Source of the DNA: Bacteroidota bacterium
GTDB taxonomy: Bacteria; Bacteroidota; Bacteroidia; UBA8524
Direction: 5' to 3'
DNA length: 64,000 nucleotides
Assembly (NCBI GenBank): GCA_016124735.1
Contig: WGMZ01000007.1
Location: 1 to 64,000, forward strand
Below the pieces are notes generated by a model, which saw only the letters and a program-made list of their open reading frames with translations, did no database searches and was not told the DNA's origin. Position 1 is the first letter of the stretch. Every line of letters begins with the position of its first letter. Shown piece by piece: positions 1-64,000 of this stretch. A program made the position numbers and the translations under genes.

Positions 1-4
1 TTCG

Positions 5-257
5 TTTAGCAGCGTAGCTGCTTTATTTTGTTGTTCAACTATACATCGAAAATTTGTAAATGCTTATTTCGTTTTAAAGCGAAGCTTCTCGCTTAAAGGC
101 GAAGCCTTTCGCTTACTTCATTTTAGCAGCGTAGCTGCTTTATTTTGTTGTTCAACTATGCATCGAAACTATGTTTTCGCTTCTTTCGTTTTGAAGCGAA
201 GCTTCTCGCTTAAAGGCGGAGCCTTTCGCTTACTTCGTTTTAGCAGCGTAGCTGCTT
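5..257. repeat. 117-bp tandem repeat made of GNA-loop mini-hairpins
   Basis: The word AGCAGCGTAGCTGCT recurs at 8, 125 and 242, an exact period of 117 bases, giving two full units and the start of a third. Each unit holds three short inverted repeats whose loops are all GNA: AGCAGC-GTA-GCTGCT, AAGC-GAA-GCTT and AAAGGC-GAA-GCCTTT. In unit 2 the last loop is GGA. All seven cores read GCGNAGC (12, 79, 99, 129, 196, 216 and 246). The array lies directly 3' of miaA, whose stop codon is at 262-264. The sequence shows the repeats. The special stability of GCGNAGC DNA hairpins is established knowledge. Any function is unknown. Confidence 0.9.
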
Positions 258-261
258 CATT

Positions 262-1155
262 TTACGGGTGCAGCGCATTCTCTATCGCGCTCTTTGCCTG
301 TTCCAGCCCAAAAACTTCGGTATAATTGCCTTTGTTCCGAAACCAGGTTAGTTGTCGCTTGGCGTAGTTGCGTGTATGCTGTTTGATTTTTGTTACCGTG
401 GTTTCCAAATCCATCAATCCATCGAGATGATCGAATAATTCCCGGTAGCCGACTGTCTGCAATGCAGAGGAGTCGCGAAGCGGAACCAATGCTTCAACTT
501 CTTCGTATAAACCCATCTCCATCATGGTATCTACTCGCTGATCTATTTTTTGATAAAGCTCTTCGCGATCCATGTTCAAGAACAAAGGAATCACCTGAAA
601 GGGACGGGGCTTTTTTTCGACAACTTCTACGGGCTCTGCGGAGAGGATTTCCAATGCACGAATTACCCGGCGTGGGTTTTTTAAATCCATATTGGCTGCC
701 TTTTCTGGGTCTTGTTGCGTGAGCATTTCAGCCAGTTTCTGAATGCCTTCCTGTTTTAGGATGGATTCTAATTCCTCTCTATATTCTTCATTCGCAGGGG
801 GCAACGGATCAAGCCCTTCTGCCAGCGCTTGCAAATACAACCCAGAGCCGCCGCAGGCTATGACCAAATCCTGCGTTTTAAAGAGCTTTTCCAGCAGGGG
901 AATGGCCTCTTCTTCAAAATCCGCAGCACTCAATGGGTTTTTAATACTGTGACTCTGAATAAAATGATGAGGAGCCATTTGGAGCTCTTCTCCAGATGGA
1001 ACCGCCGTTCCAACGGTCATCTCTTTATAAAATTGCCGGGAATCGGCATTGATTATTTCGCACTTGAATTCGCGGGCCAAATCAATGGCCAGTCGCGTTT
1101 TTCCGGAAGCCGTCGGACCTCCGATGAGAATCAGAAACTTGCTATGTTGGGTCAT
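262..1155 (-). CDS. miaA: tRNA dimethylallyltransferase MiaA
   Basis: This enzyme transfers a dimethylallyl group to the N6 of A37 in tRNAs that read UNN codons. The 297-residue protein has the P-loop GGPTASGKT at residues 12-20, followed by the DSRQFY motif of the family near residue 38, and ends with the basic NYAKRQLTWFRNK segment that is characteristic of MiaA. Length is normal for bacterial MiaA. Its ATG overlaps the stop codon of the upstream gene (TAATG at 1153-1157), so the two are probably translated in a coupled way. The hairpin repeat array begins immediately after the stop and may form the transcript end. Identification is secure. Confidence 0.97.
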   Translation of the reverse strand: MTQHSKFLILIGGPTASGKTRLAIDLAREFKCEIINADSRQFYKEMTVGTAVPSGEELQMAPHHFIQSHSIKNPLSAADFEEEAIPLLEKLFKTQDLVIACGGSGLYLQALAEGLDPLPPANEEYREELESILKQEGIQKLAEMLTQQDPEKAANMDLKNPRRVIRALEILSAEPVEVVEKKPRPFQVIPLFLNMDREELYQKIDQRVDTMMEMGLYEEVEALVPLRDSSALQTVGYRELFDHLDGLMDLETTVTKIKQHTRNYAKRQLTWFRNKGNYTEVFGLEQAKSAIENALHP

Positions 1156-1769
1156 TAATCCTCGTCGTAGCTTTCTTCACCACCGAAGAAATTTTCTTCG
1201 CTGTCGTCCGAATCATCATCATCGCCTCCTTCTTCATCCATATCGTCGGTTTCCCCTTCGTCTAGATGCTCACCCATCATGGCTTCTGCAATTTCACCAC
1301 TCAATGTTTTGGTGAGAATATCCACCTCATCATCCTCATCTTCACTCACTTTTTTAATAAGCTTGTATTGTTTGGGCGCTTTGTTTTCTGAACGCACCAA
1401 ATTCGGATACTCTTTCTTAGGGTCCTCGTTCATGCTAATGCCCACCAGTTCAATGTGAAATACCCACTGTTCGCTCAAATCGTAAATGTACAGCAGTTTT
1501 TGATGGGGGTCGTTGATCAAACTGCTTAACTTTTTGGCGCTGAACAGGCTTACTTCCTCCATTCCGGGTTCGGAATGCATGATGTATTTGTCGTGCTTCT
1601 TCCAATAGTCATCGCTGATATACAGCAAAGCATTGTGTTTGGAATCGAATTCAACTGATTTAAGGATTGCGAAGTGGAGGTCTTCAAGGGTCTGGCTCGA
1701 CTTCATTTCGATGACTCTCACTACTTCCTCGTCATCCTCAAAGCATAGTTTAAAACGGTACAGTGCCAT
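1155..1769 (-). CDS. pRiA4b ORF-3-like (IS1096 TnpR-like) domain protein
   Basis: The protein starts MALYRFKLCF and shows the plasmid pRiA4b ORF-3 pattern: a first strand, a TLEDLHFAI helix near residues 28-36, and the closing LLYIYDLSEQWVFHIEL strand pair near residues 90-110. The C-terminal 60 residues are extremely acidic (long runs of Asp and Glu). The in-frame TTG at 1784 is an alternative start, but the ATG at 1769 gives the usual N-terminus of the fold. The name derives from transposon and plasmid ORFs, yet nothing mobile surrounds it. It overlaps the miaA start by one base, which suggests a stable housekeeping operon. The biochemical role of this family is unknown. Confidence 0.8.
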   Translation of the reverse strand: MALYRFKLCFEDDEEVVRVIEMKSSQTLEDLHFAILKSVEFDSKHNALLYISDDYWKKHDKYIMHSEPGMEEVSLFSAKKLSSLINDPHQKLLYIYDLSEQWVFHIELVGISMNEDPKKEYPNLVRSENKAPKQYKLIKKVSEDEDDEVDILTKTLSGEIAEAMMGEHLDEGETDDMDEEGGDDDDSDDSEENFFGGEESYDED

Positions 1770-1808
1770 AATTTGAATTGGCAAAATAAACGCTAAACCT
1801 CGGTTAAA

Positions 1809-3227
1809 TCAATTTGATTTTCTTTTCAGCCCCATTTCCGCCCCTTTTTCGAGCATAAAGCGGTAGGCGGCATCGGCTTCGTTTGGAATGCTTCCCTCCA
1901 ATATTGCTTCGCGCACAGCCAATTTCACCTGTCCGATATCCCGTCCATCCCTGATTTCAAAAGCATCCTGAATATCGTTTCCGTTAATCGGAGGTTGCCA
2001 GTTACGCAAACGGTCCCGCTCTGTTACATCTTCAATCTTCTTTTTAACCAATTCCAGATTTTTCAGGTAGCGCTTTACCTTGCTTTCGTTCTTAGAAGTA
2101 ATATCGGCTTTACAAAGCAGTAAGAGCTCATTCACTTCTTCGCCTGCATCCACAATCAACCTGCGAATGGCAGAGTCGGTAACTTCTACTTTAGACAATA
2201 CAATTGGACGAAGATGAAGCAGAACCATTTTCTCCACATATTTCATCTTTTCATTGAGCGGCAGGCGCATACGGCGAAAGATAGACTTAACCATTCTGGA
2301 TCCTTTGTCTTCATGTCCGTGGAAGGTCCAGCCATGGCCTTCCTCAAAACGTTTGGTTTGTGGTTTGGCAATATCATGAAGTATGGCTGCCCAGCGGAGC
2401 CATAGATTCGTGCTTGCCAGGGCCAGGTTATCAAGCACCTGCAGCGTATGGTAGAAGTTGTCTTTATGCGCGAGACCATTGCGCTTTTCCACACCTTCCA
2501 GCAAGCAGAGCTCGGGAAAGATAAGAGGAAGAAGTCCGGTTTTGTGCAGGAGCAGGAATCCTTTAGAAGGCTTAGGAGATTGGATGATTTTATTCAACTC
2601 ATCCGTCACACGTTCCATGCTGATTATTTCTATTCGTTCTGCATTTTCTTTGATGCTATTCAACGTGACGGGCAAAATTTCAAAGTCGAGTTGCGTCGCG
2701 AAGCGAATGGCGCGCATCATCCGCAAGGGATCATCGCTAAAGGTGATATCCGGATCCAATGGTGTGCGAATCCATCCTTTTTCAAGGTCACGGATTCCAT
2801 TAAAAGGGTCGGTGAGTTCTCCGAAACGCGATTCATTCAGACAAAGTGCCAGTGCATTGATAGTGAAGTCTCTTCTGTTTTGATCGTCCTCGAGGGTCCC
2901 ATCTTCTACCAAAGGCTTGCGGGAATCGCGCTGATAAGATTCTTTACGTGCACCCACAAATTCAATGTCCCATCCATCTTCAGATTTTAAATTCGCCGTA
3001 CCGTATTGACTATAAAAATTTACCTGAGGTTTACCAGGCATGGCCTCTGCCACGGCATGAGCCAGATCAATTCCGCTTCCCAGCACCACAATATCAACAT
3101 CTTTCGAAGGCCGCTTTAAAATGGCGTCGCGAACATATCCACCGATAACAAATGCTTCCACATGAAGCTGATCGGCAACCTGTCCGATGATGCGAAAGAA
3201 ATCTTGTGCGAGCACTTGCTTGTACAT
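1809..3227 (-). CDS. cca: CCA-adding tRNA nucleotidyltransferase with HD domain
   Basis: This enzyme builds or repairs the 3' CCA of tRNAs; the tRNA-Arg in this window does not encode CCA, so the activity is needed. The N-terminal head contains IGGYVRDAIL and the catalytic DVDIVV (DxD) within the first 50 residues. An RRDFTINAL motif and the RNA-binding neck (DDPLRMMRAIRFA) follow. The C-terminal half has an HD phosphohydrolase domain (ILHDIAKP...HGHEDKG). The ATG at 3227 (MYKQVLAQ) is preferred over the upstream TTG at 3236. The product has 472 residues, typical for the Bacteroidota enzyme. Pure sequence reading cannot exclude a poly(A) polymerase or an A-adding-only variant. Confidence 0.93.
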   Translation of the reverse strand: MYKQVLAQDFFRIIGQVADQLHVEAFVIGGYVRDAILKRPSKDVDIVVLGSGIDLAHAVAEAMPGKPQVNFYSQYGTANLKSEDGWDIEFVGARKESYQRDSRKPLVEDGTLEDDQNRRDFTINALALCLNESRFGELTDPFNGIRDLEKGWIRTPLDPDITFSDDPLRMMRAIRFATQLDFEILPVTLNSIKENAERIEIISMERVTDELNKIIQSPKPSKGFLLLHKTGLLPLIFPELCLLEGVEKRNGLAHKDNFYHTLQVLDNLALASTNLWLRWAAILHDIAKPQTKRFEEGHGWTFHGHEDKGSRMVKSIFRRMRLPLNEKMKYVEKMVLLHLRPIVLSKVEVTDSAIRRLIVDAGEEVNELLLLCKADITSKNESKVKRYLKNLELVKKKIEDVTERDRLRNWQPPINGNDIQDAFEIRDGRDIGQVKLAVREAILEGSIPNEADAAYRFMLEKGAEMGLKRKSN

Positions 3228-3262
3228 GGGCCGCAAATATAGCGATAGGAAGGCGGCAAAAT

Positions 3263-3286
3263 AAAAAAGAGCGCCGAAGCGCTCTC
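3263..3286 (-). terminator. Intrinsic terminator of the His-rich lipoprotein gene
   Basis: On the minus strand a perfect 7-bp stem (AGAGCGC/GCGCTCT) is closed by a TTCG tetraloop and followed by six T residues. It sits between the lipoprotein stop (3310) and the CCA gene start (3227), so it separates the two transcription units. The cUUCGg loop is one of the most stable RNA tetraloops. Confidence 0.88.
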
Positions 3287-3309
3287 TGTTTAATCAATCT
3301 GTTTTGACT

Positions 3310-3999
3310 TTATCTTCTTGGAATGAAGCGTTGTGCATGGCAGTGCATAAAGAACCGGAATTGAGCCGGTCTCATAATATGGCTCATTTTGGTGAGGAAT
3401 TCTTTGTAGCAATGGCGAATTACATCATGGTAAGTCCTATTCATCCGCATCATGTCGGCATGGAATGCATGACGAAGTTTTTGGATGGATTCCCGGAACT
3501 GTTGTGGAGTAATATGTTGATTACGAAGTGCCTGAACGAGTTCTGCATGTTTCTTCTCATAACGGGCTCTTAACTCTTTGTAGTTATGATGAAGCTTTTC
3601 AATACTCACATGGCGGCATTGGATATAATCCTGCCATGCGCGATGAATTTTGGCTTTTTGTTCTTTGCTCAGTTCAAGAGAATCGCGCAATGCACATGGA
3701 TATCCTCTTTTGCCTTGCATGGCATCGTCTGCAAATGGCTCTTCGTCCAGAAATGCAGGGATTCCATCATTCTCCATATAGAAATCTTCGGTTTCTGTTC
3801 CGCCTAAAACCTCCATATTTTCAAAAGCCTGAGGTATTTGGTCGGAGAAGCCTTCGGGAGTTTCAACCGATTGTTCCGTTGAATTCAGTGTAGAAACTGT
3901 TCCGTTTGGAGTAGGGGTGGTATCCGTGTTTTTCTGACAGGATACAAAAGCAATCGCCAGTATCATGGCCAAGTTGCTGAGCGAAGTGATTTTTTTCAT
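3310..3999 (-). CDS. His-rich periplasmic lipoprotein, Spy/CpxP/ZraP-like architecture
   Basis: The 229-residue product has a lipoprotein-type signal (hydrophobic segment ending FVSC at about residue 21; the lipobox is not fully canonical), an acidic low-complexity linker to about residue 95, then an all-helical, strongly basic C-terminal domain. Two segments resemble the LTxxQ motif of Spy/CpxP/CnrX/ZraP proteins: LSKEQKAKI near residue 114 and MRPAQFRFF near residue 212. The last 110 residues are rich in His and contain four Cys. This suggests a periplasmic chaperone or metal-responsive protein, but that is inference from composition. No sensor kinase or efflux gene is adjacent. It has its own terminator and appears monocistronic. 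Confidence 0.7.
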   Translation of the reverse strand: MKKITSLSNLAMILAIAFVSCQKNTDTTPTPNGTVSTLNSTEQSVETPEGFSDQIPQAFENMEVLGGTETEDFYMENDGIPAFLDEEPFADDAMQGKRGYPCALRDSLELSKEQKAKIHRAWQDYIQCRHVSIEKLHHNYKELRARYEKKHAELVQALRNQHITPQQFRESIQKLRHAFHADMMRMNRTYHDVIRHCYKEFLTKMSHIMRPAQFRFFMHCHAQRFIPRR

Positions 4000-4200
4000 G
4001 GCTTTGTGGTTTTTTACTCATTAGGAGTATGCCAATTGCTAATGGTTTAATCTACTTCGAATTTAACGTTATTTATTCTGATTCATTGCAATGATTTTAG
4101 GAGTCTACTTTAGACTGTTTTGACTTGATAAATCTGAATAAGAAAGAAGCAATCCTAATTTTTCTTTCTATTTCCTTTTTTTTAATGCCTCAATATTAGA

Positions 4201-4228
4201 AGCACTCGGCCCGGAAGGCCTGAGTGCT
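4201..4228. repeat. 28-nt GGCC-loop hairpin, copy 1
   Basis: AGCACTC pairs with GAGTGCT, followed by a single T bulge on the 3' side, then GGCC/GGCC closing a five-base loop CGGAA. Two other copies with the same geometry lie at 4258 (inverted) and 4389. Confidence 0.88.
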
Positions 4229-4257
4229 ATCCGATGTTATTTTGATCTCGACAAAAT

Positions 4258-4285
4258 ATCGCTCAGGCCTTCCGGGCCGAGCGAT
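4258..4285. repeat. 28-nt GGCC-loop hairpin, copy 2 (inverted)
   Basis: Same geometry as copy 1 but in reverse orientation: ATCGCTC/GAGCGAT outer stem, single-base bulge, GGCC/GGCC and a five-base loop that is the complement of copy 1. Two outer base pairs differ from copy 1 and both remain paired (G-C to T-A, A-T to G-C). Confidence 0.88.
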
Positions 4286-4388
4286 TCAGAGATTCAAGTT
4301 GTGAATAGTTTAGTCTTACCAAGTGGCGCCTTCTTCCTAATTTAGTGAAACTAATTCTTGGATTGCAGACAATTGACGCGGCGAAAGA

Positions 4389-4416
4389 AGCACTCGGCCG
4401 GGACGGCCTGAGTGCT
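4389..4416. repeat. 28-nt GGCC-loop hairpin, copy 3
   Basis: Direct-orientation copy: AGCACTC, GGCC, five-base loop GGGAC, GGCC, T bulge, GAGTGCT. Stem and bulge are identical to copy 1, while the loop differs. Confidence 0.88.
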
Positions 4417-4494
4417 CAATAACTCTAATGTCATACGGATTTTAAATACTGTCTCATTACTAGACAACCCCTCCGGGGTCTGGTCTTGAGTCAT

Positions 4495-4540
4495 GAATCC
4501 GTCAATAAAAAAGTCTTGTGGGAAATAAACGGATACACAT
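4495..4540 (+). repeat. Interspersed intergenic element, right-end fragment (copy D)
   Basis: The segment from GAATCCGTCAATAAAAAAG to GGGAAATAAACGGATACACAT matches the right ends of the elements at 12439, 22009 and 25942 with only a few substitutions. The rest of the element is missing here or rearranged, since its A-rich block at 4161-4184 is in opposite orientation. Confidence 0.8.
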
Positions 4541-4631
4541 AGGAAACGAATGAATGGACTTAATTTTTTAAACCTGAACATTGACATGATTTTTTGTGGT
4601 TGCCGAATCTCTTGATTGAGATAATGTAAAT

Positions 4632-5618
4632 CTATTCAAAATCAGCTTCCATATGGATGGTGGTGGCACAACGGAAATGTCCCTCCGGACAGGCCTTATG
4701 ACCATGGAGTCCGCATGGACGGCAATCCAGTTTTAACTTGGTTTGAATCACTTTACTGTCGTCGCTTAATGGGCCAAATCCGAATTCCTCAACGGTAGAA
4801 CAGAACACAGCGCGCGTAGGCGCGTTCATGGCAGAAGCGATATGCATCGGTCCGCTGTCATTGGTGTAATTCAACATGGCACCCTTCATCAGCGCCGCTG
4901 TTTCAAGTAAAGCCAGTTCTCCGCATAGGTTCGTGAAATTCAGCAATGTATTGTTACAATGTTGGATGATATCTTCCGCCATTTTTCGGTCTCCGGGTCC
5001 TCCAATCAGCATGACATTCATCTCCTCCTTGATGGTAGACAAAAGTTCGAGCCATTTTTCTTTGGGCAGCTGTTTGGTGAACCATACCGATGCGGGAGCA
5101 ATGGTGATATAAGGTTCATCCAGATACTTCCTTACTTTTTCGAAATGTTTTCTTTGCGGATAGAGCCTGGGTTTGGGGTCGCTGGTGGCCAAATGGTTCC
5201 CGTTATTTTTCACCAACTCAAGGTTACGCAAAACTTCATGTTTGGTATAGCGATGCGGAACACGCCGGGTAAAAAAGAGTGAAAGCGGGTTCTTGCTAAA
5301 CCCGATTCGTTCCTTTGCTCCGGAGAAAGCAGTGAGAAAACCGGTGGCAGCAAATCGCTGAAGATTGATCACCTTGTCGTAATGATGCCCCCGGATTATT
5401 GTCCAAATTTTTAACAGGTTTTTGTACTTGTCCTGCTTCTTATCCCATACCAATAAGTTCCGGATATAAGGATGATCTTCAAACAATGACTCATTTCCCT
5501 TCCTGACCAAATAGTCGATCTGTGCATTCGGCACCTGTGCATGCAACTCTTCCAACACCGCAGTACCAAGAATGGCATCGCCGAGGAATGCAGTTTGGGT
5601 GACGAGGAAAGATGACAT
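4632..5618 (-). CDS. Glycosyltransferase family 9 (heptosyltransferase-like)
   Basis: The 328-residue protein has two Rossmann halves of the GT-B fold. The N-terminus (FLVTQTAFLGDAIL) matches the heptosyltransferase start, and the C-terminal half has the donor-binding APASVWFTKQLPKEKW region near residue 175 and the NDSGPMHIASAM motif near residue 253. The family transfers ADP-heptose to lipid A-core in the cytoplasm. In Bacteroidota the exact acceptor is uncertain, so a general role in LPS core or surface glycan synthesis is inferred. It stands alone between a repeat-rich gap and a heptamer tract that precedes its start codon. The Cys-rich tail (CRPCGLHGHKACPEGHFRC) is common in Bacteroidota GT9 proteins. 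Confidence 0.9.
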   Translation of the reverse strand: MSSFLVTQTAFLGDAILGTAVLEELHAQVPNAQIDYLVRKGNESLFEDHPYIRNLLVWDKKQDKYKNLLKIWTIIRGHHYDKVINLQRFAATGFLTAFSGAKERIGFSKNPLSLFFTRRVPHRYTKHEVLRNLELVKNNGNHLATSDPKPRLYPQRKHFEKVRKYLDEPYITIAPASVWFTKQLPKEKWLELLSTIKEEMNVMLIGGPGDRKMAEDIIQHCNNTLLNFTNLCGELALLETAALMKGAMLNYTNDSGPMHIASAMNAPTRAVFCSTVEEFGFGPLSDDSKVIQTKLKLDCRPCGLHGHKACPEGHFRCATTIHMEADFE

Positions 5619-5621
5619 GTT

Positions 5622-5677
5622 GGTTTATGGTTTATTGTTTAGGGTTTAGGGTTTAGGGTGGAGAGTTTAGCGTTTAA
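5622..5677. repeat. Degenerate heptamer tandem repeat upstream of the GT9 gene
   Basis: Eight successive heptads can be read with little interruption: GGTTTAT, GGTTTAT, TGTTTAG, GGTTTAG, GGTTTAG, GGTGGAG, AGTTTAG, CGTTTAA. The tract ends three bases before the GT9 ATG (minus strand), so it fills that gene's leader or promoter. Confidence 0.8.
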
Positions 5678-5688
5678 GCGACCATGGT

Positions 5689-6504
5689 CTATACGGCTAC
5701 ATTATACTCCCTCAATGCATCATTGAGCGAGGTTTTCAAATCCGTACTTGGTTTACGTTTACCAATGATCAATGCGCAGGTTACCTGAAACTCGCCTGCT
5801 GCGAACTTCTTGGTATAAGAACCTGGAATCACTACAGATCTTTCCGGTACATAACCCTTCATCTCTACGGCTTCATCGCCAGTTACATCAATAATCTTGG
5901 TGCTCTGTGTGATGGTTACTCCGGCGCCCAAGACGGCTTCTTTTCCTACGCGTACTCCTTCAACGACAATGCAACGGGAACCGATAAAACAATCATCTTC
6001 TATAATGACCGGAGCCGCCTGCACCGGTTCAAGTACTCCGCCAATTCCAACGCCGCCACTCAGGTGAACATTTTTACCAATCTGTGCACAGGAACCAACC
6101 GTAGCCCAGGTATCGACCATGGTGCCACTGTCCACATAAGCGCCAATATTTACATAGCCCGGCATCATTATCACGCCGGAAGCGATATATGCACCGTAAC
6201 GTGCAATCGCGTGAGGAACCACCCGAACACCCAATTCGGCGTAATTGGTCTTCAGCTTCATCTTATCATGAAATTCCATCGGGCCCGCATGCAGGGTTTC
6301 CATCTTTCGGGTAGGGAAATAGAGTATCACGGCTTTTTTCACCCACTCATTTACTTGCCACCCGCCTTCTATAGGCTCTGCAGTGCGGAGCTTTCCCTTG
6401 TCGAGGAGTTCAATCACTTCTTCAATGGCCTGTACTGTTTCTGGATTTTTCAATAAATCCCGGTTTTCCCAGGCCGCTTCGATCACATCTTTCATTTTTT
6501 GCAT
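5689..6504 (-). CDS. dapD: 2,3,4,5-tetrahydropyridine-2,6-dicarboxylate N-succinyltransferase
   Basis: DapD succinylates tetrahydrodipicolinate in the succinylase branch of lysine and diaminopimelate synthesis. The protein shows the family core with left-handed beta-helix hexapeptides: VNIGAYVDSGTMVDTWATVG, then the VHLSGGVGIGGVLEP motif, then FIGSRCIVVEG. The start at 6504 (MQKMKDVIEAAWENR) aligns with the known E. coli N-terminus and gives 271 residues; an ATG at 6540 and a TTG at 6552 would add residues without family support. The gene is divergent from the GNAT-nitrilase gene, so 6505-6558 should hold both promoters. dapF, from the same pathway, is at 29.2 kb. Confidence 0.95.
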   Translation of the reverse strand: MQKMKDVIEAAWENRDLLKNPETVQAIEEVIELLDKGKLRTAEPIEGGWQVNEWVKKAVILYFPTRKMETLHAGPMEFHDKMKLKTNYAELGVRVVPHAIARYGAYIASGVIMMPGYVNIGAYVDSGTMVDTWATVGSCAQIGKNVHLSGGVGIGGVLEPVQAAPVIIEDDCFIGSRCIVVEGVRVGKEAVLGAGVTITQSTKIIDVTGDEAVEMKGYVPERSVVIPGSYTKKFAAGEFQVTCALIIGKRKPSTDLKTSLNDALREYNVAV

Positions 6505-6558
6505 GCGGATTAAAATTTGGGCAAATTTGTGACTTTCCATTGAGCGAGGCAATTATTC

Positions 6559-8094
6559 ATGGTAATCAGAAGAAGTAGAAAACCAAAAATCATCCAAAGG
6601 ACAGCGACTCCTGAGGATTTCGCGGAGATTATCCGGCTGTCAAAAAAATGTTTTCCCGACCAGGAACCCTGGAAGCTCGAGATGCTCGAAAGCCAGTACA
6701 CCATTTTTCCAGAAGGCATGCAGATCATTGAGTACGAAGGAGAGATTGTGGGATCGGCCAGTAGCTTGATTGTCGATATGGAAGAATACGACGACAACCA
6801 CAGCTGGGCTGAAATGGCGGATAGTGGCTACATCACCAACCACGATCCGGAAGGAGATACCCTCTACGGAATCGAAGTGATGGTACATCCGGAATACCAG
6901 GGATTAAAAATTGGTCGCCGACTCTATGAAATGCGACGCGATCTGTGCGAATCCCTCAATTTGAAGCAAATTCTGATTGGCGGTCGCTTGCCAAACTTCC
7001 ATTTATATTCGGAAGAGTTAGGGGTGCGTGCCTACGTCAAACGGGTCGTGGACAAGAAAATTAAAGATGCCGTACTGACTTTTCAGATCTCCCAGGGGTT
7101 TTATATCCGAAAAATCATCAAAGATTACTTGCCCAATGACCATGAGTCGGAAGGCTACGGGGTCTTGATGGAGTGGACGAACCTCGATTATATCCCGGAA
7201 ACACCCGGGAAGCAAATCATCACCAAGAAAGTTCGCATTTGCTGCATCCAATACGAGATGCGGAAAATTGCTTCCTTCGATGATTTTGCCACCCAATGCG
7301 AATTCTTTACGGATGTAGCCTCCAATTACAAATCGGATTTCGCTTTGTTTCCGGAGCTCTTTACCACACAGCTGCTGTCGTTCATGGACTCCAAAGACAA
7401 GAGCGTGGAAGATTCCATTCGTGAACTCGATCAGTTTACAGATGATTACATCAATCTCTTTAGCCGCCTGTCTGTAGAATACAATATCAATATTGTTGCG
7501 GGTACCCACCTAACAGTGGAAGGAGGCAATCTATTCAATGTGTCATTTCTTTTTAAACGCGACGGCACATTCGATAAGCAGTATAAAGTGCATATCACAC
7601 CGAACGAAGCCAAATGGTGGGGCGTGAAAGCGGGCAATGAGGTAAAGGTCTTTAATACCGACTGTGGCAAAGTAGGTATCAATATCTGTTATGATGCGGA
7701 ATTCCCGGAACTGGCCCGTATTCAAAGCCAGAAGGGTGCGCAAATCATCTTTGTGCCTTTCTGTACCGACGAACGCCATGGCTATCTCAGGGTAAAAATT
7801 TGCGGACAAGCCCGCGCCATAGAGAATCAGATTTATGTGGCTACAGCCGGAACAATCGGGAATATTCCTTCGGTGGAGAACATGGACATCAACTATGCTC
7901 AATCTGGAATTTATACCCCCGCAGACTTTGCATTTCCGCCAGAAGCCATTGCCGGAGAATGCAGTCCGAACCTCGAAACAGTGGTGATTGCGGATCTCGA
8001 TTTGGCCTCGCTCGAACGAACCAGAAAATCAGGAACAGTACAAAACTGGAGAAACCGACGGAACGACCTCTATGAAGTGGTGGAAAAAGAATAA
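6559..8094 (+). CDS. GNAT acetyltransferase fused to carbon-nitrogen hydrolase (nitrilase)
   Basis: This is a two-domain fusion of 511 residues. Residues 10-180 form a GNAT domain with the acetyl-CoA loop VMVHPEYQGLKIGRR at about 107-121. Residues 225-505 form a nitrilase-superfamily amidohydrolase with the catalytic triad Glu266 (FPELF), Lys343 (QYKVH) and Cys377 (NICYDAEFPE). The two activities could act on one small amide or polyamine-like molecule in sequence, but the substrate is not known. The fusion is seen repeatedly in Bacteroidota and some other bacteria (recalled knowledge). The downstream barrel gene begins inside its 3' end, which suggests co-transcription. Confidence 0.93.
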   Translation: MVIRRSRKPKIIQRTATPEDFAEIIRLSKKCFPDQEPWKLEMLESQYTIFPEGMQIIEYEGEIVGSASSLIVDMEEYDDNHSWAEMADSGYITNHDPEGDTLYGIEVMVHPEYQGLKIGRRLYEMRRDLCESLNLKQILIGGRLPNFHLYSEELGVRAYVKRVVDKKIKDAVLTFQISQGFYIRKIIKDYLPNDHESEGYGVLMEWTNLDYIPETPGKQIITKKVRICCIQYEMRKIASFDDFATQCEFFTDVASNYKSDFALFPELFTTQLLSFMDSKDKSVEDSIRELDQFTDDYINLFSRLSVEYNINIVAGTHLTVEGGNLFNVSFLFKRDGTFDKQYKVHITPNEAKWWGVKAGNEVKVFNTDCGKVGINICYDAEFPELARIQSQKGAQIIFVPFCTDERHGYLRVKICGQARAIENQIYVATAGTIGNIPSVENMDINYAQSGIYTPADFAFPPEAIAGECSPNLETVVIADLDLASLERTRKSGTVQNWRNRRNDLYEVVEKE

Positions 8095-8839
8095 GGGTTT
8101 ATTGCTTTTTCTGTTCCTTCAGTTTCCTGTCTGGTCCGATGGGCAAATTGTCAATATTGAACGCCAACGACTCAATGCCGACTCGAATGGGATTTTTGGC
8201 GATGCCACCATGTCGTTTCGCATTGTGAAACAGGTTCAGGCCTTGTATAGCTTTTCGCAAAATGCAGAAGTAGTCTACAGAAAAGATGAACATCAATTGT
8301 TTTTGGTGGAGAATCTGCTCTTCATTAAATCGCCGGGGAATAGCTTTGCCAATAGTGGCTTTATCCATCTTCGTTACCAGCGCCCGGCAGAGAAGCGACT
8401 GATGTTCGAGTCTTTTTTTCAGGTGCAATTCAATAAACTGATCAAGGTTCAGTATCGCCAATTACTGGCGGCAGGCGGACGATTCGAGCTGTTTCCTAAA
8501 AACCACAAACAGCGGGCATTCGTTGGGGCAGCCTTGATGAATGAGTACGAAATCGTGCAAAACCGCGAGCAGGTCAATTTCAATATGCGGATGAGTTATT
8601 ATCTTGCCTTCCGAATGAAGCTCTGGAAAAAGGTGGAATACAATGGCACAACCTATTACCAGCCAAAAGTGGCTTATGCACGCGATTACCGCTTGAGTAC
8701 GCAAAACTCGCTGCTGTTCGACTTCACTGAAAACATTCAGTTCAATTTCCAGTTTTCCCTCTATTACGATCAATTTCCACCACCTGGCGTGGTAAACAGT
8801 ACATACAGTATTTTAAACGGCATACGCTATAAATTTTAA
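8072..8839 (+). CDS. DUF481/YdiY-like outer-membrane beta-barrel protein
   Basis: The product of 255 residues has a signal peptide (KKNKGLLLFLFLQFPVWSDGQ) and alternating aromatic strands to a C-terminal Phe, as expected for an outer-membrane barrel. The INSGF-like segment (SFANSGFIHLRYQR) and LLAAGGRFEL resemble Bacteroidota DUF481 proteins. The ATG at 8072 gives a normal signal peptide and overlaps the preceding gene by 23 bases. Its stop (TAATG) overlaps the start of the peptidase gene. The function of the family is not established; assignment to DUF481 is from pattern memory. Confidence 0.72.
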   Translation: MKWWKKNKGLLLFLFLQFPVWSDGQIVNIERQRLNADSNGIFGDATMSFRIVKQVQALYSFSQNAEVVYRKDEHQLFLVENLLFIKSPGNSFANSGFIHLRYQRPAEKRLMFESFFQVQFNKLIKVQYRQLLAAGGRFELFPKNHKQRAFVGAALMNEYEIVQNREQVNFNMRMSYYLAFRMKLWKKVEYNGTTYYQPKVAYARDYRLSTQNSLLFDFTENIQFNFQFSLYYDQFPPPGVVNSTYSILNGIRYKF

Positions 8840-11019
8840 TGAAAAAAGTATTTGCATTCCTTCTTCTGGGCGCTTGGAGCGTCTCATTTTTACAAGCGCA
8901 AAAAGTATTTAGCATCAAAGAATCAGTAACTTATGGAGATAATTCTTTATTGCCAGAATCGCTGAGTAATCTAAATTGGATTCCTAACTCACATACCTAT
9001 TATTTCAAGGAATCAAAAAATGAGCGCAGCTATTGGTTGTTTCGCGATGTGGACAAGAACCGCGTGGATTCGTTGACGCTGGAACACATCAATTATGCCT
9101 TGAAAAAGTACAATGGGATCCATCGTCCAACTGCTACACCTATTCCCGATTTTAAATCGGTTCCAGGGATCATGGGATGGAAGAATAAGCATGAGTTTCG
9201 TTTGATGGCAAACAGTATCATCTTCCTTTATGACTACAAGGATAAAAGCCTGAATGCAGAGCATGGATACGAGGGCGATTTAAACAACCTGCATGTGCAC
9301 GATGAAACGGGCAACTATGCTTATACACAGGGACAAAATGTAATGGTGAAAGCACCAGGGGGAGCCGCTACCCAAATCAGTTTTGATACACAGTACGGGG
9401 TTGTTAATGGGGTGGCAGTGCACCGGAATGAATTTGGCATCAACGACGGACTGTTTTGGTCACCCGAGGGCCGCCGACTTGCCTATTACCGCATGGACGA
9501 GTCGATGGTTACCGAATATCCTATCTATGATTTAGATCAACGCCCAGCTACTGCTCCCCCCATTCGGTACCCCTTTGCAGGAGCTGCTTCGCATCATGTT
9601 ACCCTTTGGGTATACGATATGAAAAAAGGCAGAAGCATTCAGGTGAAAACGGAAGGGTCTGCTGAACAATATCTCACCAATATTGCATTTAGTCCGGATG
9701 ATAAATATGTGTTCATCGCCATTGTGAACCGAGATCAGAATCATATGTGGATGAATAAATACAATGCCGAGTCGGGTGAATTCATTTCCACACTCTTTGA
9801 AGAAGAAAATGCGAAATATGTGGAGCCCGAGCATCCGATGATCTGGATAGATAAATCGCATTTCATCTGGTTAAGCGAAAGAAGTGGCTTCAATCATTTT
9901 TATCTCTATGATGAGAATGGTGTCTTGAAAAAACAATTGACTCAGGGCAATTGGATGGTTCGGGAATTCCTCGGAACAGACCATAAAGGCAGTCAGGTAT
10001 TTTTTACCGCAACGAAACAAAGTCCGCTCAACAGCAATGCCTATGTGGTGGAAGTGAAATCGGGTGAGATGAAAGAAATAGTGGAGGAGAATGGATGGCA
10101 TTCATGTGAGGTTAGCAGCGATGGTAAATTTTTACTGGATCGTTACAGCTCTGCGATGATACCCAACAAACAACAGTTAATCAATCTGAAGGAAGGAAAA
10201 GCAGAAGTGTTGCTAAACGCAGCCAATCCGTTGAAAGACTATGAATTGGGAAGTACCCGGATTTTTACCTTGAAATCGGAAGACAACAGTACAGATTTAT
10301 ACTGCCGGATGATACTGCCCAGTCACTTCGACTCGACCAAAAAATATCCGGTATTGGTCTATGTTTACGGAGGTCCGCACGTACAACTGGTTCGCAATAA
10401 CTGGCTCAGCGGAGCCAACCTCTGGATGCATTACATGGCTCAACAGGGTTATGTAGTATTTACGATGGATTCCCGCGGTTCTTTTGGCCGTGGATTGGAA
10501 TTCGAGAATGCTACGTTCCGTCAATTGGGCACTGTGGAAATGTCGGATCAACTGGTGGGTGCAAACTGGCTGAAAAGCCAAAAGTTTGTCGATGGCAATA
10601 ACATGGCAGTGCATGGCTGGAGTTTTGGTGGTTTCATGACCACGACGCTCATGACAAGGGCTGCAGGTACTTTTAAAGTGGGTGTTGCCGGCGGACCGGT
10701 CATTGATTGGTCCATGTACGAGGTGATGTACACGGAACGCTATATGGATAAACCCGATGAAAACCCCGAAGGCTATAAAACAGCCAATCTGCTGAATTAC
10801 GTGCAGAACCTGGATGGTAAACTCCTTATGATTCATGGTACTTCAGATCCGGTGGTTTTATGGCAGCATAGTTTGCTTTATGTGCGCAAAGCAGTTGAGC
10901 AGGAAGTGTTGATGGATTATTTTGTCTATCCGGGTCACGAACACAATGTACGGGGCAAAGACCGGGTACATTTGATGCGGAAGATCACACAGTACATTGA
11001 AGATAACATTGATAAATAA
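8839..11019 (+). CDS. Dipeptidyl peptidase IV-like prolyl oligopeptidase (S9B)
   Basis: This 726-residue exported serine peptidase has a signal peptide (residues 1-20, ending LQAQ), an N-terminal eight-bladed propeller (DPPIV_N, with YYRMDES near residue 217 which carries the amine-binding Glu region), and a C-terminal alpha/beta-hydrolase domain. The triad can be read as Ser595 (GWSFGG), Asp670 (GTSDPV) and His702 (GHEHN). The family removes X-Pro or X-Ala dipeptides from peptides in the periplasm. The start overlaps the stop of the barrel gene by one base, so the two are coupled. Confidence 0.95.
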   Translation: MKKVFAFLLLGAWSVSFLQAQKVFSIKESVTYGDNSLLPESLSNLNWIPNSHTYYFKESKNERSYWLFRDVDKNRVDSLTLEHINYALKKYNGIHRPTATPIPDFKSVPGIMGWKNKHEFRLMANSIIFLYDYKDKSLNAEHGYEGDLNNLHVHDETGNYAYTQGQNVMVKAPGGAATQISFDTQYGVVNGVAVHRNEFGINDGLFWSPEGRRLAYYRMDESMVTEYPIYDLDQRPATAPPIRYPFAGAASHHVTLWVYDMKKGRSIQVKTEGSAEQYLTNIAFSPDDKYVFIAIVNRDQNHMWMNKYNAESGEFISTLFEEENAKYVEPEHPMIWIDKSHFIWLSERSGFNHFYLYDENGVLKKQLTQGNWMVREFLGTDHKGSQVFFTATKQSPLNSNAYVVEVKSGEMKEIVEENGWHSCEVSSDGKFLLDRYSSAMIPNKQQLINLKEGKAEVLLNAANPLKDYELGSTRIFTLKSEDNSTDLYCRMILPSHFDSTKKYPVLVYVYGGPHVQLVRNNWLSGANLWMHYMAQQGYVVFTMDSRGSFGRGLEFENATFRQLGTVEMSDQLVGANWLKSQKFVDGNNMAVHGWSFGGFMTTTLMTRAAGTFKVGVAGGPVIDWSMYEVMYTERYMDKPDENPEGYKTANLLNYVQNLDGKLLMIHGTSDPVVLWQHSLLYVRKAVEQEVLMDYFVYPGHEHNVRGKDRVHLMRKITQYIEDNIDK

Positions 11020-11024
11020 GGTAT

Positions 11025-12200
11025 ATGGGGCTGTTGGATGAATTTCTGAAAACCCGGGTATGGACGGAGAAACTGGTCGATCCTTTAACAACGGACGATA
11101 TGGTGGTGCAACCAGCAAGTCAGGTGAGTCCGCCGAAATGGCACCTGGCTCATAGCTCCTGGTTTTTCGAGCACTTCATCCTCAAAGCCTTCGTAAAGGA
11201 ATACAAAGAATATCATCCGGATTTTGATTATCTGTTTCACTCTGGATTGAATGGAATGGGAGAAGGGATTCCACTTGAAAAAAGAGGAACCATTACCCGT
11301 CCGGATATCAAGGAAGTCTTTTTTTACCGGCAGCATGTGAGTGAGGCGATGTCTTTGTTCTGGGAACAATTGGAAAAACATACTCAATCGGCGGATATTA
11401 TGAAGAAGATTGAATTGGGAGTGCAACATGAGCAGCACCATCAGGAACTTCTTTTGGCCGATATAAAGTATATTCTGGGCAATCAGTTTCTTCATGAGCC
11501 TTATGTTAAAAAAGAGGCTCCGGATACGGGCTGGTATGCCGATAAAATATTGGGGTGGAATCAGGTAGACAAAGGGATGTATACCATTGGACATGAAAAT
11601 GGAGGATTCTGTTTCGACAATGAAAGAGCAGCGCATAATGTGTCGTTACAGGCTTTTGAAATGGCCGACCGTGCCATTGTGAATCATGAGTACCTGGAAT
11701 TCATAGAAGCTGGGGGCTATGAAAACTTTAATTTATGGCTCAGAGATGGATGGGATTGGGTCAAGAGAACCGGTGCTGCAGTGCCCATGTATTGGAAAAA
11801 GATCGATGGGAAATGGCAACGCTATTCGCTGCAGGGGGTAATCGACGTGGAGGAAAATGGTCCCTTGCTGCATGTAAACTATTACGAAGCAGATGCCTTT
11901 GCCCGCTGGAAAGGGGCTCGTTTGCCAACAGAATTTGAATGGGAAGCGGCATTTCAGGTCAACCCCGACTGGATGTACAGTCCGGTATGGGAATGGTGTG
12001 CTTCGGCTTATTTACCATATCCTGGTTTTAAAATAACCCAGGGTGCTTTAGGCGAATACAAAAACCGTTTCATGGTAGGTCAAATGGTTTTGCGCGGAGC
12101 TTCGCTGGCAACTCCCGAAGGACACTGGCGTCCAAGTTACCGGAGTTTCTTATATCCCGATGCACAGTGGCATTTTAGTGGGATTCGCCTGGTACGCTAG
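11025..12200 (+). CDS. EgtB-like non-heme iron sulfoxide synthase (DinB_2 + FGE-sulfatase)
   Basis: The N-terminal DinB-like four-helix domain has the iron-ligand pattern of EgtB: WHLAHSSWFFEH with His43, and HEQHHQE with His135 and His139. The C-terminal part is a formylglycine-enzyme-type C-lectin fold ending in WHFSGIRLVR. EgtB couples hercynine to a Cys-containing thiol with oxygen in ergothioneine synthesis. No EgtD histidine methyltransferase lies next to it: the next gene encodes a short class I methyltransferase without EgtD features. The true substrate could therefore be ergothioneine-related or an ovothiol-type product (OvoA-like). It follows the peptidase after 5 bp. Confidence 0.85.
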   Translation: MGLLDEFLKTRVWTEKLVDPLTTDDMVVQPASQVSPPKWHLAHSSWFFEHFILKAFVKEYKEYHPDFDYLFHSGLNGMGEGIPLEKRGTITRPDIKEVFFYRQHVSEAMSLFWEQLEKHTQSADIMKKIELGVQHEQHHQELLLADIKYILGNQFLHEPYVKKEAPDTGWYADKILGWNQVDKGMYTIGHENGGFCFDNERAAHNVSLQAFEMADRAIVNHEYLEFIEAGGYENFNLWLRDGWDWVKRTGAAVPMYWKKIDGKWQRYSLQGVIDVEENGPLLHVNYYEADAFARWKGARLPTEFEWEAAFQVNPDWMYSPVWEWCASAYLPYPGFKITQGALGEYKNRFMVGQMVLRGASLATPEGHWRPSYRSFLYPDAQWHFSGIRLVR

Positions 12201-12224
12201 AGTTTATTCATCCGAAGTTTTATT

Positions 12225-12483
12225 ACATGCATCTCTGCTTCAATACCACTTCTGATTGAAGAGAATCATCCTATTTCTATTTTGTTGTATGTTCATTTTG
12301 TCTTGATGCTTCGACTTTGTTCAGCATAAATTCCAAACACACCAAAAAATCAAGGCCAAAATATGTTTCCCCGCTCTCTGTTTTTTTCTTCCTTTTTTTC
12401 TAAAAAAAAGGAAATAGAAAGAAGGGAAATTGGATTGTGAATCTGTCACTAAAAAGGTTTTGTGGGAAATAAACGGATCACAT
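12225..12483 (+). repeat. Interspersed intergenic element, copy A (core-deleted form)
   Basis: It shares the left segment ATACCACTTCTGATTGAAG, the ATCAAGGCCAAAATATG block, the A/T hairpin CCTTTTTTT-CT-AAAAAAAAGG and the right end ending AAACGGATCACAT with copies B and C. The roughly 260-280-bp core that B and C carry between two TTTTTTTCTT repeats is absent; here one TTTTTTTCTT (12381-12390) remains. An ORF of 63 codons through the right end is judged spurious. It lies between the EgtB-like gene and the methyltransferase gene, filling most of the 430-bp gap. Confidence 0.85.
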
Positions 12484-12634
12484 ATTTATTATTTATCAAA
12501 ATCTTCGGATGAGGGATTGCTTTTCGATCGAACTTCAGCTTTGAATGAGATTATTCAAAACAAAAAGTCAGAATCAAAAAACCTTCTATCACTCCATTCC
12601 TTATATTCGGGAAATTTTTAGCTAAAGAGATTAG

Positions 12635-13393
12635 ATGGACGTAACCGAACTAAAGCAGAAAGAGCTTTTTGATAAGAAGGCGGATTTATTTGAGGCGCAT
12701 TATTCTGATAAGTATACAGAAGAGTACCGTCGCCGATTCATGTATGGCGAAATGATCAAAGGTCTGGATCTCAAAGGCAAGAAGGTATTGGAAGCCATGT
12801 GCGGAAGCGGACAGGCTACTCCTTTCTTCCTGGAACAGGGGGCACAAATCACTGGATTGGATATTTCTGAAAAATTGATTGAATCCTTTAAAAGACAATT
12901 TCCACAATGCGATGCGATTTGTCAATCGGTCTTTGATAATGAAATTCCTGATAACTCATTCGATCACGTGAGTATTATTGCCGGATTGCACCATTTGCAC
13001 CCACGGGTAGACGACTGCGTGGAAGAGGTGTATAGGATTTTGAAACCAGGGGGGTCTTTTATGTTTATGGAGCCGCATTCGGGTTCGATGCCTGATGTGT
13101 TCAGAAAAATATGGTACAAGATCGATAAATCCTACTTCGAAGAGAACGAAGCTTCTGTAGATATTGAACATTTGAAAAAGCGTTTTGAAGGCCGTTTTGA
13201 GTATACCCGAACAGTATATACAGGCTTTTTAGCATTTCTGCTGGTGTACAACTCATATGTATTTCGCATGCCTTTGAAATGGAAGAAATACTATTCTCCA
13301 TTTTTGCTCTGGCTCGACAGAGTGGCAGAGCCACTTCAGGGCAAATTTGGTTCCTGTATTGTTGTCGGGCAATGGAAGAAAATTGGAGAATGA
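12635..13393 (+). CDS. Class I SAM-dependent methyltransferase
   Basis: The 252-residue protein has motif I VLEAMCGSGQATPFF near residues 49-63, an acidic motif II (ITGLDIS), the post-I IPDNSFDHVSIIAGLHHL region and the ILKPGGSFMFMEPH strand typical of Methyltransf_11/25 enzymes. The C-terminal part has a hydrophobic stretch (TGFLAFLLVYNSYVF) that may contact membranes. Its stop codon overlaps the start of the giant glycosyltransferase gene (ATGA at 13390-13393), so it probably acts in the same glycan or lipid pathway. The substrate is not identifiable. Confidence 0.9.
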   Translation: MDVTELKQKELFDKKADLFEAHYSDKYTEEYRRRFMYGEMIKGLDLKGKKVLEAMCGSGQATPFFLEQGAQITGLDISEKLIESFKRQFPQCDAICQSVFDNEIPDNSFDHVSIIAGLHHLHPRVDDCVEEVYRILKPGGSFMFMEPHSGSMPDVFRKIWYKIDKSYFEENEASVDIEHLKKRFEGRFEYTRTVYTGFLAFLLVYNSYVFRMPLKWKKYYSPFLLWLDRVAEPLQGKFGSCIVVGQWKKIGE

Positions 13394-16311
13394 AAAAAGG
13401 ACTTAGAAAGGAACAAAACGGACCAGCTGTCAGTAATTTCAGCATCGGGGTTATCTATTTCGCTCAAGCAGAGAATGCAGATTACCCACTTCTTGAAAAC
13501 CTGATGAATGCCAACCGTAACTACGATATTATCGTGGTTGCAAAAAGCAATTCGGAGTCATTGAATAGATGGAAGGAACAAGGGAAAATTCAAATTTGTT
13601 CCGTTGCCGACTTAAAATCGACCCTGGCTTCTTCACAGGCTGACTATTGGCTCGCTGCAGATGAACAGGTTTCATGGAATATAGCGAAAAGCCTTGCTGG
13701 CCTTCATCCTGAAAAAGGAACGGACCTATACCTCCCCGGAACGGTGAGGGTAGACGGTAATAAACCCGGATTGGCTCAAATATTATCTCGCATCTATTAC
13801 AGTAAGCTCCAGGCCTTTTTCTCTCCATCTACTTACCAAAACTCCGTATGGAAAGCCTTTATTATTGGAAAGGAGGCATTGTTATCCTGTCTACAATACG
13901 GTGAGAGCAAAAATGTGCTCGAAATCTATCATCGGATTTGCAGCATTGAACAAGACTATGGTGAATTTGAACTGGTAGCTCCAAAATATCCGGCCTATGT
14001 GAAAGAAGCCAATACCACTGCCAAGGCCGGGGTATCGCACTATATCAAATGGTTTTTTAAAGATGCCTGGCAGCAAATGCGTGATGGGGAAGCAGGCTTC
14101 ACCAAACGCCTGCAGGGATTCAGCCGCTTCTTTTTTGCCAGCTTATTTTTACTATGCCTCGTTGGAATGCCCATCCTGAGCTTCGACTATGGAATAAGCT
14201 GGGACGAAAAACTTCAATATGAATATGCACACGATATTTACGCTTACCTGACTTCTTTTGGAGAGGATCGAAGCATCTTTGATTTTGGTACCCACAGCGC
14301 CTTGTGGCAACCGATGCAGTATTATGGGTCATTTTTCGATGTGCTCACTGTGGCTATCAACGATTTGTTTGGCATTGAAAACGAATTCGAAATGCGGCAT
14401 TTTCTGAATGCCATCTTTGGTGTGTTCGGATTGCTATATGCCGGATTGTTTGCAAGAGCCATCTCCAAAAATTGGTTCACGGCATTGCTTACCTTCATCT
14501 TTTTGCTGTTAACTCCTTCATACTTTGGTCATAGCATGTTCAATCCCAAAGACATTCCTTTTGCTACGGGGTTTTACATGGCCATGTATTACATGGTGCA
14601 CTTTATCCGGGAGCTGCCCAATCCGCGATTCTCGACTATTCTGATGCTTATCCTGGGAATTGCTCTTTCTATTTCCATCCGGGTCGGTGGAATTCTGATA
14701 TTCCCGTACATCTTATTGTTTGGCGGTGTGAAATGGTTGAATTTGTTTTCAAAGAAAGATCAAAAACCATTTCAGCAACTTAAAGGGTACCTGCTGTACT
14801 TTATTCCGGTTGTAATCGGAGGCTATTTTCTTGGATTGATTTTCTGGCCTTATGCCATCGAAGACCCGATTCATAACCCATTGAACGCTCTCAAAGGTCT
14901 TTCCAATGTAAACTATACCACCAGCTACGAAACCTTTGAAGGCATTCGTACCTATATGAGTCAGGTACCCTGGTATTATTCACTTAAATGGATTGCCATT
15001 GGTTCTCCGGTAATCATGCTTCTTGGAGCAGCCATCCAGGTTATTCGTATTCCTTTCGATCGAAAAAATACAGGATGGAACCTCATGCTGGTTTTTATGT
15101 TCCTGTTCCCCTTGCTTTATGCAGCTTACAAAGAGTCGATGCTATACAATGGCTGGAGACATTGGTTCTTTGTCTATGTCAATCTGGTAGTACTGGGGGC
15201 CTGGGGATGGACCTGGGTTATTGAAAATAAACAGAAATGGATGCGCTATACGGGAATCGTCCTGGTAGCGGTTGGAGTTGCAGACATGACAGTTTGGATG
15301 ATCAAAAGCCATCCGAATCAGTATATCTATTTCAACGAATTGGAAGGCGGAATTCAAGGTGCGTATGGTTACTATGAAACCGATTATTATTCAAATACCA
15401 TGAGACAGGCAGTCGAATGGTTTGTGGAAAATGAGCTTCCTAAAACAAATGGAAAAGCAATAACCATTTTAACCAATAACGAACCTTTGACGGGTCAATA
15501 CTACATGAATAAGTACACGGATAGTGTAAATATCATGTGGACACGGGAATACGAGCTCACGAAAAAGCCGGGCGATTATTCCTTCTTCACGAGTCGCACC
15601 ATGTCAAAGACAACCCTGCTTGATGGCTATTGGCCTCCTAAAGGAACCATACATACCATCGATCTGGATGGGGTGCCCCTTATGGCTATTGTGAAGCACG
15701 AAAATAGCTACATGTCAGATGGATATGCAAGCTTAGAAGTGAATGATCTCAATGGATCCGTAGAAAACTTTTATAAAGCCACCCGTTACGACCCGGGAAA
15801 TGAAGAGGCCTGGAGAATGTTGGGAATGTCTTTGGCCAACAAAGGACCGGCATATAGCGACTCGGCCATTCATATGCTTCAAAAAGGGGTGGAGGTATTG
15901 CCAGAGGCATTTATCTGCTACGACATGATGGGGATGATCTATGCTTCTCAAAACAGATACGACACGGCAGCAACCTTGTTCAAAAAAGCAATAGGGTATA
16001 AAATAAATTACACCAATGCCCATTATAATTTAGGAGTGGCTTATTATAACCTATCGGATTTTGGTCATGCCGCAGATGAATTCACCAACTGCGTCAAATA
16101 TGGAGGTCAGCAGACACAATACTATAAGTTGCTTGGACTTTCAAAAATTGGTTTGAATCAATTGGATGATGCCATACAATACCTGACCTATGTGATTCAA
16201 AAAACCAGTGATCCGGATGCATATGAGTACCTTGGAAAGGCCTATGAACTGAAAGGGAACAAAGAGGCTGCTCAGCAAATGTACCAAAGGGCGCAGCAAA
16301 TGCGTCAATAA
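13390..16311 (+). CDS. Three-module PMT/ArnT-type membrane glycosyltransferase with TPR tail
   Basis: The 973-residue protein combines three parts. Residues 1-210 form a soluble N-terminal region starting FSIGVIYFAQAEN with LLENLMNAN and VVAKSN elements that look like a degraded glycosyltransferase-2 domain. Residues about 245-640 form a multi-pass membrane region of GT39/GT83 style with the luminal acidic pair in GISWDEKLQYEY. The C-terminal 180 residues are about five TPR repeats (EEAWRMLGMSLANKG..., AHYNLGVAYYNLSDFGHAA...). Such enzymes use polyprenyl-phosphate sugars at the periplasmic face. The start at 13390 gives the ATGA overlap with the methyltransferase gene. The acceptor is unknown. 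Confidence 0.82.
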   Translation: MKKGLRKEQNGPAVSNFSIGVIYFAQAENADYPLLENLMNANRNYDIIVVAKSNSESLNRWKEQGKIQICSVADLKSTLASSQADYWLAADEQVSWNIAKSLAGLHPEKGTDLYLPGTVRVDGNKPGLAQILSRIYYSKLQAFFSPSTYQNSVWKAFIIGKEALLSCLQYGESKNVLEIYHRICSIEQDYGEFELVAPKYPAYVKEANTTAKAGVSHYIKWFFKDAWQQMRDGEAGFTKRLQGFSRFFFASLFLLCLVGMPILSFDYGISWDEKLQYEYAHDIYAYLTSFGEDRSIFDFGTHSALWQPMQYYGSFFDVLTVAINDLFGIENEFEMRHFLNAIFGVFGLLYAGLFARAISKNWFTALLTFIFLLLTPSYFGHSMFNPKDIPFATGFYMAMYYMVHFIRELPNPRFSTILMLILGIALSISIRVGGILIFPYILLFGGVKWLNLFSKKDQKPFQQLKGYLLYFIPVVIGGYFLGLIFWPYAIEDPIHNPLNALKGLSNVNYTTSYETFEGIRTYMSQVPWYYSLKWIAIGSPVIMLLGAAIQVIRIPFDRKNTGWNLMLVFMFLFPLLYAAYKESMLYNGWRHWFFVYVNLVVLGAWGWTWVIENKQKWMRYTGIVLVAVGVADMTVWMIKSHPNQYIYFNELEGGIQGAYGYYETDYYSNTMRQAVEWFVENELPKTNGKAITILTNNEPLTGQYYMNKYTDSVNIMWTREYELTKKPGDYSFFTSRTMSKTTLLDGYWPPKGTIHTIDLDGVPLMAIVKHENSYMSDGYASLEVNDLNGSVENFYKATRYDPGNEEAWRMLGMSLANKGPAYSDSAIHMLQKGVEVLPEAFICYDMMGMIYASQNRYDTAATLFKKAIGYKINYTNAHYNLGVAYYNLSDFGHAADEFTNCVKYGGQQTQYYKLLGLSKIGLNQLDDAIQYLTYVIQKTSDPDAYEYLGKAYELKGNKEAAQQMYQRAQQMRQ

Positions 16312-16320
16312 ATCAAATCG

Positions 16321-17916
16321 ATGAAGAAAATTATTTGGATACTTATAGGACTCATGCCGTTGTTTTCTGCTGCACAGGAGAAAACAACAGAAGTAGAATC
16401 GGATTTAGATGAGGTTACCTTGTTTTTACAAGGAGCCCAGGTAACACGTAAAGCATCTACTCCCGTTCCGCAGGGTATTTCGCGCCTGGTATTTACCGGA
16501 ATTACCAACCAACTGGATCCGAACAGCATTCGTGTTTCTGCCTCAAAGAATGTTGTTATCCTTTCAGTGACGGGTAACAACGCCGTATTAAATAATCCGC
16601 GCAAAGCTCCCATCATCCGCATGTTGGAAGACAGCTTAAAATGGGTGGAATACGAATTGGAAAAAGAGTGGAATACCCATTACGTTTTGGAACAGCAGGA
16701 ATCCCTGCTTCTCACCAATAAAGACTTGAAAGGCGACAAAGGACTTATTCTTATTGACCTGGAGGATGCGTTAATCATCTACCAAAAACAATTGGCTCAG
16801 ATCAAACAAGGAGAATTGGACTCAAAAATGAGAGAGCAAAGTCTCAATGAAAGAAAATATCAGCTCCAAAGACAGCTCAATGAATTCCGTAAAAGCAATA
16901 TGCAACCAAGCTATGAGGTGGTAGTGACTGTTTCGGCCGCCAAGTCAAGCCTGATGGAAACCCTTTCGCTTACTTATTTTGTGCAAAACGCGACTTGGAT
17001 ACCCAATTACGATTTGCGTGTAGATGATTTAAAAAAACTGGTGAAGCTGCATTATAAGGCGGATATCTACAACAATACCGGAGAGAATTGGGACAACGTG
17101 AAACTAACTTTATCTTCTGGAAACCCAAATTTAGGAGGTGTGCCTCCCGTCTTGGTTTCGCAGATTTTAAGTTTTGAAGCGCCACGTACGAAGGACGGGT
17201 ATAACGAAGGGTTACAATACGACAAAAAAAAATTGAGTAATAATGTTTATTATGAGGATTTAGGAGATCAGGCTCCGCCTGCACCAATAGCCAACTTTGA
17301 CCAAAAGAATACCAGCTTTCAATTTGCTATTCCGGCCCGCATGAAAGTTGTGGCTAACAACCAGGCGCAGAATGTAGACCTCACGCAATTCGATCTGAAT
17401 GGTAGTTTTCGTTATTTCGCTGTACCCAAAATAGAAGAAGATGCGTTCCTTACCTCCCGGGTTACGGGTTGGGAAGCGCTGAACCTGCTCATCGGTGAAG
17501 CCAATATCTATTTCGAAGGAACTTTTATGGGGAAAACGCTCATTGATCCGAGTGTAACGAAGGATACCCTTTCTGTTTCGCTGGGCAGGGACAAAGGTGT
17601 GCTCGTGAAACGCGAGAAGCTGAAGGATTTCTGTAGCAGTAATTTTAGTGGTTCGAAGAAGAAGGATGTGTTGGTTTATGAAATCACGGTGAAGAACAAC
17701 AAGAAGGAAGCTGTTGATATTCAGATCCAGGATCAAATTCCGGTGGCATCGAATAAAGAGATTGATGTAGAAGTAGTGAACAATAGCGGAGCAACCTATA
17801 TTGATAACAGCGGAAAACTCATCTGGACTAAAACGCTGGCTCCGGGAGAGACGCAGAAAATCAGAATTGAATATGAGGTGCGATATCCCAAAGACAAAGT
17901 CATCTCAGGACTATAA
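16321..17916 (+). CDS. DUF4139 domain (mucoidy inhibitor MuiA-like) protein
   Basis: The 531-residue secreted protein begins with a signal peptide (ending FSAAQ), then a DUF4140 domain (VTLFLQGAQVTRKA, residues 30-130), a coiled coil of Gln- and Glu-rich helices (130-200), and a DUF4139 beta-rich region that includes the LTYFVQNATWIPNYDLR and LSSGNPNLGG motifs and ends with an EYEVRYPKDK strand. The family is widespread in Bacteroidota; the mucoidy-inhibitor name comes from a weak historical link. It is the last gene of a plus-strand run and is followed by a shared terminator. Confidence 0.9.
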   Translation: MKKIIWILIGLMPLFSAAQEKTTEVESDLDEVTLFLQGAQVTRKASTPVPQGISRLVFTGITNQLDPNSIRVSASKNVVILSVTGNNAVLNNPRKAPIIRMLEDSLKWVEYELEKEWNTHYVLEQQESLLLTNKDLKGDKGLILIDLEDALIIYQKQLAQIKQGELDSKMREQSLNERKYQLQRQLNEFRKSNMQPSYEVVVTVSAAKSSLMETLSLTYFVQNATWIPNYDLRVDDLKKLVKLHYKADIYNNTGENWDNVKLTLSSGNPNLGGVPPVLVSQILSFEAPRTKDGYNEGLQYDKKKLSNNVYYEDLGDQAPPAPIANFDQKNTSFQFAIPARMKVVANNQAQNVDLTQFDLNGSFRYFAVPKIEEDAFLTSRVTGWEALNLLIGEANIYFEGTFMGKTLIDPSVTKDTLSVSLGRDKGVLVKREKLKDFCSSNFSGSKKKDVLVYEITVKNNKKEAVDIQIQDQIPVASNKEIDVEVVNNSGATYIDNSGKLIWTKTLAPGETQKIRIEYEVRYPKDKVISGL

Positions 17917-17920
17917 ACAG

Positions 17921-17946
17921 AAAAAGCCGCGATATGCGGCTTTTTT
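17921..17946. terminator. Bidirectional intrinsic terminator
   Basis: AAAAAGCCGC-GATAT-GCGGCTTTTTT forms a 5-bp GC stem extended by A/T pairs. T-tracts appear on both strands, so it can end the DUF4139 transcript (plus) and the convergent small membrane protein transcript (minus). Confidence 0.9.
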
Positions 17947-17965
17947 CTTTATTAATTCTTGGCTA

Positions 17966-18220
17966 TCACATTCCTCCGTGTTGACTCCCGGCGGCCATAA
18001 AGGCCACTCCGAGCATCACGAAAAGGATGAAGTACAATACAACACCGATTGCAATCATAATCAATGCTGCCTTTGCCCAATTCGCTTTATTTGGGTTGCC
18101 TCCATCGCTAAAGGCCCAAACAAATAACATAATAAATCCTACCAGAGGGATAGCGGTAATTAAAAGGGTGATGACCCAGTCTTTGACACTCATTACCGAG
18201 GCGTTGTTTTCATTTTCCAT
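17966..18220 (-). CDS. Small two-TM membrane protein
   Basis: The 84-residue product has two membrane helices (VITLLITAIPLVGFIMLFVWAF and AALIMIAIGVVLYFILFVMLGVAF) joined by a polar loop with GGNPNKANWAK, and a short Gly- and His-containing tail. The VKDW...FVWAFS...NPNKxNWAKA pattern recurs in small conserved membrane proteins of Bacteroidota and Firmicutes (recalled pattern, no name available). It is convergent with the DUF4139 gene and separated from the VOC gene by 97 bp. The function is unknown. Confidence 0.75.
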   Translation of the reverse strand: MENENNASVMSVKDWVITLLITAIPLVGFIMLFVWAFSDGGNPNKANWAKAALIMIAIGVVLYFILFVMLGVAFMAAGSQHGGM

Positions 18221-18317
18221 AGGTTCTTTTTTTTAACAATATAGGAAAATTTAAATACTCAAACCTCTGATTCTGAGATGAACCAGGAATTTAGGGTGAA
18301 ATAACGAATACGAAGTA

Positions 18318-19361
18318 TTAATCGTTCACACGGTTCAGGCCCATTGCCTTAATCATCCAATTCGGTAAAGGTTTTGGGTCTTTCTTGTCTTTCAATGTAA
18401 TGTACCAACCCAACTTCTTAAGGACTGGTACACGGTGCGTTTGAACGAATTCAATCCAAAATCCATCCGGATCCTCGATATAGGAAAATCTTCCTGCTGC
18501 TTCGCCCATGTCGAAAGAATTGGCGCTGTCTATGGTAAATGGATATCCGATACTGCTTAGACGCTCCTTCAGGGCATCCATATTGATGGTGTCGAAGCAT
18601 ACATGGATATAACCCAGATCGCCCCAGAACCGGTTCTCAAATATTTTTCTTCCGGGTCCTTCCAGATTTTGCACCAGTTCCACGTCGATATGTCCCAACA
18701 ATTTGCTAAAGGCTCCGATACTTTTTTGCGCTTTTCGCAGCAATACCCGACGGAATTTACCCGAACCCAAATCTGAAAATTCACCGCTTTGGTCGTAAAC
18801 CACCTGATCGAAACCCAACCCTTTGGTATATAGGGTCATGCTTTTATCAATGTCGCTTACGCCCATGATTACGCCACAAACACCTCCGGTCATTTGGGTG
18901 CGTTGGCTAAACCAGGAATATCCTTTCACCACCTGAAACAGGTTTCCCCAAGGGTCTTTTACCCAAAAGGTATCTTGTCCGGAGGGGTCTTTCATCAACT
19001 CTGAAAGTCCTTCGGTTTTAGCAGCTTTCAATTGCTGGTGAACATACGCCACGTTGCGCGCTTTCATTTTCACTGCATTGATGCCTAAATCGCCAAAACC
19101 TGGAACGAAATCGGGTCCCTCCGGTTTGCGGCTTTTAAAGCTCCAGATTTCAAAACCACCGCCGCCATTCATATTCAGGGCCAACACAGCCTGGCGGGAA
19201 TGTACTTCTCCTCCTGTATATTGAGTCATTAATGGCGCCGGGGCGGCATCATCAAAAACCGGAACATCCATTCCGAAGGTTTTTCTGTACCATTTCCAAT
19301 TCGCATAGACATCCTCACATCCGATACCTACCTGTTGTATTCCGCTGATGACTTCGTTCAT
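18318..19361 (-). CDS. Two-domain VOC (glyoxalase/dioxygenase fold) protein
   Basis: The 347-residue protein holds two vicinal-oxygen-chelate modules, residues 5-145 (IQQVGIGCEDVYANWKWYRKTFG ... LFQVVKGYSW) and 155-310 (GVCGVIMGVSDIDKSMTLYTKGLGF ... FWIEFVQTHRV). The metal-ligand His/Glu pattern seems complete in the second module (HVCFD, EFVQ). Its ATG overlaps the stop of the SDR gene (ATGA), so the two are coupled, which suggests a short pathway for a small aromatic or lipid compound. The exact reaction cannot be named. Confidence 0.85.
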   Translation of the reverse strand: MNEVISGIQQVGIGCEDVYANWKWYRKTFGMDVPVFDDAAPAPLMTQYTGGEVHSRQAVLALNMNGGGGFEIWSFKSRKPEGPDFVPGFGDLGINAVKMKARNVAYVHQQLKAAKTEGLSELMKDPSGQDTFWVKDPWGNLFQVVKGYSWFSQRTQMTGGVCGVIMGVSDIDKSMTLYTKGLGFDQVVYDQSGEFSDLGSGKFRRVLLRKAQKSIGAFSKLLGHIDVELVQNLEGPGRKIFENRFWGDLGYIHVCFDTINMDALKERLSSIGYPFTIDSANSFDMGEAAGRFSYIEDPDGFWIEFVQTHRVPVLKKLGWYITLKDKKDPKPLPNWMIKAMGLNRVND

Positions 19362-20149
19362 CCGTTTGCTTTTAGTGATGCTGTTATTTTATAAAAGAGG
19401 GGAGGACAGTACTTGTAGAAAGCATATAAGATGAGTTCTTTCCGTCCGATTAAAACTATCTTTTTTCTTTTGGCCACAGTTCGTAAAACCTTTTGTGCGC
19501 AAAGCTTGGCCGGCATTCCTTCTTGCTGTGCTTTATCCAGAACCGAATGGCGACTTCCATCACCGTGCAGTGCGTGGAAGGAAATATTACTTTGAATTCG
19601 ACCGGGGAATATCATCGTGATGGCAATGTCGGGTTTCTCCAACTGCCAGCTTTCAAAATACCCTTTGATAGCGTGCTTGCTTGCCGCATAGGTGCTTCGT
19701 TCCATAAAACCGAACAAACCACTCAGGCTTGAAATGATTACGATTTGTCCGTTTTTCTGTAAACGGGGATACATCACCTTACTCAGGTGGACCGGAGCGA
19801 AATAATTGACCTCCATGATTCGTCTCTCCACATCTTCACTGGTTTCCATCACCAATGAACGTTGAGAAATTCCGGCATTATTTATCAGGATATCAATCTT
19901 CCAATCGTGCTTGTCAATTTCTTCTCCCAACCGCCTCACCTGATCCCGATTGGTTACATCCAATTCGACACAGAGCACATCTTTGGCGCCTAATAACCTG
20001 CAGGCATTGGCCACTCGCTGGAGTTCCTCCATTCGCCGCGCAGCCAGAATCAATACTGCCTTTGCTGCGGCCATTTCCAGGGCAATTGCTTCTCCGATGC
20101 CGGAAGAGGCGCCTGTAATTAAAACGACTTTGTTCAGGTAGTAATTCAC
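19358..20149 (-). CDS. Short-chain dehydrogenase/reductase
   Basis: This is a classical SDR with the NAD(P)-binding TGASSGIG motif at about residues 12-19, the NNAG motif (LINNAGIS), active-site Ser in IISSLSG and YAASK. No in-frame ATG precedes the nucleotide motif; the GTG at 20149 gives MNYYLNKVVLITGASSGIG, the usual SDR spacing, and a TTG at 20158 is the alternative. The C-terminal hydrophobic stretch (ELILYAFYKYCPPLFYKI) suggests membrane association, as in DHRS7-like enzymes. It is coupled to the VOC gene. Confidence 0.88.
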   Translation of the reverse strand: MNYYLNKVVLITGASSGIGEAIALEMAAAKAVLILAARRMEELQRVANACRLLGAKDVLCVELDVTNRDQVRRLGEEIDKHDWKIDILINNAGISQRSLVMETSEDVERRIMEVNYFAPVHLSKVMYPRLQKNGQIVIISSLSGLFGFMERSTYAASKHAIKGYFESWQLEKPDIAITMIFPGRIQSNISFHALHGDGSRHSVLDKAQQEGMPAKLCAQKVLRTVAKRKKIVLIGRKELILYAFYKYCPPLFYKITASLKANG

Positions 20150-20186
20150 AAGCTGCAAGATTACAATTTTCTACCTGTCCCGACAA

Positions 20187-20780
20187 TCAGGAGCGATGCA
20201 TTTGTTTTCTCAACCAACGATTTCCATAGTAGCAAAGCACGGCCGAGCCGGTTCCAATGAGGGCTCCGCCTATCACATCTCCAGGATAATGCACACCCAG
20301 ATGCATGCGGGAATAGGCCGATAATCCGGCCCAGGCATATGCCGGCACGGCAACATACCATTTGGGAAACAACAAGGTGAGGCAGGTAGCTGTCATAAAA
20401 GCATTGGAGCTATGTGCTGAAGGAAAGGAGTAGGGGCCCGTTTGAACAACTGCCTGAATATCCGGATGAGCGGCGTAAGGACGTTCTCTTTTTACGGCAA
20501 GTTTCAAGACCAAAGAAATTCCACTGTTCACTACTATTCCGCCTGCACAGATCCATGCTTTCTCTCTGACTTTAGCATCATCTTTTAAATAGGAATATGC
20601 CAGCAGGCTGGCAGGAGTCAACAAAGTAATTGGTGAAACACTGGCTGACACACCCTTAAAAAATGGGTCCAGATGGATGTTTCGGTGCACATTTACTCTT
20701 TGAAGAAATGCATAACCCGCCTGTGCATGAAGGATAGAACAAATAGAAATGAGACTAAGTAAAAGGAATGCTTTGCGCAT
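20187..20780 (-). CDS. PAP2 family membrane phosphatase
   Basis: The 197-residue protein has a signal-like start and the three PAP2 motifs: KLAVKRERPY (KxxxxxxRP), PSAHSSNAF (PSGH variant) and SRMHLGVHYPGDVIGG (SRxxxxxHxxxD). It is thus a phosphatidic-acid or undecaprenyl-pyrophosphate phosphatase type enzyme with its active site in the periplasm. The ATG at 20780 is preferred to an upstream TTG. It lies 37 bp before the SDR gene on the same strand. Confidence 0.9.
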   Translation of the reverse strand: MRKAFLLLSLISICSILHAQAGYAFLQRVNVHRNIHLDPFFKGVSASVSPITLLTPASLLAYSYLKDDAKVREKAWICAGGIVVNSGISLVLKLAVKRERPYAAHPDIQAVVQTGPYSFPSAHSSNAFMTATCLTLLFPKWYVAVPAYAWAGLSAYSRMHLGVHYPGDVIGGALIGTGSAVLCYYGNRWLRKQMHRS

Positions 20781-20845
20781 GGTCAAAGATACCAAGCTTT
20801 AACTGGATAGGGAATTCAGAAATTCTTTCGGATTTCATTTTCCAG

Positions 20846-20877
20846 TTTGGCAATAATTATTCTTCGGCTTACATTTG
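20846..20877 (+). promoter_or_regulatory. Promoter of tRNA-Arg (Bacteroidota type)
   Basis: TTTG at 20846-20849 and TACATTTG at 20870-20877 are separated by 20 bases, matching the Bacteroidota housekeeping consensus TTTG/TTG - about 19-21 - TAnnTTTG exactly. The mature tRNA begins 17 bases after the -7 element. Confidence 0.85.
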
Positions 20878-20894
20878 CAGCCCTTACAAGGAAT

Positions 20895-20968
20895 GCACCC
20901 ATAGCTCAGCTGGATAGAGCAACTGCCTTCTAAGCAGTAGGTCACAGGTTCGAATCCTGTTGGGTGTA
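20895..20968 (+). tRNA. tRNA-Arg (anticodon TCT)
   Basis: A full cloverleaf can be drawn in 74 nt: acceptor GCACCCA/TGGGTGT (first pair G-U), D arm GCTC...GAGC, anticodon stem ACTGC/GCAGT with loop CTTCTAA (anticodon TCT at 20929-20931), a five-base variable loop, and T arm ACAGG-TTCGAAT-CCTGT. The discriminator is A20968 and the 3' CCA is not encoded. It decodes AGA. Confidence 0.97.
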
Positions 20969-20970
20969 CA

Positions 20971-20994
20971 AAGCGGCTTTTGCCGCTTTTTTAT
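20971..20994 (+). terminator. Terminator of the tRNA-Arg gene
   Basis: AAGCGGC-TTTT-GCCGCTT followed by a T-run begins two bases after the discriminator base. Confidence 0.9.
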
Positions 20995-21078
20995 TTTAAA
21001 ACGAGTAATTGGTCGTTTATTTTTCAGCTTGCAGAAATAAATTCGCTGAAATTCGATATTTTTAAACAATCTGCTTTC

Positions 21079-21546
21079 ATGGGTATTCTTATTGATCGAA
21101 CCAATGCGGAAGATTCTCGCATTCTGGACTTAGTCCGTTTGCTGGATACTGAGCTCTCCGAATACGACGGGGATCAACACGCATTTTATGATCAGTTCAA
21201 TCAGCTACATACTATCCAATACGTGGTATTATTAAGCGGAGATGATCGCCCCATATCCTGCGGAGCCTTGCGACTGTATGATGATTTCTCGATGGAGATT
21301 AAGCGCATGTACACCTTGCAGGATGAGCGTAGAAAGGGCTACGCTAAGCGTGTGTTGCAGGAACTGGAAAACTGGACCAGTGAGATGGGTTACACGCGAT
21401 GTCTGCTCGAGACGGGTTCGAAACAAAAGGAAGCGGTGGCACTGTACCAGAATTTAGGCTATAAGCAAATAGCCAATTATGGACCTTACAAGAATGTGAG
21501 CAACAGTATTTGCTTTGAGAAGAAATTCCTGAATGGATTACGTTAA
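21079..21546 (+). CDS. GNAT family N-acetyltransferase
   Basis: The 155-residue product has the GNAT strand-helix order: a central IKRMYTLQDERRKGYAKRVLQELE segment with the acetyl-CoA loop R-R-K-G-Y-A, then CLLETGSKQKEAVALYQNLGYKQIANYGPY. This C-terminal pattern is typical of a large subgroup of amino-group acetyltransferases. The ATG at 21079 (MGILIDRTNAED) is chosen because upstream codons overlap the tRNA terminator. It is a single gene followed by element copy B. Confidence 0.9.
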   Translation: MGILIDRTNAEDSRILDLVRLLDTELSEYDGDQHAFYDQFNQLHTIQYVVLLSGDDRPISCGALRLYDDFSMEIKRMYTLQDERRKGYAKRVLQELENWTSEMGYTRCLLETGSKQKEAVALYQNLGYKQIANYGPYKNVSNSICFEKKFLNGLR

Positions 21547-21552
21547 GATTAA

Positions 21553-22053
21553 ATGAGTCTCTGTTTCTAAACTATTTCGTATTTCAGAGAATAACGATCT
21601 ACCTTTCTTTTGTTTGTGTTCATTTTGTCTTGATACAAAATGAACCAAAAAATCAAGGCCAAAATATGCTTCTCTGCTCTCTGTTTTTTTCTTAACGGTC
21701 GGCCATTGCATCTGGCCTCCCTAAAAAAAACATCACGCCAACGCGCGGCCCGCATTTTGGCCAGCCCGCCCGCATGAAGTTTATCAATATCCAACAGAAT
21801 GAAATGTTAACTTAAGCTGGCGTCAGCAATAGGCGCCTGGCTTCCGTCCCGAATTTGTCGGGAGGGTACCCGCTGCCTGACGGAGCGGATATCCCGCACG
21901 TGCGGGATAGCGGAGGAAGGCTTAGCGGGTCATTGAGGAAGCAAGCGCGATTTTTTTCTTCCTTTTTTTTAAAAAAAAGGAAATAGAAAGAAGGATAAAT
22001 GGATTGATGAATCCTTTAATAAAAAGGTTTTGTGGTAAACACATGAATACACA
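21553..22053 (+). repeat. Interspersed intergenic element, copy B (full length)
   Basis: About 500 bp fill the gap between two convergent genes. The order is left end ATGAGTCTCTGTTTCTA, ATCAAGGCCAAAATATG block, TTTTTTTCTT (21684), a GC-rich core with GGTCGGCC and CGCCAACGCGCGGCCCGC, then GGCGTCAGCAATAGGCGCC paired with CTGACG, a hairpin TCCCGA/TCGGGA, a perfect 20-bp palindrome at 21890-21909, GAGGAAGCAAGCGCG, a second TTTTTTTCTT (21951), the A/T hairpin and the right end. No ORF in it looks coding. Confidence 0.9.
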
Positions 22054-22064
22054 TGTTATATCAT

Positions 22065-23048
22065 CTAAAAAAGAAGAGGCAATCCAAGGGCCAGCACCCC
22101 AAAGAAGAGCAAATAAAAAACAAGTCCGAATACCAATCCTTTCTTTCCCGATTTCAGCAGTTCACGAAAACGTATTTTCATTCCAATGGCCACCATGGCT
22201 ATAGTCAATATGAATTCTCCGCTTAATTTGGCATTGTCCAAAAAGATCTCTGGCAGATCAATCAAACTGTTGATTAAAGTGATGAGTAAAAAGCCAAGGA
22301 GGTACCAGGGAAGTTTAAACTTGAATGAAGTGGTGCTTACGGATGATTTATGCATTAAAAACTGCATCCATACCAAGGCAGGAGAAAGCAATGCAATGCG
22401 CGCCAGTTTGATGGTAACACTCAATTCTCCGACTTCCTGTCCCATGGAATATCCAGCTCCGGCTACATTACCCACCGCATGCAAACTTCCTCCAACCAAT
22501 AATGCGGCTTTTTCGGGATTCAGCAGCAAAGGCACAAGTGAAATGGGCAGAACCAACATAAAGAGGGTTCCGAGAAGATTGATTACAGCCATGGAAATAC
22601 CGGTGTCTTCCTGACTGGCATTTATTTGAGGCGCAAGGGCGGCGATGGCTGAACTACCACAAATCAAAGTTCCGAAACTGATCAGAATTCCGGATTGTCC
22701 GGGACACTTCATTCTTTTCGATAAGGCAACGCCAACCGCCATCATGAGTGCCATCACGATGACTAAAAATAAAAATGTCTTCCAGCCAATGGCGCCGATG
22801 TGGCGGTAATCAATGCTGAAAGACAGAAATAAGATAGCAATTTCAAGTCCTTTCCCCGAGATGAGTTTAATACCCGGTGAAAAGACAGGGGAGAAAGTAA
22901 AAAGGTTCGCTAACAGAATTCCGAACAGCAGCCCCAGGATGACTTCGTTCGCAAATGGAATAAGGGGAGCATTGATCCATCCCAAAACGCCAACGAGGCT
23001 TACCAGGGTTATTCCCGGGACGTGCTGTCGAATTTCTTTGTAGGTCAT
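22065..23048 (-). CDS. YeiH/UPF0324 family putative sulfate exporter
   Basis: The 327-residue polytopic membrane protein has about ten hydrophobic segments and the family hallmarks GLLFGILLANLF near residue 40, SGILISFGTLICGSSAIAALAP near residue 118, and VGGSLHAVGNVAGAG near residue 195. Related proteins are annotated as sulfate or sulfite exporters of the inner membrane. The start codon overlaps the stop of a periplasmic rhodanese lipoprotein (TAATG), which supports a role in sulfur-compound handling. Substrate evidence for the family is limited. Confidence 0.9.
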   Translation of the reverse strand: MTYKEIRQHVPGITLVSLVGVLGWINAPLIPFANEVILGLLFGILLANLFTFSPVFSPGIKLISGKGLEIAILFLSFSIDYRHIGAIGWKTFLFLVIVMALMMAVGVALSKRMKCPGQSGILISFGTLICGSSAIAALAPQINASQEDTGISMAVINLLGTLFMLVLPISLVPLLLNPEKAALLVGGSLHAVGNVAGAGYSMGQEVGELSVTIKLARIALLSPALVWMQFLMHKSSVSTTSFKFKLPWYLLGFLLITLINSLIDLPEIFLDNAKLSGEFILTIAMVAIGMKIRFRELLKSGKKGLVFGLVFYLLFFGVLALGLPLLF

Positions 23049-23470
23049 TAACGCTTAACAGGGCCGTTCCACGCGCTAATTCCTCCAAGGAGGTTGTACA
23101 CATGCGTGAATCCTGCTTGCTCCATCATTTGGGCAGCACGACTACTTCGTCCTCCAGAATGACAGTAGAGCAGGTAAGTTTTATTTTTATCCAACTTGGA
23201 TATTCCTGAGGCAAAATCACCATTGAAATCAATGAACAAGTCGGCGCCATCAATGTATCCGCCGCTTACCTCCCCAGGAGTTCGCACGTCAATCATCAAG
23301 ATGCTGCTGTCATTTAGCATTGGCATTGCCTGCTCCTGAGTGACGTTCTCAACCACAGGCTTTTGCTGTTGTTCTCCCTCATGTTGCTTTTCACTTCCCT
23401 GTCCGGGATTACCGCATGCAGAAAATACCAGCGCTGGAATTAATCCAGCCATTACAATAAATTTTTTCAT
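23048..23470 (-). CDS. Rhodanese-domain lipoprotein
   Basis: The 140-residue lipoprotein (lipobox FSAC near residue 19) has a short Gln-rich linker and one rhodanese domain. The active-site loop is CHSGGRSSRA, with the catalytic Cys after LLY; SILMIDVRTPGEVSGGYIDGA is the N-terminal CH2A-like region. It would transfer sulfane sulfur, or bind thiols, in the periplasm. It is translationally coupled to the YeiH exporter gene. Confidence 0.93.
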   Translation of the reverse strand: MKKFIVMAGLIPALVFSACGNPGQGSEKQHEGEQQQKPVVENVTQEQAMPMLNDSSILMIDVRTPGEVSGGYIDGADLFIDFNGDFASGISKLDKNKTYLLYCHSGGRSSRAAQMMEQAGFTHVYNLLGGISAWNGPVKR

Positions 23471-23541
23471 TTTTTTAAGCTTAGAACAAAGCTATTCTTC
23501 ATTCAACACTTCTTTTGTGATGCAAGTCACCTAAAAAATGT

Positions 23542-24567
23542 TTACTGATAGACTCCAAACCAAAAATCGTGCGGATATTTTTTCAGAAACAAATCTTCCT
23601 CCTGAAATAATAGCTCGAGCCAATGCCGGGTTTCCTGAATATCATCTAAAAAATGATGTGAGATGTCTTTAAGTAGTGGATGAAGTATTGATCCTCCAAA
23701 GCCTCGTTCATAAACTGGTTTATAGTATTGATGGAGTAATGGGAGTATTTTAGATGATTCCACCGACTCCGATGGGTCGCTCAAAAGAGTGCGCCAGATG
23801 CCAGGTCGGTAAATCCTTTTTTTGATCCCATTTCCCATCACGAATGTTCGCCGTTCCCCGGGAAGCTTTTTTAACGTATCGCGACCATACCTGCGCTGAG
23901 CACGGGTCCACATCATCCGGTCAGGTCCAACATATTCGTGAATAATTAGTATTCCTTCGGGATTTAATTTCCTTTTGATCGCAGGGATGACATGATCCAG
24001 ATTTTTGAAGTGATGCAGGGAAGAATAAAAGAAGATGATATCATAACTCGTATCTTCCTGCATCCAGGAATAGAAATCTTTGACTTGATAATTGACTTTC
24101 CCGGGATTGTTCTCGCGTGCTTTGGCGATGCTCGCTTCGCTGATGTCGAATGCGTCGATTCGTGTGATTTCCGGAAAGGGAACAAAAAAACGTTCATGCG
24201 ATCCTGTGCCGCACCCGGGAGAGGCCATGCTGAGATCTGTCTTTCCAAGAAGAAATAAGTCATGCACCAAATCCGGATAGGAAGGGGAACGACCATCTGT
24301 TATTTTTTCTTCCCATCTTTTGCGCACTGCTGGTACGTTCCACCAATTGGATGGAGGCAACTCAGTTCGGTCCCAGTTCGCCGCAACCTTCCTTGCATTC
24401 GACCAAAAGAAACGTCCGAGAACATGCCGGCCCTTGAAACGAAATTTTCGATACAAATCAGCCAAATCGCCAATGCTCAGGTATGTTTTCATCCTGCAAA
24501 CTTCCGCAATTCTGGTTTGCTGGTCTAAATAATTTGATAAAACCCATGGTTTATCCATTTTTTTCAT
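23542..24567 (-). CDS. Class I SAM-dependent methyltransferase
   Basis: The 341-residue protein has a 95-residue N-terminal helical region, then motif I LSMASPGCGTGSHERFF, the acidic IDAFDIS strand, YDIIFFYSSLHHF and the LNPEGILIIHEYVGPDRMMW strand of a Methyltransf_11-like fold. The extended C-terminus with R- and P-rich segments is not recognised. It is divergent from the binding-protein-like gene, with 37 bp between the start codons. Substrate unknown. Confidence 0.88.
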   Translation of the reverse strand: MKKMDKPWVLSNYLDQQTRIAEVCRMKTYLSIGDLADLYRKFRFKGRHVLGRFFWSNARKVAANWDRTELPPSNWWNVPAVRKRWEEKITDGRSPSYPDLVHDLFLLGKTDLSMASPGCGTGSHERFFVPFPEITRIDAFDISEASIAKARENNPGKVNYQVKDFYSWMQEDTSYDIIFFYSSLHHFKNLDHVIPAIKRKLNPEGILIIHEYVGPDRMMWTRAQRRYGRDTLKKLPGERRTFVMGNGIKKRIYRPGIWRTLLSDPSESVESSKILPLLHQYYKPVYERGFGGSILHPLLKDISHHFLDDIQETRHWLELLFQEEDLFLKKYPHDFWFGVYQ

Positions 24568-24604
24568 TCCCCGTTTACGACATTTGAACTCTCAAATCCT
24601 GGCT

Positions 24605-25471
24605 ATGAAATTATTGGTTGACGGTGTACCCGAACACTACAATTTACCCTGGCACTGGGCCTGGGAACATCAGTTTTCAAATCCTTTGTTCCCTGCATTT
24701 CAATGGAAAAGCTATCCTGCAGGCACAGGTGCGATGCTGAAAGATTTGCGGGAGAGAAAATTAGATCTCGCCATCTTATTGACAGAAGGTGCAATTCGTG
24801 ATATTCATCAGGGCAATAATTCGCGAATCATCCAATTCCATGTGGATTCAGCATTGCGCTGGGGAATTCATGTGGGAGTAAATTCTACCTTTCAAGGTGA
24901 AGAGGATTTAAGAAAGGCAAAATTTGCGATCAGCCGCTATACGTCCGGTTCACATTTGATGGCTTACGTATGGGCTAAAAAATGGAACAGAGAATTGGAT
25001 GACGAGCGCGATTTTGTTTTGGTGGAAAATCTGGAAGGGGCCCGAAAGGCTTTGTCCGAAAATCCCGATCTGGTGTTTCTTTGGGAACGATTTACCACCA
25101 AACATTTGGTGGAGCAGGGAGAATTTAAATACCTGGGCGATGTATATACTCCCTGGCCTTCTTTTGTGGTAGCTGCCCGTGAAGAGGTCTTGTTACATGC
25201 GAGCGAGGAAGTACAGGCATTGCTTGAGCATGTGAACGAGTTAACCAGAAATCTTTCCCGCAGAAACGACGTCATAGATATTCTGTGCCGGAAGTACCGA
25301 ATGAAGGAGCTGGATGCAATGGAATGGTTTACCGCCCTTAAATGGAATATGGGCCGCGAAACAAGCATCGAAGAACTCAATCAGATTCTTCAGAGTCTGG
25401 GAGAGATGGGTTTTGTCGACAAAAACACAGAGGCTCTGGATTATTTCCAAATCATTTATCCCGTAGAATAA
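24605..25471 (+). CDS. Cytoplasmic periplasmic-binding-fold protein (Ca3427-like)
   Basis: The 288-residue product begins MKLLVDGVPEHYNLPW and has the two-lobe pattern of type 2 solute-binding proteins (WKSYPAGTGAMLKDLRERKLDLAILLTEGA, then a SRYTSGSHLMAYVWA loop), but lacks a signal peptide or lipobox. The xVPEHxxxPxH start resembles the Ca3427 family, whose members are soluble proteins with a thiamine-precursor-binding-like fold; this is from memory. The ATG at 24605 is preferred over TTG at 24584. It may bind an intracellular ligand; no ABC permease is near. Confidence 0.75.
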   Translation: MKLLVDGVPEHYNLPWHWAWEHQFSNPLFPAFQWKSYPAGTGAMLKDLRERKLDLAILLTEGAIRDIHQGNNSRIIQFHVDSALRWGIHVGVNSTFQGEEDLRKAKFAISRYTSGSHLMAYVWAKKWNRELDDERDFVLVENLEGARKALSENPDLVFLWERFTTKHLVEQGEFKYLGDVYTPWPSFVVAAREEVLLHASEEVQALLEHVNELTRNLSRRNDVIDILCRKYRMKELDAMEWFTALKWNMGRETSIEELNQILQSLGEMGFVDKNTEALDYFQIIYPVE

Positions 25472-25476
25472 AAAAC

Positions 25477-25986
25477 ATGAGTCTCCGTTTCTATACCACT
25501 TGTGATTGAAGAGAATCATCCTATTTCTTGCTTATTGCATGTTCATTTTGTCTTGAACCAAAAAATCAAGGCCAAAATATGCTTCCCCGCTCTCTATTTT
25601 TTTCTTAACGGTCGGCCATTACATCTGGCCTCCCTAAAAAAAACATCACGCCAACGCGCGGCCCGCATTTTGGCCAGCCCACCCGAAAGAAGCTTATCAA
25701 TTTCTTATAGACTGTGACGTGATATTAAGGCGGCGTCAGCAATAGGCGCCTGGCTTCCGGAGATGGGGCACCTGCTGCCTGACGGAGCGTCTGGTTTCTT
25801 CCCTGTTTAAGCGAACAAAGTGAAGCGAGTTTGAAGAAAATAGCGAAGGAAGGCATAGCTGGTCATTGAGGAAGCAAGCGCGATTTTTTTCTTCCTTTTT
25901 TTCTAAAAAAAAGGAAATATAAAGAGGGAAATTGGATTGTTGTATCCGTCAATAAATGGTTTTGTGGGAAATAAACGGATACACAT
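25477..25986 (+). repeat. Interspersed intergenic element, copy C (full length)
   Basis: It has the same order of modules as copy B, with blocks of near identity (GGTCGGCCATT...CATCTGGCC; AACATCACGCCAACGCGCGG). The two TTTTTTTCTT repeats are at 25597 and 25884. Where copy B has the perfect 20-bp palindrome, copy C has a different sequence that can also fold (TTTCTTC / GAAGAAA arms around 25796-25840). The element ends in AAACGGATACACATG just before the degP-like gene terminator. Confidence 0.9.
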
Positions 25987-25989
25987 GAT

Positions 25990-26019
25990 AAAAAAAGTGC
26001 ATTCAGTTGAATGCACTTT
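25990..26019 (-). terminator. Terminator of the DegP-like gene
   Basis: A perfect 12-bp inverted repeat (AAAGTGCATTCA / TGAATGCACTTT) with a 2-base centre at 26006-26007 is followed on the minus strand by a run of T. It lies 22 bases beyond the protease stop codon. Confidence 0.92.
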
Positions 26020-26041
26020 CCAATTCGAATATCAGAAGATT

Positions 26042-27478
26042 TTAATGGATCTTCAAGCCATACACTTTATCGTTGCCGTTCTTGTCGACCCCTTCGATCA
26101 ATACGGCACCTTTTTTTGCCTTCAGGATATTCATAACTTCCTGAGAAGAGGTTACTTGTCGCTTATCGATATAGGTAATGACAAATCCGGGTTCAATGCC
26201 CGCTGATTTAAATGCTCCATTATCAAGTTGATCGATAACAACGCCATGACTTATTTTTAACTTCATTCTTTCTTCTCGGGTGGTATTTCGCAACTTGGCA
26301 CCTTCAATGGAAAAATCAGCCTTAGGAGGCTCTGCTTTGATGATTTCTGCTTTGCCTTCTTGGTTGTTAAGTGTGGCTTTGATCACTTTTTCATCTCCAT
26401 TTCGCCGAATGGTTACATTGATATCATCTCCAGGATAGTAGCGGCTCACTTCTTCTTGCAGTGCAGAGCTGGAATTGACTGGCTTGTCGTTGATCTTGAG
26501 AACCACATCGCCTTCTTTTATACCTGCCTTCTTAGCAGCTCCATCTTCGCTAACTCCTGCCACATAGACGCCCTCAATTTTTTTCAGGCCTTTTTCATCT
26601 GCCAATTTTGCATCCACATCCTGAATGGAAATTCCCAGGAAACCGCGTTGCACGATGCCGTATTTCAACAGGTCGTCCATCACTTTTTTGACGATATTCA
26701 CAGGAACAGCAAAGGAATAACCTGAAAAAGATCCGGTTTGTGTAGCTATGGCCGTATTGATTCCAATCAGACTTCCGTTTAAGTCGCATAATGCGCCTCC
26801 GCTATTTCCGGGGTTCACTGCTGCATCCGTCTGAATAAAATTCTCTATTGCATACTGATTGTCGCGGGTTCTTAAAAGATTGATATTTCTACCTTTGGCA
26901 CTTACAATACCTGCGGTAACAGTTGAAGTAAGATTAAATGGATTGCCCACGGCAAGTACCCATTGCCCTACTTTTACATCATCTGAATTCCCGAATCCAA
27001 TAAATGGCAGGTCTTTTTCGTCAATCTTCAATAGTGCCAGGTCTGTTTGAGGGTCAGCTCCTACCAGTCGGGCCACATAACTGCGTTTATCATTCAGGGT
27101 AACCTGAATGCTTACTGCACCTTCAATTACGTGATTATTGGTGGCGATATACCCATCATCTGAAATTATGACACCAGATCCGGATCCTTGAGAAGGGGCG
27201 GGGTTGGGCATATTAAAAAAGTTAAAGGGATTATCCATTTCTCCGGCTTCGGTCACTCCGAGAGTCGAAACGATATACACCACGGCAGGAGTTACTTTTT
27301 CGCTGGGGGCGGTAAAGTCAAGTTCTGTGATTCCGCTTGCGGCGGGCAGGTTCGTAAAGCTCACATTTTGTTTCTCTGCAAAATTGGTTGCTGCAGGGGG
27401 TTCCATCATACGGTTAACTCCCAAAGCCACCATGCCGCCAACACCGGCAGCAAGTACAATACTCCAAACTTTTTTCAT
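26042..27478 (-). CDS. DegP/HtrA-type periplasmic serine protease
   Basis: The 478-residue protein has an N-terminal membrane anchor or signal (residues 5-22), a trypsin-like domain with His116 (TNNHVIEG), Asp146 (TDLALLKI) and Ser226 (NPGNSGGAL), and two PDZ domains (about 275-375 and 400-478; the first has the GFLGISIQDVDAKLADEKGL start). It acts in periplasmic protein quality control. It is divergent from the sigma-factor gene, and a palindrome lies between them. Confidence 0.95.
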   Translation of the reverse strand: MKKVWSIVLAAGVGGMVALGVNRMMEPPAATNFAEKQNVSFTNLPAASGITELDFTAPSEKVTPAVVYIVSTLGVTEAGEMDNPFNFFNMPNPAPSQGSGSGVIISDDGYIATNNHVIEGAVSIQVTLNDKRSYVARLVGADPQTDLALLKIDEKDLPFIGFGNSDDVKVGQWVLAVGNPFNLTSTVTAGIVSAKGRNINLLRTRDNQYAIENFIQTDAAVNPGNSGGALCDLNGSLIGINTAIATQTGSFSGYSFAVPVNIVKKVMDDLLKYGIVQRGFLGISIQDVDAKLADEKGLKKIEGVYVAGVSEDGAAKKAGIKEGDVVLKINDKPVNSSSALQEEVSRYYPGDDINVTIRRNGDEKVIKATLNNQEGKAEIIKAEPPKADFSIEGAKLRNTTREERMKLKISHGVVIDQLDNGAFKSAGIEPGFVITYIDKRQVTSSQEVMNILKAKKGAVLIEGVDKNGNDKVYGLKIH

Positions 27479-27681
27479 GCCTTTAAATATATTTTATTTT
27501 GAAATTGTAAATGAATGGTTCTGCCCTCGCGGCAGAATTGTAATCGAATGAATAGGATTCAAGAAATATACCAAAAACCAGAGGGAAAAATTAACTTTGA
27601 TGCCTGAATGCCAAGCTATCAATGTACGTTACATTCAGTCATTTACTTTTTATTTCTATTGTGTATTAATCGTCGAAGGTG
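27479..27681. promoter_or_regulatory. Divergent control region between degP-like and sigma-factor genes
   Basis: This 203-bp region contains a stem-loop TTCTGCC-CTCGC-GGCAGAA (27519-27537) in the leader of the protease gene, and a perfect palindrome AATGTA-CGT-TACATT (27621-27635) 47 bases before the sigma-factor start. The palindrome resembles a dimeric-regulator operator. No exact TAnnTTTG element was seen for either gene. Confidence 0.5.
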
Positions 27682-28251
27682 ATGTGGGGAAGAAGAGAGT
27701 GGACCGATGAAACCTTGGTGGCGGAAATACGCAAAGGAAATAAAGAGGCACTGACACGCCTGTATGAAGGGAATTTTCCTGCCATTAAATCGTATATTCT
27801 GAAGAATAACGGGACCTACGATGATGTGGAGGATATCCTGCAGGATGCAGTTGTTGCTGTTTGGCAAAAAGTGGCACGACCTGATTTTGAGCTAACAGCT
27901 AAACTGAGCACCTTTCTTTTTGCGATTGCCAAAAATTTATGGCTGAAATCGCTGAAAAAATCGAATCGCACGGAAGCCATGGAAGAACACCATGAGAATC
28001 AGGTTTTTACCTCAGTATCTCACATTCAGAAAAGTGATCTGCAGATTGTTGTTCAGTATATGGATAAACTGGGGGATACCTGCAAGAAGCTGCTGCACCT
28101 TTTTTATTTTGAAGAACAGGATATGAAAGAAATTGCGGTACAATTGAATTTTGCAAATTCAGATACAGCCAAAGCAAAGAAATACCAGTGTTTTAAAAAG
28201 TTAGAACAAATGGTAAAAGAGCATTTTGTCAAGTCAGATTTTATAGGCTAA
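27682..28251 (+). CDS. RNA polymerase sigma-70 family factor (ECF-like)
   Basis: The 189-residue protein shows region 2 (EALTRLYEGNFPAIKSYI ... DVEDILQDAVVAVWQKV, residues 20-65) and a region 4 helix-turn-helix (LLHLFYFEEQDMKEIAVQLNFANSDTAKAKKYQCFKKLEQMV, 135-180). ATG at 27682 is used, with an in-frame GTG one codon upstream. Two bases separate its stop from the next gene, a membrane protein that may be its anti-sigma factor. dapF follows in the same run. Confidence 0.93.
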   Translation: MWGRREWTDETLVAEIRKGNKEALTRLYEGNFPAIKSYILKNNGTYDDVEDILQDAVVAVWQKVARPDFELTAKLSTFLFAIAKNLWLKSLKKSNRTEAMEEHHENQVFTSVSHIQKSDLQIVVQYMDKLGDTCKKLLHLFYFEEQDMKEIAVQLNFANSDTAKAKKYQCFKKLEQMVKEHFVKSDFIG

Positions 28252-28253
28252 CC

Positions 28254-29207
28254 ATGGAAGAGCAATACAAATACGATTTGTTTGATCGCTATTTCCGGGG
28301 CGAACTTAGCCAGGAGGAACTCGACGATTTTCTGGAAAGATTAAAATCCGATGAGGAATTCAAGAAGGAATTGGAAATGTATCAGCTTTTGGTGGAGGGT
28401 ATCCGCGAGCATGAAAGACAGGAATTAAAGGCATTTTTGGTCGATAAAGCCCGTGTAAGATTTATGGGGAATCCCTGGTCTAAAGCCTGGACATACGCTT
28501 CGGCAGCTATCATTGCTGGTTTTGGAATCCTGTATCTGGTAATGGATAATTCAATACAGCAGGAGCCTACCGCCGAAAGTTCGAAGCCGGCACAAATCCA
28601 GACACCAGTTGATACAACACAACCCGGGAATACAAAGGAAGAAGTGACAAACAATCAGTCATTGACCAAAAAAATGCCGATACCTGATCCGGAAGTGGAG
28701 ATTAAAGAAGAAACTCCGGCAGAAGAGGTGGCCGATGTACTGAATATTGAGGATACCACGGAGTTACAATCGGGAGAAACAGATGCGGAACTTCCAGGCT
28801 ATGAAAAGCCACACAGAATGGCGTCCATGGAAAAAAAGCAGGATTTTCCGGTGAAGGAAGACACCCATCTGTTCGATACCACCTTTACCTTGCAGATCAA
28901 GTTTCAACCAGACAGTGTACAAAACATACAAAAACCAAAAGGACCCGTTTCGGAGCGGATCGAAGTGCAGTTTTGGAAATCTCCCATTAACTACAAGGGC
29001 TACCGTTTCGATGGACGGAAGTTGCAGGTTTTCGGACTGGATACATTTTCGCAGGTAAGCTTGCGCTACCATGTTCTGGATGCAAGCCTGGGAGTTTATC
29101 AGGTGTATCTGAAATATGGCGAGAACTATTTTAAACTCAATGATAACTACCGCTACAATGCCTATATGCGGGAAGAGGATACCTCTATTATTCAAAACCT
29201 AAAGTGA
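28254..29207 (+). CDS. Single-TM protein, probable anti-sigma factor
   Basis: The 317-residue protein has an acidic N-terminal region (YFRGELSQEELDDFLERLKSDEEFKKEL, residues 14-41) like the cytoplasmic part of Bacteroidota anti-sigma proteins, one membrane helix (about residues 80-97, YASAAIIAGFGILYLVM), an acidic Pro- and Glu-rich linker, and a 110-residue periplasmic domain that is not recognised. The arrangement after a sigma factor suggests sequestration of that factor at the membrane. No zinc-binding HxxxCxxC motif is visible, so the assignment rests on context. Confidence 0.72.
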   Translation: MEEQYKYDLFDRYFRGELSQEELDDFLERLKSDEEFKKELEMYQLLVEGIREHERQELKAFLVDKARVRFMGNPWSKAWTYASAAIIAGFGILYLVMDNSIQQEPTAESSKPAQIQTPVDTTQPGNTKEEVTNNQSLTKKMPIPDPEVEIKEETPAEEVADVLNIEDTTELQSGETDAELPGYEKPHRMASMEKKQDFPVKEDTHLFDTTFTLQIKFQPDSVQNIQKPKGPVSERIEVQFWKSPINYKGYRFDGRKLQVFGLDTFSQVSLRYHVLDASLGVYQVYLKYGENYFKLNDNYRYNAYMREEDTSIIQNLK

Positions 29208-29992
29208 TCATTAAATTCTTTAAATACCAGGGAACTGGAAACGATTTCATTTTAATTGACAACCGTCAACTTGGCTTAGCTCACAACATGCAGACCGTCT
29301 TTGAAAAATGGTGTGACCGTCGTTTTGGCATTGGTGCAGACGGATTGATTTTTTTGGAAAATGCAGATGGATGCGATTTTCGGATGGTCTACTTTAACTC
29401 AGATGGACGTCAGAGTTCTATGTGCGGTAACGGTGGGCGTTGCGTCGTTCGTTTTGCAAAAGACCTGGGAATAATTGGTGATGAAACCCGTTTCGTCGCA
29501 ACCGATGGTCACCACGAGGCAAAAATTATAGGAGAAATCATTGAATTGCATATGCAGGATGTAAGCGGAGTGGAAACGACCGAAGGTGATTTCTATCTGA
29601 ATACCGGTTCGCCTCATTATGTACGTTACCGGAAATCTGGAATTGAAGAGATGAATTTAGTAGATGAGGCGCGGGCCATCCGGTATAATAATCGGTTTAA
29701 AGCTGAAGGAACCAATGTGAACATAGTTCAGGATATGGGAAGCCATCTTGAGGTAAGAACTTATGAAAGAGGGGTAGAAGATGAAACATACTCTTGTGGA
29801 ACCGGTGTTACGGCCGTGGCTCTGGTCAATCATATTTGTTCCGCTTCAAACCGCAACTATTTTCAGAAAATTCATACTCCCGGTGGTAATCTGGAAGTCC
29901 GCTTTCATAAAAACAACGACCAAACCTATTCGAACGTATGGCTCTGTGGGCCGGCAACTTATGTGTTTGAGGGAGAGATAGCTTTGGATTGA
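29204..29992 (+). CDS. dapF: Diaminopimelate epimerase
   Basis: This enzyme converts LL- to meso-diaminopimelate for peptidoglycan and lysine. The 262-residue protein has the two catalytic Cys at residues 74 (SSMCGNGGRC) and 198 (YSCGTGV) and the GxGNDF start motif. The start codon is GTG at 29204, overlapping the TGA of the upstream gene (GTGA), so translation is coupled. Location behind a sigma/anti-sigma pair is unusual compared with dapD at 5.7 kb. Promoter use is unresolved. Confidence 0.96.
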   Translation: MIIKFFKYQGTGNDFILIDNRQLGLAHNMQTVFEKWCDRRFGIGADGLIFLENADGCDFRMVYFNSDGRQSSMCGNGGRCVVRFAKDLGIIGDETRFVATDGHHEAKIIGEIIELHMQDVSGVETTEGDFYLNTGSPHYVRYRKSGIEEMNLVDEARAIRYNNRFKAEGTNVNIVQDMGSHLEVRTYERGVEDETYSCGTGVTAVALVNHICSASNRNYFQKIHTPGGNLEVRFHKNNDQTYSNVWLCGPATYVFEGEIALD

Positions 29993-30074
29993 ATCCGCAA
30001 TTTCCCTGAGAAATATTGTTCTCGGGGCGACGAATGCCTTATCTTGCGCTGTTAACTTCATAAGGAAAAGCGCG

Positions 30075-33059
30075 TTGAAAGTTGTTAATACCATTCCTTT
30101 TTTATTGGTGTATTCCATTTTGGAACATCCCTATTTTGGCTATGTGATAGAGCCCCACGTTGTCCAGATAAATAGCCTGGGTCATCTGACCCTTTCACAT
30201 CAAAAATTATTCTCTGCCAATTTTGAGTATTATACGAAAGGCATCGACGATACTGATAAAAAGCTGGTAAAAATCTTGGAGGAACTGGATCAGGAACGTA
30301 TTGTGAAGCGCTTTTACAAAAAAGGAAAGATTCGTCCGGCCGAGTATTTTAAGAAGCACTTTGACGAAGAGACTTTTAAAAAACTGATTCGTCCTTTTAT
30401 TGAAAAAAAACTCGCAGAAGCCATTCCATTGATGCGTGAAAAGCCCATCTATCTGATGAGCAAAGATGGAAATCCAGCTGCAAAAGAAATTAAAATGGCA
30501 CCAGAATCGGCGTCGGTACTATTTCATTTTAGAAGAGATGAACGAGGCACCAATTATTTCCCCACGATTCGTTGTCAGAATGAAAACGTCGAATTCAAAG
30601 GACATCATGGGGTTATTCTTGTGAATCAACCCGCGTGGTTAGTGAACGATGGAGTGCTCTATACCTTCGAAAAAAATGTAGATGGCAATAAATTCAGACC
30701 ATTTCTGAACAAGAAATACATTCATATTCCTCAAACCACAGAACAAACCTATTTTCAGAAATTTGTAGTTCCCCTGGTGGAGAAATTCGATGTCTATGCC
30801 AAAGGCTTTGAAATCAAATCAGAGACGCACAATGCCAACCCTGTGATTAGTATTGATAATAATTGGGGGGATGGCATACGATTGAATCTCGGTTTTGAAT
30901 ACGATAGCCATCGGTTTCCCTATCACTCCGGGAAGAAAGTTTCTGTTTTCCTCGAAAAGAATGGCACCGATTATATTTTTCATCGCATTCGCAGAAACAA
31001 GGATTGGGAAGAAAAACAAAAGCAGTTGTTGGAAGAAGATGGATTGAAACTGTTTCAGGGTAGTTCTTTTAAAACAGCGGATGGAGTGCATGGTCTGGAT
31101 TGGTTGAATGAGAAAAGTGAAGACCTGAAAAAACGTGGTTACCGCATTCATCAGGGAGATGATAAAAAATACTTCATTGGAAACAGGAGTGTGGAACTAA
31201 AGGCCAGAGAAGATGGCGACTGGTTCGATGTACAAGCCTTGGTGCATTTTGGAGAATTTGAAATTCCATTCAGTCGCCTTCGCCGATATCTTCAGGAAGG
31301 TAAAAGGGAGTTTCCATTACCAAACGGTGAAATCGCCATTATTCCTGAATCGTGGTTCGTACAATTCAGTGAATTAATTGAGATGAGTCATGACCCTCAC
31401 GGATTGCGGCTCCATCGCCACCATTACCAATTGTTGGAGAATCTTCAACTCAGTCAGGCTTCTGAGGATCTACATGCGCGCCTGGCTGCAATAGACGACT
31501 GGAAAAGGGAGGTACCGGCAGCCCCTTCTGAATTGTTCAATGGAAACCTGCGCCCTTATCAATTGGAGGGTTTTCATTGGTTTTATTTCCTGAAAAACAA
31601 CCGGTTTGGTGGCTGCCTCGCCGACGATATGGGATTGGGAAAGACTATTCAGGCATTGGCTTTACTGGCCAGTGAAGCCGCCTGGAATGTTCGGCTGGAG
31701 AAAGAAGTTCATGTGATGAGTGAAATGACGCTGAATTCGGGAGGAGACAATCAGATAAGCTTATTCGATTCAAATCAGGAAGGGGATGAGCGAAAATCTG
31801 AAAAAAAACAGATTGTCCGGGCGGTAAGCCTGGTCGTGGCGCCTACTTCTTTGGTGTATAACTGGATGCGGGAGGCTAATACTTTTGTGCCGGGACTGCG
31901 GGTTTATATTCATACCGGTACCAATCGGTATAAAACCCTGGAGGTTTTTAAAAATTATGATTTGGTGCTTACCACCTATGGCGTGTTGCGATTGGACATT
32001 GATTGGATGGAAGAAATGGATTTTCATTACGTGATTTTGGACGAAAGCCAGGCTATCAAAAATCCATCGGCACTGACCAGTCGCACGGTTAGACGACTTA
32101 AAGCCGCGAATCGACTTGTACTTACCGGAACTCCAATCGAAAATTCAGTAACGGATTTATGGTCGCAGATGAATTTCATCAATCCAGGACTGCTGGGTAC
32201 TTATTCCTACTTTCAGAAGAAATTTGTTATTCCAATAGAAAAAGACGGCAATGAAGTAGCGAAACAGCGCCTGCATGAATTGATTACTCCCTTTGTACTG
32301 CGAAGAACCAAAAGGCAGGTAGCAGCGGATCTTCCCGATAAATACGAGTTAATTCACTACTGTGAAATGACCGAGGAACAGGAGAAACTTTATGATGAAA
32401 CCAAAAGCATTTTCCGAAACCAAATCCTGCAGGTTGTTTCTGCTCAGGGAATGATGAAGTCAAAACTTCAGATATTGAAAGGTCTGGTGTTGTTGCGCCA
32501 AATTAGCAATCATCCCTTGCTGGCAAATCCAGAATATTTGGGCGAGTCGGGCAAGTTTACAGAAATCACCCGCATGTTGGAAACAGCCATGCAGGAAGGG
32601 CATAAAATACTTCTCTTCTCTCAGTTTGTGAAGCATCTGCAATTATTCCGTAATTATTTCGATCAGCGGAATATTGAATATGCCTATTTGGATGGCACCA
32701 CTCCTGCAAAACAACGGATGAAGGAAGTCAAACGCTTCAATGAAGACGAAAGCCTGAGTATTTTCCTGATTAGCCTGAAAGCCGGTGGAACGGGTTTAAA
32801 CCTGACCAGTGCCGATTATGTGTTCTTAGCAGATCCCTGGTGGAATCCAGCAGTGGAGCAACAGGCTATTGATCGGGCACATCGAATCGGGCAAACCCAA
32901 AAGGTGTTTAGTTATAAATTCATCACCAAAAACAGCGTCGAAGAAAAAATAGTGTCATTACAGAAGAAAAAGCTTGCACTTTCGGAAAATCTCATAGAAT
33001 CGGATGATTTCATCCTTCGTGATATGGATTTGGTAGAATTAGAAGAGCTTTTGAAATAA
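30075..33059 (+). CDS. SNF2-family DEAD/DEAH-like helicase
   Basis: The 994-residue protein has a 450-residue N-terminal region of unknown function typical of the Bacteroidota family, then a SNF2 ATPase core: DDMGLGKTIQ with Lys523, DESQ at 656-659 and LTGTPIENS. The C-terminal helicase lobe has LLFSQFVKHLQ, LDGTTPAKQR, ISLKAGGTGLNLTSADYVF and RAHRIGQTQ. It probably remodels DNA-protein complexes, with partner unknown. The first codon is TTG at 30075; the following MKVVNTIPFLLVYSILEHPYFGY matches the family start, so TTG is preferred to internal ATGs. 82 bp separate it from dapF. Confidence 0.93.
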   Translation: MKVVNTIPFLLVYSILEHPYFGYVIEPHVVQINSLGHLTLSHQKLFSANFEYYTKGIDDTDKKLVKILEELDQERIVKRFYKKGKIRPAEYFKKHFDEETFKKLIRPFIEKKLAEAIPLMREKPIYLMSKDGNPAAKEIKMAPESASVLFHFRRDERGTNYFPTIRCQNENVEFKGHHGVILVNQPAWLVNDGVLYTFEKNVDGNKFRPFLNKKYIHIPQTTEQTYFQKFVVPLVEKFDVYAKGFEIKSETHNANPVISIDNNWGDGIRLNLGFEYDSHRFPYHSGKKVSVFLEKNGTDYIFHRIRRNKDWEEKQKQLLEEDGLKLFQGSSFKTADGVHGLDWLNEKSEDLKKRGYRIHQGDDKKYFIGNRSVELKAREDGDWFDVQALVHFGEFEIPFSRLRRYLQEGKREFPLPNGEIAIIPESWFVQFSELIEMSHDPHGLRLHRHHYQLLENLQLSQASEDLHARLAAIDDWKREVPAAPSELFNGNLRPYQLEGFHWFYFLKNNRFGGCLADDMGLGKTIQALALLASEAAWNVRLEKEVHVMSEMTLNSGGDNQISLFDSNQEGDERKSEKKQIVRAVSLVVAPTSLVYNWMREANTFVPGLRVYIHTGTNRYKTLEVFKNYDLVLTTYGVLRLDIDWMEEMDFHYVILDESQAIKNPSALTSRTVRRLKAANRLVLTGTPIENSVTDLWSQMNFINPGLLGTYSYFQKKFVIPIEKDGNEVAKQRLHELITPFVLRRTKRQVAADLPDKYELIHYCEMTEEQEKLYDETKSIFRNQILQVVSAQGMMKSKLQILKGLVLLRQISNHPLLANPEYLGESGKFTEITRMLETAMQEGHKILLFSQFVKHLQLFRNYFDQRNIEYAYLDGTTPAKQRMKEVKRFNEDESLSIFLISLKAGGTGLNLTSADYVFLADPWWNPAVEQQAIDRAHRIGQTQKVFSYKFITKNSVEEKIVSLQKKKLALSENLIESDDFILRDMDLVELEELLK

Positions 33060-33114
33060 TTATTTCCAGTTAACCCTTTTTTTATTTTTATTTGACCCAA
33101 CAAAATCTTATCGA

Positions 33115-33888
33115 ATGAAGAAATTATTTACTACTGCTTTTGCTTTGGCGTTCATGTCTGCTTTTTCTTATGGGCAGCGCATTTGTGATGTATCAATTCA
33201 ATCCATTGATGGACCTGCTGAAATCGAGTCATCCTCTTCAACAGGATCCGTAATCAATCTGAATATTGCCGTGTACAATGATGGTCCGGATGACCTCAAA
33301 ACCGGTGATACTATTTTTTATCTGATGCAGATTGCCAAAAACAACTCTGTGATTGTTCAAACCAATGGTGCAAACCAAGGTTATGTAACCAGAGGTCCGG
33401 TATTATCACGTGATGTAATTCCTGGTGATACCTTCCATTTTGTAGTGAATTTAACTACCACAACGTACATGACTCAGTCTGTAACCTGCGATGTGAATGC
33501 TGCTGTGATTGTGGCCAATCGTCCGGATTTGCCTTTTGAAGACCAGTCTACAATCCAAAACAACTTTGGAAAGAAAACTGGTATCACCTGGTGGAACGAA
33601 GAAAAATGGGCTGTTTCTGTTCAGGACGTGAACAAAGACTTGTTGCGTGTTTATCCTAATCCGGCCAATAACCATGCAATTTTGAACAGGACTGCTATAG
33701 ACGCTTCTGCAACAACTGTGGTTTCTGTTTATGATATCAAAGGAACTGAAGTGGCTACTGTAACGAAATTAGCAGGAGACAATTCTCCGATTGAAATTAA
33801 CACTGCGCAACTGAACAATGGTGTTTATGTTGTAAAAGTGAACAACGGTGAGCAACAGCATACCACAAAAATGGTAGTGAATCACTAA
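33115..33888 (+). CDS. T9SS-secreted protein with CARDB-like domain
   Basis: The 257-residue protein has a signal peptide (ends SYGQ), a beta-sandwich region like CARDB/DUF11 (INLNIAVYNDGPDDLKTGDTIFYLMQ...), and a C-terminal type A sorting domain (LLRVYPNPANN ... GTEVATV ... LNNGVYVVKVNNGEQQHTTKMVV), which directs it through the type IX secretion system to the cell surface. It is monocistronic, with a strong terminator. The ligand or function is unknown. Confidence 0.88.
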   Translation: MKKLFTTAFALAFMSAFSYGQRICDVSIQSIDGPAEIESSSSTGSVINLNIAVYNDGPDDLKTGDTIFYLMQIAKNNSVIVQTNGANQGYVTRGPVLSRDVIPGDTFHFVVNLTTTTYMTQSVTCDVNAAVIVANRPDLPFEDQSTIQNNFGKKTGITWWNEEKWAVSVQDVNKDLLRVYPNPANNHAILNRTAIDASATTVVSVYDIKGTEVATVTKLAGDNSPIEINTAQLNNGVYVVKVNNGEQQHTTKMVVNH

Positions 33889-33910
33889 TCAGAAAAATCA
33901 TTAGATAAGA

Positions 33911-33937
33911 AAACCCCGCAAATGCGGGGTTTTTTTA
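33911..33937 (+). terminator. Intrinsic terminator after the T9SS protein gene
   Basis: ACCCCGC-AAAT-GCGGGGT followed by a T-run of seven, 23 bases after the stop codon. It separates this gene from the yebC operon. Confidence 0.93.
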
Positions 33938-33978
33938 TACCTTGAAACCGGCGACAGGAAAGTTTAAATTTGCCGGCA

Positions 33979-34725
33979 ATGGCCGGACATAGTAAATGGG
34001 CAAACATCAAACACCGGAAAGGCACTGTGGATGCCCGACGATCTAAATTATTTACCAAGTTGGTAAAGGAGATCATGGTGGCGGCAAAAGTGGGTGGCCC
34101 TGTGGTGGAGTCAAATCCAAGACTAAAAATGGCCATCCAAAACGCCCGGGGTGCCAGTGTTCCGAAAGATAATATTGAAAGGGCAATTAGTAAAGCATCT
34201 GCACAGGATGGCGCGGATTTTCTGGATGTGCATTATGAAGGCTATGGGCCGCACGGAGTGGCAATTTTGGTAGAATGCACCACGGATAATCTGAATCGTA
34301 CAATCCAAAATGTCAAATCGTATTTTAATAAGGCAGGTGGAAGTCTCAGTACCAATGGCAGCCTTGACTTTATCTTCTCACAGAAAGGCGTATTTCGCAT
34401 CCCGCAACCAGATGGGGATATGGATGTGTGGATTCTTCGTTGGATAGATTCTGGTGCCCAAGAGGTGGAGATTGAAGATGGAAAGGTCACCTTGCAATGT
34501 GAAAGAGAAGATTTTGGAAGATTGCAAAAAGCCTTGCATGATGAGGAGATAGAAGCAGAATCATCGGGATTGGAGCGAATCCCGTTAATTACAAAAGAAT
34601 TAAATCGAGAGCAAGCCGAAGAGCTTGGCAAATTGTTACAAAATCTGGAAAACGATGACGATGTAAAGGCAGTTTACCATAATATTGCCTTTGCGGAAGA
34701 AATCGCCGACATAATTGAAGCATGA
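33979..34725 (+). CDS. yebC: YebC/PmpR family transcriptional regulator
   Basis: The 248-residue protein begins [21 protein letters not shown], the canonical YebC start. The ATG at 33979 is chosen over an in-frame TTG nine bases upstream. The three-domain pattern is complete. Family members are DNA-binding regulators, and some (TACO1-like) assist translation of proline stretches. Its stop overlaps the start of the carboxylase gene (ATGA). Confidence 0.96.
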
Positions 34726-36260
34726 ATAAAAGAGAACAACTAAATCGTTTGCGTGAAGAAGCCCAGCTGGGTGGGGGAAAAGAACGTATTGAAAGTCAGC
34801 ATAAAAAGGGAAAACTCACCGCCAGAGAGCGTATTCGCCTCCTGATGGATGAAGGAAGTTTTGAAGAAATTGGAGCTCTGGTGAAACACAGAAGCCGCGA
34901 TTTCGGGATGGAAAAACAACAGATTCTGGGCGATGGTGTTGTAACCGGATACGGTTTGGTAAATGGCCGCCTGACTTATGTTTTTTCTCAGGATTTTACC
35001 GTTTTTGGGGGGTCGCTTTCTGAAACCCATGCTGAGAAAATTGTGAAAATCATGGAGATGGCTCTAAAAAATGGAGCCCCGGTCATTGGTTTGAACGACT
35101 CGGGTGGTGCCCGTATTCAGGAAGGTGTTGTTTCCCTGGGAGGTTATGCCGATATCTTTTACCGCAATGTAATGAGCAGTGGAGTAATTCCACAATTGTC
35201 GGCTATCATGGGACCCTGTGCAGGAGGAGCGGTATATTCTCCTGCCATGACCGATTTTATCCTGATGGTGGAGAAATCGAGCTATATGTTTGTTACCGGA
35301 CCGAATGTGGTGAAAACGGTAACACATGAAGAGGTGAGCAGTGAAGAGCTGGGAGGAGCTTCGGTACATTCTTCCAAATCGGGTGTTTCTCATTTTTCCT
35401 GCGCCAACGAGGTGGAGGCCATTGAATACGTGAAGAAACTCCTGAGCTACATGCCACAGAATTGCGAAGAAAAGGCCCCGTCATTGCCTTATGATGCTGG
35501 TGAAGAATCCAGAGAGGTGCTGGAATCTATTGTTCCTGAAAACCCAAATCAACCCTATGATATTCGCGAGGTAATTGAGGGCTTAGTCGATACCGGAAGC
35601 TTTTTGGAAGTTCATAAGAATTTTGCAGAAAACATTGTGGTTGGATTTGCTCGACTGGCGGGAAGAAGCTTAGGCATTGTAGCGAATCAACCGGCCTTCC
35701 TTGCCGGAGTACTGGATATACACTCATCCACAAAAGCCGCACGTTTTGTGCGCTTCTGCGATTGCTTTAATATTCCTTTGTTGGTGCTTGAAGATGTACC
35801 TGGATTCTTACCCGGAACCGATCAGGAATGGAATGCCATCATTACCAATGGAGCAAAATTGCTTTATGCATTCAGCGAAGCAACTGTGCCAAGAGTGACG
35901 GTTATTACGCGCAAGGCCTATGGTGGTGCCTATGATGTGATGAACTCCAAGCATATTGGCGCAGATTTGAATTTTGCCTGGCCATCAGCAGAAATTGCCG
36001 TGATGGGTGCTAAAGGGGCGGCCGAAATCATCTTTAAAAAAGACATTCAATCTGCATCGAACCCGGAAGAAGCTTGGAAAGAAAAAGAAAAGGAATACGG
36101 CGATATTTTTGCGAACCCATACCGGGCGGCCGAAAGAGGATTTGTAGATGAAGTGATTCACCCCGCAGAGACCCGGGCAAAACTTATCAAAGGGTTTGCA
36201 ATGTTAGAAAATAAGGTAGCCAACCTTCCCCGAAAGAAACACGGTAATATTCCTCTGTAA
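34722..36260 (+). CDS. Acyl-CoA carboxylase, carboxyltransferase subunit
   Basis: The 512-residue protein has two crotonase-like halves. The N half has [20 protein letters not shown] at about 125-145 and [16 protein letters not shown] near 164; the C half has [10 protein letters not shown] near 363 and [20 protein letters not shown] near 403. These match propionyl-CoA or acetyl-CoA carboxylase beta subunits (PccB/AccD5). Propionyl-CoA would feed methylmalonyl-CoA; a related B12 mutase lies at 55.7 kb. Substrate choice cannot be read. It is overlapped by yebC and followed by GT2 after 2 bp. Confidence 0.93.
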
Positions 36261-36262
36261 TT

Positions 36263-37204
36263 ATGGAAAAGCGGCCTTATTTGTCCATTATCATCCCCTG
36301 TTTTAATGAAGAGCAGGTTTTGCCAGAGACGCATAAACGCGTGATTGCTGCGCTGGAAGGCGATTGGCATAAAGGGGCGGAAGTTATCTATATCAACGAC
36401 GGAAGTCGCGATGCTACACTGCACCTTTTAAAAGAATTCGCATCGCAGGACTCCCGGATCAAAGTCCTGAATTTTAGTCGAAATTTCGGCCATCAAGCGG
36501 CAGTGAGTGCGGGCATTCATTACTGCAATGGCGATCTGGCCATTATTATTGATGCAGATTTGCAAGATCCCCCGGAACTGTTCAAAGACATGGTAGCCAT
36601 TCATCAGGAAAAAGGGGCCAATGTTGTTTTTGGGGTTCGGAGGGAACGAAAAGGAGAGACCTGGTTTAAAAAACTGACAGCCAAGTGGTTCTATCGTATA
36701 TTGAATAAGTTGAGTGACGTCAATCTTAATGTAGATACCGGCGATTTTCGTTTGGTCGATCGCAAGGTTATAAATGCCTTTAAGGGACTGGGCGAAAAGA
36801 ACAAGTATATCCGTGGACTCATTGCCTGGATGGGATTTAAGCAGGAACCAATTTATTACGACAGGGATCCAAGGCATGCCGGCGAAACCAAGTATCCACT
36901 CAGGAAGATGTTACAACTGGCCTCGATCGCCATGTTTTATTTTTCCAAGAAACCGCTGAAAATGGCAATTACATTGGGAATATTTAGCCTGATCGTTGGG
37001 TTGCTTCTGACCGTTTACGTGCTGGTGGTTCAGTTTTCCGGCATCATCACCACACCGGGATGGGCTTCAACTTTGATCACCATTATTTTCTTTGGAGGAG
37101 TTCAATTGGTAACCATCGGCGTAACTGGAGAATATATTGGGAATATTCTCGATGAAGTCAAAGGTAGACCCCAGTTTATTGTCGACGAAGAAATTGGTTT
37201 TTAG
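36263..37204 (+). CDS. Polyprenyl-phosphate glycosyltransferase family 2 (DPM1/GtrB-like)
   Basis: The 313-residue protein has a cytoplasmic GT-A domain with the start LSIIIPCFNEE, the DADLQDPPEL (DxD) motif and a VDTGDFRLVDRKV signature, then two C-terminal membrane helices (about 235-260 and 270-295). Such enzymes make polyprenyl-phosphate sugars, which PMT-type transferases (as at 13.4 kb) use. The link between the two is inference. Its stop codon overlaps that of dnaB on the other strand (TTAG at 37201-37204). Confidence 0.93.
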   Translation: MEKRPYLSIIIPCFNEEQVLPETHKRVIAALEGDWHKGAEVIYINDGSRDATLHLLKEFASQDSRIKVLNFSRNFGHQAAVSAGIHYCNGDLAIIIDADLQDPPELFKDMVAIHQEKGANVVFGVRRERKGETWFKKLTAKWFYRILNKLSDVNLNVDTGDFRLVDRKVINAFKGLGEKNKYIRGLIAWMGFKQEPIYYDRDPRHAGETKYPLRKMLQLASIAMFYFSKKPLKMAITLGIFSLIVGLLLTVYVLVVQFSGIITTPGWASTLITIIFFGGVQLVTIGVTGEYIGNILDEVKGRPQFIVDEEIGF

Positions 37205-38721
37205 AAGGGAGGAATATCTCCCTCGTCATCCATATCATTCATGCGGGAAGGCATGGTGATGCTGCTTGGAAATTTCAAATCATCCCCCAATCCTAAATCG
37301 CCACCAAAACCAAGGGTGTCGTCATCATCCATAAATTTGCCGTACTGACCAACAAAGCGGCAGCGAATATCTTTGGTTTGTCCGTGACGGTTTTTTGCCA
37401 CTATGATTTCAGCTTTACCCATGGTGGGACTTCCATCTTCAAATTCCGTGAGTTTATAATATTCCGGTCTGTAAATAAACAATACCATATCGGCATCCTG
37501 CTCTATGGAGCCGGATTCACGAAGATCAGAAAGGATCGGACGTTTGCTCGTTCCTCTGGTTTCTACCGCACGACTGAGCTGAGAAAGAGCAATTACGGGA
37601 ACATCCAGTTCTTTTGCCATGGCTTTCAGCGAACGGGAAATAAGCGAAATTTCCTGTTCACGGTTGCCATGGCTTTTTTCATCGCCCCGCATCAATTGCA
37701 AGTAGTCGATGATGATTAATCCTATATCGTGTTGCGCTTTAAGACGCCTGCACTTGGCTCGCAATTCAAAGATGGAGATAGCTGGTGTATCGTCGATAAA
37801 TACTTTGGATTCGTTGAGCCGGGTTAGTCGTGTTGTTAGTTGTTCCCAGTCCTGATTGCTGAGTTTACCACTTCTCAGATTTTCCTGATTGATCTCTGCT
37901 TCAGCGGAAATCAAGCGCAGTGCAAGCTGTACCGAAGACATTTCCAAAGAGAAGATGGCAACACCTTTTCCGTGATCTGTGGCTGCATTTCTTGCCATGG
38001 TCAGGGTTAGGGCAGTTTTACCCATACCCGGACGCGCAGCCAGAATAACCAAATCTGATTTTTGCCAGCCACTGGTTAATGTGTCCAATTGGAAAATGCC
38101 TGAAGGTACTCCTGTCAGGCTACTTTCATGGTCCTTGGCACTTTCTATATTTTTGATGGCCTTTTGGATAATGGCCTCCAGATTCTCTGCATTCTTCTTA
38201 ATGTTCTCTTCCGCGATGGCGAATACTTCGCCTTGTGCTTTGTCCAACATCTTCAATACATCCGCTGTTTCGCTGAAAGCTTCTGTTGCCATTTCCGAAC
38301 CGATCCGAATCAGTTCACGTTGGATGTATTTTTCGGTGATTACCCGCGCATAATATTCCACATTGGCTGCGGACGCAATGCGGTTGGTAAGCTGGGTGAT
38401 ATAGAATGCTCCCCCGGCTGCTTCCAACAAACCCTCTTGACGAAGGTTTTGGGTAACGGTAAGGATATCCACAGGCTTGGAACGTTCGAAAAGTTGAGTA
38501 ATAGTCTCCCAAATGTATTGATGGGCTTCAACATAGAAATGTTCCTTTTTAAGAATCTGAAGCACATCGTTTAATGCATTCTTTTCCAACATTACTGCCC
38601 CAAGCACAGCCTCCTCTAAATCAGGAGCTTGTGGTTGTATTTTCCCCTGAATAATGCTGTCATTTGCAGGTGAAGCAGTTCTTTTTCTTGTGTTTGACTT
38701 TTTACTTGTGTTTTCGTCCAT
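37201..38721 (-). CDS. dnaB: Replicative DNA helicase DnaB
   Basis: The 506-residue protein has a DnaB N-terminal helical domain (LEEAVLGAVMLEKNALNDVLQIL) and a RecA-like C-terminal ATPase (Walker A ARPGMGKTALTL, Walker B LIIIDYLQLM, and RSLKAMAKELDVPVIALSQLSRAVETR). The ATG at 38721 (MDENTSKKSN) is used; upstream codons in frame would add unlikely sequence. A Lys-, Ser- and Thr-rich leader precedes the domain. It unwinds the fork as a hexamer. Confidence 0.97.
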   Translation of the reverse strand: MDENTSKKSNTRKRTASPANDSIIQGKIQPQAPDLEEAVLGAVMLEKNALNDVLQILKKEHFYVEAHQYIWETITQLFERSKPVDILTVTQNLRQEGLLEAAGGAFYITQLTNRIASAANVEYYARVITEKYIQRELIRIGSEMATEAFSETADVLKMLDKAQGEVFAIAEENIKKNAENLEAIIQKAIKNIESAKDHESSLTGVPSGIFQLDTLTSGWQKSDLVILAARPGMGKTALTLTMARNAATDHGKGVAIFSLEMSSVQLALRLISAEAEINQENLRSGKLSNQDWEQLTTRLTRLNESKVFIDDTPAISIFELRAKCRRLKAQHDIGLIIIDYLQLMRGDEKSHGNREQEISLISRSLKAMAKELDVPVIALSQLSRAVETRGTSKRPILSDLRESGSIEQDADMVLFIYRPEYYKLTEFEDGSPTMGKAEIIVAKNRHGQTKDIRCRFVGQYGKFMDDDDTLGFGGDLGLGDDLKFPSSITMPSRMNDMDDEGDIPPF

Positions 38722-39167
38722 CTTGATCCCGTCCCGAAAATAAGGTGCTTCTGCTTCTATTAAAAATAGCTTTTTGTTGTCCACATTCCAAAGAGCATTT
38801 GTGGACGTTCGGTGGATAAAGCAGCCACTGATTCTGAACTCCTTATAAACACAGAAATGATTATCCACATTTTCAATTGACTGAGAGGTATTGGACCCTT
38901 GAAAGGTCCGAAAACAGGCAGCTTAAAATGTAAAGTATTGACGGGCCTTTTTTAGTTTTCCCGAATTTCTCGTGGATTTTTAAAGATGCATAAAAGGCTT
39001 GAATATTTTAATCTCTAAGTAACTGGCTCGATGGCAAAAGCCAAAGGCTTGTATGCTTGGTAGTTGGTAGTCGGTAAAAGGTAATTCGCCGAATAATTAG
39101 GGCATTGAGATGATTTTTTGAGCGAGCAAAATAAACTGCGCCAACGGCAGAGCCGAGAGCGAAGTAG

Positions 39168-39334
39168 CATATTTTGGCCTTGATTTTTTAGTTCGTTTGG
39201 AATTTACACGGAGCAAGGTCCAGGTGTCGAGGCAAATTGAATACGAATGAATCAAGGATTGAGTCAGATTCTACTTGAAAATTTTGGGTTATAAATCCTT
39301 TGTAAAAATCCAAGGGTATCAAAACGGAGACTCA
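39168..39334 (-). repeat. Interspersed intergenic element, partial inverted copy E
   Basis: On the minus strand it reads ATGAGTCTCCGTTTTGATACC (left end, as in copy C) and, 120 bases on, TAAATTCCAAAC then AAAAATCAAGGCCAAAATATG (as in copy A). The core and right end are missing or heavily changed. Confidence 0.78.
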
Positions 39335-39545
39335 TGTTGATCTCTGACGCCGGCGAGCTGAAATTGTATTGGAAGGAATTCCTGTCTTTATAAATGACTA
39401 AGGTAAAGATTTTAGTCTTGGGGGCCTGTCAGATTAACAGGTATGGAGTAATGCTTTCGGAAAATCTGACGAATCTTACTCTTGGGTACAACAAAATACT
39501 GCCAAAATTCGTCTTATTTAAAGCATCTGTTTCGGTGTTCAGAGT

Positions 39546-39587
39546 TTAGTACAGGATTTGTACTAATCCACACGACGGAGTTCCGTC
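39546..39587 (+). promoter_or_regulatory. Two operator-like palindromes upstream of clpC
   Basis: TTAGTACA-GGATT-TGTACTAA (39546-39566) is a perfect 8-bp inverted repeat. GACGGA-GT-TCCGTC (39574-39587) is a perfect 6-bp inverted repeat ending seven bases before the -33 box. Their position directly before the promoter suggests binding sites for one or two regulators. Confidence 0.6.
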
Positions 39588-39593
39588 TTGCAT

Positions 39594-39622
39594 TGAATTG
39601 ACTTCGATGCTGCGTATATTTG
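39594..39622 (+). promoter_or_regulatory. clpC promoter (Bacteroidota type)
   Basis: TTG at 39594-39596 and TATATTTG at 39615-39622 are separated by 18 bases. The -7 element matches TAnnTTTG exactly, and the ATG follows 25 bases later after a purine-rich AGAAAGGAAAG. Confidence 0.8.
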
Positions 39623-39646
39623 AATAATCCAGAAAGGAAAGAATAC

Positions 39647-42181
39647 ATGGAAGCGAAATTTTCACCCAGGGTTAAAGAAGTGATCCAATACAGTAAGGAG
39701 GAAGCGATACGTCTGGGCCACGATTATATAGGCACAGAGCACCTTCTGCTCGGGATCATTCGCGAGGGAGAAGGGAAGGCATTAATAGCCCTGAAACAGC
39801 TGGATGTTGATGTGAACCGACTAAAGAAATCCGTCGAGGATGCGATCAAAAGCACCGCCGGTATTTCAGGCAATCTGATCAACATTCCTTTAACCAAGCA
39901 AGCAGAGAAAGCATTAAAAATAACCTATCTGGAAGCCAAGATATTTAAGGCCGATATCATCGGCACAGAACATCTTTTATTGTCAATCCTTCGTGATGAA
40001 GAGAATATAGCTTCCCAGATTTTAAACCAATACGCGATCACATACGACGTGTTTAAATCCTCATTAGAAAACAATATCAGTGAAATCAAAGGCGAATATC
40101 CAACGGATAGTCCGGAAGATTTCTATCGAGAAGAGAAACGCTCTCAGGAGCCTAAAAAACCCGATCCCAGATCCAAAACACCAGTATTGGATAATTTTGG
40201 ACGCGACCTGACCCGTGCAGCAGAAGAAGGCAAGTTGGATCCTATAGTGGGTCGTGAAAAAGAGATCGAGCGTGTTTCTCAGATTCTGAGTCGCCGGAAA
40301 AAGAATAATCCGGTATTGATCGGAGAACCAGGCGTGGGTAAAACAGCCATTGCAGAGGGATTGGCTTTGCGTATCGTTCAACGAAAAGTTTCACGCGTTC
40401 TATTTAATAAACGTGTGGTTACGCTGGATTTAGCTTCTTTGGTAGCTGGTACCAAATACCGTGGCCAATTCGAAGAGCGGATGAAAGCGGTGATGAATGA
40501 ATTGGAGAAATCTCAGGATGTGATACTGTTTATAGACGAGATTCATACTATTGTAGGGGCAGGAGGAGCTTCAGGCTCTCTGGACGCTTCCAATATGTTT
40601 AAACCGGCTCTGGCACGGGGAGAAGTGCAATGCATTGGAGCTACCACCTTGGATGAATACCGGCAATATATTGAAAAAGATGGTGCACTGGAACGTCGTT
40701 TTCAACCCGTAATGGTTGAACCGGCTTCTCCTGAAGAAACCATGGAAATTCTGAATAATATCAAGGCTAAATATGAAGATCATCACGGAGTAACCTATAC
40801 TGATGAAGCAATTGAGGCCTGTGTGAGTTTGAGTAATCGATTCATGACCGATCGTTATTTGCCGGACAAGGCCATCGACGTATTGGATGAGGCAGGTGCC
40901 CGTGTGCATATTACCAATATCCATGTACCAGAAGCGATCCTTGATTTGGAATCCAAGATTGAGGAAATCAAACAGGAAAAAAATTCGGTGGTGAAAAGTC
41001 AGAAATACGAAGAAGCCGCCAAACTGAGAGACAAAGAACGTCATCTGTTGGAACAGCTCGACGAAGAAAAGGCGCGCTGGGAAGAAGAAACAAAAAACCT
41101 TCGCTACACCGTTAGCGAAGAGAATGTGGCAGAAGTCGTATCTATGATTACAGGTGTTCCTGCGAAACGAATTGCACAGGCCGAGGGACAGCGATTGTTG
41201 AACATGAGCGAAGAATTGCGTGGAAAAGTAATCGGTCAGGACAAAGCAATACAAAAATTAACCAAAGCCATTCAACGGACCCGTGCCGGGTTAAAAGATC
41301 CCAATCGTCCGATTGGTTCATTTGTTTTCCTTGGACCTACAGGAGTGGGCAAAACGGAATTGGCAAAAGCCTTAAGTCGCTACCTGTTTGACAGCGATGA
41401 CGCATTGATACGCATTGATATGAGCGAGTATATGGAGAAATTCGCTGTGTCTCGTTTGGTAGGTGCGCCTCCCGGATATGTCGGGTATGAAGAAGGTGGA
41501 CAACTCACCGAGAAAGTGAGAAGGAAACCTTATTCCGTCATCTTATTAGATGAGATCGAAAAAGCGCATCCGGATGTTTTCAATATTCTGCTTCAGGTAT
41601 TGGACGAAGGATTCATTACGGATAGCCTGGGTCGCCGGGTGGATTTCAGAAATACCATTATTCTAATGACTTCGAATATTGGTTCTCGTCAGTTGAAGGA
41701 TTTCGGACAAGGAGTTGGTTTTTCCACTCAGGCCAAGCAGGGAGGAAGCGACCAACACAGCAAATCGGTGATTGAAACTGCATTGAAGCGTTTCTTCTCT
41801 CCAGAATTTCTGAACCGTATCGATGATGTGGTGGTATTCAATCCGTTGAGCAAAGAAGATATTATCTCAATTTTGGATCTGGCCGTGGCTAAATTGGAAA
41901 AACGAATCCATGCATTGGGTTATAGTTTTAAATTGAACAAAGCGGCGAAGGAATTCCTTGCAGAGAAAGGATTTGATGCAGAATTTGGAGCCAGACCTTT
42001 AAACAGAGCCATTCAGAAATATCTGGAAGACCCGATGGCAGAAGAAATTTTGAAATCGGAAATAAGCGAAGGCGATATGATGGAGGTAAGTTATACCAAA
42101 GACAGCGATGAACTTAAGTTCAAAATCAAACGAGCACCCTCTTCCAGAAAACCTAAGGAAAAGGACACGCCCACAGAATAA
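39647..42181 (+). CDS. clpC: ATP-dependent Clp protease ATPase subunit ClpC
   Basis: The 844-residue AAA+ unfoldase has two N-terminal Clp repeats (YTxxA-like, residues 1-150), AAA-1 with Walker A GEPGVGKT (Lys232), a UVR-like middle helix ([18 protein letters not shown]), and AAA-2 with GPTGVGKT (Lys569), plus the C-terminal small domain. It feeds ClpP. The ATG at 39647 ([13 protein letters not shown]) is the family start; the TTG at 39620 is inside the promoter. Two palindromes and a clear promoter precede it, and a terminator follows. Confidence 0.96.
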
Positions 42182-42189
42182 TATGAAAG

Positions 42190-42218
42190 GGATGGTTTGA
42201 ATAAAACCATCCTTTTTT
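42190..42218 (+). terminator. clpC terminator
   Basis: GGATGGTTT-GAATA-AAACCATCC (perfect 9-bp stem) followed by TTTTTT, eight bases beyond the stop codon. Confidence 0.92.
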
Positions 42219-42411
42219 GTTTCAGGACTTGAACCCGGCATATAGCGAAGCCATTCAATGAATAAACCCATTGAATCTTGAAACCGGCGGCATATTTTAA
42301 GAGTGGTGCCCTCTTCAGTTTATCTTCAATAAAGGAATTCTTTGTGAATATTAAGTCTTGTTTGGCGGAAGAATTATCTGGGAATTTTCTCGGCGAATTC
42401 CTCATTTTATA

Positions 42412-43794
42412 TCATGCTTCCACAGGGAGTTGAATAAAAAAGCTTGTTCCCTCATTCGGTTTACTATCGGCAGTAATGGAGCCTCCATGCATATCGATGA
42501 ATGATTTTATAAGCAATAAACCCAGGCCGGTGCCACTTTCATGATTGGTTCCGGGTTGACTTTTCTTTAATTCGGTTGTAAATAGATTTCGCAAAGTTTC
42601 TGATGACATCCCGGTGCCATAATCACGGATTTCAATTTGTATAAAATGAGAATCCAAATTATGTGCATTGATTTCAATTTTTCCTTCTGGATGTGAAAAT
42701 TTCACCGCATTGTGAATCAAATTTCGAAAAATACTGCCCATCATTTCTGCATCCGCGCGAATCATGAATTGGTTTGGGACATGCATGCGCACTTCCAGCT
42801 GTTTTTGACGCAGGTTTCCAATCAGGATGGAAATACTTTTTTCAAGAAGTTCCTTTAGCAATAACTCGGTTGGATGCATTTGCAAACCTCCCGATTCAGA
42901 GCGGGCCCACAAGAGCAGGTTGTCCAGCAGAATAAAGGAGTTTTTGGAAGTATTGGCAATGGCTTGGATGATTTCTTTACGCTCGGATTGATCCAAATCA
43001 TCTTCTTGTGTTAGCAATTCGCCCAATTGAGATAAGCCTCCTATCGGGCCTCGCAAGTCGTGGGCAATTAGTGAAAAGAACAGGTTCTTTGTTTGAATCA
43101 GATGATTCAGTTTTCGGTTGTCTTCCTGAATGATTTCTGCATCTTTCATGATTCGGTTCTCGTCCAGCTCTTTTTGAAGCATCAGGTAACCTATTGTAGA
43201 TACAACCAGGTTTAGCACTGTGCAAATTGTCAGAAAGAGATGTGCCGAATTTTGTGTGGTCATCAGCTGCAAGGTGCCAATATGATGACTGGCATGGTAG
43301 GCACTGTATAGCCAGGCAATGGAAAAGAGTAAATAGCTGCTTGCGACTAAAAAGAGAAGAGACGAACGCGGTTTTCTCTTGAATAACTGAATAGAACCGA
43401 ATAAACAGAGCACTCCAGCGCTCAGACCATGGATCATTGCCACATAGTTATTCGGCTCTTTCAATCCGAAAAGCAATCCAGTAAAACCCAACAAAAAGAC
43501 CGCAGTCAGAAAAAATTGTGATTTCCTTCTATAAACCTGGTCATAAGAAATAACGGCGGAAATCTCTGCAAACATACCGGTAAGGATGAGGAATCCAACA
43601 TAGATAAATTTTAGACCGGCATGTTCCTCATCCGAACCCATTATACCAACTCCGATTCCTTCAAAAAACTTCGCCAGAGCAAAAATGAGAAGACCTTTGT
43701 TTTTCTTGACCCGACTGAAATAAAAGAAAAGATAAAGTCCGCTAATCAGAAAGCTGAGCAGAGAAAAAAACAGCATGACAACGGAAGTACTCAT
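42412..43794 (-). CDS. Membrane sensor histidine kinase
   Basis: The 460-residue protein starts with about seven hydrophobic helices (residues 5-205) that lack a periplasmic domain, then a coiled linker, a HisKA domain with phospho-acceptor His245 (LIAHDLRGPIGG), and HATPase_c with the N box (NLIHNAVKFSHPEG), DYGTGMS and GTGLGLLLIK. It senses a membrane or cytoplasmic signal. No response regulator is adjacent; a standalone REC protein is encoded at 61.1 kb, but a link is not indicated. Confidence 0.93.
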   Translation of the reverse strand: MSTSVVMLFFSLLSFLISGLYLFFYFSRVKKNKGLLIFALAKFFEGIGVGIMGSDEEHAGLKFIYVGFLILTGMFAEISAVISYDQVYRRKSQFFLTAVFLLGFTGLLFGLKEPNNYVAMIHGLSAGVLCLFGSIQLFKRKPRSSLLFLVASSYLLFSIAWLYSAYHASHHIGTLQLMTTQNSAHLFLTICTVLNLVVSTIGYLMLQKELDENRIMKDAEIIQEDNRKLNHLIQTKNLFFSLIAHDLRGPIGGLSQLGELLTQEDDLDQSERKEIIQAIANTSKNSFILLDNLLLWARSESGGLQMHPTELLLKELLEKSISILIGNLRQKQLEVRMHVPNQFMIRADAEMMGSIFRNLIHNAVKFSHPEGKIEINAHNLDSHFIQIEIRDYGTGMSSETLRNLFTTELKKSQPGTNHESGTGLGLLLIKSFIDMHGGSITADSKPNEGTSFFIQLPVEA

Positions 43795-43853
43795 AGTTGG
43801 AGGGGGAGTGCCAAAAGTAGTGAAATTATAGTAATATCAAGTGTTTATGCAGG

Positions 43854-44522
43854 TTAAAGAAGGGCCCATTGATTGATTTTCTTTTCATCTATTATCGGAG
43901 AATGAAATGGTTTTTGAAGACAGTGAATCATGGCACGACCAATTCGTTCTGTTGTCGTGATGTTTTGCGATCGTTGCAACAATCCGTAGATAGGGCGAAA
44001 AAGGACGTAAAACATGTGATACAATGGGGTCCGGGATCGAACACCTTTTTTAGGGATGATGATTCCAGGTCGAAACATAAATGCATGCCTGAATCCCTTA
44101 TTCAGAATATAATTTTCTGTTTTTCCTTTTACCCGAGCCCACATAGCACCTTTGCTTTCGCTGCTGTCAGTTCCTCTTCCGGTCACGTATACGAATGTTA
44201 TTTTCGGATGAATAGAATAGAAGGTATCGGCAAAAGCTTTCACATAATCAAAGGTCAAATGGCTGTATTTATCTTCTTTCATCGGATAGGCACTGACACC
44301 CATGCAATAAAATAGTGCGTCGTAACCTCTAAGTTCATTTTTGAGCGAGTTAATCTTTGAAAAATCATGCAGTTCAATTTGCCTGAGTTTCGGATGATCG
44401 ATTGGAAGCGATTTCCTGTTGATTATTAGAACAGCATCTATTTCCGTGCTTTCAAGACATTCTATCAAAACACCACCGCCTACCATACCTGATGCACCTG
44501 TAATGATGACATTTTTACCCAT
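43854..44522 (-). CDS. NAD(P)-binding epimerase/dehydrogenase-like protein (atypical SDR)
   Basis: The 222-residue protein starts with the Rossmann pattern VIITGASGMVGGGVLIECLES. It continues DALFYCMGVS, FVYVTGRGTDSSESKGAMWARVKGKTENYIL (a YxxxK variant is absent; Lys in RVKGKTE), and FMFRPGIIIPKKGVRSR. This pattern matches HTATIP2/YbjT-like NAD(P)H-binding proteins. No neighbouring gene suggests a pathway. Confidence 0.88.
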   Translation of the reverse strand: MGKNVIITGASGMVGGGVLIECLESTEIDAVLIINRKSLPIDHPKLRQIELHDFSKINSLKNELRGYDALFYCMGVSAYPMKEDKYSHLTFDYVKAFADTFYSIHPKITFVYVTGRGTDSSESKGAMWARVKGKTENYILNKGFRHAFMFRPGIIIPKKGVRSRTPLYHMFYVLFRPIYGLLQRSQNITTTERIGRAMIHCLQKPFHSPIIDEKKINQWALL

Positions 44523-44735
44523 GAAGTCTAATTTCCCATGAAGTTAATTTTGTTTATATGAAAAGGTTACGGGTAATCGCTGAATGGCCCATAGTTGGCG
44601 GTCGTTGGCCTTCCCGTGTTAATCGTATACTTTTTCTTAGTACTTAAGATAAATCTGATTTCAGTTCTTATTTGGGCAACTTTTACGTGATTTTTGGTAT
44701 CTAATCAACAAAGTTCCCCGCTAAATTGTGCCCGC

Positions 44736-47700
44736 ATGAAAACGTATCTATACTTTGTTTCTGTCTTGTTCTGCTTTCTGTTACAATCTGTTCATGTTGA
44801 TGCCTCCAGTCCTATGGGAGGTGAAATGACCTATGTGAACAAGGGAAATTCAAAGTACACAATTTATGTTCGTGTTTACCGGGATTGCAATGGTATTGCC
44901 TTATCTCAATCAAATGTCATAGGTAAATGCAGTTCGAATACCATTACCATTTCCAATCAAACCAAATTATCTACCCGGGATGTGACCGGTATGGGTACGA
45001 ATTGTTCCGTTCAGAGTAAGTGTGCCGGCGGTTCATTTGTGTACGGAATAGAAGAAGTTACCTGGAGTATGGATGTCGATCTAAGCGGGTACAGCTGTTG
45101 TGAATGGAATTTTTCGTGGTCATTATCTACTCGATCCGGTTCCATTTCAACGGGATTGGCAGGTCAGGATTTTTATATTTCAACCATGCTGAATAAGTGT
45201 TTGAGCAGCAGCAACAGCTCGCCTGTTTTTACTTCGGAGCCACAAATATTACTTTGCTATAATCAGGATCAGGTTATCAACCTTGGTGCCATAGACACGA
45301 TTGATACGGGAGATTCACTAAGTTTTCATTTGGCCGAGGCACTTGTTGGATCGAACACGACTTTTCCCAACCCGATTTGGACAAAAGACAGACCCATTTC
45401 CTTTTTGGGATTTCCGAACAATAACTTAGGTATACCAGCAGGATTTCATTTGAATCCTGTTACAGGAGATTTAAGTTTTCGGCCTACGCTCTTAAGCCAG
45501 GTAGGGGTGGTAGTGGTTGAAGTAAAGGAATGGCGAACGATTAACGGAACACCAACGGTAATAGGAGTTACCCGAAGGGATTGGGAATTAATCGTTATCA
45601 ATTGTCCGAACAATCGCCTCCCTACTATGTCGCCACCTTATTCAAGCAATTTCTGCGTTGGGAAAAAGTCATGCCTGAGCATCAATACCAACGATTTGGA
45701 TTCATCTGACACGACCTCCATTTATTGTACTTCTTTGGCGCCGGGAGCAAGTTTTACAGACAATAATGGCACGACCAATCACGCCAGCGGTCAAATATGC
45801 TGGACGCCTGATTCGACCATGGTTCGAAACCAGCCTTATTTGTTCATTGTAACCGTGAAAGACAATGCCTGTCCATTAAATGGAAAAGTTGTCCGGGCAA
45901 TCAATATTTTTGTTCGTGATCAGCCAAAAGGAATTTTGCATGATACCGTTCTGAGTTGCGGAAACCTTGCACTCGATTACACCATTACCCACTCTGTCGA
46001 TGGCCTGAACGCATGGTACAGCATTTTAGACTCGGCCAGAAAACAAGTATGGGCCGGGAATACTAAACAAGATACGGCTAAGCTTTCGCCAGGAAGGCAT
46101 TATGTGCAACTTCATCTGTCTACATTAACTGCTTGCGAAGTAATTTACGAAGACACGATTTCAATTGCTCCGTATATCCAGGTCAAACTTCCGATGGACA
46201 CGGCATTGTGTTACAGTGACAGTTTGCATATTCAGGGCTTGGTTTATGGTGGCACATCCCCTTACCAATTGGAATGGTATGATTTGGCCAATCGAAGCTC
46301 TTTAGGGATTTCTGCGAATTCCTATAGCTATTCTGTCGTTCAGGATGATTCTTTACTGCTTATTGCAACCGATGCAACCGGATGCAGCAACCGGGATAGT
46401 ATCGTGGTTAAAATGAATCCTTTGCCTTTCTTGCATTTAGGCAAGGACACGGCTGTTTGTGAAGGGGAAATGGCAGTTATTGATGCAGGTGGAGACAGTC
46501 TCAATTGGACTTATCAGTGGTCGACTGGAGATACTACGCAAAAAATTATCACGCTGGCTATTCAGAATTTAAATGTGGCAGTGAAAGACAGTCTGGGATG
46601 TAACCAATGGGATACAATCAATGTGGTGGAAAATAAAATCCGTGTAACAGGGCTCAGCAATCAACAGGTTTGCAGTGGAGACTCAATTCATTTTAGCTTA
46701 AGCGGAGCCGATCAATACGATTGGTTCGACGAATCCACTTATTCGGGTAATGGGCAGGATACTCCCATTTACACGGGAGTAAATCTTGATCTTCGATTGA
46801 ATAAGAACCTCCTCTTAATTGTGAATGAAACGAAAACAATCTCAGGAGTCAGTTGTCACGCTTTGGATACTGTAAATCTAAATACCTGGGCTCTTCCAAC
46901 AGTCAATCTGGGCGGTGATCAAAGAATTTGTCATGGCGATTCCGTAATGCTCATTTCCTTTGGCGGCACGGGAAGTTCTTACCAATGGAATACAGGTTCT
47001 ATGGATCCATCTATTTGGATTAAAGATAGTGGTGATTATAAAGTAAAGGTGGTGGATTTGCACCAATGCAGCAACAGCGACAGTATGCACCTGGATGTGA
47101 TGTTTGTGCCAATTCAGGCGTGCAATGATCAATCATCTTGTCCTTATGATACGGTCTTTCTTTCCGTAGCCGGGGCGGTGGATAGTTTCCGTTGGTACGA
47201 TGCGACCACTTTTGTACGTGGAATAAATAATCAGGTTTTGGTGAGGGGTGATTCTTTCCGATTCCTGACCGGAACAGGTTTTACCTGGCTGGCAGAGGGC
47301 ATCAAAACCGATAAAGGATTAACTTGTAGAGGCTACGATACAGTGAATATTAACGATTTTCCATTAACACCCCTACAGGTCATTTATGGTGATTCAGTGG
47401 GAATTGATTCAGTGAATAGCTACATCTATTCCGTTGCTCCATCGGGACAGGCCCAGGTTAATTGGTCGGTAATAAATGGTACAATTCTAAGCGGACAACG
47501 CAGTGCCACCGTCGAAGTGAAATGGACTCACCCTGGTGGAGGATCCATTACTGCGCAGGGAGTGAGTCCGGACGGATGCATTAGCGAAGTGACTTTGAAT
47601 GTGATGATAGTCCCCACCGGTTTTGAGTTACCAATGAAGGGAAGCTTCCGGATTTATCCTAATCCGGGCAAAGACTGGTTCACTCTGGAGCTGTCTTCAG

Positions 47701-47879
47701 GAATACAAGAAGCCGGGTATCAAATTTTGAATGCCCTGGGTCAACAGGTAGCCCATGGAAAATTAATTGATCAAAAGACAGGGATTAACCTAAGCTTTTT
47801 ACCGGAAGGTACATACCTCGTTCGTGTGCAAAGCGACCAAAATGTTTTTATTCAGCGACTGGTTATCAGTGGAAGATGA
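44736..47879 (+). CDS. Large T9SS surface protein with Ig/PKD-like repeats
   Basis: The 1047-residue protein has a signal peptide (ends VDASS), then the conserved Bacteroidota N-terminal domain PMGGEMTYVNKG...YTIYVRVYRDCNG, followed by Ig-like or PKD-like repeats (VNLGGDQRICHGDSVMLIS..., LGKDTAVCEGEMAVIDAGG), and a type A sorting domain (FRIYPNPGKDWFTLEL ... LNALGQQV ... LPEGTYLVRVQSDQ). It is probably a surface adhesin or gliding-related cargo. The start at 44736 (MKTYLYFVS) is chosen for the signal peptide. Confidence 0.92.
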   Translation: MKTYLYFVSVLFCFLLQSVHVDASSPMGGEMTYVNKGNSKYTIYVRVYRDCNGIALSQSNVIGKCSSNTITISNQTKLSTRDVTGMGTNCSVQSKCAGGSFVYGIEEVTWSMDVDLSGYSCCEWNFSWSLSTRSGSISTGLAGQDFYISTMLNKCLSSSNSSPVFTSEPQILLCYNQDQVINLGAIDTIDTGDSLSFHLAEALVGSNTTFPNPIWTKDRPISFLGFPNNNLGIPAGFHLNPVTGDLSFRPTLLSQVGVVVVEVKEWRTINGTPTVIGVTRRDWELIVINCPNNRLPTMSPPYSSNFCVGKKSCLSINTNDLDSSDTTSIYCTSLAPGASFTDNNGTTNHASGQICWTPDSTMVRNQPYLFIVTVKDNACPLNGKVVRAINIFVRDQPKGILHDTVLSCGNLALDYTITHSVDGLNAWYSILDSARKQVWAGNTKQDTAKLSPGRHYVQLHLSTLTACEVIYEDTISIAPYIQVKLPMDTALCYSDSLHIQGLVYGGTSPYQLEWYDLANRSSLGISANSYSYSVVQDDSLLLIATDATGCSNRDSIVVKMNPLPFLHLGKDTAVCEGEMAVIDAGGDSLNWTYQWSTGDTTQKIITLAIQNLNVAVKDSLGCNQWDTINVVENKIRVTGLSNQQVCSGDSIHFSLSGADQYDWFDESTYSGNGQDTPIYTGVNLDLRLNKNLLLIVNETKTISGVSCHALDTVNLNTWALPTVNLGGDQRICHGDSVMLISFGGTGSSYQWNTGSMDPSIWIKDSGDYKVKVVDLHQCSNSDSMHLDVMFVPIQACNDQSSCPYDTVFLSVAGAVDSFRWYDATTFVRGINNQVLVRGDSFRFLTGTGFTWLAEGIKTDKGLTCRGYDTVNINDFPLTPLQVIYGDSVGIDSVNSYIYSVAPSGQAQVNWSVINGTILSGQRSATVEVKWTHPGGGSITAQGVSPDGCISEVTLNVMIVPTGFELPMKGSFRIYPNPGKDWFTLELSSGIQEAGYQILNALGQQVAHGKLIDQKTGINLSFLPEGTYLVRVQSDQNVFIQRLVISGR

Positions 47880-47953
47880 TGCATTTCTGCATGCCATTTT
47901 CATGAGAGATAGGTTCGCCGTATTTTGACGGAGTGAACCTAGATCTTTGAGGT

Positions 47954-48154
47954 ATGAATGCAACATTGTACCAGTACCAGCATTTGTCGGATGAGTTGTC
48001 GGAACTGCTGGAAGCTTTTGAATTGAAACTTAACAGAAGCCGTGAAAGGCTGTCTAAAGCCCAATATTTTGAAGATGAAGGAAAAGTAGAGCACCTGCTG
48101 GAGGACGTCAGACAATGGAAGGAAATGCTGGGAAGCAGAGAAGTTCGGAAGTAG
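47954..48154 (+). CDS. Small acidic coiled-coil protein
   Basis: The 66-residue ORF encodes a helical, Glu- and Leu-rich protein (LSDELSELLEAFELKLNRSRERLSKAQ...) with heptad spacing. It begins 79 bases before the nuclease-fusion gene and lies on the same strand. A stem-loop AGGTTC-CCGT/ACGG-GAACCT (47911-47940) precedes it. No family is recognised; it may be a regulator or partner, or unexpressed. Confidence 0.5.
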   Translation: MNATLYQYQHLSDELSELLEAFELKLNRSRERLSKAQYFEDEGKVEHLLEDVRQWKEMLGSREVRK

Positions 48155-48174
48155 AAAAGTGTCTTTCGAATTCC

Positions 48175-48195
48175 GTCTTTTGTCTCTCGTCTTTC
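48175..48195. repeat. Heptamer tract upstream of the DUF2779 gene
   Basis: GTCTTTT-GTCTCTC-GTCTTTC, three heptads in a pyrimidine-rich stretch ending 37 bases before the ATG. Confidence 0.6.
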
Positions 48196-48232
48196 TCTTT
48201 TTATCTTCCCTCACTCAACCACAAAGTCCGTT

Positions 48233-49594
48233 ATGATTAATTTTTCCAAGTCTTCCTTTATGTATGGCTGTCAATGTCCGAAACGCTTGTTTTTACACAA
48301 GTTTAAAAGGGAAGTTGCGGATGTGGAAGATGATCAGACCATGGCACGCTATGCCAGCAGAACCGATGCGGGTGTATTGGCGCAGCAGGTATTTCCGGGC
48401 GGCTATGATGCACAACAGGAGGATAAATACCCCTGGATTGAAACGGCCTACCGAACGAAAGAGGCTTTGCGGTTTGAGGAAGTAATCTATGAGGCAACAT
48501 TTATCCATGAGGATGTGCTTTGTGCGGTCGATATATTAGTAAAAACGGAAGAAGGTTACGATGTCTATGAGGTAAAGAGCGTAAACTCCGTCAAAGAGCA
48601 ACACGAGCAAGATGGCGCCCTGCAATATTATGTTTTAGCCGGAGCGGGCATTGACGTTCGCAACTTTTATATTCTTCACTTCAATAAGAAATACGTTCGA
48701 AGAGGGGAGATTGATGTAGAGCGATTGTTCCTGCCTACCAATATTACCGAAGCATGTAGAAAACGCCAATCCTGGGTCCGGGAAAACCTGCATGACTTAC
48801 GTGAAATGCTGAGCAAAGGAGCGGAGCCCAACATTCCGATGGGTCCGCAATGTAATAAACCGTATGCCTGCAATTTTCAGGGGTATTGCTCGCAATTAAA
48901 TGCTATCGAGCCTGAAGCTCAGAAGGAGCTGAACGGGTCAATTGAACAGGAAAAAGAATCGCTGAGAACCTATTTTAAGGATTGGCATTATCCCTTGTAT
49001 TTTTTCGATTTTGAAACCTGCATGTTTGGTGTCCCTGAATTTGATGAGTGCAGGCCCTGGCAGCAGATTCCTTTTCAATTCAGTTTGCACATGCAATCGG
49101 TGCCAGGCGCAGAGATGAAGCACTATGAGTTCTTAGGGTCCGGCACAGGAGATCCAAGAAATGAACTGATCCAGAAGATGAAAAAAGTGTTCGGAATGGC
49201 AGGGTCCATTGTTACCTGGAACAAGCATTTTGAGATAGGCAGATTCAAGGAGTTGGCCCGTGATTTTCCATCTGAGCGTGAATTTATTGAACCGATGATT
49301 GAACGGGTGGTTGATTTGATGGTGCCCTTTAAAAAAGGATGGGTGAGCAGTGAAGCATTTGGTGGCAGTGCATCCATTAAAAATGTTTTGCCGGTGATGG
49401 TTCCGGAATTGGATTATTCCATGCTCGAAATTCAGGAAGGTGGCAGCGCGAGCTTCATCTACTCGCAGCTCCAGTCAATGGATGAGGATACAGCAGAAAA
49501 AACGAAGGCAGCCCTTTTGGAGTATTGCAAGATGGATACATTGGCCATGGTGCGAATCTGGGAATTACTGGCTAATTTGCATACTTCCACGTAA
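48233..49594 (+). CDS. DUF2779: Cas4-like PD-(D/E)XK nuclease fused to DEDD exonuclease-like domain
   Basis: The 453-residue protein has an N-terminal half with nuclease residues Asp100, Glu113 and Lys115 (CAVDILVK...DVYEVKS) and Gln133 (ALQYYVL). It has Cys13/Cys15 and Cys207/Cys213/Cys219 (QCNKPYACNFQGYC), placed like the iron-sulfur ligands of Cas4 and AddB. The C-terminal half starts YFFDFETC (Asp259, Glu261) and shows WNKHFEIGRF and EYCKMDTLAM, an RNase H-fold/DEDD pattern. No CRISPR or cas gene is nearby, so it is a standalone nuclease of unknown role. Confidence 0.88.
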   Translation: MINFSKSSFMYGCQCPKRLFLHKFKREVADVEDDQTMARYASRTDAGVLAQQVFPGGYDAQQEDKYPWIETAYRTKEALRFEEVIYEATFIHEDVLCAVDILVKTEEGYDVYEVKSVNSVKEQHEQDGALQYYVLAGAGIDVRNFYILHFNKKYVRRGEIDVERLFLPTNITEACRKRQSWVRENLHDLREMLSKGAEPNIPMGPQCNKPYACNFQGYCSQLNAIEPEAQKELNGSIEQEKESLRTYFKDWHYPLYFFDFETCMFGVPEFDECRPWQQIPFQFSLHMQSVPGAEMKHYEFLGSGTGDPRNELIQKMKKVFGMAGSIVTWNKHFEIGRFKELARDFPSEREFIEPMIERVVDLMVPFKKGWVSSEAFGGSASIKNVLPVMVPELDYSMLEIQEGGSASFIYSQLQSMDEDTAEKTKAALLEYCKMDTLAMVRIWELLANLHTST

Positions 49595-49606
49595 TAATCT
49601 TAAAGG

Positions 49607-50815
49607 ATGCCAAAACGCTTTTTATTTCTTCTGTTTTTCTCCATGTGCATTGTTTCCCCAACTCGGGCACAATACACGTATTTGATGGATAGCTTGGTAG
49701 GCTATCGTTATTCTGATTCGGGTTGGATAAATCCTGTTCCGGAAAGAATGCTGCATAATGAGGGAGATTCTTTATTGGTTGCCTACGGTTTCAACACTGA
49801 TTCCACAGGAAAGGTCATCCCATTCAGTATTACCACCTATCATTACGATGGAGTGCATCCACAGTGGCTAAATAAATCCTATCAATATTGGGATACAAAA
49901 AAGAAAGTTTGGGTCAACCTGGCATATTCAGAACGTCATTTTGATCTCAATGGATTAAGGGTGGAATCAACTTATTTATGGGATACAGTTCAGACCAACT
50001 GGAAAATTTCTACTTTGGATTCTTTCCTTTATTCCGGAAAGGGCCTGCTTCAAAGTCAACTGTTTTATTCCTTGCGATCCGACACTTTACACTTGCAATC
50101 AAGGAAGGAATTTAAATATACTTCTCTAGGCCAATTGGATTCCCTTATAGAGTATTTATCATCACAGACTGGTTTATGGCTTTTTAGAAGTTCTGCTTAT
50201 TTCTATGATCAATTCGGTTTAGATTCCCTGATATACCAGGTAAATTTCAGTCAAAATGCTACTGTTTATAGTATGAATAAATTTATGACGACCAGAAATG
50301 CAAAGTTGGACAGTGTTACATGGGAATATTGGACTTTTATAAAATGGAAAAATGAGTGGCACATCAATTTAAAATATGAACATTGTGTGAATCCCAAAAT
50401 TCCAATAAATACGGTTCAGATCATGGAGGAAATTCAAGACATGTATCATTTCAAATTCGCGCCTGTCAGCACGATCACATATTCTAATCGCGCGGGTGTT
50501 TTTGGAAAGCAAAGTTTCTCGCAATACTACATGCATAGACGGACCTCGACTGGATTAAATCCCCCAAAGCCAGTTTGCTGGACTTTGTTTCCAAATCCAT
50601 CTTCTGGAATGTTATTTATTAGAAACCAATTCGATAAAAGTCCACATGCTATTCAGATATTTGATGTTCAGGGGAAATGTTTGTACAGCGACCGACTGGA
50701 ATCTGGTAGTGTAGATATTGGTTTTTTGCCAGCAGGTGTATACCTGTGTAAAATGTACAATGAATCAGGACAATGCATAGGCAGTTCAAAAGTTATTAAA
50801 TCGGGCAGACAATAG
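49607..50815 (+). CDS. T9SS-secreted protein
   Basis: The 402-residue protein has a signal peptide (ends TRAQ), a repetitive Tyr-, Trp- and Ser-rich beta region without a recognised domain (the pattern of repeats with LDSL/WKIS motifs resembles YD/RHS-like cell-surface repeats), and a type A sorting domain (LFPNPSSGMLFI ... IFDVQGKCLY ... LPAGVYLCKMYN). It is 12 bp after DUF2779 and 13 bp before a lipoprotein gene, so the group may be one transcript. Confidence 0.85.
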   Translation: MPKRFLFLLFFSMCIVSPTRAQYTYLMDSLVGYRYSDSGWINPVPERMLHNEGDSLLVAYGFNTDSTGKVIPFSITTYHYDGVHPQWLNKSYQYWDTKKKVWVNLAYSERHFDLNGLRVESTYLWDTVQTNWKISTLDSFLYSGKGLLQSQLFYSLRSDTLHLQSRKEFKYTSLGQLDSLIEYLSSQTGLWLFRSSAYFYDQFGLDSLIYQVNFSQNATVYSMNKFMTTRNAKLDSVTWEYWTFIKWKNEWHINLKYEHCVNPKIPINTVQIMEEIQDMYHFKFAPVSTITYSNRAGVFGKQSFSQYYMHRRTSTGLNPPKPVCWTLFPNPSSGMLFIRNQFDKSPHAIQIFDVQGKCLYSDRLESGSVDIGFLPAGVYLCKMYNESGQCIGSSKVIKSGRQ

Positions 50816-50828
50816 TGATGCATTTCAA

Positions 50829-51293
50829 ATGAAGCATTCGCACTATTTCGCGATTATCGTGTTGGTTTTCACCACTGGTTTTCTTGCTTGCCGGGAAGAA
50901 GAGCCCAGCCTGTACGATCCTGTGGAAGGGGCGCAGGCAATGGATTCCTTGCGAATGGATTTGGGTTTGCCTTTAATTCAGGATCAGCTGATTCTCCATG
51001 AAGTGAGCCCGGAATTCGTGACTTTTTGCAATGATATAAATCCTGAATTCAGGAGGGGAGTGATGTGCAAAACGGTGTATCATAATGACTCAGCAATATT
51101 CATGGAATTAAATACTTTTTATGGAACGGATCCATCCTATATTTCCATTTATCATGGGTATTTTTCTTATCGGGAATACCAGGCACTGGGAACCTATTAT
51201 ACCTGGAACTACGGACCCGACAGCGTAATGATATTAAACAAATTTCAATGTGATTCTTTGCTCAAAAGTTGGGGATTTGATGGGATTGAATAG
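50829..51293 (+). CDS. Hypothetical lipoprotein
   Basis: The 154-residue product has a signal ending in FLAC (residue 21), after which the mature sequence REEEPSLYDPVEG continues. The rest is acidic with several Tyr and Trp residues and no recognised domain. It follows the T9SS gene by 13 bp. Confidence 0.75.
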   Translation: MKHSHYFAIIVLVFTTGFLACREEEPSLYDPVEGAQAMDSLRMDLGLPLIQDQLILHEVSPEFVTFCNDINPEFRRGVMCKTVYHNDSAIFMELNTFYGTDPSYISIYHGYFSYREYQALGTYYTWNYGPDSVMILNKFQCDSLLKSWGFDGIE

Positions 51294-51396
51294 GTGCTCG
51301 TAAAAGAATATGAATTTTTCAAGAAATGAGGCCTTCAATCTTTGCCTTTTCAATTTTAAGTTATTAACTTACTCATACCTTAATCTGGCTTTAAGG

Positions 51397-51789
51397 ATGA
51401 AACGATATATTTCGCTGCCGCTTATTTTAGTGGTTATGTTGATTTCTTTTTTCGCGTGTAAAAAAGAAAATTGTCATCATTTTGAAACGGCATATGTGTC
51501 GGCCGTCAGTGCTCCTGAATATGGAAAAGTCCTGGATTCTATTCCCGTTCGCGTGGCATTAAATGTTGAAAATGGTTGCGGGCAATTTGGAAGGTTTGAC
51601 GTGAACGTGGATCGCTACGACTATATCATCGGGGTTGAAGCTGAATATGTTTGTGGCACTTGCGTGCAGAAAAAACAAGTTGTTCCTGCTTGCTATTATT
51701 TTATTCCAAGTACCTCAGGTACCTATCATCTTAAATTCAAATCAGAAGATGATGAGTTTATTACGCGCGTCATTTATATTTCGTACTAA
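51397..51789 (+). CDS. Hypothetical lipoprotein
   Basis: The 130-residue lipoprotein (lipobox FFAC near residue 20; start at 51397, MKRYISLPLI) has a beta-sandwich-like body with conserved Cys pairs (ENCHHFE, NGCGQF, VCGTCVQKKQ). An upstream in-frame ATG at 51310 would add a non-signal sequence and is rejected. Function unknown. Confidence 0.75.
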   Translation: MKRYISLPLILVVMLISFFACKKENCHHFETAYVSAVSAPEYGKVLDSIPVRVALNVENGCGQFGRFDVNVDRYDYIIGVEAEYVCGTCVQKKQVVPACYYFIPSTSGTYHLKFKSEDDEFITRVIYISY

Positions 51790-51820
51790 ACAGTCAATTC
51801 ATATTTAATTCATTTTCAGG

Positions 51821-51904
51821 ATGAAATTTACTGTTACAAGTATGATGGTCTGTTCATTCTTTTGCGGTCCCATCCTATCTGTTGCCAGAGAGGTCCTGCA
51901 TTAA
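51821..51904 (+). CDS. Possible 27-residue secreted micropeptide
   Basis: ATG at 51821 opens MKFTVTSMMVCSFFCGPILSVAREVLH. The sequence is signal-like and hydrophobic with two Cys, and it is followed four bases later by another small ORF. No homology is claimed; it could be a chance ORF. Confidence 0.25.
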   Translation: MKFTVTSMMVCSFFCGPILSVAREVLH

Positions 51905-51907
51905 TTC

Positions 51908-52060
51908 ATGACTCTGATGGCCTTTGCCTACCTGCGAAGAAGTCTTCTGATGACTTATAACCCAGCCAGTACCTTGTGTGAGGAGGACTTATTTTTTCAA
52001 CCAGACTTTACTTCGCCGCGTTATGGCGTACCTGTTCCTGCATCTTTGAATCATGAATAA
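51908..52060 (+). CDS. Possible 50-residue small ORF overlapping the PUA-like gene
   Basis: The frame encodes MTLMAFAYLRRSLLMTYNP...PVPASLNHE and ends at TAA 52058-52060, overlapping the ATG of the next gene (52053) by eight bases in another frame. The tight overlap is the only support. It could be a leader ORF controlling the downstream gene. Confidence 0.35.
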   Translation: MTLMAFAYLRRSLLMTYNPASTLCEEDLFFQPDFTSPRYGVPVPASLNHE

Positions 52061-52541
52061 TATTTGGATATATCAGGGAGCAAGTGAAGCATGGACCTCC
52101 CGTCGTTCATTGGAGCATGGGTGCCTTTATTTTCCTTTTGAAGATTTGGAACTTGATTTAAGTGCGTTGGGCAATCAGACGCTGATTCAATCGGCATTAT
52201 TGGATAAGAGTTCGGAATTGGCCCGAAACGAAAATGCAATCCTGAGCATTGATTTGTTGGCCAATGGCATGCAAAAAGGAGATTGGATCATTATCCCCGG
52301 CAAATTCAATCAGCTCTATCACATGGGAGAAATCACAGGTGATTATGTCTATTTACCGGACGAGGATTATGGTCTGCATCACTCACGCAGCATCGATTGG
52401 TTCCTGAAAGACGTGCCGGTAACCTCTTTACCCATTCGCCATTCGGAAACCGTTTATCAGAGCCAAAGTGAACCTGTGCTTCTGAATGAAAAAGAATCTT
52501 CTTATTTCCGCCAGTCGTATCAAATGGCAGCCGGGTTTTGA
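52053..52541 (+). CDS. PUA/EVE-like domain protein resembling Mrr N-terminal region
   Basis: The 162-residue protein contains the pattern GDWIIIPGKFNQLYHMGEITGDYVYLPDEDYGLHHSRSIDWFLKDVPVTSLP. This resembles the beta-barrel at the N-terminus of some Mrr-like restriction proteins (GDLVVLP..., AIGxVTGPY.Y..., HHxRPVxWL), from memory. Here it stands alone, without a nuclease domain. A WYL regulator follows. Such readers may bind modified or damaged bases, but no activity can be read. Confidence 0.6.
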   Translation: MNNIWIYQGASEAWTSRRSLEHGCLYFPFEDLELDLSALGNQTLIQSALLDKSSELARNENAILSIDLLANGMQKGDWIIIPGKFNQLYHMGEITGDYVYLPDEDYGLHHSRSIDWFLKDVPVTSLPIRHSETVYQSQSEPVLLNEKESSYFRQSYQMAAGF

Positions 52542-52626
52542 TTGGGTTTTATGGCTATGTGCAATGGGACGTGGTTATTTTCGCCTGCGTTTAAACTTCC
52601 CTATACCCGGGATTTTCGATTCTTGA

Positions 52627-52670
52627 TTTTTGTCTTTTGTACTTTTGTACTTTCGTCTTTTGTACTTTAT
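52627..52670. repeat. Repeated TTTTGTAC-like tract upstream of the WYL gene
   Basis: Repeats with 7-8-base spacing: TTTTTGTC, TTTTGTAC, TTTTGTAC, TTTCGTC, TTTTGTAC. It lies three bases before the WYL start. A -7-like TACTTTTG occurs at 52640. Confidence 0.65.
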
Positions 52671-52673
52671 TCT

Positions 52674-53582
52674 ATGTCCTCGCTTGTTGCTAAAATCCGT
52701 CGCTTTCAAATAATCATCCAAACTCTCGAGAAAGGGAACTGGAGTAAAAGCGAGCTGATTGAACGCTGCGCAGAGGAGGGATTTGAAGTATCCAACCGAA
52801 CCTTTGATCGGGATATTGAAGACCTTCGCCGTGACTTCAACCTCGATCTGGAATACGACTCTTCCATTCGTGCTTACCGATTGATGCAGAGCAGTCAGGA
52901 TGCAAGCCGCTTGAAGCAGATTTTGGAATTGAGTCAGGAAGTACAGGCATTGCAGGCGGGTTTTTTTACCGATGCCGCCTTACGCGATCGGGTCCAACTG
53001 GAACCTTTTTCCGGAATGGGAACGGAATACATGGACATACTCACCAAAGCGATCAATCAGGAAAATATAATACGTTTTAAGCATTTCAATTATCGAACGG
53101 AACAGTATACCGATTATGAAGTCTATCCATTACTGCTCAAAGAATATGGCCGCCGCTGGTATTTGTATGCATGGGTGGAAGCGAGACAGGATTGCCGGAC
53201 TTTCGGACTGGACCGGATTGATAAGGTGGAGATGGATTCCAAAACCTTTGATCGGAATCTGTATTCAAAAAACACACAGAAATTTCGCGATGTGATTGGA
53301 CTTAATTACAGCGATCGGGATGAGCCTGTTCGGGTATTACTCAAATGCACTCGATTACAAGCCTGGTACCTCGAATCAGCTCCTTGGCACAGCACAATGA
53401 CAAGGATAGAAGTAGCCAATGAGAGCAAGGAGGGGGTGTATTTCGAACTCCGGATCATTCCAAACTACGAACTCAAACAAAAAATTCTTTCCATGGTCGA
53501 CCAGATTGAAGTGGTTGAACCATTGTGGTTGCGTGAAGAAATGGATGCGGTGCTAAAAAAGATGCAGGGAAGGTATCAATAA
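52674..53582 (+). CDS. WYL-domain transcriptional regulator with HTH
   Basis: The 302-residue protein has an N-terminal helix-turn-helix (LEKGNWSKSELIERCAEEGFEVSNRTFDRDIEDLRRDFNLDLEYD) and a WYL domain (LLKEYGRRWYLYAWVEARQDCRTFGLDRIDKVEM) plus the C-terminal WCX part. WYL proteins bind nucleic acids or ligands and often regulate DNA-damage or defence genes. It directly follows the PUA-like gene, after a repeated TTTTGTAC tract. The ATG at 52674 is used because upstream codons are low-complexity. Confidence 0.9.
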   Translation: MSSLVAKIRRFQIIIQTLEKGNWSKSELIERCAEEGFEVSNRTFDRDIEDLRRDFNLDLEYDSSIRAYRLMQSSQDASRLKQILELSQEVQALQAGFFTDAALRDRVQLEPFSGMGTEYMDILTKAINQENIIRFKHFNYRTEQYTDYEVYPLLLKEYGRRWYLYAWVEARQDCRTFGLDRIDKVEMDSKTFDRNLYSKNTQKFRDVIGLNYSDRDEPVRVLLKCTRLQAWYLESAPWHSTMTRIEVANESKEGVYFELRIIPNYELKQKILSMVDQIEVVEPLWLREEMDAVLKKMQGRYQ

Positions 53583-53639
53583 ACACATTTCCTGCTGGTG
53601 ACCGCAGCTTATTTTGGTAATTTGCTGCAACATACTCCC

Positions 53640-54338
53640 ATGGAAAAAAAGAAATCTTTCATCAGTGGAAAAGAGTTTCCGCTGGATGATCTAAGCAGCT
53701 TCGCATCAATTCGTAAACCCTTGCTTCATTTGATCCTTAAGGATCATCCGGATTTCGGACCGGGAAAGTACATAACCAATGCCGAATTGAATCATTACCG
53801 CAGCCAGTACCTGGAATCTATGTTGCGGTCGGAGCATAAAGAACTCAATCATCTGGAAAAAGTAGTTCTCCAATCTATTGAAGAGAAAAAGATTTTATCG
53901 GAAAATCTCGAGCCCGAAATGTCCAGCAATCTTACTTATGGTGCGAAGCTCGCAGACAAGATTGCCACATTTGGAGGAAGCTGGACCTTTATTACATTCT
54001 TTTTTTCCTTTCTTTTGATATGGATGTTTATCAATATTTGGACGTTGCAAGCCAAAGCTTTTGATCCATATCCTTTTATCCTTTTAAACCTGATATTATC
54101 CTGCTTAGCAGCCATTCAGGCTCCAATTATTATGATGAGTCAGAACAGACAGGAGGAGAAAGACCGTATTCGCAACGAACACGACTACATGGTCAATCTA
54201 AAGGCAGAGCTAGAAATTCGATTATTGCATGAGAAGATTGATCATCTGATGGTGCATCAAAACAAAAGGCTTTTGGAGGTGCAAGAGCTGCAACTCGATT
54301 ATCTCAATCAGATTATTGAAGGACTGCATGATAAGTAA
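53640..54338 (+). CDS. DUF1003 membrane protein
   Basis: The 232-residue protein has the DUF1003 signature GAKLADKIATFGGSWTFITFF...LLIWMFINIW (about residues 100-130), two membrane helices (about 115-138 and 145-165), and a coiled-coil tail (EEKDRIRNEHDYMVNLKAELEIRLLHEKIDHL). The function of the family is unknown. It is convergent with DUF5606 and shares the terminator between them. Confidence 0.9.
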   Translation: MEKKKSFISGKEFPLDDLSSFASIRKPLLHLILKDHPDFGPGKYITNAELNHYRSQYLESMLRSEHKELNHLEKVVLQSIEEKKILSENLEPEMSSNLTYGAKLADKIATFGGSWTFITFFFSFLLIWMFINIWTLQAKAFDPYPFILLNLILSCLAAIQAPIIMMSQNRQEEKDRIRNEHDYMVNLKAELEIRLLHEKIDHLMVHQNKRLLEVQELQLDYLNQIIEGLHDK

Positions 54339-54343
54339 TGGCA

Positions 54344-54370
54344 TAAAAAAAGTCCGGCTTGCCGGACTTT
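54344..54370 (-). terminator. Terminator between DUF1003 and DUF5606 genes
   Basis: AAAGTCCGGC-TT-GCCGGACTTT is a perfect 10-bp stem. On the minus strand it is followed by seven T residues, so it mainly ends the DUF5606 transcript, and it could also stop the DUF1003 transcript. Confidence 0.9.
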
Positions 54371-54390
54371 CACTCGAATATAATGCAGGT

Positions 54391-54951
54391 CTATGCTCCT
54401 CCGGTTTTACGGGGAGTATTTGTTCTTGATTTCACATTTGCAGATTTAGGAGCCGCTGTCTTCTTAGGGGCTGCTGCTTTTGCTTTGGTCGTTTTCTTAA
54501 CTTCCTTGGCTTCTTTCCCGTCCTTGTTTTCTTCTGCATCAGATGCTTCGCCACCTTTTGCCAATGCGTCCCAATCAAGTTCCTTGTTCAGAATACCATA
54601 CCACTGAACCAATTTCTTGAGATCAGAAATATAAACTCTTTCCTTGTCATAGTTTGGCAGGATATCGCCTACAAAGCTGCGAATTTTGTCTTCACTGTCT
54701 TTCTTTCCCGGGATAGCAGTCCCGGCTTTTTCAGCTTCCCGTATTTTGAGCATCACATCTTTGAGACGAGCTTCGCCATCAATGGTGTAGATAGAAATAT
54801 CGTCGAGGATAGAAATTTTCTGGCTCAGGTTCGTGGGAAATCTCTTTTTTTCCGCATCAAGAGTCTCTACAATAAGACCAGTTGGCCGTTGGCCCACGAT
54901 TTTATGCAGGCCACCAATGCCCGCAATGGAAACTACATCTTTCAAATCCAT
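54391..54951 (-). CDS. DUF5606 family protein
   Basis: The 186-residue product matches the Bacteroidota DUF5606 family: N-terminal DLKDVVSIAGIGGLHKIVGQRPTGLIVETLDAEKK..., a central SILDDISIYT strand, then a basic and Ala-, Lys-, Pro-rich C-terminal tail (after residue 140), similar to tails that bind nucleic acid. The first 130 residues are the conserved domain. Role unknown. Confidence 0.88.
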   Translation of the reverse strand: MDLKDVVSIAGIGGLHKIVGQRPTGLIVETLDAEKKRFPTNLSQKISILDDISIYTIDGEARLKDVMLKIREAEKAGTAIPGKKDSEDKIRSFVGDILPNYDKERVYISDLKKLVQWYGILNKELDWDALAKGGEASDAEENKDGKEAKEVKKTTKAKAAAPKKTAAPKSANVKSRTNTPRKTGGA

Positions 54952-55049
54952 AAGGCTTCAAAAATACGCAAGAATCGCAAAGCGAGAGGAAGAATTAAAA
55001 ACAGGATGTGGATAAATCACTCTCGCTCACAAAATAAAAGGGTATCTGA

Positions 55050-55499
55050 CTATTCGTTTCTCAGGCTATCGGCTTCAGCCTGCAGACGAATGCCAATAAC
55101 ATCAAGCGTTTGCGCGCTGGCTTCAACGGCGTTCAATCGAATTTCATGAAACATGGTCTGGTAATCTTCCTCGTTGATTTTTTTCTCGTTCAAAAGGCGA
55201 TTCACTTCCTCGCTCATGCGGTTGAGTTCGGATTTTAGTGGATTGGCTTTCGCCCGATAGGCTTCAATATTGGCTTTGGCACTGTCGAGGTTTCTGGCAG
55301 CATCATCCATGATGGTATGATAGCAGCTGCCCAAACTATCGGCGAGCACATTGATTGAATCCACATAAGCATTCATCAGGTCTTCGGAACTTGCAACCGC
55401 TTCTTTTGGTTCTTCAACCGGTTCTTCTTCTTTTGGAGCATTGCCGCATGCAGTCATGGCAAGCAAGGCGACAAATAGGATGTAATTGATTCGTTTCAT
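55050..55499 (-). CDS. Hypothetical helical lipoprotein
   Basis: The 149-residue lipoprotein has lipobox MTAC (Cys18), an acidic linker (EEEPVEEPKEAV), and long helices with heptad spacing (YRAKANPLKSELNRMSEEVNRLLNEKKINEEDYQTMF). No known domain. A heptamer tract lies 22 bases before its start. Confidence 0.8.
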   Translation of the reverse strand: MKRINYILFVALLAMTACGNAPKEEEPVEEPKEAVASSEDLMNAYVDSINVLADSLGSCYHTIMDDAARNLDSAKANIEAYRAKANPLKSELNRMSEEVNRLLNEKKINEEDYQTMFHEIRLNAVEASAQTLDVIGIRLQAEADSLRNE

Positions 55500-55521
55500 G
55501 CTGGCAAGTTACATAAAAGGA

Positions 55522-55549
55522 AGTTTTAAGTGTTAAGTGTTTAGTGTTA
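55522..55549. repeat. Heptamer tandem repeat upstream of the lipoprotein gene
   Basis: AGTTTTA, AGTGTTA, AGTGTTT, AGTGTTA in succession, starting 23 bases upstream of the ATG (minus strand). Confidence 0.7.
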
Positions 55550-55695
55550 AGAGGCTTCTGTCCGTTACGAATAAATTGCAATCCAACATGACTGCTGAAG
55601 CGTAAAACACTGGAATCCACAATCTAAATCATCCATTGCCCGAAATCTGATACCCGATACCGTGCTCCCATCATCCTCTTTAAGCTTAAAATCGA

Positions 55696-55703
55696 TATTT
55701 TTG
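55696..55703 (+). promoter_or_regulatory. Probable -7 element of the icmF promoter
   Basis: TATTTTTG matches TAnnTTTG and ends 17 bases before the ATG. A clear TTG at the -33 position was not found, so only the -7 element is supported. Confidence 0.5.
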
Positions 55704-55720
55704 CAGCAAATCGAGTAAAC

Positions 55721-58700
55721 ATGACAAGTGCAAGTATATCCATATACCATCCCAAGAATAAGATTCGTATTGTAACGGCAGCCTCACTTTTCGATGGCCA
55801 CGATGCTGCAATTAATATCATGCGACGGATTATTCAGGCGAGTGGGGCAGAGGTAATTCATCTGGGACATGATCGGAGTGCAGAAGAAGTAGTGAATTGT
55901 GCCATTCAGGAAGATGCCAATGCTATTGCCATGACATCCTATCAGGGCGGACATGTGGAATATTTCAAGTACATGCACGATTTGCTGGAACAAAAAGGCT
56001 GCAGTCATATCCGGATCTTCGGTGGCGGAGGTGGTGTAATTCTTCCGGAAGAGATTGAAGAGCTCCATGCTTATGGGATTACCCGAATTTACTCTCCGGA
56101 TGATGGCCGCTCCATGGGGCTTCAGGGTATGATCAATGATCTGCTCGAGAAAAGTGATTTTCCGACCGGTAGAGATTTAAACGGCGAAGCCAAACATATT
56201 CGGGAGAAAGACCCTAAAGTCATTGCAAAACTTATTTCGGCAGCGGAAAATTATCCCGAAGAGTTTATAAAAGTTCATCAGGAGATTGACCAATACCTCG
56301 ACAAAGGCGCACCTATTCTTGGAATTACGGGTACGGGAGGGGCTGGAAAATCTTCTTTGGTAGATGAATTGGTGCGTCGCTATTTAATTGATTTTAAAGA
56401 TAAGACCATCGCCATTGTTTCGGTAGATCCATCCAAAAGAAAGACAGGTGGAGCCTTGCTGGGCGACCGTATTCGGATGAATTCCATCCGCAATCCGCGG
56501 GTATATATGCGTTCCCTTGCAACCCGACAGAGTAATTTGGCTTTGAGCAGGAATGTGAAAGAAACCATCGACATCGTTCGGGCGGCAGGTTATGATTTGA
56601 TCATTTTAGAAACTTCTGGTATCGGACAAAGTGATACCGAAATCATGGACCACAGCGATGTGGCGCTGTATGTGATGACACCGGAATATGGAGCCGCGAC
56701 TCAGCTGGAAAAGATTGATATGTTGGATTTTGCCGACATGATTGCCATCAACAAATTTGATAAACGGGGCGCTTTGGATGCCTTAAGGGATGTGAAAAAA
56801 CAATACAAGAGAAACCACAACCTTTGGGAGGCCAAAGATGAGGAATTGCCTGTATTTGGAACCATCGCTTCGCAGTTTAATGATCCGGGTATGAATAGCC
56901 TGTACAAGACATTGATGGATAAAATCGCTGACAAAACGGGTCACGATGAACTTAAATCATCTTTTGAGGTATCCAATGAAATGTCGGAAAAGATTTTCAT
57001 CATCCCGCCTGCCAGAACCCGCTACCTCAGCGAGATTTCGGAAAATAACCGCACCTATGATCAATGGGCAGCCCTTCAGGCGGATTTAGCTGATAACCTG
57101 TATGCTTTGCACCAATCCATGGTGCAAATAAAGAATTCTAATCTGGACGATAAGGACCGGCTGGTAAAAGGACTCAAGGAACAATATGCTGCCTTGGAAC
57201 TGGACTTCGACCCCAGGAACAAGAGGATACTTGAGGAATGGGAAGCCAAGTGCAATAATTACCGCGACGAATTCTTCATCTTTAAGGTTCGGGACAAAGA
57301 GATTAAAATTAAAACACATACTGAATCTTTGTCGCATACCCAGGTGCCAAAAGTGTCAGTTCCGACCTATCGGTCATGGGGCGATATTCTTCGTTGGAGC
57401 TTGCAGGAAGCATTCCCGGGCGAATTCCCATATACCGCAGGAATCTATCCATTCAAACGGGAAGGAGAGGACCCAACACGGATGTTTGCCGGAGAAGGCG
57501 GGCCGGAGCGCACCAACAAGCGTTTCCATTATGTATCGCTCGGCATGCCGGCGAAACGTTTGTCAACAGCGTTTGACTCTGTGACATTGTATGGGCACGA
57601 TCCGGCATATCGCCCGGATATTTATGGAAAAATAGGTAACTCCGGAGTAAGTATTTGTTGTTTGGATGATGCCAAAAAACTGTATTCAGGTTTCGATCTG
57701 GCAGATCCTAAGACTTCCGTTTCTATGACCATCAATGGACCGGCTGCCATGCTCACTGCCTTTTTCATGAATGCAGCAGTTGATCAGCAATGTGAAAAGT
57801 ACATCAAAGCGAATGGCTTAGAGAATGAAGTTGAAGCCAGGATTCAGAAAATTTACAAGGAAAAGGGAGTGGCTCGTCCGAAATACCAGGGTGAGCTACC
57901 CGAAGGGAACGACGGCTTGGGACTAATGCTTTTAGGAGTTACCGGGGATCAGGTGCTTCCGGCGGATGTATACCAAAAAATAAAAACAGAGACATTAAGT
58001 GCGGTACGCGGCACGGTACAGGCAGATATTCTCAAAGAAGATCAGGCACAAAATACATGCATCTTCTCTACCGAATTTTCGCTTCGCGTGATGGGCGATG
58101 TTCAGGAGTATTTCATCCAAAATAAAGTGAGAAACTTCTATTCAGTTTCTATTAGTGGATACCATATTGCAGAAGCGGGAGCCAATCCGATCACCCAATT
58201 GGCCTTTACTCTTGCGAATGGATTTACTTATGTTGAATACTATCTCAGTAGGGGCATGAATATCAATGATTTTGCTCCTAACCTGAGTTTCTTCTTTAGC
58301 AATGGTATTGATGCGGAGTATGCCGTAATTGGACGCGTGGCTCGCAGAATTTGGGCGAAAGCCATGAAAAATAAATATGGTGCAAACGAGCGCTCTCAAA
58401 TGTTGAAATACCATATTCAGACCTCGGGACGCTCCTTGCATGCTCAGGAGATAGATTTCAATGATATACGCACCACACTTCAGGCGCTTTATGCAATTTA
58501 CGACAATTGTAATTCATTGCATACCAATGCGTATGATGAAGCTATTACAACACCTACCGAAGAATCTGTGCGCAGGGCCATGGCCATTCAGTTAATCATT
58601 AATAGAGAATTGGGCCTGACCAAGAATGAGAATCCGCTGCAGGGATCCTTTATTATTGAAGAACTAACTGATTTGGTTGAAGAAGCTGTATTAACAGAAT

Positions 58701-59107
58701 TTGACCGAATCACGGAGCGTGGGGGAGTTCTGGGAGCGATGGAAACCATGTACCAACGCAATCAGATACAGGAAGAAAGCTTGTATTATGAGACTTTAAA
58801 GCACAATGGCGATTTACCCATTATTGGTGTGAATACGTTTTTGAGTAGCAAAGGATCGCCCACCATACTGCCACGGGAGGTTATTCGCTCTACTCAAGAG
58901 GAAAAAGAATACCAGATTACAATGTTGGAAGCTTTGCATCAGGGAAATCAAAACGAGTCGGATAAGCAGTTGCGTAAACTTCAGGAAACCGCCATCAACA
59001 ATCAAAATATATTTGAACAATTGATGGATACAGTGAAGTTCTGCTCGCTCGGACAAATTACCGATGCTTTGTTTGAGGTTGGAGGACAATACCGCCGAAA
59101 TATGTAA
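55721..59107 (+). CDS. icmF: Fused isobutyryl-CoA mutase IcmF (B12-dependent)
   Basis: The 1128-residue protein joins three parts. Residues 15-150 form the B12 domain with [14 protein letters not shown] (His27 as axial ligand). Residues 190-430 form a G-protein chaperone with P-loop GTGGAGKSS (Lys210) and INKFDKRGA. From about 545 onward is a methylmalonyl-CoA-mutase-type barrel ([19 protein letters not shown]). Active-site signature residues are Phe589 (RMFAGEGG) and Gln777 ([10 protein letters not shown]), where methylmalonyl-CoA mutase has Tyr and Arg. This supports isobutyryl-CoA/butyryl-CoA conversion, or a related branched acyl-CoA, rather than methylmalonyl-CoA. Confidence 0.94.
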
Positions 59108-59270
59108 TGTAAAGGCTCCGGGAATCTGTGCTATGTTCTGATTTGAGTGAAGCTTATTGCATCTCCATTAATTTTCTGCTTAATATCTCAAATGTATAGG
59201 GATAAATAGGGAGTAAATTCGTGGATGGCGCACGTTTGCAGAAGAATGTCAGCTAAACCCAAAACCTCAG

Positions 59271-61154
59271 ATGTCCTATTCTCCTGGTCTTGAAGGCCGA
59301 ATCAAGCGCTATGAGCAAATTTTGCAAGGTACGCATATTGGTACCTGGGAATGGAATGTCCAAACAGGGGAAACCATTCTCAATGAACGTTGGGCAGAAA
59401 TCATCGGATTCAAATTAAAAGACTTTGGCAATACCACCATCAATACATGGCTGAACTTTGTTCATCCTCAGGATTCCGCTGCTTCGGATCGGGCCCTGGA
59501 AGCACATTTCAAGGGAGAAACAGAATTTTATGAGTGCGAAGCCCGAATGCGTCATAAAAATGGCCATTGGGTTTGGGTTCTCGACAGGGGAAAAGTAGTT
59601 AGCTGGACCAAAGATGGGAAACCGGAGTGGATGGCGGGATCGCATCAGGATATCACAGAACGAAAAAACAGGGAGGAGATGTTGGTGCGTTATTCTGATC
59701 TCCTTGATAAATCGAATGAAGCAGCCAAAATCGGAACCTGGGAATTGGATTTGGAAACGCTGTTGGTCCATTGGAGCCGGGTGTCGAGAGAAATTTATGA
59801 AGTCGAAGGAGAACACGATATTCCGCTGAAATCTAATATTGATTTTTTTAGGCAGGGGGGAAACCGCCAAGCCATTATACGCCTTCTGAATGAGGCCATT
59901 GAATTCGGTCGTCCATTTGACAAAGAACTGGAAATAATCAGCCAACTGGGAAATAAAAGGTGGGTACGGGCCATTGGAATTCCGGAAATGTCGGGAGCAG
60001 AATGTAAGCGGGTCTATGGATTATTCCAGGACATTACTGAGAAGAATCTCATGCATCAGGAGTTGGTGCTTCAGGAACAGCAATTCAGGAATACTTTTGA
60101 CAATGCACCAAATGGGATAGCATTGGTTGGCTTAGATGGACGATGGCTTCGGGTGAACAAAAGCTTATGTGATATGCTGGGATATTCTCCCGACGAATTG
60201 ATGGCTTTACGATTCGAAGACATTACTTTTTCAGAAGATATAGGTCCTGATTGGCAATTGGTCCACGAATTATTGGAAGGAAAGCGGGAGAATTATCAAA
60301 TAGAGAAAAGGTATATCCATAAAAATGGATATTTTGTATGGGCCCTTCTGGCTGTTTCATTGATTCGCTCCGAAAAAGGAGAACCGCTTCATTTTGTATC
60401 TCAAATCAATGATATCAGCATCCAGAAGAACTCACAGTTAGAAATTCAGCAATTATTAGATACTACAAGAGAGCAAAACGCCCGACTTCTAAATTTTGCA
60501 CATATTGTTTCGCATAATTTGCGTTCGCATGTGGGAAATTTCTCTATGTTACTCGAATTATTCTCTACAGAAGCACCTGAGTGTACAAACAACGATTTCT
60601 TTCCTTTGTTGCAGCACTCGGCAGACAGTCTGCACGAAACTATTGGATACCTGAATGATGTGGTCGCCGTTAATGAACCCTCGGAAGAGGACATGAAAGA
60701 AATCAACCTGTTGGATTTTGTACGAAAAGCATTACTCGATTTAAGTACTCAGATATCAAAGGATAAAGCGCAGGTGAATGTTAAAATACCTGAAAACACA
60801 ATGGTATTAGGAATACCAGCTTATGTAGACAGTATTTTGCTAAATTTTATCAGCAACGCGATTAAATACAGTTCAAAAGATAGAAAATTGAAAATAGACC
60901 TGCACTTAGATGAACCGGTTGGTGATTATCACGTTTTAAGGATTCGGGATAATGGCCTGGGAATCGATTTGAATGCCCACGGAAAAAAGCTTTTTGGAAT
61001 GTTTAAAACTTTTCATGGAAACAGTGACGCCAAAGGAGTCGGATTGTTCCTATCAAAAAGCCAGATTGAAGCCATGGGAGGGAAAGTGGATGTAGAAAGT
61101 GAGGTTGATAAGGGGACCATTTTTAAAATCTACCTACGAAATGCGGGAGATTAA
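59271..61154 (+). CDS. PAS-domain histidine kinase
   Basis: The 627-residue cytoplasmic sensor has three PAS/PAC units (starting near 12, 145 and 270: HIGTWEWNVQTGETILNERW, KIGTWELDLETLLVHWS, NTFDNAPNGIALVGLDGRWL), a HisKA-like region with His415 (IVSHNLRSHVGN), and HATPase_c (NFISNAIKYSSKDRK, DNGLGIDL, GVGLFLSKSQIEAMGG). No membrane segment is seen. The response-regulator gene starts within its 3' end, so the two form a two-component unit. Confidence 0.94.
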   Translation: MSYSPGLEGRIKRYEQILQGTHIGTWEWNVQTGETILNERWAEIIGFKLKDFGNTTINTWLNFVHPQDSAASDRALEAHFKGETEFYECEARMRHKNGHWVWVLDRGKVVSWTKDGKPEWMAGSHQDITERKNREEMLVRYSDLLDKSNEAAKIGTWELDLETLLVHWSRVSREIYEVEGEHDIPLKSNIDFFRQGGNRQAIIRLLNEAIEFGRPFDKELEIISQLGNKRWVRAIGIPEMSGAECKRVYGLFQDITEKNLMHQELVLQEQQFRNTFDNAPNGIALVGLDGRWLRVNKSLCDMLGYSPDELMALRFEDITFSEDIGPDWQLVHELLEGKRENYQIEKRYIHKNGYFVWALLAVSLIRSEKGEPLHFVSQINDISIQKNSQLEIQQLLDTTREQNARLLNFAHIVSHNLRSHVGNFSMLLELFSTEAPECTNNDFFPLLQHSADSLHETIGYLNDVVAVNEPSEEDMKEINLLDFVRKALLDLSTQISKDKAQVNVKIPENTMVLGIPAYVDSILLNFISNAIKYSSKDRKLKIDLHLDEPVGDYHVLRIRDNGLGIDLNAHGKKLFGMFKTFHGNSDAKGVGLFLSKSQIEAMGGKVDVESEVDKGTIFKIYLRNAGD

Positions 61155-61536
61155 GCGGATTTACATCATCGATGATGATCCGATATTCGTTTTTGGAATC
61201 AAACGCTTCCTGGAGATGGCTCAGTTAGGTGAGGAATTTGTACATTATGCTAACGGGAAGCAGGCGCTGGACGGCTTAATTGCTCTGGGAGGGAGTTCTT
61301 CAGATTGGCCAGACCTTATAATGGTTGATCTGAATATGCCTGTGTTGGATGGATGGCAATTTTTGGAAGCTTATTCCGAGTTGCAACACCAAAAAAAACC
61401 ATTGGTATTTATCGTTAGCTCAAGCATCGACCCGGTAGATTTAAGGCGTGCCAAAGAATTTCATTTTGTCAATGAATTTGTTGTGAAACCTATCGGTGCG
61501 CAGCAGCTTAAGGAAATAGTGGAGAAATACAAATAA
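61141..61536 (+). CDS. Single-domain response regulator (REC)
   Basis: The 131-residue protein is a CheY-like receiver: acidic pocket Asp11-Asp12, phospho-acceptor Asp63 (IMVDLNMPVLDGW), Ser/Thr switch (IVSSSID) and Lys116 (FVVKPIG). No output domain. The ATG at 61141 is chosen; it overlaps the kinase stop by 14 bases, supporting translational coupling with the kinase. Confidence 0.93.
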   Translation: MREIKRIYIIDDDPIFVFGIKRFLEMAQLGEEFVHYANGKQALDGLIALGGSSSDWPDLIMVDLNMPVLDGWQFLEAYSELQHQKKPLVFIVSSSIDPVDLRRAKEFHFVNEFVVKPIGAQQLKEIVEKYK

Positions 61537-61651
61537 GCACACATATCGTTTATCAAGCTTCGCGTAATGAAATATTACCTAAGCCACCATTACTACTTGA
61601 ACCTTTCAGAAAATTAGCAGTAATTGCAATTACATCAGAAAACCAAACCGG

Positions 61652-62116
61652 ATGCACTTGCTTAGTCATAAGGGAGCGGGCTTATTATTGCTTGCCCTGC
61701 TGCTTGGAAATTGTTCAGGCTCACGTCAATCTACTAATAATCAGATGGACTTTTCTCTGCGAGCAACAGCGCAGAAATACATATCGGCATTAGGTTCCGG
61801 GCGGGGAGTTGTATTTCAGATTCATTTTCTTAACCAAAAGCTAAATCCATCGAATATGCAGATTGACTCCCTTATAATTCATGGGATTAATGTGCAGGGA
61901 GAGAAGTTCAGCCGCAACGATTCTCTATGGGTAGAGGCAAATTATTTTATCGCAGAAGAAGAGCCTGCGCAGGGAGGGGACGCACCCCTGCCGGTGATAT
62001 CCAGTCCCAACCCGATCATCTATTTATCACAATATCAACCCGCCATTTTGTATTTGCATTATTTGAACAAAGCATATCAAGTGGATATACCCAAATTTGA
62101 ACGAATCAGCGATTGA
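61652..62116 (+). CDS. Hypothetical lipoprotein
   Basis: The 154-residue product has a signal ending LLGNC (residue 21) and no recognisable domain; the mature part is beta-strand rich with IDSLIIHGINV and PIIYLSQYQPAILYLHY. It ends five bases before the large BNR-repeat gene, so the two are probably co-transcribed. Confidence 0.72.
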   Translation: MHLLSHKGAGLLLLALLLGNCSGSRQSTNNQMDFSLRATAQKYISALGSGRGVVFQIHFLNQKLNPSNMQIDSLIIHGINVQGEKFSRNDSLWVEANYFIAEEEPAQGGDAPLPVISSPNPIIYLSQYQPAILYLHYLNKAYQVDIPKFERISD

Positions 62117-62121
62117 AACCT

Positions 62122-64000
62122 ATGAAGAAAATTTACCTGGTTGGAATAACATTAATGGTCGTTGCAGGAATCGCAACAATGATCTATCACTCAAAGGAAA
62201 ACCGTCCGCTTTCGGATAAAGAGGCTTATCGTAAACTCCTGAATGAGCATCCTTATAGTCACAGGCCTCGTTATGAACCAAATGAACGAGAAAATGAAGA
62301 AGAAGGCGAGGCCGCAACTCCTGATTTAGCATGGGAGCAAGACTTCCTGCGAACCATGAATCCCGCATTGGGGCGTCCTACACCTGAAGTACTGATTGGT
62401 ATTATGGAGGAGATGAAAAAAAGGGCAGGGTCGGGATTTCAATTGGCGCCAGGGGCTTCACAGGCGCCATGGACAGAACGCGGTCCGGATAACGTGGGTG
62501 GTCGAACCCGCGCCTTGGCCTGGGATCCGAATAGTCAGAGCGGCAATAAGGTGTGGGCCGGGGGAGTGAATGGCGGACTTTGGTACAATAACGACATCAC
62601 CTCGGCTACATCAAGCTGGAATAAAATCAATGATTTCTGGAGCAATATTGCCATTACATGCATCGCTTTTGATCCGGTCAATACCAATACTATGTACGTT
62701 GGTACCGGCGAAGGTTATACCGCAGGAGGAACCTCCGGAGCTCGTGGAGGTGGAATTTTTAAATCAACAGATGGAGGCTCAACCTGGTCGAGTGTAGGCA
62801 GTAGTTCCGGGTTTTACTGGGTATTGGATATTGTAGTACGTGATGAAGGCGGAACCAGTGGGACTATCTATGCAGCAGTTGATGGACGCTACTATGCCGG
62901 AAAATACCATGGCATGGCGTCGGCGGGAATACAGCGTTCAACCAATGGTGGTGGGTCTTTTACCAATGTTTCGCCGAATGTGCCCGGTCAAACGATCAAA
63001 TTTGTTCCTTCGGATCTCGAAATTGCTTCCAATAACCGGATTTGGTGCGGAACAAAGGCCAATTCATACAGCGCAACCGACAGAGGTGGGGGCTATGTCC
63101 TTTATTCTGATAATGGCACCAGTTGGTCGGTTTCCAAAAGTGTAAGTGTAAGCAATGGTCACGGTCGTGTAGCTATCGGTTGCGCTCCTTCCGATTCGAA
63201 TACAGTTTATGCATTGGTTGAAAGCGCCAATCAACTGGAGACGGTTATTCAAACGACAGATTATGGCAGTAACTGGAGCACTAAAAGCGAACCTGTCGAT
63301 GCAGACAATGGTATTCCAAATACCGATTTTAGTCGCGGCCAGGCCTGGTATGATTTGGTAATTGCAGTGGATCCAAATAATGCAAATACTATCCTTGCCG
63401 GAGGAGTGGATATGTTTAGATCGACCAATGGCGGGACTGCCTGGTCGCAAATCAGCAAATGGTCGAATAATAATAGTTTAGGAAATCTAAATTGTTCCTA
63501 TATGCATGCGGATCAGCATGTTATTCGATTCAAGCCGGGCAGCTCTTCTACCGTGGTTTTCGGTAACGACGGGGGTGTTTTTTATACTTCTTCACTTTCT
63601 TCCGCTTCAAGTTCTAATGTAATTGGCGAACGAAACAAAGGGTACAATATTACCCAGTTTTATTCCTGTGCAATTCATCCGGGCACAGGCTCGAATGTGT
63701 ATCTGGCAGGGGCTCAGGACAATGGGACTCAGCGTTACTTTAGCTCAGGAGTAAATTCTACCAATCAGGTATATGGTGGAGATGGAGGATTTTGTTTTAT
63801 TGATCAGGACAATGCGAGTTATGCAATTGCATCCTACGTATACAACAATTTCTTCCTGTCTGATAATTCCGGCATTACATTCTCTACTAACCTCATGCAG
63901 GACAACAACACCGGAAAGTTTATCAACCCTGCCGACTATCATGACGCGGATGATGCTTTGTATACCGGGAAAGGCGCGGGATCTGTTTGGATTATAAAAA
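62122..64000 (+). CDS. Secreted BNR/sortilin-like repeat protein (3' end outside window)
   Basis: The reading frame from ATG 62122 stays open to the window end (626 codons seen, no stop). The product starts with a signal or anchor (MKKIYLVGITLMVVAGIATMI), a charged linker, then repeats with the Asp-box pattern (FKSTDGGSTWSSV, QRSTNGGGSFTNV, FRSTNGGTAWSQI) and a VYLAGAQDNGTQRY segment, as in VPS10/sortilin-like beta-propeller T9SS cargo of Bacteroidota. The sorting domain is expected downstream of the window and cannot be confirmed. Confidence 0.88.
   Translation, partial: MKKIYLVGITLMVVAGIATMIYHSKENRPLSDKEAYRKLLNEHPYSHRPRYEPNERENEEEGEAATPDLAWEQDFLRTMNPALGRPTPEVLIGIMEEMKKRAGSGFQLAPGASQAPWTERGPDNVGGRTRALAWDPNSQSGNKVWAGGVNGGLWYNNDITSATSSWNKINDFWSNIAITCIAFDPVNTNTMYVGTGEGYTAGGTSGARGGGIFKSTDGGSTWSSVGSSSGFYWVLDIVVRDEGGTSGTIYAAVDGRYYAGKYHGMASAGIQRSTNGGGSFTNVSPNVPGQTIKFVPSDLEIASNNRIWCGTKANSYSATDRGGGYVLYSDNGTSWSVSKSVSVSNGHGRVAIGCAPSDSNTVYALVESANQLETVIQTTDYGSNWSTKSEPVDADNGIPNTDFSRGQAWYDLVIAVDPNNANTILAGGVDMFRSTNGGTAWSQISKWSNNNSLGNLNCSYMHADQHVIRFKPGSSSTVVFGNDGGVFYTSSLSSASSSNVIGERNKGYNITQFYSCAIHPGTGSNVYLAGAQDNGTQRYFSSGVNSTNQVYGGDGGFCFIDQDNASYAIASYVYNNFFLSDNSGITFSTNLMQDNNTGKFINPADYHDADDALYTGKGAGSVWIIK

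Follow-up and report, generated by a model that had tools for sequence, protein, structure and literature searches.

A tandem array of GNA-loop hairpins downstream of miaA in a Bacteroidota genome and the loop rule of hairpins around subclass-1.2 Y1 genes

The spacer downstream of miaA in the genome studied here is shown to hold a REP-like cluster of GNA-triloop palindromes with GAAGTAAGC-type linkers, tandem-amplified between two convergent genes in one lineage. The same loop rule marks the hairpins around Y1 transposase genes of the little-studied subclass 1.2, for which no hairpin partner had been recorded before.

Results

Architecture of the array

The window, by which we mean the whole 64,000-nucleotide stretch analysed, opens at one end of contig C6, and the array is cut there. 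TRF describes it as 2.2 copies of a 117-bp period with 91% matches and no indels (Table 1), and the seven GCGNAGC motifs reported by an earlier, sequence-only reading are all in place. Every unit comprises three hairpins with triloops, AGCAGC-GTA-GCTGCT, (G)AAGC-GAA-GCTT(C) and AAAGGC-G(A/G)A-GCCTTT, which bears out the proposed rule of a GNA loop (GTA, GAA or GGA) over three unlike stems. The same reading spoke of three distinct stems. These do differ, but the seven motifs are not independent, because they are tandem duplicates of just three hairpins. A diverged 20-bp direct repeat (TRF row 74-115) moreover links hairpin 2 to hairpin 3, and the stem of hairpin 2 is short, at 4-5 bp. The count of GCGNAGC alone was dropped as evidence: the heptamer occurs 44 times in the window against 16.7 expected, and since 37 of these 44 copies lie outside the array, it is the hairpin context that counts.

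Table 1. Features of the array, its flank and other intergenic tandem repeats (positions in the window unless a locus is named)
Feature	Positions	Strand	Basis
117-bp tandem array, 2.2 units visible	5..263	.	TRF, own-genome search, contig ends, sequence
GCGNAGC motifs	12-18, 79-85, 99-105, 129-135, 196-202, 216-222, 246-252		
Hairpin 1, AGCAGC-GTA-GCTGCT, then TTATTTT	8..22	+	
Hairpin 2, AAGC-GAA-GCTT, stem 4 (5 in copy at 193-205)	77..87	+	sequence, aligned copies
Hairpin 3, AAAGGC-GAA-GCCTTT	95..109	+	
Linker CGCTTACTTCATTTT, variant of dispersed CGCTTACTTCGYTTT linker	110..124	+	
Hairpin 1, unit 2	125..139	+	
Hairpin 2, unit 2, GAAGC-GAA-GCTTC	193..205	+	
Hairpin 3, unit 2, GGA loop, same stem	212..226	+	
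Linker CGCTTACTTCGTTTT	227..241	+	
Hairpin 1, partial unit 3; ends at miaA stop codon	242..256	+	
miaA (tRNA dimethylallyltransferase, IPPT family)	262..1155	-	ORF, relatives, IPPT family search
Intergenic tandem repeats	5622-5676, 52628-52668; L021 1618-1712		
Intergenic tandem repeats	L182 3654-3924, 5412-5952; L181 10202-10627		

Among the aligned copies, variation affects 17 of 74 linker positions (about 10 without the left edge of the array), 2-3 of 34 stem positions (one of them at the left edge) and 1 of 9 loop positions. The stems are not significantly more conserved than the linkers (p 0.11), and the earlier suggestion of selection for single-stranded hairpins finds no backing in this comparison. 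Around unit positions 48-62 one block has two forms, an indication that units were copied from one another. Folded as DNA, the array beats shuffled sequences on both strands (z -3.5 and -3.65), values that any tandem palindromes would give.

Flanking genes and relatives

A search of the same genome recovered a second piece of the array, 90% identical and in the same orientation, at another contig end (C50:13652-13836). The C50 and C6 copies differ at few positions, and there are therefore at least four partial or whole units; with both halves stopping at contig ends, the visible copy number is a lower bound. The C50 half is preceded by a gene for an outer-membrane-like protein (C50:12603-13568), convergent with miaA, and the left flank of the array (C50:13562-13637) is a plain repeat of the 9-mer GAAGTAAGC. 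In the genus-mate G003 (locus L123) miaA and the same outer-membrane-like gene are also convergent, their stop codons abutting. Because G003 has both flanking genes adjacent, C50 and C6 are very probably neighbouring contigs; and because these genes abut there, the whole miaA spacer is, on this comparison of gene order, repeat DNA gained in this lineage by insertion or expansion. The sequence-only reading had set absence of the array with decayed stems against its own proposal; in G003 the array is indeed absent, but cleanly so. It was not found in four family relatives either, which yielded one weak 22-base match, and G001 has an unrelated 7-mer repeat, (TATTTGG)n, downstream of miaA. Neither flanking contig (C6, C50) contains a Y1_Tnp match.

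Several wider identities for the array were rejected. An 18-base pattern of hairpin 3 and linker was found in 96 stretches of the genome_contigs set, one match each, from unrelated phyla, and the resemblance was ascribed to chance rather than to a widespread sequence family. Hairpin 1 with its tail was unmatched in viral contigs and the array was unmatched in plasmids, which removed a mobile origin from consideration; as for a known RNA, Rfam matched only a tRNA in the window, its matches to the array being at chance level.

Related hairpins elsewhere in the genome

The repeat survey of this genome sampled 877 kb of 3.1 Mb, with genes masked by ORF length rather than by annotation, and the intergenic DNA of the sample contains several further arrays with units of 76-163 bp. 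C6/C50 is the sole site of the 117-bp unit: what other loci have in common with it are the linkers and the loop rule, not the stems. Linkers of the CGCTTACTTCG type accompany similar hairpins at other intergenic sites, and CGCTTACTTCGYTTT linkers recur at C25, C27, C34 and C44, and with two mismatches at C3. At C27, C3 and C34 the CGCTTACTTCGYTTT-type linkers adjoin hairpins with C-GNA-G loops on new stems, namely TGTTGAC-GTA-GTCAACA, ATTCGC-GAA-GCGAAT and TGCTGAC-GCA-GTCAGCA at C27, GGCTGC-GAA-GCAGCC at C3 and an imperfect stem at C34. Outside the array, triloops are GNA on one strand in 11 of 28 intergenic cases against 25 of 145 coding ones (p 0.02; C-NNN-G triloops of at least 5 bp, distinct sites counted by hand), and of the two refuting conditions set by the sequence-only reading, the one on hairpin frequency therefore turned out in its favour.

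The genome also contains many intergenic tandem repeats of other kinds (7-9, 15, 87 and 163 bp; Table 1), and its relatives have heptamer repeats of their own. The starts of contigs C34 and C26 (L149 1-517 and L191 1-400) share an 81-bp array with a hairpin element, oppositely oriented, which is either a duplicated repeat or an assembly overlap. An identical 25-base palindrome, a TTCCTTTTTTTCTAAAAAAAGGAA-like hairpin, occurs twice in the window (12389-12413 and 25892-25916).

Hairpins around Y1 genes

A Y1 transposase elsewhere in the genome, for which the sequence-only reading had proposed to look, does exist: one gene is intact (C42, YIKNQVTHH) and one is a remnant (C12). The C42 gene is preceded by a 76-bp hairpin array of its own, and the hairpins beside the genome's own Y1 are partly GNA, with one GGA loop, the others being TAT, TTT and AGA; the Y1 gene of G001 is preceded by a 102-bp array whose hairpins have GGA loops. 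Every intact Y1 protein in the family bears the signature Y---Q--HH ('subclass 1.2'), and this subclass is described as generally without IS200-type end structures and has no REP listed (PMC6006769; open literature searched).

The loop rule extends over the class. Flanks of up to 400 bp around 58 subclass-1.2 genes contain 83 distinct triloops with stems of at least 6, of which 38 are GNA, 22 TNC, which reads as GNA on the opposite strand, and 23 of other kinds, while the flanks of 48 miaA genes from the same class sample give 0, 3 and 6, respectively. GNA on either strand thus makes up 60 of 83 triloops near Y1 and 3 of 9 near miaA, with about 1/6 expected; the corresponding binomial p values of about 6e-29 and 0.18 are nominal, as the loci are not independent and several come from one genome. 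A more cautious figure compares whole loci: a GNA hairpin is present at 22 of 58 Y1 loci against 2 of 48 miaA loci (p 2e-5).

Thirteen flanks at eight loci (L313, L312, L309, L314, L319, L219, L214 and L303) display an element of three hairpins whose centres lie 28-29 and 37-41 nt apart, with differing stems and with GNA loops on one strand; it includes many of the Y1-flank triloops and is inverted on either side of the subclass-1.2 genes. The covariance model R1, built from these thirteen flanks, was applied at comparable thresholds to 243 kb of Y1 loci, where it has 65 matches, and to 182 kb of miaA loci, where it has 2. Among 60 genomes, those with an R1 match number 22 of the 45 holding Y1 and 1 of the 15 without it (p 0.005). 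The copies are dispersed, and in three rich genomes 50 of the 72 matches listed form inverted doublets within 200 bp. In loci outside the training set 21 of 669 ungapped cells hold G-T pairs, which are thus rarer than mismatches, and such rarity suits a fold acting as DNA; the count is biased by the training of the model on Watson-Crick stems. R1 itself is without a meaningful-score match in Rfam. In the window, array included, R1 has no match, and in the rest of this genome its matches are weaker, at 33.8 bits for L149/L191 and 19.3 bits for L152, beside its Y1. The array has the loop rule in common with R1 but is not the element itself.

Discussion

How does the array relate to the palindromic repeats already described? 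Like classical REP/BIME sequences with their TnpAREP (RAYT), it consists of short perfect intergenic palindromes that cluster and follow one another in tandem, and its genome contains a Y1 HUH gene. Unlike these GTAG-tagged elements (Di Nocera 2013, PMC3733652; Quentin 2018, PMC6006769), it has no GT[AG]G within 0-2 nt 5' of a hairpin foot, where the flanks read CGTTTT, GTTTT and CGCTT, no Y---NP tnpA within 1000 nt, the Y1 genes lying on C42 and C12, and few copies of a unit confined to C6/C50 rather than many dispersed copies of one consensus; its stems, moreover, differ freely under one loop rule. It does not resemble IS200/IS605 either, as no transposase lies between the palindromes and the array is flanked by miaA and the outer-membrane-like gene. 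The atypical palindromes of TnpAREP subclass 2.6 (PMC6006769) are likewise found in Bacteroidetes, lack GT[AG]G and form weak or unusual hairpins, but the proteins of that subclass carry Y---NP, whereas the genes here encode Y---Q--HH. In form the array is like R1, whose units of about 100 bp also hold several one-strand GNA triloop hairpins with unlike stems, and all array hairpins are of this kind; spacing and linkers differ, however, and R1 often forms inverted doublets where the array runs head-to-tail. The closing C-GNA-G of the array is identical to that of the stable mini-hairpins of the d(GCGAAGC) type, which are synthetic oligonucleotides from biophysics and aptamer work and imply no genomic function. 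The REP/IS200-type lead of the earlier reading survives in part: the genome has a Y1 gene, and throughout the class GNA hairpins surround Y1 genes that belong to its subclass. Near the array, however, there is no Y1, and the array has neither a GTAG foot nor an R1 match.

The mechanism we favour, tentatively and short of calling it probable, is a loop-reading HUH/Y1 nuclease behind the REP-like array, as the class-wide pattern suggests, and it is plausible that the array would be a substrate of the subclass-1.2 enzyme. Such a nuclease would bind the hairpins on one strand when single-stranded, recognising mainly the GNA loop and the shape and tolerating any paired stem, which would account for a single loop rule that holds over unlike stems. 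The units would then be copied as DNA is cut and re-joined at replication forks, aided by unequal recombination, and on double-stranded DNA the array could, as a side effect, terminate transcription in one direction. In favour of this nuclease are the lineage-specific array, the same-linker hairpins at C27, C3 and C34, the intact Y1 gene and the class-wide GNA rule. The group 3 TnpAREP, which recognises bases in the loop and accepts extensive exchange of the stem (PMC8266576), offers a precedent rather than a test. Against it stand the flanking contigs devoid of Y1, the mismatch to R1, the only partly GNA hairpins of the genome's own Y1, the non-significant stem conservation and the terminator-like character of hairpin 1 and the hairpin-3 region on the + strand; no cleavage-site motif was found for the array.

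An ordinary minisatellite is a serious possibility, if a somewhat doubtful one. The GAAGTAAGC repeat would have lain in a neutral spacer between convergent genes and expanded through slippage and unequal crossing-over, its palindromes arising from template switching at the fork with nothing acting on them. This would account for the position, the simple-repeat flank on C50 and the lineage specificity, and it agrees with the wealth of unrelated intergenic tandem repeats of 7-163 bp in this genome and its relatives, with the different 7-mer after miaA in G001 and with the lack of a stem conservation signal. What it does not predict is one loop rule over unlike stems at several loci, nor the enrichment of GNA in other intergenic hairpins.

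We regard it as unlikely that the array is a tandem intrinsic terminator of the outer-membrane-like gene, shielding miaA from antisense reading. The array has five terminator-like sites, all of them + strand sites that point the same way as the outer-membrane-like gene. On this strand only, hairpin 1 and the hairpin-3 region each present a G+C-rich stem followed by a T run, and a 700-bp region holds 6 such sites against 1.2 in shuffles. The five are nevertheless copies of two, hairpin 2 is without a T tail, G003 manages with abutting stop codons, and the array stands out less when folded as RNA (z -2.5) than as DNA (z -3.5). It also counts against a terminator that RNA terminators are not known to prefer GNA triloops. 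A terminator role would be compatible with either origin, nuclease or minisatellite. The period of 117 corresponds to 39 codons, and a + strand frame (2-325, 107 codons) stays open across the array, but a repeat protein is very improbable: the frame leaves the contig end before any start is seen and, on its other side, reads on antisense into miaA. The C50 left flank, moreover, is simple repeat, and the relatives are without the array. The open frame was judged to be chance.

Known REPs are recognised by a tag and a conserved palindrome. A family of palindromes in which all stems change and only loop, shape and spacing persist would point to an enzyme that recognises the fold of DNA with hardly any regard to sequence, and a candidate function would be at hand for a HUH subclass described in 2018 as without partner sequences. 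The subclass-1.2 Y1 nucleases of Bacteroidota may have their own new class of mobile palindromes, defined by GNA loop and shape in three-hairpin units that often form inverted doublets, with the array as a lineage-specific tandem outgrowth; we put this forward with some reserve. The association of GNA hairpins with Y1 rests on the class-wide counts, and its extension to the array is hypothetical.

Other observations on Y1 loci

Flavo-1 RNA matches lie beside two Y1 genes (L214 2021-2123 and L301 1124-1208); Flavo-1 was rejected as an identity for the three-hairpin element, with E values of 0.0005-0.004, below gathering, and a different structure. Base-pair statistics for A1 were discarded as inflated, since a sequence entered A1 on the strength of perfect hairpins and two or more GNA loops; the weight is placed on the class-wide triloop counts, on the R1 matches in Y1 and miaA loci and on the comparison of 60 genomes. 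Genome G037 has ten R1 matches and no Y1 gene detected, perhaps through a lost gene or an assembly gap. The three Y1 genes of G002 (L126, L130 and L132) are flanked by hairpins under another loop rule, with five-base loops ATAAA, ATGAA, GTGAA or TTTAT instead of GNA, on stems ACAGGT, GTCGGGT and AGAACAGGAT.
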